NCBI GenBank assembly: GCA_009784335.1
Contig: WRBX01000026.1
Location: 1-7,648, forward strand
Direction of reading: 5' to 3'
Length of the DNA stretch: 7,648 nt
From: Oscillospiraceae bacterium
GTDB taxonomy: Bacteria > Bacillota_A > Clostridia > Monoglobales > WRBX01
A program made the translations under genes and the position numbers. How positions within the stretch are numbered: the first letter of the stretch is position 1; each line of letters begins with the position of its first letter. The notes under the pieces were generated by a model. That model made no database searches, was not told the origin of the DNA, and was given only the letters and a program-made list of their open reading frames with translations. Of this stretch, positions 1 through 7,648 are shown in pieces.

Positions 1-2
1 AA

Positions 3-926
3 ATCGAGCATCATGCCGTGCTGCATGCATGCCAGGCGCTAGAAAAGCAGGGGCATGAGGTTACTTATCTCCCCGCTGATGAGCATGCTATGATTAACCC
101 CAAAGATTTGCGGGCGGCGATGAAGGAAAACACCGCGCTTGTGAGCATTATGCATGCCAATAATGAGGTCGGCACAATTGCTCCGATTAAAGCTTTGGCG
201 GCAATCGCGCATGACCATGGCGCGCTTTTCCACACCGATGCCGTGCAAACTACCGGGCATATTGCGCTGAATGTGGAGGAGCTGGGAATTGATTTGCTTT
301 CGATTTCGGCGCATAAATTTGGCGGGCCAAAGGGCGTTGGCGCTCTATATATCCGCAAAGGCACGAAGGTTTCGTCGTTTATCCAAGGAGGCGCCCAGGA
401 AAAAAATATGCGCGCAGGCACCGAGAATGTAGCAGGAATCGTCGGTATGTGTAAAGCCCTAGAACTTGCAGTAGGGGGCGCCGTCCCGGGCGCCCCGCTC
501 CATGGCAAAATTTCCCCCACGAGCGTAGGGGACAATGCCCACATCGTCCCGTCGAATCAGATTCAACTCCGCGATTATGCAATAAATAGAATCCTCACCG
601 AAATTCCAAATACCACCCTCTACGGCCACCCCACCGAGCGCCTGCCAAATAATATCAATATCGGTTTTGAATATATCGAAGGCGAAAGCCTGCTGCTGAT
701 GCTGGATGCCAAAGGAATTTGCGCATCAAGCGGCTCGGCATGCACATCAGGCGCGCTGGATCCCTCGCATGTCCTCCTCGCAATGGGCGTCCCCCATGAA
801 AAAGCCCACGGCTCACTCCGCCTCACCCTCGGCCTTGACACCACAAAAGCCGACATAGATTATGTTATTGATGAACTAAAACCAATAGTCGCGCGCCTTC
901 GCGCAATGTCGCCTTTGGGGCACTAG
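3..926 (+). CDS. iscS: Cysteine desulfurase (IscS/NifS family), 5'-truncated by the window edge
   Basis: This is a PLP-dependent enzyme that takes sulfur from L-cysteine and passes it as persulfide to Fe-S scaffolds such as the IscU encoded at 1460. The reading frame is open from base 3 and starts with IEHHAV, a conserved internal segment, so roughly the first 100 residues lie outside the window. Visible hallmarks are HANNEVGT, HTDAVQ, the PLP lysine in SAHKFGGPKG (codon 315-317), RAGTEN, and the catalytic cysteine in SSGSACTSG (codon 741-743). The C-terminus HGSLRLTLG...AMSPL is complete. The oddity is the stretch between KALELA and LRDYAI, where relatives as I recall them have about 13 residues and this protein has 32; 27 of these are encoded by 471-551, which carries two hairpin repeats. 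The catalytic motifs are intact, so activity is plausible. The family is certain; the choice of iscS over nifS is by context. Confidence 0.95.
   Translation: MEHHAVLHACQALEKQGHEVTYLPADEHAMINPKDLRAAMKENTALVSIMHANNEVGTIAPIKALAAIAHDHGALFHTDAVQTTGHIALNVEELGIDLLSISAHKFGGPKGVGALYIRKGTKVSSFIQGGAQEKNMRAGTENVAGIVGMCKALELAVGGAVPGAPLHGKISPTSVGDNAHIVPSNQIQLRDYAINRILTEIPNTTLYGHPTERLPNNINIGFEYIEGESLLLMLDAKGICASSGSACTSGALDPSHVLLAMGVPHEKAHGSLRLTLGLDTTKADIDYVIDELKPIVARLRAMSPLGH
471..497 (+). repeat. GTAGGGG hairpin repeat, copy A, inside the cysteine desulfurase gene
   Basis: A 27-nt unit begins GTAGGGG and ends CCCCG. It forms a perfect 8-bp stem (GGGGCGCC with GGCGCCCC) around a 6-nt loop. It matches the unit at 7601-7627 at 24 of 27 positions. 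Two of the three differences (unit positions 8 and 23) pair with each other, so pairing is kept; the third is in the loop. It is read in frame as exactly nine codons (VGGAVPGAP). Confidence 0.85.
525..551 (+). repeat. GTAGGGG hairpin repeat, copy B, inside the cysteine desulfurase gene
   Basis: A second 27-nt unit lies exactly 54 nt after copy A. Its first nine and last seven bases are identical to the unit at 7601-7627, while the middle differs. It folds as a 9-bp stem (GGGACAATG with CATCGTCCC) with one A-C mismatch and a 4-nt loop. It is read in frame as nine codons (VGDNAHIVP). The 27 nt between copies A and B are also nine codons and show no obvious similarity to either. Confidence 0.75.
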
Positions 927-936
927 GAGATTGATT

Positions 937-1470
937 ATGACTACATACCAAATCATAGCACAAATACTTGGGATTTTTCTTATTATCACTTGTGCTATCT
1001 CTCCGCAAATGAAGACGAAATCAGGAATACTTTTTTTCATGTTAATGGGAAATATTCTTTGGACTCTTCAATTCGTATTTGTAGGAGCTATAGTCGGAGC
1101 ATTAATTGGTTGTGTATCTATTTCGCGAACATTGATATTTTATCTTTATTCAAGAAAAAATAGAAAAGCGCCATTTTGGATTTTGCTATTACTGCTTACT
1201 GGATTTTTGGCAATACATATATTCAGATGGGAAAGCTGGCACAATATATTGCTTATTCTAGCTATGGCTTATACTTACGGACAATGGCAAGATAATAGAA
1301 CAGTTTTAAGAGGGACATTGATTTGGACTACAATTTTTAATGGTATATATTGCATTTTGTCCGGTGCATACACAGGTGCAATGAATGAATTTATACAAAC
1401 CGGTTCTGCAAGTGTAGCACTGTGGAGATATAGAAAAAGAAGAGCTAAGGGAGAATCAAATGTTATATAG
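937..1470 (+). CDS. YgjV-like inner membrane protein
   Basis: A 177-residue hydrophobic protein that resembles the YgjV family of bacterial inner membrane proteins, whose function I do not know. Membrane segments are apparent at about residues 4-22, 30-48, 50-70, 80-95, 102-116 and 126-146, followed by a basic tail (WRYRKRRAKG). The family pattern is visible in the N-terminal helix, the SISRTLIFYL segment and the C-terminal SGAYTGAMNE...VALWRYRK. I chose the ATG at 937 because AGGAGA (925-930) lies 6 nt upstream; an in-frame TTG at 931 would sit directly on that site. The Shine-Dalgarno overlaps the stop codon of the cysteine desulfurase gene, and the 3' end overlaps the iscU start by 11 nt, so the three genes are probably one transcript. 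It is clearly more AT-rich than both neighbours, which suggests insertion into an iscS-iscU pair. Confidence 0.8.
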   Translation: MTTYQIIAQILGIFLIITCAISPQMKTKSGILFFMLMGNILWTLQFVFVGAIVGALIGCVSISRTLIFYLYSRKNRKAPFWILLLLLTGFLAIHIFRWESWHNILLILAMAYTYGQWQDNRTVLRGTLIWTTIFNGIYCILSGAYTGAMNEFIQTGSASVALWRYRKRRAKGESNVI

Positions 1471-1888
1471 CGAAAAAGTTATGGACCATTTTTCAAATCC
1501 GCGCAATGTTGGCGAGATTGCAGATAGCAATGGCGTCGGCGAAGTGGGCAATGCCAAGTGCGGCGATATTATGAAAATGTACTTAAAAGTGGAAAATGAC
1601 ATCATTATTGATGTGAAATTTCAAACATTCGGCTGCGGCGCGGCGGTGGCGACATCCTCGATGGCGACCGAGCTGATTAAGGGAAAGACCATTACCGAAG
1701 CCCTAAAAGTGACCAATAAGGAAGTTATGGACGCGCTTGATGGCCTGCCGCCGGTGAAGGTGCATTGCTCGGTGCTGGCGCAAGAGGCGATTAAAGTGGC
1801 CATCAGCGATTATTATAAGCGCCAAGGCATCGATCCAACCCCAATCGTCGGCTGTGATGGAAACTGCTCGGGTTGCCATGGCCATTGA
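1460..1888 (+). CDS. iscU: Fe-S cluster assembly scaffold protein IscU/NifU N-terminal type
   Basis: A 142-residue scaffold on which Fe-S clusters are built from sulfur supplied by the upstream desulfurase. The three conserved cysteines and partners are present: C34 and D36 in NAKCGD, C59 in TFGCGAA, and H102-C103 in KVHCSVLA. The N-terminus (YSEKVMDHFSNPRNVG) is a standard IscU start. AAGGGAG (1447-1453) lies 6 nt before the ATG, inside the end of the YgjV-like gene, so translation is probably coupled. Length matches single-domain IscU proteins. The C-terminus adds a short cysteine/histidine-rich tail, GCDGNCSGCHGH (C132, C136, C139, H140, H142), which could bind metal. There is no separate Nfu domain. 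Function is well supported by sequence and by adjacency to the desulfurase. Confidence 0.96.
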   Translation: MLYSEKVMDHFSNPRNVGEIADSNGVGEVGNAKCGDIMKMYLKVENDIIIDVKFQTFGCGAAVATSSMATELIKGKTITEALKVTNKEVMDALDGLPPVKVHCSVLAQEAIKVAISDYYKRQGIDPTPIVGCDGNCSGCHGH

Positions 1889-1912
1889 TTCTTTTTAAGT
1901 ATGGAGGATAAT

Positions 1913-2644
1913 ATGTATCAATTTACAGATGAGTTTATCGAAGAGCAAAGCAATTTAGAGTTTTTGAACGCAAATATGATGGGGCCAAACGCCATGCGGA
2001 TATCGGAGGAAATGGCATCGCATTTAGATATTCGCGAAGGTATGCGAGTGCTGGATTTGGGCTGCGGTTGCGGCCTTTCAACGCTATTGCTCGTGCAAAA
2101 ATTTGGAGTAGAAGTTTTCGCCGCTGACTTGTGGATTTCGCCAACTGACAATGATGAGCGTTTCAAATCTCTTGGAATCGAAGATAAAACCGTTCCTTTG
2201 CTCATAGATGCAACCAAGGGGCTACCTTTTGCCAATGAATATTTCGATATTCTGTTTAGTGTTGATGCATATCAATATTTCGGCAGAACGCCTGAGATGT
2301 TGCCCTCATTAATTCCTTTTGTTAAGAAGGGCGGCTATATCGCAGTGGCAGTTCCGGGGTGGAAGAGTGGGATTGATAGTCCTCCGGAAGAGATATTGCC
2401 ATTTTTTGAGGCGGCAGGCGAGGAAGGCGCAGTGTCATTCCAAAATCCTGAATTTTGGAAGAATCTATGGAGTGAGTGCGACGGAATTGAGCTCCTAAGC
2501 TGCACAGAGATGGATGCTAACCGCCAAGCCTGGGATGAATGGCTGACTAGCGGCCATCCAATTGCACATGAGGATATTCCAATGATGGAGGCTGAAGGGG
2601 GCAAATACTTTACTCTCATACAGCTGATAGCTAAGGTTAAATAA
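1913..2644 (+). CDS. Class I SAM-dependent methyltransferase, substrate unknown
   Basis: A 243-residue soluble protein with a Rossmann-type methyltransferase core. Motif I (VLDLGCGCG, residues 46-54) binds S-adenosylmethionine. The acidic D72 in FAADLW should contact the ribose, D99 lies in LIDATKGLPF, and FDILFSVDAYQYF (about 111-123) corresponds to the motif IV region. I chose the ATG at 1913 because GGAGG (1903-1907) is 5 nt upstream; the longer frame from 1901 would put that site inside the coding sequence. The N-terminal segment EFLNANMMGPNAMRISEEM resembles a group of Firmicute small-molecule methyltransferases, but the sequence does not reveal the substrate. It starts 24 nt after iscU with no promoter visible, so it is likely the last gene of that operon, ending at the terminator at 2672. 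Confidence 0.85.
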   Translation: MYQFTDEFIEEQSNLEFLNANMMGPNAMRISEEMASHLDIREGMRVLDLGCGCGLSTLLLVQKFGVEVFAADLWISPTDNDERFKSLGIEDKTVPLLIDATKGLPFANEYFDILFSVDAYQYFGRTPEMLPSLIPFVKKGGYIAVAVPGWKSGIDSPPEEILPFFEAAGEEGAVSFQNPEFWKNLWSECDGIELLSCTEMDANRQAWDEWLTSGHPIAHEDIPMMEAEGGKYFTLIQLIAKVK

Positions 2645-2671
2645 AGAGACTTTAGTGCAGCATTAAGTTGC

Positions 2672-2704
2672 AAAAAAACTCGCAAAATACTTGCGAGTTT
2701 TTTT
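2672..2704. terminator. Bidirectional Rho-independent terminator
   Basis: A perfect inverted repeat of 14 bp: seven A, then CTCGCAA, loop AATAC, TTGCGAG, then seven T. Because of the A and T runs it should work on both strands. It ends the methyltransferase transcript on the plus strand and the tRNA-Pro transcript on the minus strand, and lies just beyond the tRNA 3' end. Confidence 0.93.
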
Positions 2705-2705
2705 A

Positions 2706-2781
2706 TGGTCGGAGTGACGTGACTTGAACACGCGACCCCCAGACCCCCAGTCTGGTGCGCTACCAACTGCGCCACACCCCG
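2706..2781 (-). tRNA. tRNA-Pro, anticodon GGG, with encoded CCA
   Basis: Read on the minus strand, this 76-nt gene folds as a complete cloverleaf. The acceptor stem pairs CGGGGTG with CACTCCG, with one G-T wobble. The D-arm is GCGC/GCGC around AGTTGGTA. The anticodon stem CCAGA/TCTGG encloses CTGGGGG, giving anticodon GGG (reads CCC and CCU). The T-arm is GCGTG/CACGT around TTCAAGT, with a G-T closing pair, and the 3' end ACCA is encoded. No good promoter is visible in the ~60 nt upstream. The first 14 nt are repeated at 3388-3401, next to a strong promoter. Confidence 0.96.
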
Positions 2782-2784
2782 ATT
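2768..2784 (-). repeat. 17-bp direct repeat, tRNA-proximal copy
   Basis: TGCGCCACACCCCGATT on the plus strand. On the minus strand it covers tRNA-Pro nucleotides 1-14 plus the three bases before the gene. It is identical to 3388-3404 and similarity ends at both edges. Together the copies bracket a 620-bp unit. Confidence 0.9.
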
Positions 2785-2805
2785 TTGTGTACTCTAACGG
2801 CTTTC

Positions 2806-2817
2806 GTTTTCGAAAAC
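2806..2817. other. 12-bp perfect palindrome between membrane gene and tRNA
   Basis: GTTTTCGAAAAC is a perfect palindrome located between the membrane protein stop codon and the tRNA 5' end. It has no loop and no T run, so it is not a convincing terminator. It could be a protein-binding site, but nothing else supports that. Confidence 0.4.
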
Positions 2818-2836
2818 CTGCAAAGTTTTTCAACAT

Positions 2837-3370
2837 TTAAATAGCTTGCATATAACCCATAATGGACATTATGCTTAAAAGTGACATTATCACTATTGAT
2901 AATATGGTAATAGCTTTCTTGTGTTCGAACTTTTGTGAGATATACAGTATCCCAATAAATAATCCTACATACAGAATAGATTCGGGATAACCCTTCAATT
3001 GTAGCCACAAAGGAAATTTCGTATAGATATAACTTTCATATGATGCCCACGGCGCTCCTATGGTTGAAATCAGAGCAAAGCCAATTACTATTAATCCCAA
3101 TTTCCATAGGCCATATTTTTCTTCAAAAAACGCCTTTCGCAAAGGTAATATGAATAACGCTATCAGTATTCCACGAGGAATTTGTAGCACTGTCCCAGCT
3201 AATATCATGAGGGGATCATCAATAGGACGATAAAATGACATTATATCCATTGCCCAAATTTCCTCATAACTTAAGAAATACATCATCAATGCGCCCGCGA
3301 TAAAATAAGCGATTGTGTGAGCGTAGGTAATTCTCCATATAAGCTTTGCCGTCTGCCTTTTTTTGTTCAT
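2837..3370 (-). CDS. Membrane protein of unknown function, five predicted helices
   Basis: A 177-residue hydrophobic protein that I cannot assign to a named family. Helices are apparent at about residues 16-35, 53-76, 88-107, 131-146 and 154-173. Conspicuous non-membrane segments are FYRPIDDP (46-53), LQIPRG (62-67) and ESYIYTKFPLWLQLKGYPES (112-131), which look like conserved loops. I chose the ATG at 3370 because GAGGAG lies about 10 nt upstream. A GTG at 3397 is in frame but falls inside the copied tRNA 5' end. The gene is AT-rich and lies between the two direct repeats. It is probably transcribed from the promoter at 3420-3448, with tRNA-Pro downstream on the same transcript. Confidence 0.8.
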   Translation of the reverse strand: MNKKRQTAKLIWRITYAHTIAYFIAGALMMYFLSYEEIWAMDIMSFYRPIDDPLMILAGTVLQIPRGILIALFILPLRKAFFEEKYGLWKLGLIVIGFALISTIGAPWASYESYIYTKFPLWLQLKGYPESILYVGLFIGILYISQKFEHKKAITILSIVIMSLLSIMSIMGYMQAI

Positions 3371-3387
3371 TTCAAGCACACTCCTCT

Positions 3388-3404
3388 TGCGCCACACCCC
3401 GATT
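3388..3404 (-). repeat. 17-bp direct repeat, distal copy: tRNA-Pro 5' fragment
   Basis: Identical to 2768-2784. On the minus strand it reads AAT followed by CGGGGTGTGGCGCA, the first 14 nt of tRNA-Pro, and then departs into AGAGGAG, the ribosome binding site of the membrane gene. Its tRNA-like start at 3401 is about 12 nt after the predicted transcription start at 3413, the normal geometry for a tRNA gene. It is therefore probably the original 5' end of the tRNA gene. Confidence 0.9.
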
Positions 3405-3419
3405 CGAATTGTTAATTCT

Positions 3420-3448
3420 AATATAGAACTTCAAAACAAAATTGTCAA
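3420..3448 (-). promoter_or_regulatory. Near-consensus sigma-70 promoter on the minus strand
   Basis: On the minus strand, TTGACA (3448-3443) is followed by a 17-nt spacer and TATATT (3425-3420), a 6/6 and 5/6 match. Transcription would begin near 3413, run through the tRNA 5' fragment, the membrane gene, tRNA-Pro and the terminator at 2672. It is divergent from nadE. Confidence 0.8.
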
Positions 3449-3466
3449 ATTTTTACTTCCAAAAAC

Positions 3467-3496
3467 TTGCATTCCGGATATGGCTCATTATATAAG
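3467..3496 (+). promoter_or_regulatory. Putative nadE promoter
   Basis: TTGCAT (3467-3472) is followed 16 nt later by TATATA (3489-3494), with an alternative TATAAG at 3491-3496. The -35 is weak but its context AAAAACTTGCATT recurs exactly before rpsT (7088-7100). The -10 region (3477-3496) also resembles 7110-7129 at 16 of 20 positions. Confidence 0.5.
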
Positions 3497-3518
3497 TAGT
3501 AATGAAAGGTCGAAGAAC

Positions 3519-4247
3519 ATGTTTGATGCATCGATAGAGAAAGATAAAATTACTGGTTGGATTCGTGAATATGTGAGCGGCACGCCGTTTGAGAATGTGG
3601 TAGTTGGCATAAGCGGCGGCAAGGATAGCTCTGTTGTCGCGGCTCTTTGCGTGGCGGCGCTGGGGCGCGAGCGTGTCTTCGGCGCGCTTCTGCCGCATGG
3701 CGCGCAGGCCGATATCGCCGATTCTATGCAACTTGTTAATCACTTGCGTATTTGGCATACCACGATTAATATTGAAAAATCCGTGCAGGCGGCCATAAGC
3801 GAAACCCTCAAGGCCGGCCTGGAAATCGGAGAGGTGGCCAAGGGTAATATCGTCGATTCTATGCGGATGGCGCGGCTTTATGCCGTCGGCGCGAGCCTCG
3901 GCGCGCTGGTTGCAAATTGCAGCAATCTCAGCGAGAACTATGTGGGCTACACCACAAAATTCGGCACCGGCCGCGGCGACTTTAGCCCGCTCGCCGATTA
4001 TACCAACACCGAAGTTAAGGCAATCGGCCGCGAGCTTGGCTTGCCCGAAAACTTGATTGAAAAGGCGCCTGCCGACGGCCTCAGCCCGCTCACCGACGAA
4101 GAGAGCTTTGGCTTTTCCTATGAGGTGCTGGATAAATATATCCGCAGCGGCATCTGCGAGGATGCAGCGATAAAAGCAAAAATCGACAAAATGCACGCAT
4201 CCACCCGCCACAAATTTGATATGCCCAAATGCGTCTATAATCCTTGA
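3519..4247 (+). CDS. nadE: NAD+ synthase, ammonia-dependent type
   Basis: A 242-residue cytosolic enzyme that amidates deamido-NAD to NAD with ATP. The ATP-pyrophosphatase P-loop SGGKDSS is at residues 32-38 in VVVGISGGKDSSVVAAL. Further family segments are GALLPHG, KGNIVDSMRMARLYAVG, CSNLSENYVGYTTKFG, GDFSPLADYTNTEVKAIG, DGLSPLTDEESFGFSYEVLDKYI and the C-terminal KIDKMHASTRHK. There is no glutaminase domain, so it should use free ammonia. I chose the ATG at 3519, preceded by GAAAGG; an upstream extension of the frame runs through promoter sequence and has no family similarity. Some usual motif residues are changed: the first arginine of the RxRM segment is serine, and the K/Q before TDE is leucine. 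The family call is firm. Confidence 0.94.
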   Translation: MFDASIEKDKITGWIREYVSGTPFENVVVGISGGKDSSVVAALCVAALGRERVFGALLPHGAQADIADSMQLVNHLRIWHTTINIEKSVQAAISETLKAGLEIGEVAKGNIVDSMRMARLYAVGASLGALVANCSNLSENYVGYTTKFGTGRGDFSPLADYTNTEVKAIGRELGLPENLIEKAPADGLSPLTDEESFGFSYEVLDKYIRSGICEDAAIKAKIDKMHASTRHKFDMPKCVYNP

Positions 4248-4272
4248 CATTTAGTTTGGAGTTTGATAAAAG
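4244..4272 (+). promoter_or_regulatory. Promoter overlapping the nadE stop codon
   Basis: A perfect TTGACA (4244-4249) contains the nadE stop codon TGA. TAAAAG follows after 17 nt (4267-4272, 4/6), with GATAAA at 4265-4270 as an alternative. It would drive the AT-rich gene at 4304 and, by readthrough, the helicase gene. The -10 match is modest. Confidence 0.5.
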
Positions 4273-4303
4273 AACTATATTGTGATGATTAAGGAGAATG
4301 GAA

Positions 4304-4789
4304 ATGAGTAAGAGAAAATTATTATTTTTGTTTCCAATGAAAGAGTATTTTAAAGATTTTGGAAATGTTGCTGCACAAAAATTTCTTATAAATACTATGA
4401 ATGAAAGAATCGATTCTGAATATAGAAGGAAAGGCTTTGAGATTAATTTTTTGGTTTTTCAGACATATGCAGACAAAGTCAGTGAAGTGGAATGCCTAAA
4501 AACTGTGGAAAGTGATAGAATTATATCAACTAGACCACTTGATTCACCTGCTGCAGAGCAGTATAGAAAAGTGCCTCAATATCCAAAAATTTGTGAACAA
4601 TTGGGCGAAATGGACGAGTTGGTTATTTGCGGTTTTCATAAAGATGATTGCGTTAGAAAAGTTGAGCAGTATTTTAAGAGCTTAGGTATTAACACTTCTG
4701 TTGATATTGAGTTGACAGATGCTTTGTTAGATATAAAAGTAACAAAAGATTTTACTATAAAAGATTTCAATGAAAGGTTGAAGCATTAA
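4304..4789 (+). CDS. Small protein of uncertain function, possibly a degenerate isochorismatase-like fold
   Basis: A 161-residue soluble protein that I do not firmly recognise. I chose the ATG at 4304 because AAGGAG (4291-4296) is 7 nt upstream; the ATG at 4298 is only 1 nt from it. The segment DELVICGFHKDDCVRKVEQYF (105-125) followed by LGINTSVDIELTDAL recalls the strand-Cys-helix-strand part of isochorismatase-like cysteine hydrolases, with C116 at the nucleophile position. The N-terminal LLFLFPMKEYFKDF would line up with the usual LLVIDMQNDF, but the catalytic aspartate is absent, so if related it is probably inactive or altered. The gene is clearly AT-rich compared with nadE and pcrA on either side. 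It has its own likely promoter at 4244 and its stop codon abuts the helicase start. Confidence 0.75.
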   Translation: MSKRKLLFLFPMKEYFKDFGNVAAQKFLINTMNERIDSEYRRKGFEINFLVFQTYADKVSEVECLKTVESDRIISTRPLDSPAAEQYRKVPQYPKICEQLGEMDELVICGFHKDDCVRKVEQYFKSLGINTSVDIELTDALLDIKVTKDFTIKDFNERLKH

Positions 4790-6742
4790 TTGAACAACAA
4801 ACGATTCACACATTTAAATGAAATGCAGCAGGCGGCCGTGGGGTGCACCGAGGGTCCGCTTTTGATTCTCGCGGGCGCGGGCAGCGGAAAAACCACCGTG
4901 CTCATCAACCGCATTGCCAACATCATCGAGCAAGGCCTTGCGCAACCCGAGGAGATTTTGGCAATCACCTTCACCAATAAGGCGGCCAATGAGCTCAAGG
5001 ATAGAATCGAGCGCATGCTGGGCTCGGATGCGTCGCAAAATATCTGGGCGCACACTTTCCATGCAGCTTGCGTCAAGATTCTCCGCCGTCATATCAACAA
5101 AATCGGGTATAGCCGCTCGTTTAACATTTTCGACCAAACCGACCAGAAGGCGCTGATTAAAGCCTGCATTAAGGATTTGAATTTTGATGAGCGCCGCTAC
5201 GATATCAAGGCCGTGATGAACACCATTTCGCGCGCCAAAGATAAGATGATGATGCCCGAAAATTTCCGTCAGGAAGCGGGATATGACTATCGCCTAAAGC
5301 AGCTTGCCAAGATTTATGATTTATATCAGCGCAATCTCGAGCGCAATAATAGCCTCGATTTCGATGATATTATTATGAAAACAGTCACCCTTTTCCGCAA
5401 ATTCCCCAAGGTGCTCGCCGAGTATCAGGATAAGTTCAAATACATATTGGTGGACGAGTATCAAGATACCAATATGGCGCAATATATCCTGATTAAGCAA
5501 CTTGCGGGCGAGCGGCGCAACCTATACGTTGTGGGCGATGACGACCAATCGATTTATAAATTCCGCGGTGCGACCATCGAAAATATCCTGAATTTTGAGA
5601 AGCATTTTGGCGATGCGAAAGTGGTTAAGCTGGAGCAAAACTATCGTTCGACGCAAAATATTTTGAATGCGGCAAACTCGGTGATTAAAGAAAACCTTGA
5701 TAGAAAAGGCAAAAAACTGTGGACAGCGAACGACACAGGCGAGCATATCGAGCTTGTGTGCCTTACCAATGAGAAAGAAGAGGCCAAATTTATCGCCGAG
5801 AATGTTGGCAAATTGGTCAATAGCGGAGTTTATACATATAGCGATTTCGCCCTGCTTTACCGCATGAATGCGCAATCGCGAAATCTTGAAGAGGCGTTTA
5901 TCCAGCATAATATCCCCTATAAAATCGTCGGCGGCCTGCGGTTCTACGATCGCAAGGAGATTAAGGATATCGTTTCCTATCTCAAGTTGATTCATAATAA
6001 GAACGATAATTTAGCTCTAAAACGCATTATCAATGTGCCCTCGCGCAAAATTGGCAAGACAACGGTGGAGCACTTGGAAGAAATTGCCAAGATGGCAAAT
6101 TGCTCACTCTTTGAGGTGATTGAGAAGGCCGATGACTTTAAATCACTGGAAAAGGCTAAGGCCAAGCTTGTTGGTTTCAAAGATTTGATAAATAGTCTGG
6201 CATATAACGATGAGAAAATAGCCGATTTCATGGAAGAAGTTATTGGAAGCACGGGGTATATCAAAAATCTAGAAGAAGAAATGACGCTTGAAAATATGGC
6301 TCGCATCGAGAATATGAAGGAGTTTCTCTCGATTGCGCGCGTTTATGATGAAAATGCCAAGGGCGGCAGCCTGGGCGATTTTCTCGAGAACATAATGCTT
6401 TTTTCCGATATTGATGAGATTAAGGATTCGGGCGAAAACTGCGTGATTATGATGACACTGCATGCCTCAAAAGGCCTTGAATTTCCTGTGGTTTTTATGA
6501 CCGGCATGGAGCAAAATATTTTCCCGTCGGCGCTAAATATGAACGATGCGGCGCAGATGGCGGAGGAGCGGCGGCTTTGCTATGTGGGCATAACGCGCGC
6601 CAAGCAGAAGCTTTTTCTCACCAGAGCCAAGCAGCGCCTGCTATTCGGCAAAACCGATCATAACCCGCCAAGCCCATTTATCCGCAGTATTCCAATGGAA
6701 CTCACCGGCATCGGCGCCGATTTGGTTGATATATTTGTGTAG
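4790..6742 (+). CDS. pcrA: PcrA/UvrD-type DNA helicase lacking the C-terminal extension
   Basis: A 650-residue superfamily 1A 3'-to-5' helicase that uses ATP to unwind DNA in repair and plasmid replication and to clear protein-DNA roadblocks. All motifs are present: Q motif LNEMQQAA (9-16), Walker A GAGSGKT (29-35), Ia AITFTNKAANEL, Walker B VDEYQD (221-226), motif III GDDDQSIY (249-256), motif IV QNYRS (283-287), motif V MTLHASKGLEF (from about 555) and motif VI YVGITRAK (598-605). The start is TTG at 4790, directly after the TAA of the preceding gene and with only a distant AAAGG upstream, so translation is probably coupled. Homology to PcrA begins within ten residues of it. The protein ends about 45 residues after motif VI at the conserved PPSPFI...IP segment. 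PcrA of Bacillus is about 740 residues, so the linker and Tudor-like RNA-polymerase-binding domain are missing. Confidence 0.95.
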   Translation: MNNKRFTHLNEMQQAAVGCTEGPLLILAGAGSGKTTVLINRIANIIEQGLAQPEEILAITFTNKAANELKDRIERMLGSDASQNIWAHTFHAACVKILRRHINKIGYSRSFNIFDQTDQKALIKACIKDLNFDERRYDIKAVMNTISRAKDKMMMPENFRQEAGYDYRLKQLAKIYDLYQRNLERNNSLDFDDIIMKTVTLFRKFPKVLAEYQDKFKYILVDEYQDTNMAQYILIKQLAGERRNLYVVGDDDQSIYKFRGATIENILNFEKHFGDAKVVKLEQNYRSTQNILNAANSVIKENLDRKGKKLWTANDTGEHIELVCLTNEKEEAKFIAENVGKLVNSGVYTYSDFALLYRMNAQSRNLEEAFIQHNIPYKIVGGLRFYDRKEIKDIVSYLKLIHNKNDNLALKRIINVPSRKIGKTTVEHLEEIAKMANCSLFEVIEKADDFKSLEKAKAKLVGFKDLINSLAYNDEKIADFMEEVIGSTGYIKNLEEEMTLENMARIENMKEFLSIARVYDENAKGGSLGDFLENIMLFSDIDEIKDSGENCVIMMTLHASKGLEFPVVFMTGMEQNIFPSALNMNDAAQMAEERRLCYVGITRAKQKLFLTRAKQRLLFGKTDHNPPSPFIRSIPMELTGIGADLVDIFV

Positions 6743-6766
6743 CGCCCGAATTAGAAAGGTTATTTT

Positions 6767-7102
6767 ATGGAATCAGTAAGAAATCTATTAAGCAAAATTG
6801 AACCAACAGAGATTCAATATGTAGAAAAAGAGATTAGAGAATCAATTAAGCGTGGCAGCAAGCATTTGCAAATAATCAGCTTGAGTGATGAAATGATATC
6901 ATATTTACAAGCAAATGGTTGCAGAGTGAGATTAGATCAAACCGGCTTAGAACCTATGTATTATAATGAAGAAGGTTATGATGATGATATAGGCATAGAT
7001 TCTTTTGCTCCGGAAATCTACAATATCGATTTAGATAATGCAGCAAATTCTTTTTTGCAAGAAATGGAATGCCGCGACACTTTTGACAAAAACTTGCATT
7101 AA
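6767..7102 (+). CDS. Hypothetical 111-residue acidic protein
   Basis: I do not recognise this protein. The first half is charged and helical (residues 1-30), followed by HLQIISLSDEMISYLQANGCRVRL (33-56), an apparent strand-helix-strand. That pattern vaguely recalls small phage-related proteins with a 'LSDEVxxYLxxxGYxV' arrangement, but this is only impression. The second half is acidic and carries YYNEEGYDDDIGIDS. No signal peptide or membrane segment is seen. AGAAAGG (6753-6759) lies 7 nt before the ATG, and the gap to pcrA is 24 nt, so it is probably read from the helicase transcript. The gene is AT-rich, and its last codons overlap the promoter region of rpsT. Confidence 0.7.
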   Translation: MESVRNLLSKIEPTEIQYVEKEIRESIKRGSKHLQIISLSDEMISYLQANGCRVRLDQTGLEPMYYNEEGYDDDIGIDSFAPEIYNIDLDNAANSFLQEMECRDTFDKNLH

Positions 7103-7127
7103 ATTTGCAGATATGCTACATTATAAA
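7094..7127 (+). promoter_or_regulatory. Putative rpsT promoter
   Basis: TTGCAT (7094-7099), a 17-nt spacer and TACATT (7117-7122) preceded by TG give a weak extended -10 promoter; TATAAA at 7122-7127 is an alternative -10. The region begins inside the last codons of the preceding gene. It shares the 13-mer AAAAACTTGCATT with the nadE upstream region. Which elements are used cannot be decided by eye. Confidence 0.45.
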
Positions 7128-7150
7128 AGTTCGAAAGAGAGGTGCAAAAA

Positions 7151-7414
7151 TTGCCTAATATTAAATCAGCAAAAAAGCGCGTGAAAGTGATTGAAAAGAA
7201 GACTCTTCAAAACACTATGATTAAATCCGCTATCAAAACAGCTTTGAAGAAATTTGATTCCCTCATCGCCGCTAATGATAAGAAAGAAGCCGCCAGCTAT
7301 CACGCAGAAGTTGTGAAAATGCTGGATCAAGCGCTTGCAAAAGGCGTGTTTCATAAAAACACAGTCGCTCGCAAAAAGTCCGCTTTGGCAGGCAAGCTTA
7401 ATAAATTAAGCTAA
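7151..7414 (+). CDS. rpsT: 30S ribosomal protein S20
   Basis: An 87-residue, lysine-rich, three-helix protein that binds 16S rRNA in the small ribosomal subunit. The N-terminus MPNIKSAKKRVKVIEKKTLQN and the C-terminal KGVFHKNTVARKKSALAGKLNKL are standard for S20. The start is TTG at 7151, with GAGAGG (7137-7142) 8 nt upstream. A GTG at 7142 overlaps the Shine-Dalgarno and would add three unconserved residues. In E. coli the rpsT start codon is also UUG and takes part in autogenous control, so the rare start may be functional here; that transfer is inference. A terminator follows at 7448. Confidence 0.97.
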   Translation: MPNIKSAKKRVKVIEKKTLQNTMIKSAIKTALKKFDSLIAANDKKEAASYHAEVVKMLDQALAKGVFHKNTVARKKSALAGKLNKLS

Positions 7415-7442
7415 CGAATAAGTCATAATGAATAACGAATAA
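7412..7442 (+). repeat. Short spaced direct repeat after rpsT
   Basis: TAACGAATAA occurs at 7412-7421, where it includes the rpsT stop codon, and again at 7433-7442. The spacing is 21 nt. It may be a remnant of an AT-rich short tandem repeat; no function is evident. Confidence 0.45.
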
Positions 7443-7447
7443 CCGCT

Positions 7448-7477
7448 GAGGATTTGCTTTCGCAAATCTTCTTTTAT
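7448..7477 (+). terminator. Rho-independent terminator of rpsT
   Basis: A 10-bp stem pairs GAGGATTTGC with GCAAATCTTC (one G-T wobble) around TTTC, followed by TTTTATT. It lies 33 nt after the rpsT stop codon. Confidence 0.85.
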
Positions 7478-7502
7478 TGCTCTGTAGTTTAGCTCGAAGC
7501 AA

Positions 7503-7529
7503 GGCGGTCACAGACCGCCCCTACAATTG
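7503..7529 (-). repeat. GTAGGGG hairpin repeat, copy C (minus strand)
   Basis: On the minus strand this begins CAATTGTAGGGG and forms a perfect 7-bp stem, GGCGGTC with GACCGCC, around TGT. It shares the leader with the other copies but has a different stem sequence. Confidence 0.8.
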
Positions 7530-7547
7530 AGGCGATAGGGCTTCACA

Positions 7548-7576
7548 CAATTATAGGGGCAGCCATCAGCCGCCCG
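7548..7576 (+). repeat. GTAGGGG-type hairpin repeat, copy D
   Basis: Begins CAATTATAGGGG, a one-base variant of the copy C leader, and ends CGCCCG. The stem GGGCAGC/GCCGCCC has one A-C mismatch around CATCA. It is divergent to copy C, so the two CAATT ends face each other across 18 nt. Confidence 0.75.
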
Positions 7577-7600
7577 CCTTCGCAGGAATACCCCGGCATC

Positions 7601-7627
7601 GTAGGGGACGCCGTCTCGGGCGTCCCG
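7601..7627 (+). repeat. GTAGGGG hairpin repeat, copy E
   Basis: A 27-nt unit beginning GTAGGGGACGCC and ending GGCGTCCCG. It has a perfect 8-bp stem (GGGACGCC/GGCGTCCC) around GTCTCG. It is the closest relative of copy A in the cysteine desulfurase gene. The downstream TTCGCAG is also found after copy D (7579-7585), so D and E look like related units about 50 nt apart. No gene is seen from 7415 to the window end. Confidence 0.85.
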
Positions 7628-7648
7628 AACTTCGCAGCGCATACCTCT

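Follow-up and report, generated by a model that had tools for sequence, protein, structure and literature searches.

A foreign-looking membrane-protein gene between a displaced 5' fragment of tRNA-Pro(GGG) and the intact tRNA gene

In the stretch of DNA analysed here (7,648 bp in full; hereafter the window), an AT-rich membrane-protein gene is flanked on one side by an intact tRNA-Pro(GGG) gene and on the other by an exact copy of the first 14 bases of that tRNA. The strong promoter match of the locus lies beyond this displaced fragment, which means that the gene separates the tRNA from its likely promoter. The arrangement is the mirror image of the scar that mobile DNA usually leaves on entering a tRNA gene. 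Our tentative reading, to which we give a probability of roughly 0.45, is that horizontally acquired DNA was inserted on the 5' side of tRNA-Pro and that it most likely stems from a site-specific integration, either as a reduced remnant or as a passenger without an integrase. The window carries, in order, nifS (start cut), a ygjV-like gene, nifU, a methyltransferase gene, tRNA-Pro (minus strand), the membrane-protein gene (minus strand), nadE, a hypothetical gene, uvrD, a second hypothetical gene and rpsT. The features of the locus are as follows.

2672..2704, minus strand: 14-bp inverted repeat with an A/T run, behind the tRNA (on the other strand, behind the methyltransferase gene)
2706..2781, minus strand: intact tRNA-Pro (GGG) (ARAGORN 2781-2706; Rfam RF00005 2781-2709, 61.1 bits)
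2768..2784, minus strand: proximal 17-bp copy, a portion of the intact tRNA gene with its 3 upstream bases
2785..2836, minus strand: spacer of 52 bp from the stop codon to the proximal copy
2837..3370, minus strand: AT-rich membrane-protein gene P0001, 177 aa
3381..3387, minus strand: AGAGGAG, putative ribosome-binding site picked out by eye, abutting the distal copy
3388..3404, minus strand: distal 17-bp copy, AAT plus tRNA-Pro nt 1-14, the displaced 5' fragment
3420..3448, minus strand: sigma-70-type promoter match TTGACA-17-TATATT, scoring 11 of 12

The repeat, TGCGCCACACCCCGATT, lies at 2768-2784 and 3388-3404 with a spacing of 620 and reads on the minus strand as AAT followed by nt 1-14 of tRNA-Pro(GGG). 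The two copies are 100% identical, which confirms the earlier note's 17-bp sequence at both ends of a 620-bp unit. When 2805-3518 was put through 2000 dinucleotide shuffles, none gave an exact match to the tRNA region longer than 13 bases, let alone 17, which supports our reading. The 17-mer is also the sole exact direct repeat of at least 14 bases in the 7,648-bp window (a count that left out inverted repeats), bar one 14-mer, CAAAAACTTGCATT. The latter (3460-3473 and 7087-7100) is common to the regions upstream of nadE and rpsT and, by eye, overlaps a possible -35 region. Identity of the two 17-bp copies stops sharply at nt 14: the intact gene runs on into its D loop, while the distal copy gives way to AGAGGAG, with an ATG 17 nt on. 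An upstream extension of the repeat (TTAGA-T--ACAA, with a 4-nt gap) is matched by shuffles in 9-14% of trials; it was therefore rejected and is not counted as part of the repeat.

But could the distal copy be what is left of a second tRNA gene? If an upstream tandem tRNA-Pro had been lost save for 14 bases, with a foreign gene replacing its body and only promoter and 5' end left in place, the same layout would result without any recombinase; adjacent tRNA-Pro pairs do exist, for example on the IMG/VR contigs L032 and L034. However, the insert contains, on the tRNA's strand, no similarity above chance to tRNA nt 15-76, which is mildly against such a relic. Moreover, the identity of the copies over 17 bp would require a recent loss whose boundary fell precisely in front of the sequence resembling a ribosome-binding site. 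We therefore consider a tandem relic unlikely, if still a serious contender.

The 620-bp unit holds one evident gene, which is AT-rich, as the earlier note had pointed out, and encodes 177 aa; its putative ribosome-binding site follows straight after the distal copy, and a start at the in-frame GTG of position 3397, within the repeat, would lengthen the protein to 186 aa. The composition of the gene is foreign-looking: its GC content is 36% and its GC3 37%, against a GC3 of 56-62% in nifS, nifU, nadE and uvrD. This contrast supports acquisition from elsewhere; it is weaker against the methyltransferase gene (45%) and rpsT (42%), whose values are nearer to that of the insert and count against our reading. 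For the protein, neither Pfam nor NCBIfam gave a family above cut-off, and PADLOC gave no match. Its predicted structure is a helical model (pLDDT 82.7) for which a fold search against the PDB returned no match at E 0.001.

Judged by its relatives in sequence, the gene belongs to a scattered, unnamed family. Homologs numbered 217 at E <=0.1 out of 391 candidates, and organism names on 3 of the 120 homologs listed point to one Defluviitaleaceae and two Treponema MAGs. In genome draws that overlap one another, homologs turned up at frequencies of 1/391, 5/295, 10/295 and 1/7, and of 8/348 with an alignment at E 1e-15; many of these matches are weak; the single close one, L012 at 68%, is 1 of the 10 matches in 295 genomes of a single clostridial order. 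Among plasmids, a Parabacteroides record is the sole match (56% over 73%). The gene was found neither in viral contigs, with the single protein or a 38-sequence alignment as query, nor in phages. The scatter of the homologs is in line with horizontal acquisition and supports our reading. On the other hand, ARAGORN found no tRNA beside the homolog in any of the 11 homolog places that it was given out of 25 (weak homologs included), most of the 11 with <=1.5 kb of flank; together with the lack of a second example in the searches described below, this counts against it.

The position of the promoter match provides a further argument. TTGACA-17-TATATT (3448-3420) is the best match in 2640-3530 and the sole one listed on that strand; the scan of this region gave 7 sites where shuffles led us to expect 3.5, the six others scoring 9 of 12 and lying on the plus strand. 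The -10 element is 18 nt away from tRNA nt 1 of the distal copy and 638 nt away from that of the intact tRNA. This difference supports our reading, in which the promoter originally served the tRNA. In the 52-bp spacer (2785-2836) the scan listed no promoter match on the tRNA's strand, and a hairpin there is no stronger than in shuffles (z -1.2).

How might this arrangement have arisen, and how would it work? We propose that about 603 bp with one membrane-protein gene entered the 5' end of the tRNA-Pro(GGG) gene by an integration of the tyrosine-recombinase type that used the 5' side of the tRNA, the insert being a reduced remnant or an integrase-less passenger. On the far side the intact tRNA would have been re-formed; on the near side the original promoter and tRNA nt 1-14 would have remained. 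The membrane-protein gene would then use the tRNA promoter with its own ribosome-binding site after the repeat, and the tRNA would form the 3' portion of one shared transcript, from which RNase P would release it. The simplest reading is thus a single message comprising a leader with 14 tRNA bases, the membrane protein, tRNA-Pro and a terminator. The last role could be played by the inverted repeat with its A/T run at 2704-2672, a site that the terminator scan did not list. When the whole message is folded, the 3' acceptor strand of the tRNA pairs with the distal 5' strand instead of the proximal one, and the energies of the two duplexes are equal; this exchange follows from the identity of the copies and does not imply a function.

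Known tRNA-targeting elements offer two points of comparison. In the available text of the Islander study (PMC4383910), a 5' tDNA fragment is recorded for 159 of 3919 islands, and the filter demands that such a fragment lie upstream of the tRNA in the same orientation; candidates shorter than 2 kb or without an integrase are dropped, the length filter being 2 to 200 kb. The portions at hand of a review dealing with archaea (PMC8371274) describe pTN3-like archaeal integrases that use the 5' half of tRNA genes and whose integration, seldom seen in bacteria, leaves the tRNA under the integrase promoter. A 5'-end site, which the earlier note had called unusual, is therefore rare, as the note supposed, but already known.

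The locus resembles the 5'-fragment islands in that a whole tRNA gene and a displaced terminal fragment lie on the same replicon, the fragment upstream of the tRNA and in the same orientation, with foreign DNA between them. Promoter, 5' fragment, insert and whole tRNA thus stand in the order accepted for such an island in the available Islander text (PMC4383910), which supports our reading. Unlike these islands, the unit measures 620 bp rather than at least 2 kb, its fragment is 14 nt long, and its one evident gene (177 aa) has no integrase domain. The likeness to pTN3-like elements is that the 5' part of the tRNA would be the attachment site and that the re-formed tRNA would be severed from its own promoter; the unit differs from them in having no integrase gene. 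Further, the tRNA at a pTN3-like site is driven by the integrase promoter, going by the portions of PMC8371274 at hand, whereas the tRNA in the window would at best be reached by read-through from the old promoter. Finally, the block shared by the window copies ends at nt 14, before the D loop. According to the same portions of that review, the stretch common to attL and attR is insufficient by itself and recombination needs more nucleotides, so a block ending at nt 14 does not exclude a longer site.

The earlier note's statement that the unit lacks an integrase held in a Pfam scan, which revealed neither an integrase nor another recombinase among the 10 window proteins, three of which have no family above cut-off. 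The missing recombinase, a length under the 2-kb floor and the end of identity at nt 14 all count against our reading. This also brings in an explanation in which the tRNA is a bystander: a 17-bp target duplication around a foreign gene, arising from staggered-break repair or an unknown transposition-like event, would suffice to produce the layout, and no integrase was found that would call for more. However, neither the unit nor the set of 10 scanned proteins includes a transposase, and the insert is not bounded by evident terminal inverted repeats (best local scores 9-10, without shuffle control) of the kind looked for in an insertion sequence or transposon. In addition, that one end of the duplication should fall within 3 bases of the tRNA start would be a coincidence. 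An insertion of this kind we also judge unlikely, on a par with loss of a tandem tRNA.

A possible precedent for site-specific integration at this end of the gene comes from a phage-type contig, L037 (IMG/VR 3300025168_011999, 10985-11568), where the 5' half of a tRNA-Pro(GGG) lies beside a tyrosine-integrase frame. The tRNA part comprises AAT and nt 1 to the anticodon arm and begins about 100 bp behind the end of the frame, which is itself cut by the contig end and whose C-terminus matches PF00589 with E 1.7e-5 and 25.1 bits, below the cut-off of 27.1. From its sequence, L037 may be read as a candidate attP of the 5' type. It shares with the window unit the isoacceptor and the very letters of AAT and nt 1-14; it differs in that an integrase is present and that identity continues through the anticodon arm, whereas in the window it ends at nt 14.

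The exact 17-mer occurs in nine IMG/VR contigs, once in each: besides the one in L037, six copies lie in whole tRNA-Pro genes (ARAGORN), and those in L036 and L038 are followed by no tRNA sequence and were set aside as presumed chance matches. It is likewise present once each in 3 of 291 Clostridia genomes, always within a whole tRNA-Pro. Neither these nine contigs nor the 291 genomes hold a second copy of the arrangement, which the earlier note had suggested looking for between copies of the 17-mer. What stands of the integrated cassette proposed earlier is a foreign gene that separates promoter from tRNA, together with a displaced 5' fragment whose order and orientation fit. The mobility of the unit is conjectural; neither an empty site nor a circular form came to light among the sequences compared. 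In viral contigs the proximal junction pattern had 0 matches; the distal one had 2, which were taken as chance because neither has tRNA sequence around it. When the DNA of the locus was compared with plasmids (best 20 of 34 records) and phages (best 20 of 69 records), the matches listed covered <=11% of the query and fell on the tRNA stretch. The best phage match, MT837064 (L050, 'Bacteriophage sp.'), contains a whole tRNA-Pro(GGG) that is 91% like that of the window; by eye it reads like bacterial chromosome, and we discarded it. A limited literature search, covering titles and the openings of abstracts, found no integrase-less single-gene unit at a tRNA 5' end, which leaves its absence from the literature unproven.

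Where does the window come from, and is it correctly assembled? Matches of its UvrD protein at 83% and 78% (jgi/ena sources only) and at 58% to a Clostridiales MAG would place the host in or near Clostridia. The closest UvrD among 283 sampled Clostridia genomes is only 55% identical, too distant for an empty-site comparison, and a pattern-based scan for nadE gave 3 loci at 49-54%. As the window is a metagenome contig and repeats can mis-join, two tRNA-Pro loci might in principle have been joined at the 17-mer by assembly or binning. Yet 17 bp is shorter than usual assembly overlaps. In addition, listings on a contig of 28,579 bases exist both for the membrane protein and for the neighbouring methyltransferase on the other side of the tRNA, and this speaks against an assembly fault; UvrD is listed on a 7,648-base one. 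The two contigs suggest that the arrangement was assembled twice, and we count this in favour of our reading; an artefact is highly improbable.

A different source of single-gene units is the integron. Like an integron cassette, the window unit has a single gene that brings a ribosome-binding site but, lacking its own promoter, would be read from a resident one, and the nearest readable homolog of its gene sits near an attC-like site. This 68% homolog, P0021, lies in L021 with GNAT, PIN and MazE-type genes, a mix that is the usual make-up of integron arrays, and with a 132-bp attC-like site (5358-5489) whose R boxes are fully complementary. The available part of one report places attC sites of 132 bp on record in T. 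succinifaciens (PMC3607928). In the window, GCCGTTAGAG, which precedes the tRNA, looks by eye like an R' box. A circular cassette could thus have been inserted off-site, by an integron integrase, at a chromosomal position near the tRNA.

Several observations speak against this. No attC was found behind the window gene in either run of a home-made detector, which is noisy at both of its settings, listing sites inside genes and also in L050, L051 and L052; the looser run gave one distant window match, at 7409-7493, and the strict run none. The R'-like bases would be reached by the upstream similarity rejected above, which lacks significance and would otherwise have pointed to an integron-type crossover; the attC-like stretch directly behind P0021 (about L012 1210-1333) was seen by eye only and is in neither detector run. 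In L051, with a more distant homolog, there is no attC at the gene; the two matches there, one on each strand at 3237-3291, are about 1.6 kb off and fall within a long coding frame (1267-3513). No integron integrase in G763, the genome to which L021 belongs, exceeded the cut-off, but 0 of 14 control genomes passed it either, so the search had no positive control. L021, with its attC-like site in a genome with no such integrase over cut-off, may be misbinned. Insertion of an integron cassette is not known to produce a 17-bp duplication, so the repeat argues against it. Hence the unit departs from integron cassettes in having no detected attC, no integron in sight and a duplication instead; an integron origin of the gene is possible, and its insertion by an integron integrase at the tRNA is quite unlikely.

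If our reading of a remnant is correct, the locus clearly exemplifies the minority 5' class, with a tRNA that apparently depends on the message of an acquired gene. More far-reaching would be a minimal one-gene element that is moved by a recombinase in trans, enters the 5' end of the tRNA and seizes its promoter, leaving the tRNA dependent on read-through. We hold this to be quite unlikely. Should it prove mobile, the unit would rank among tRNA-targeting elements as a very small one, of a kind that the Islander rules discard (no integrase, <2 kb), and would illustrate how a tRNA promoter can be captured.

Elsewhere in the window, three further AT-rich genes (931-1470, 4298-4789 and 6767-7102; GC3 25-28%) are interleaved with core genes; one of them belongs to the YgjV family (PF10688), and none of the three is flanked by direct repeats. 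The UvrD/PcrA-type helicase (4790-6739) is without the PF21196 domain. Most of its 120 best relatives are listed with this domain, but the three nearest (P0122-P0124) likewise lack it. Finally, a GTAGGGG-type repeat occurs at 471 and 525 (plus strand), 7601 (plus strand) and 7524 (minus strand), within 471-555 and 7518-7630 of the window; the copies at 471 and 525 lie inside the nifS frame and, by eye, seem to add about 30 in-frame residues to it.
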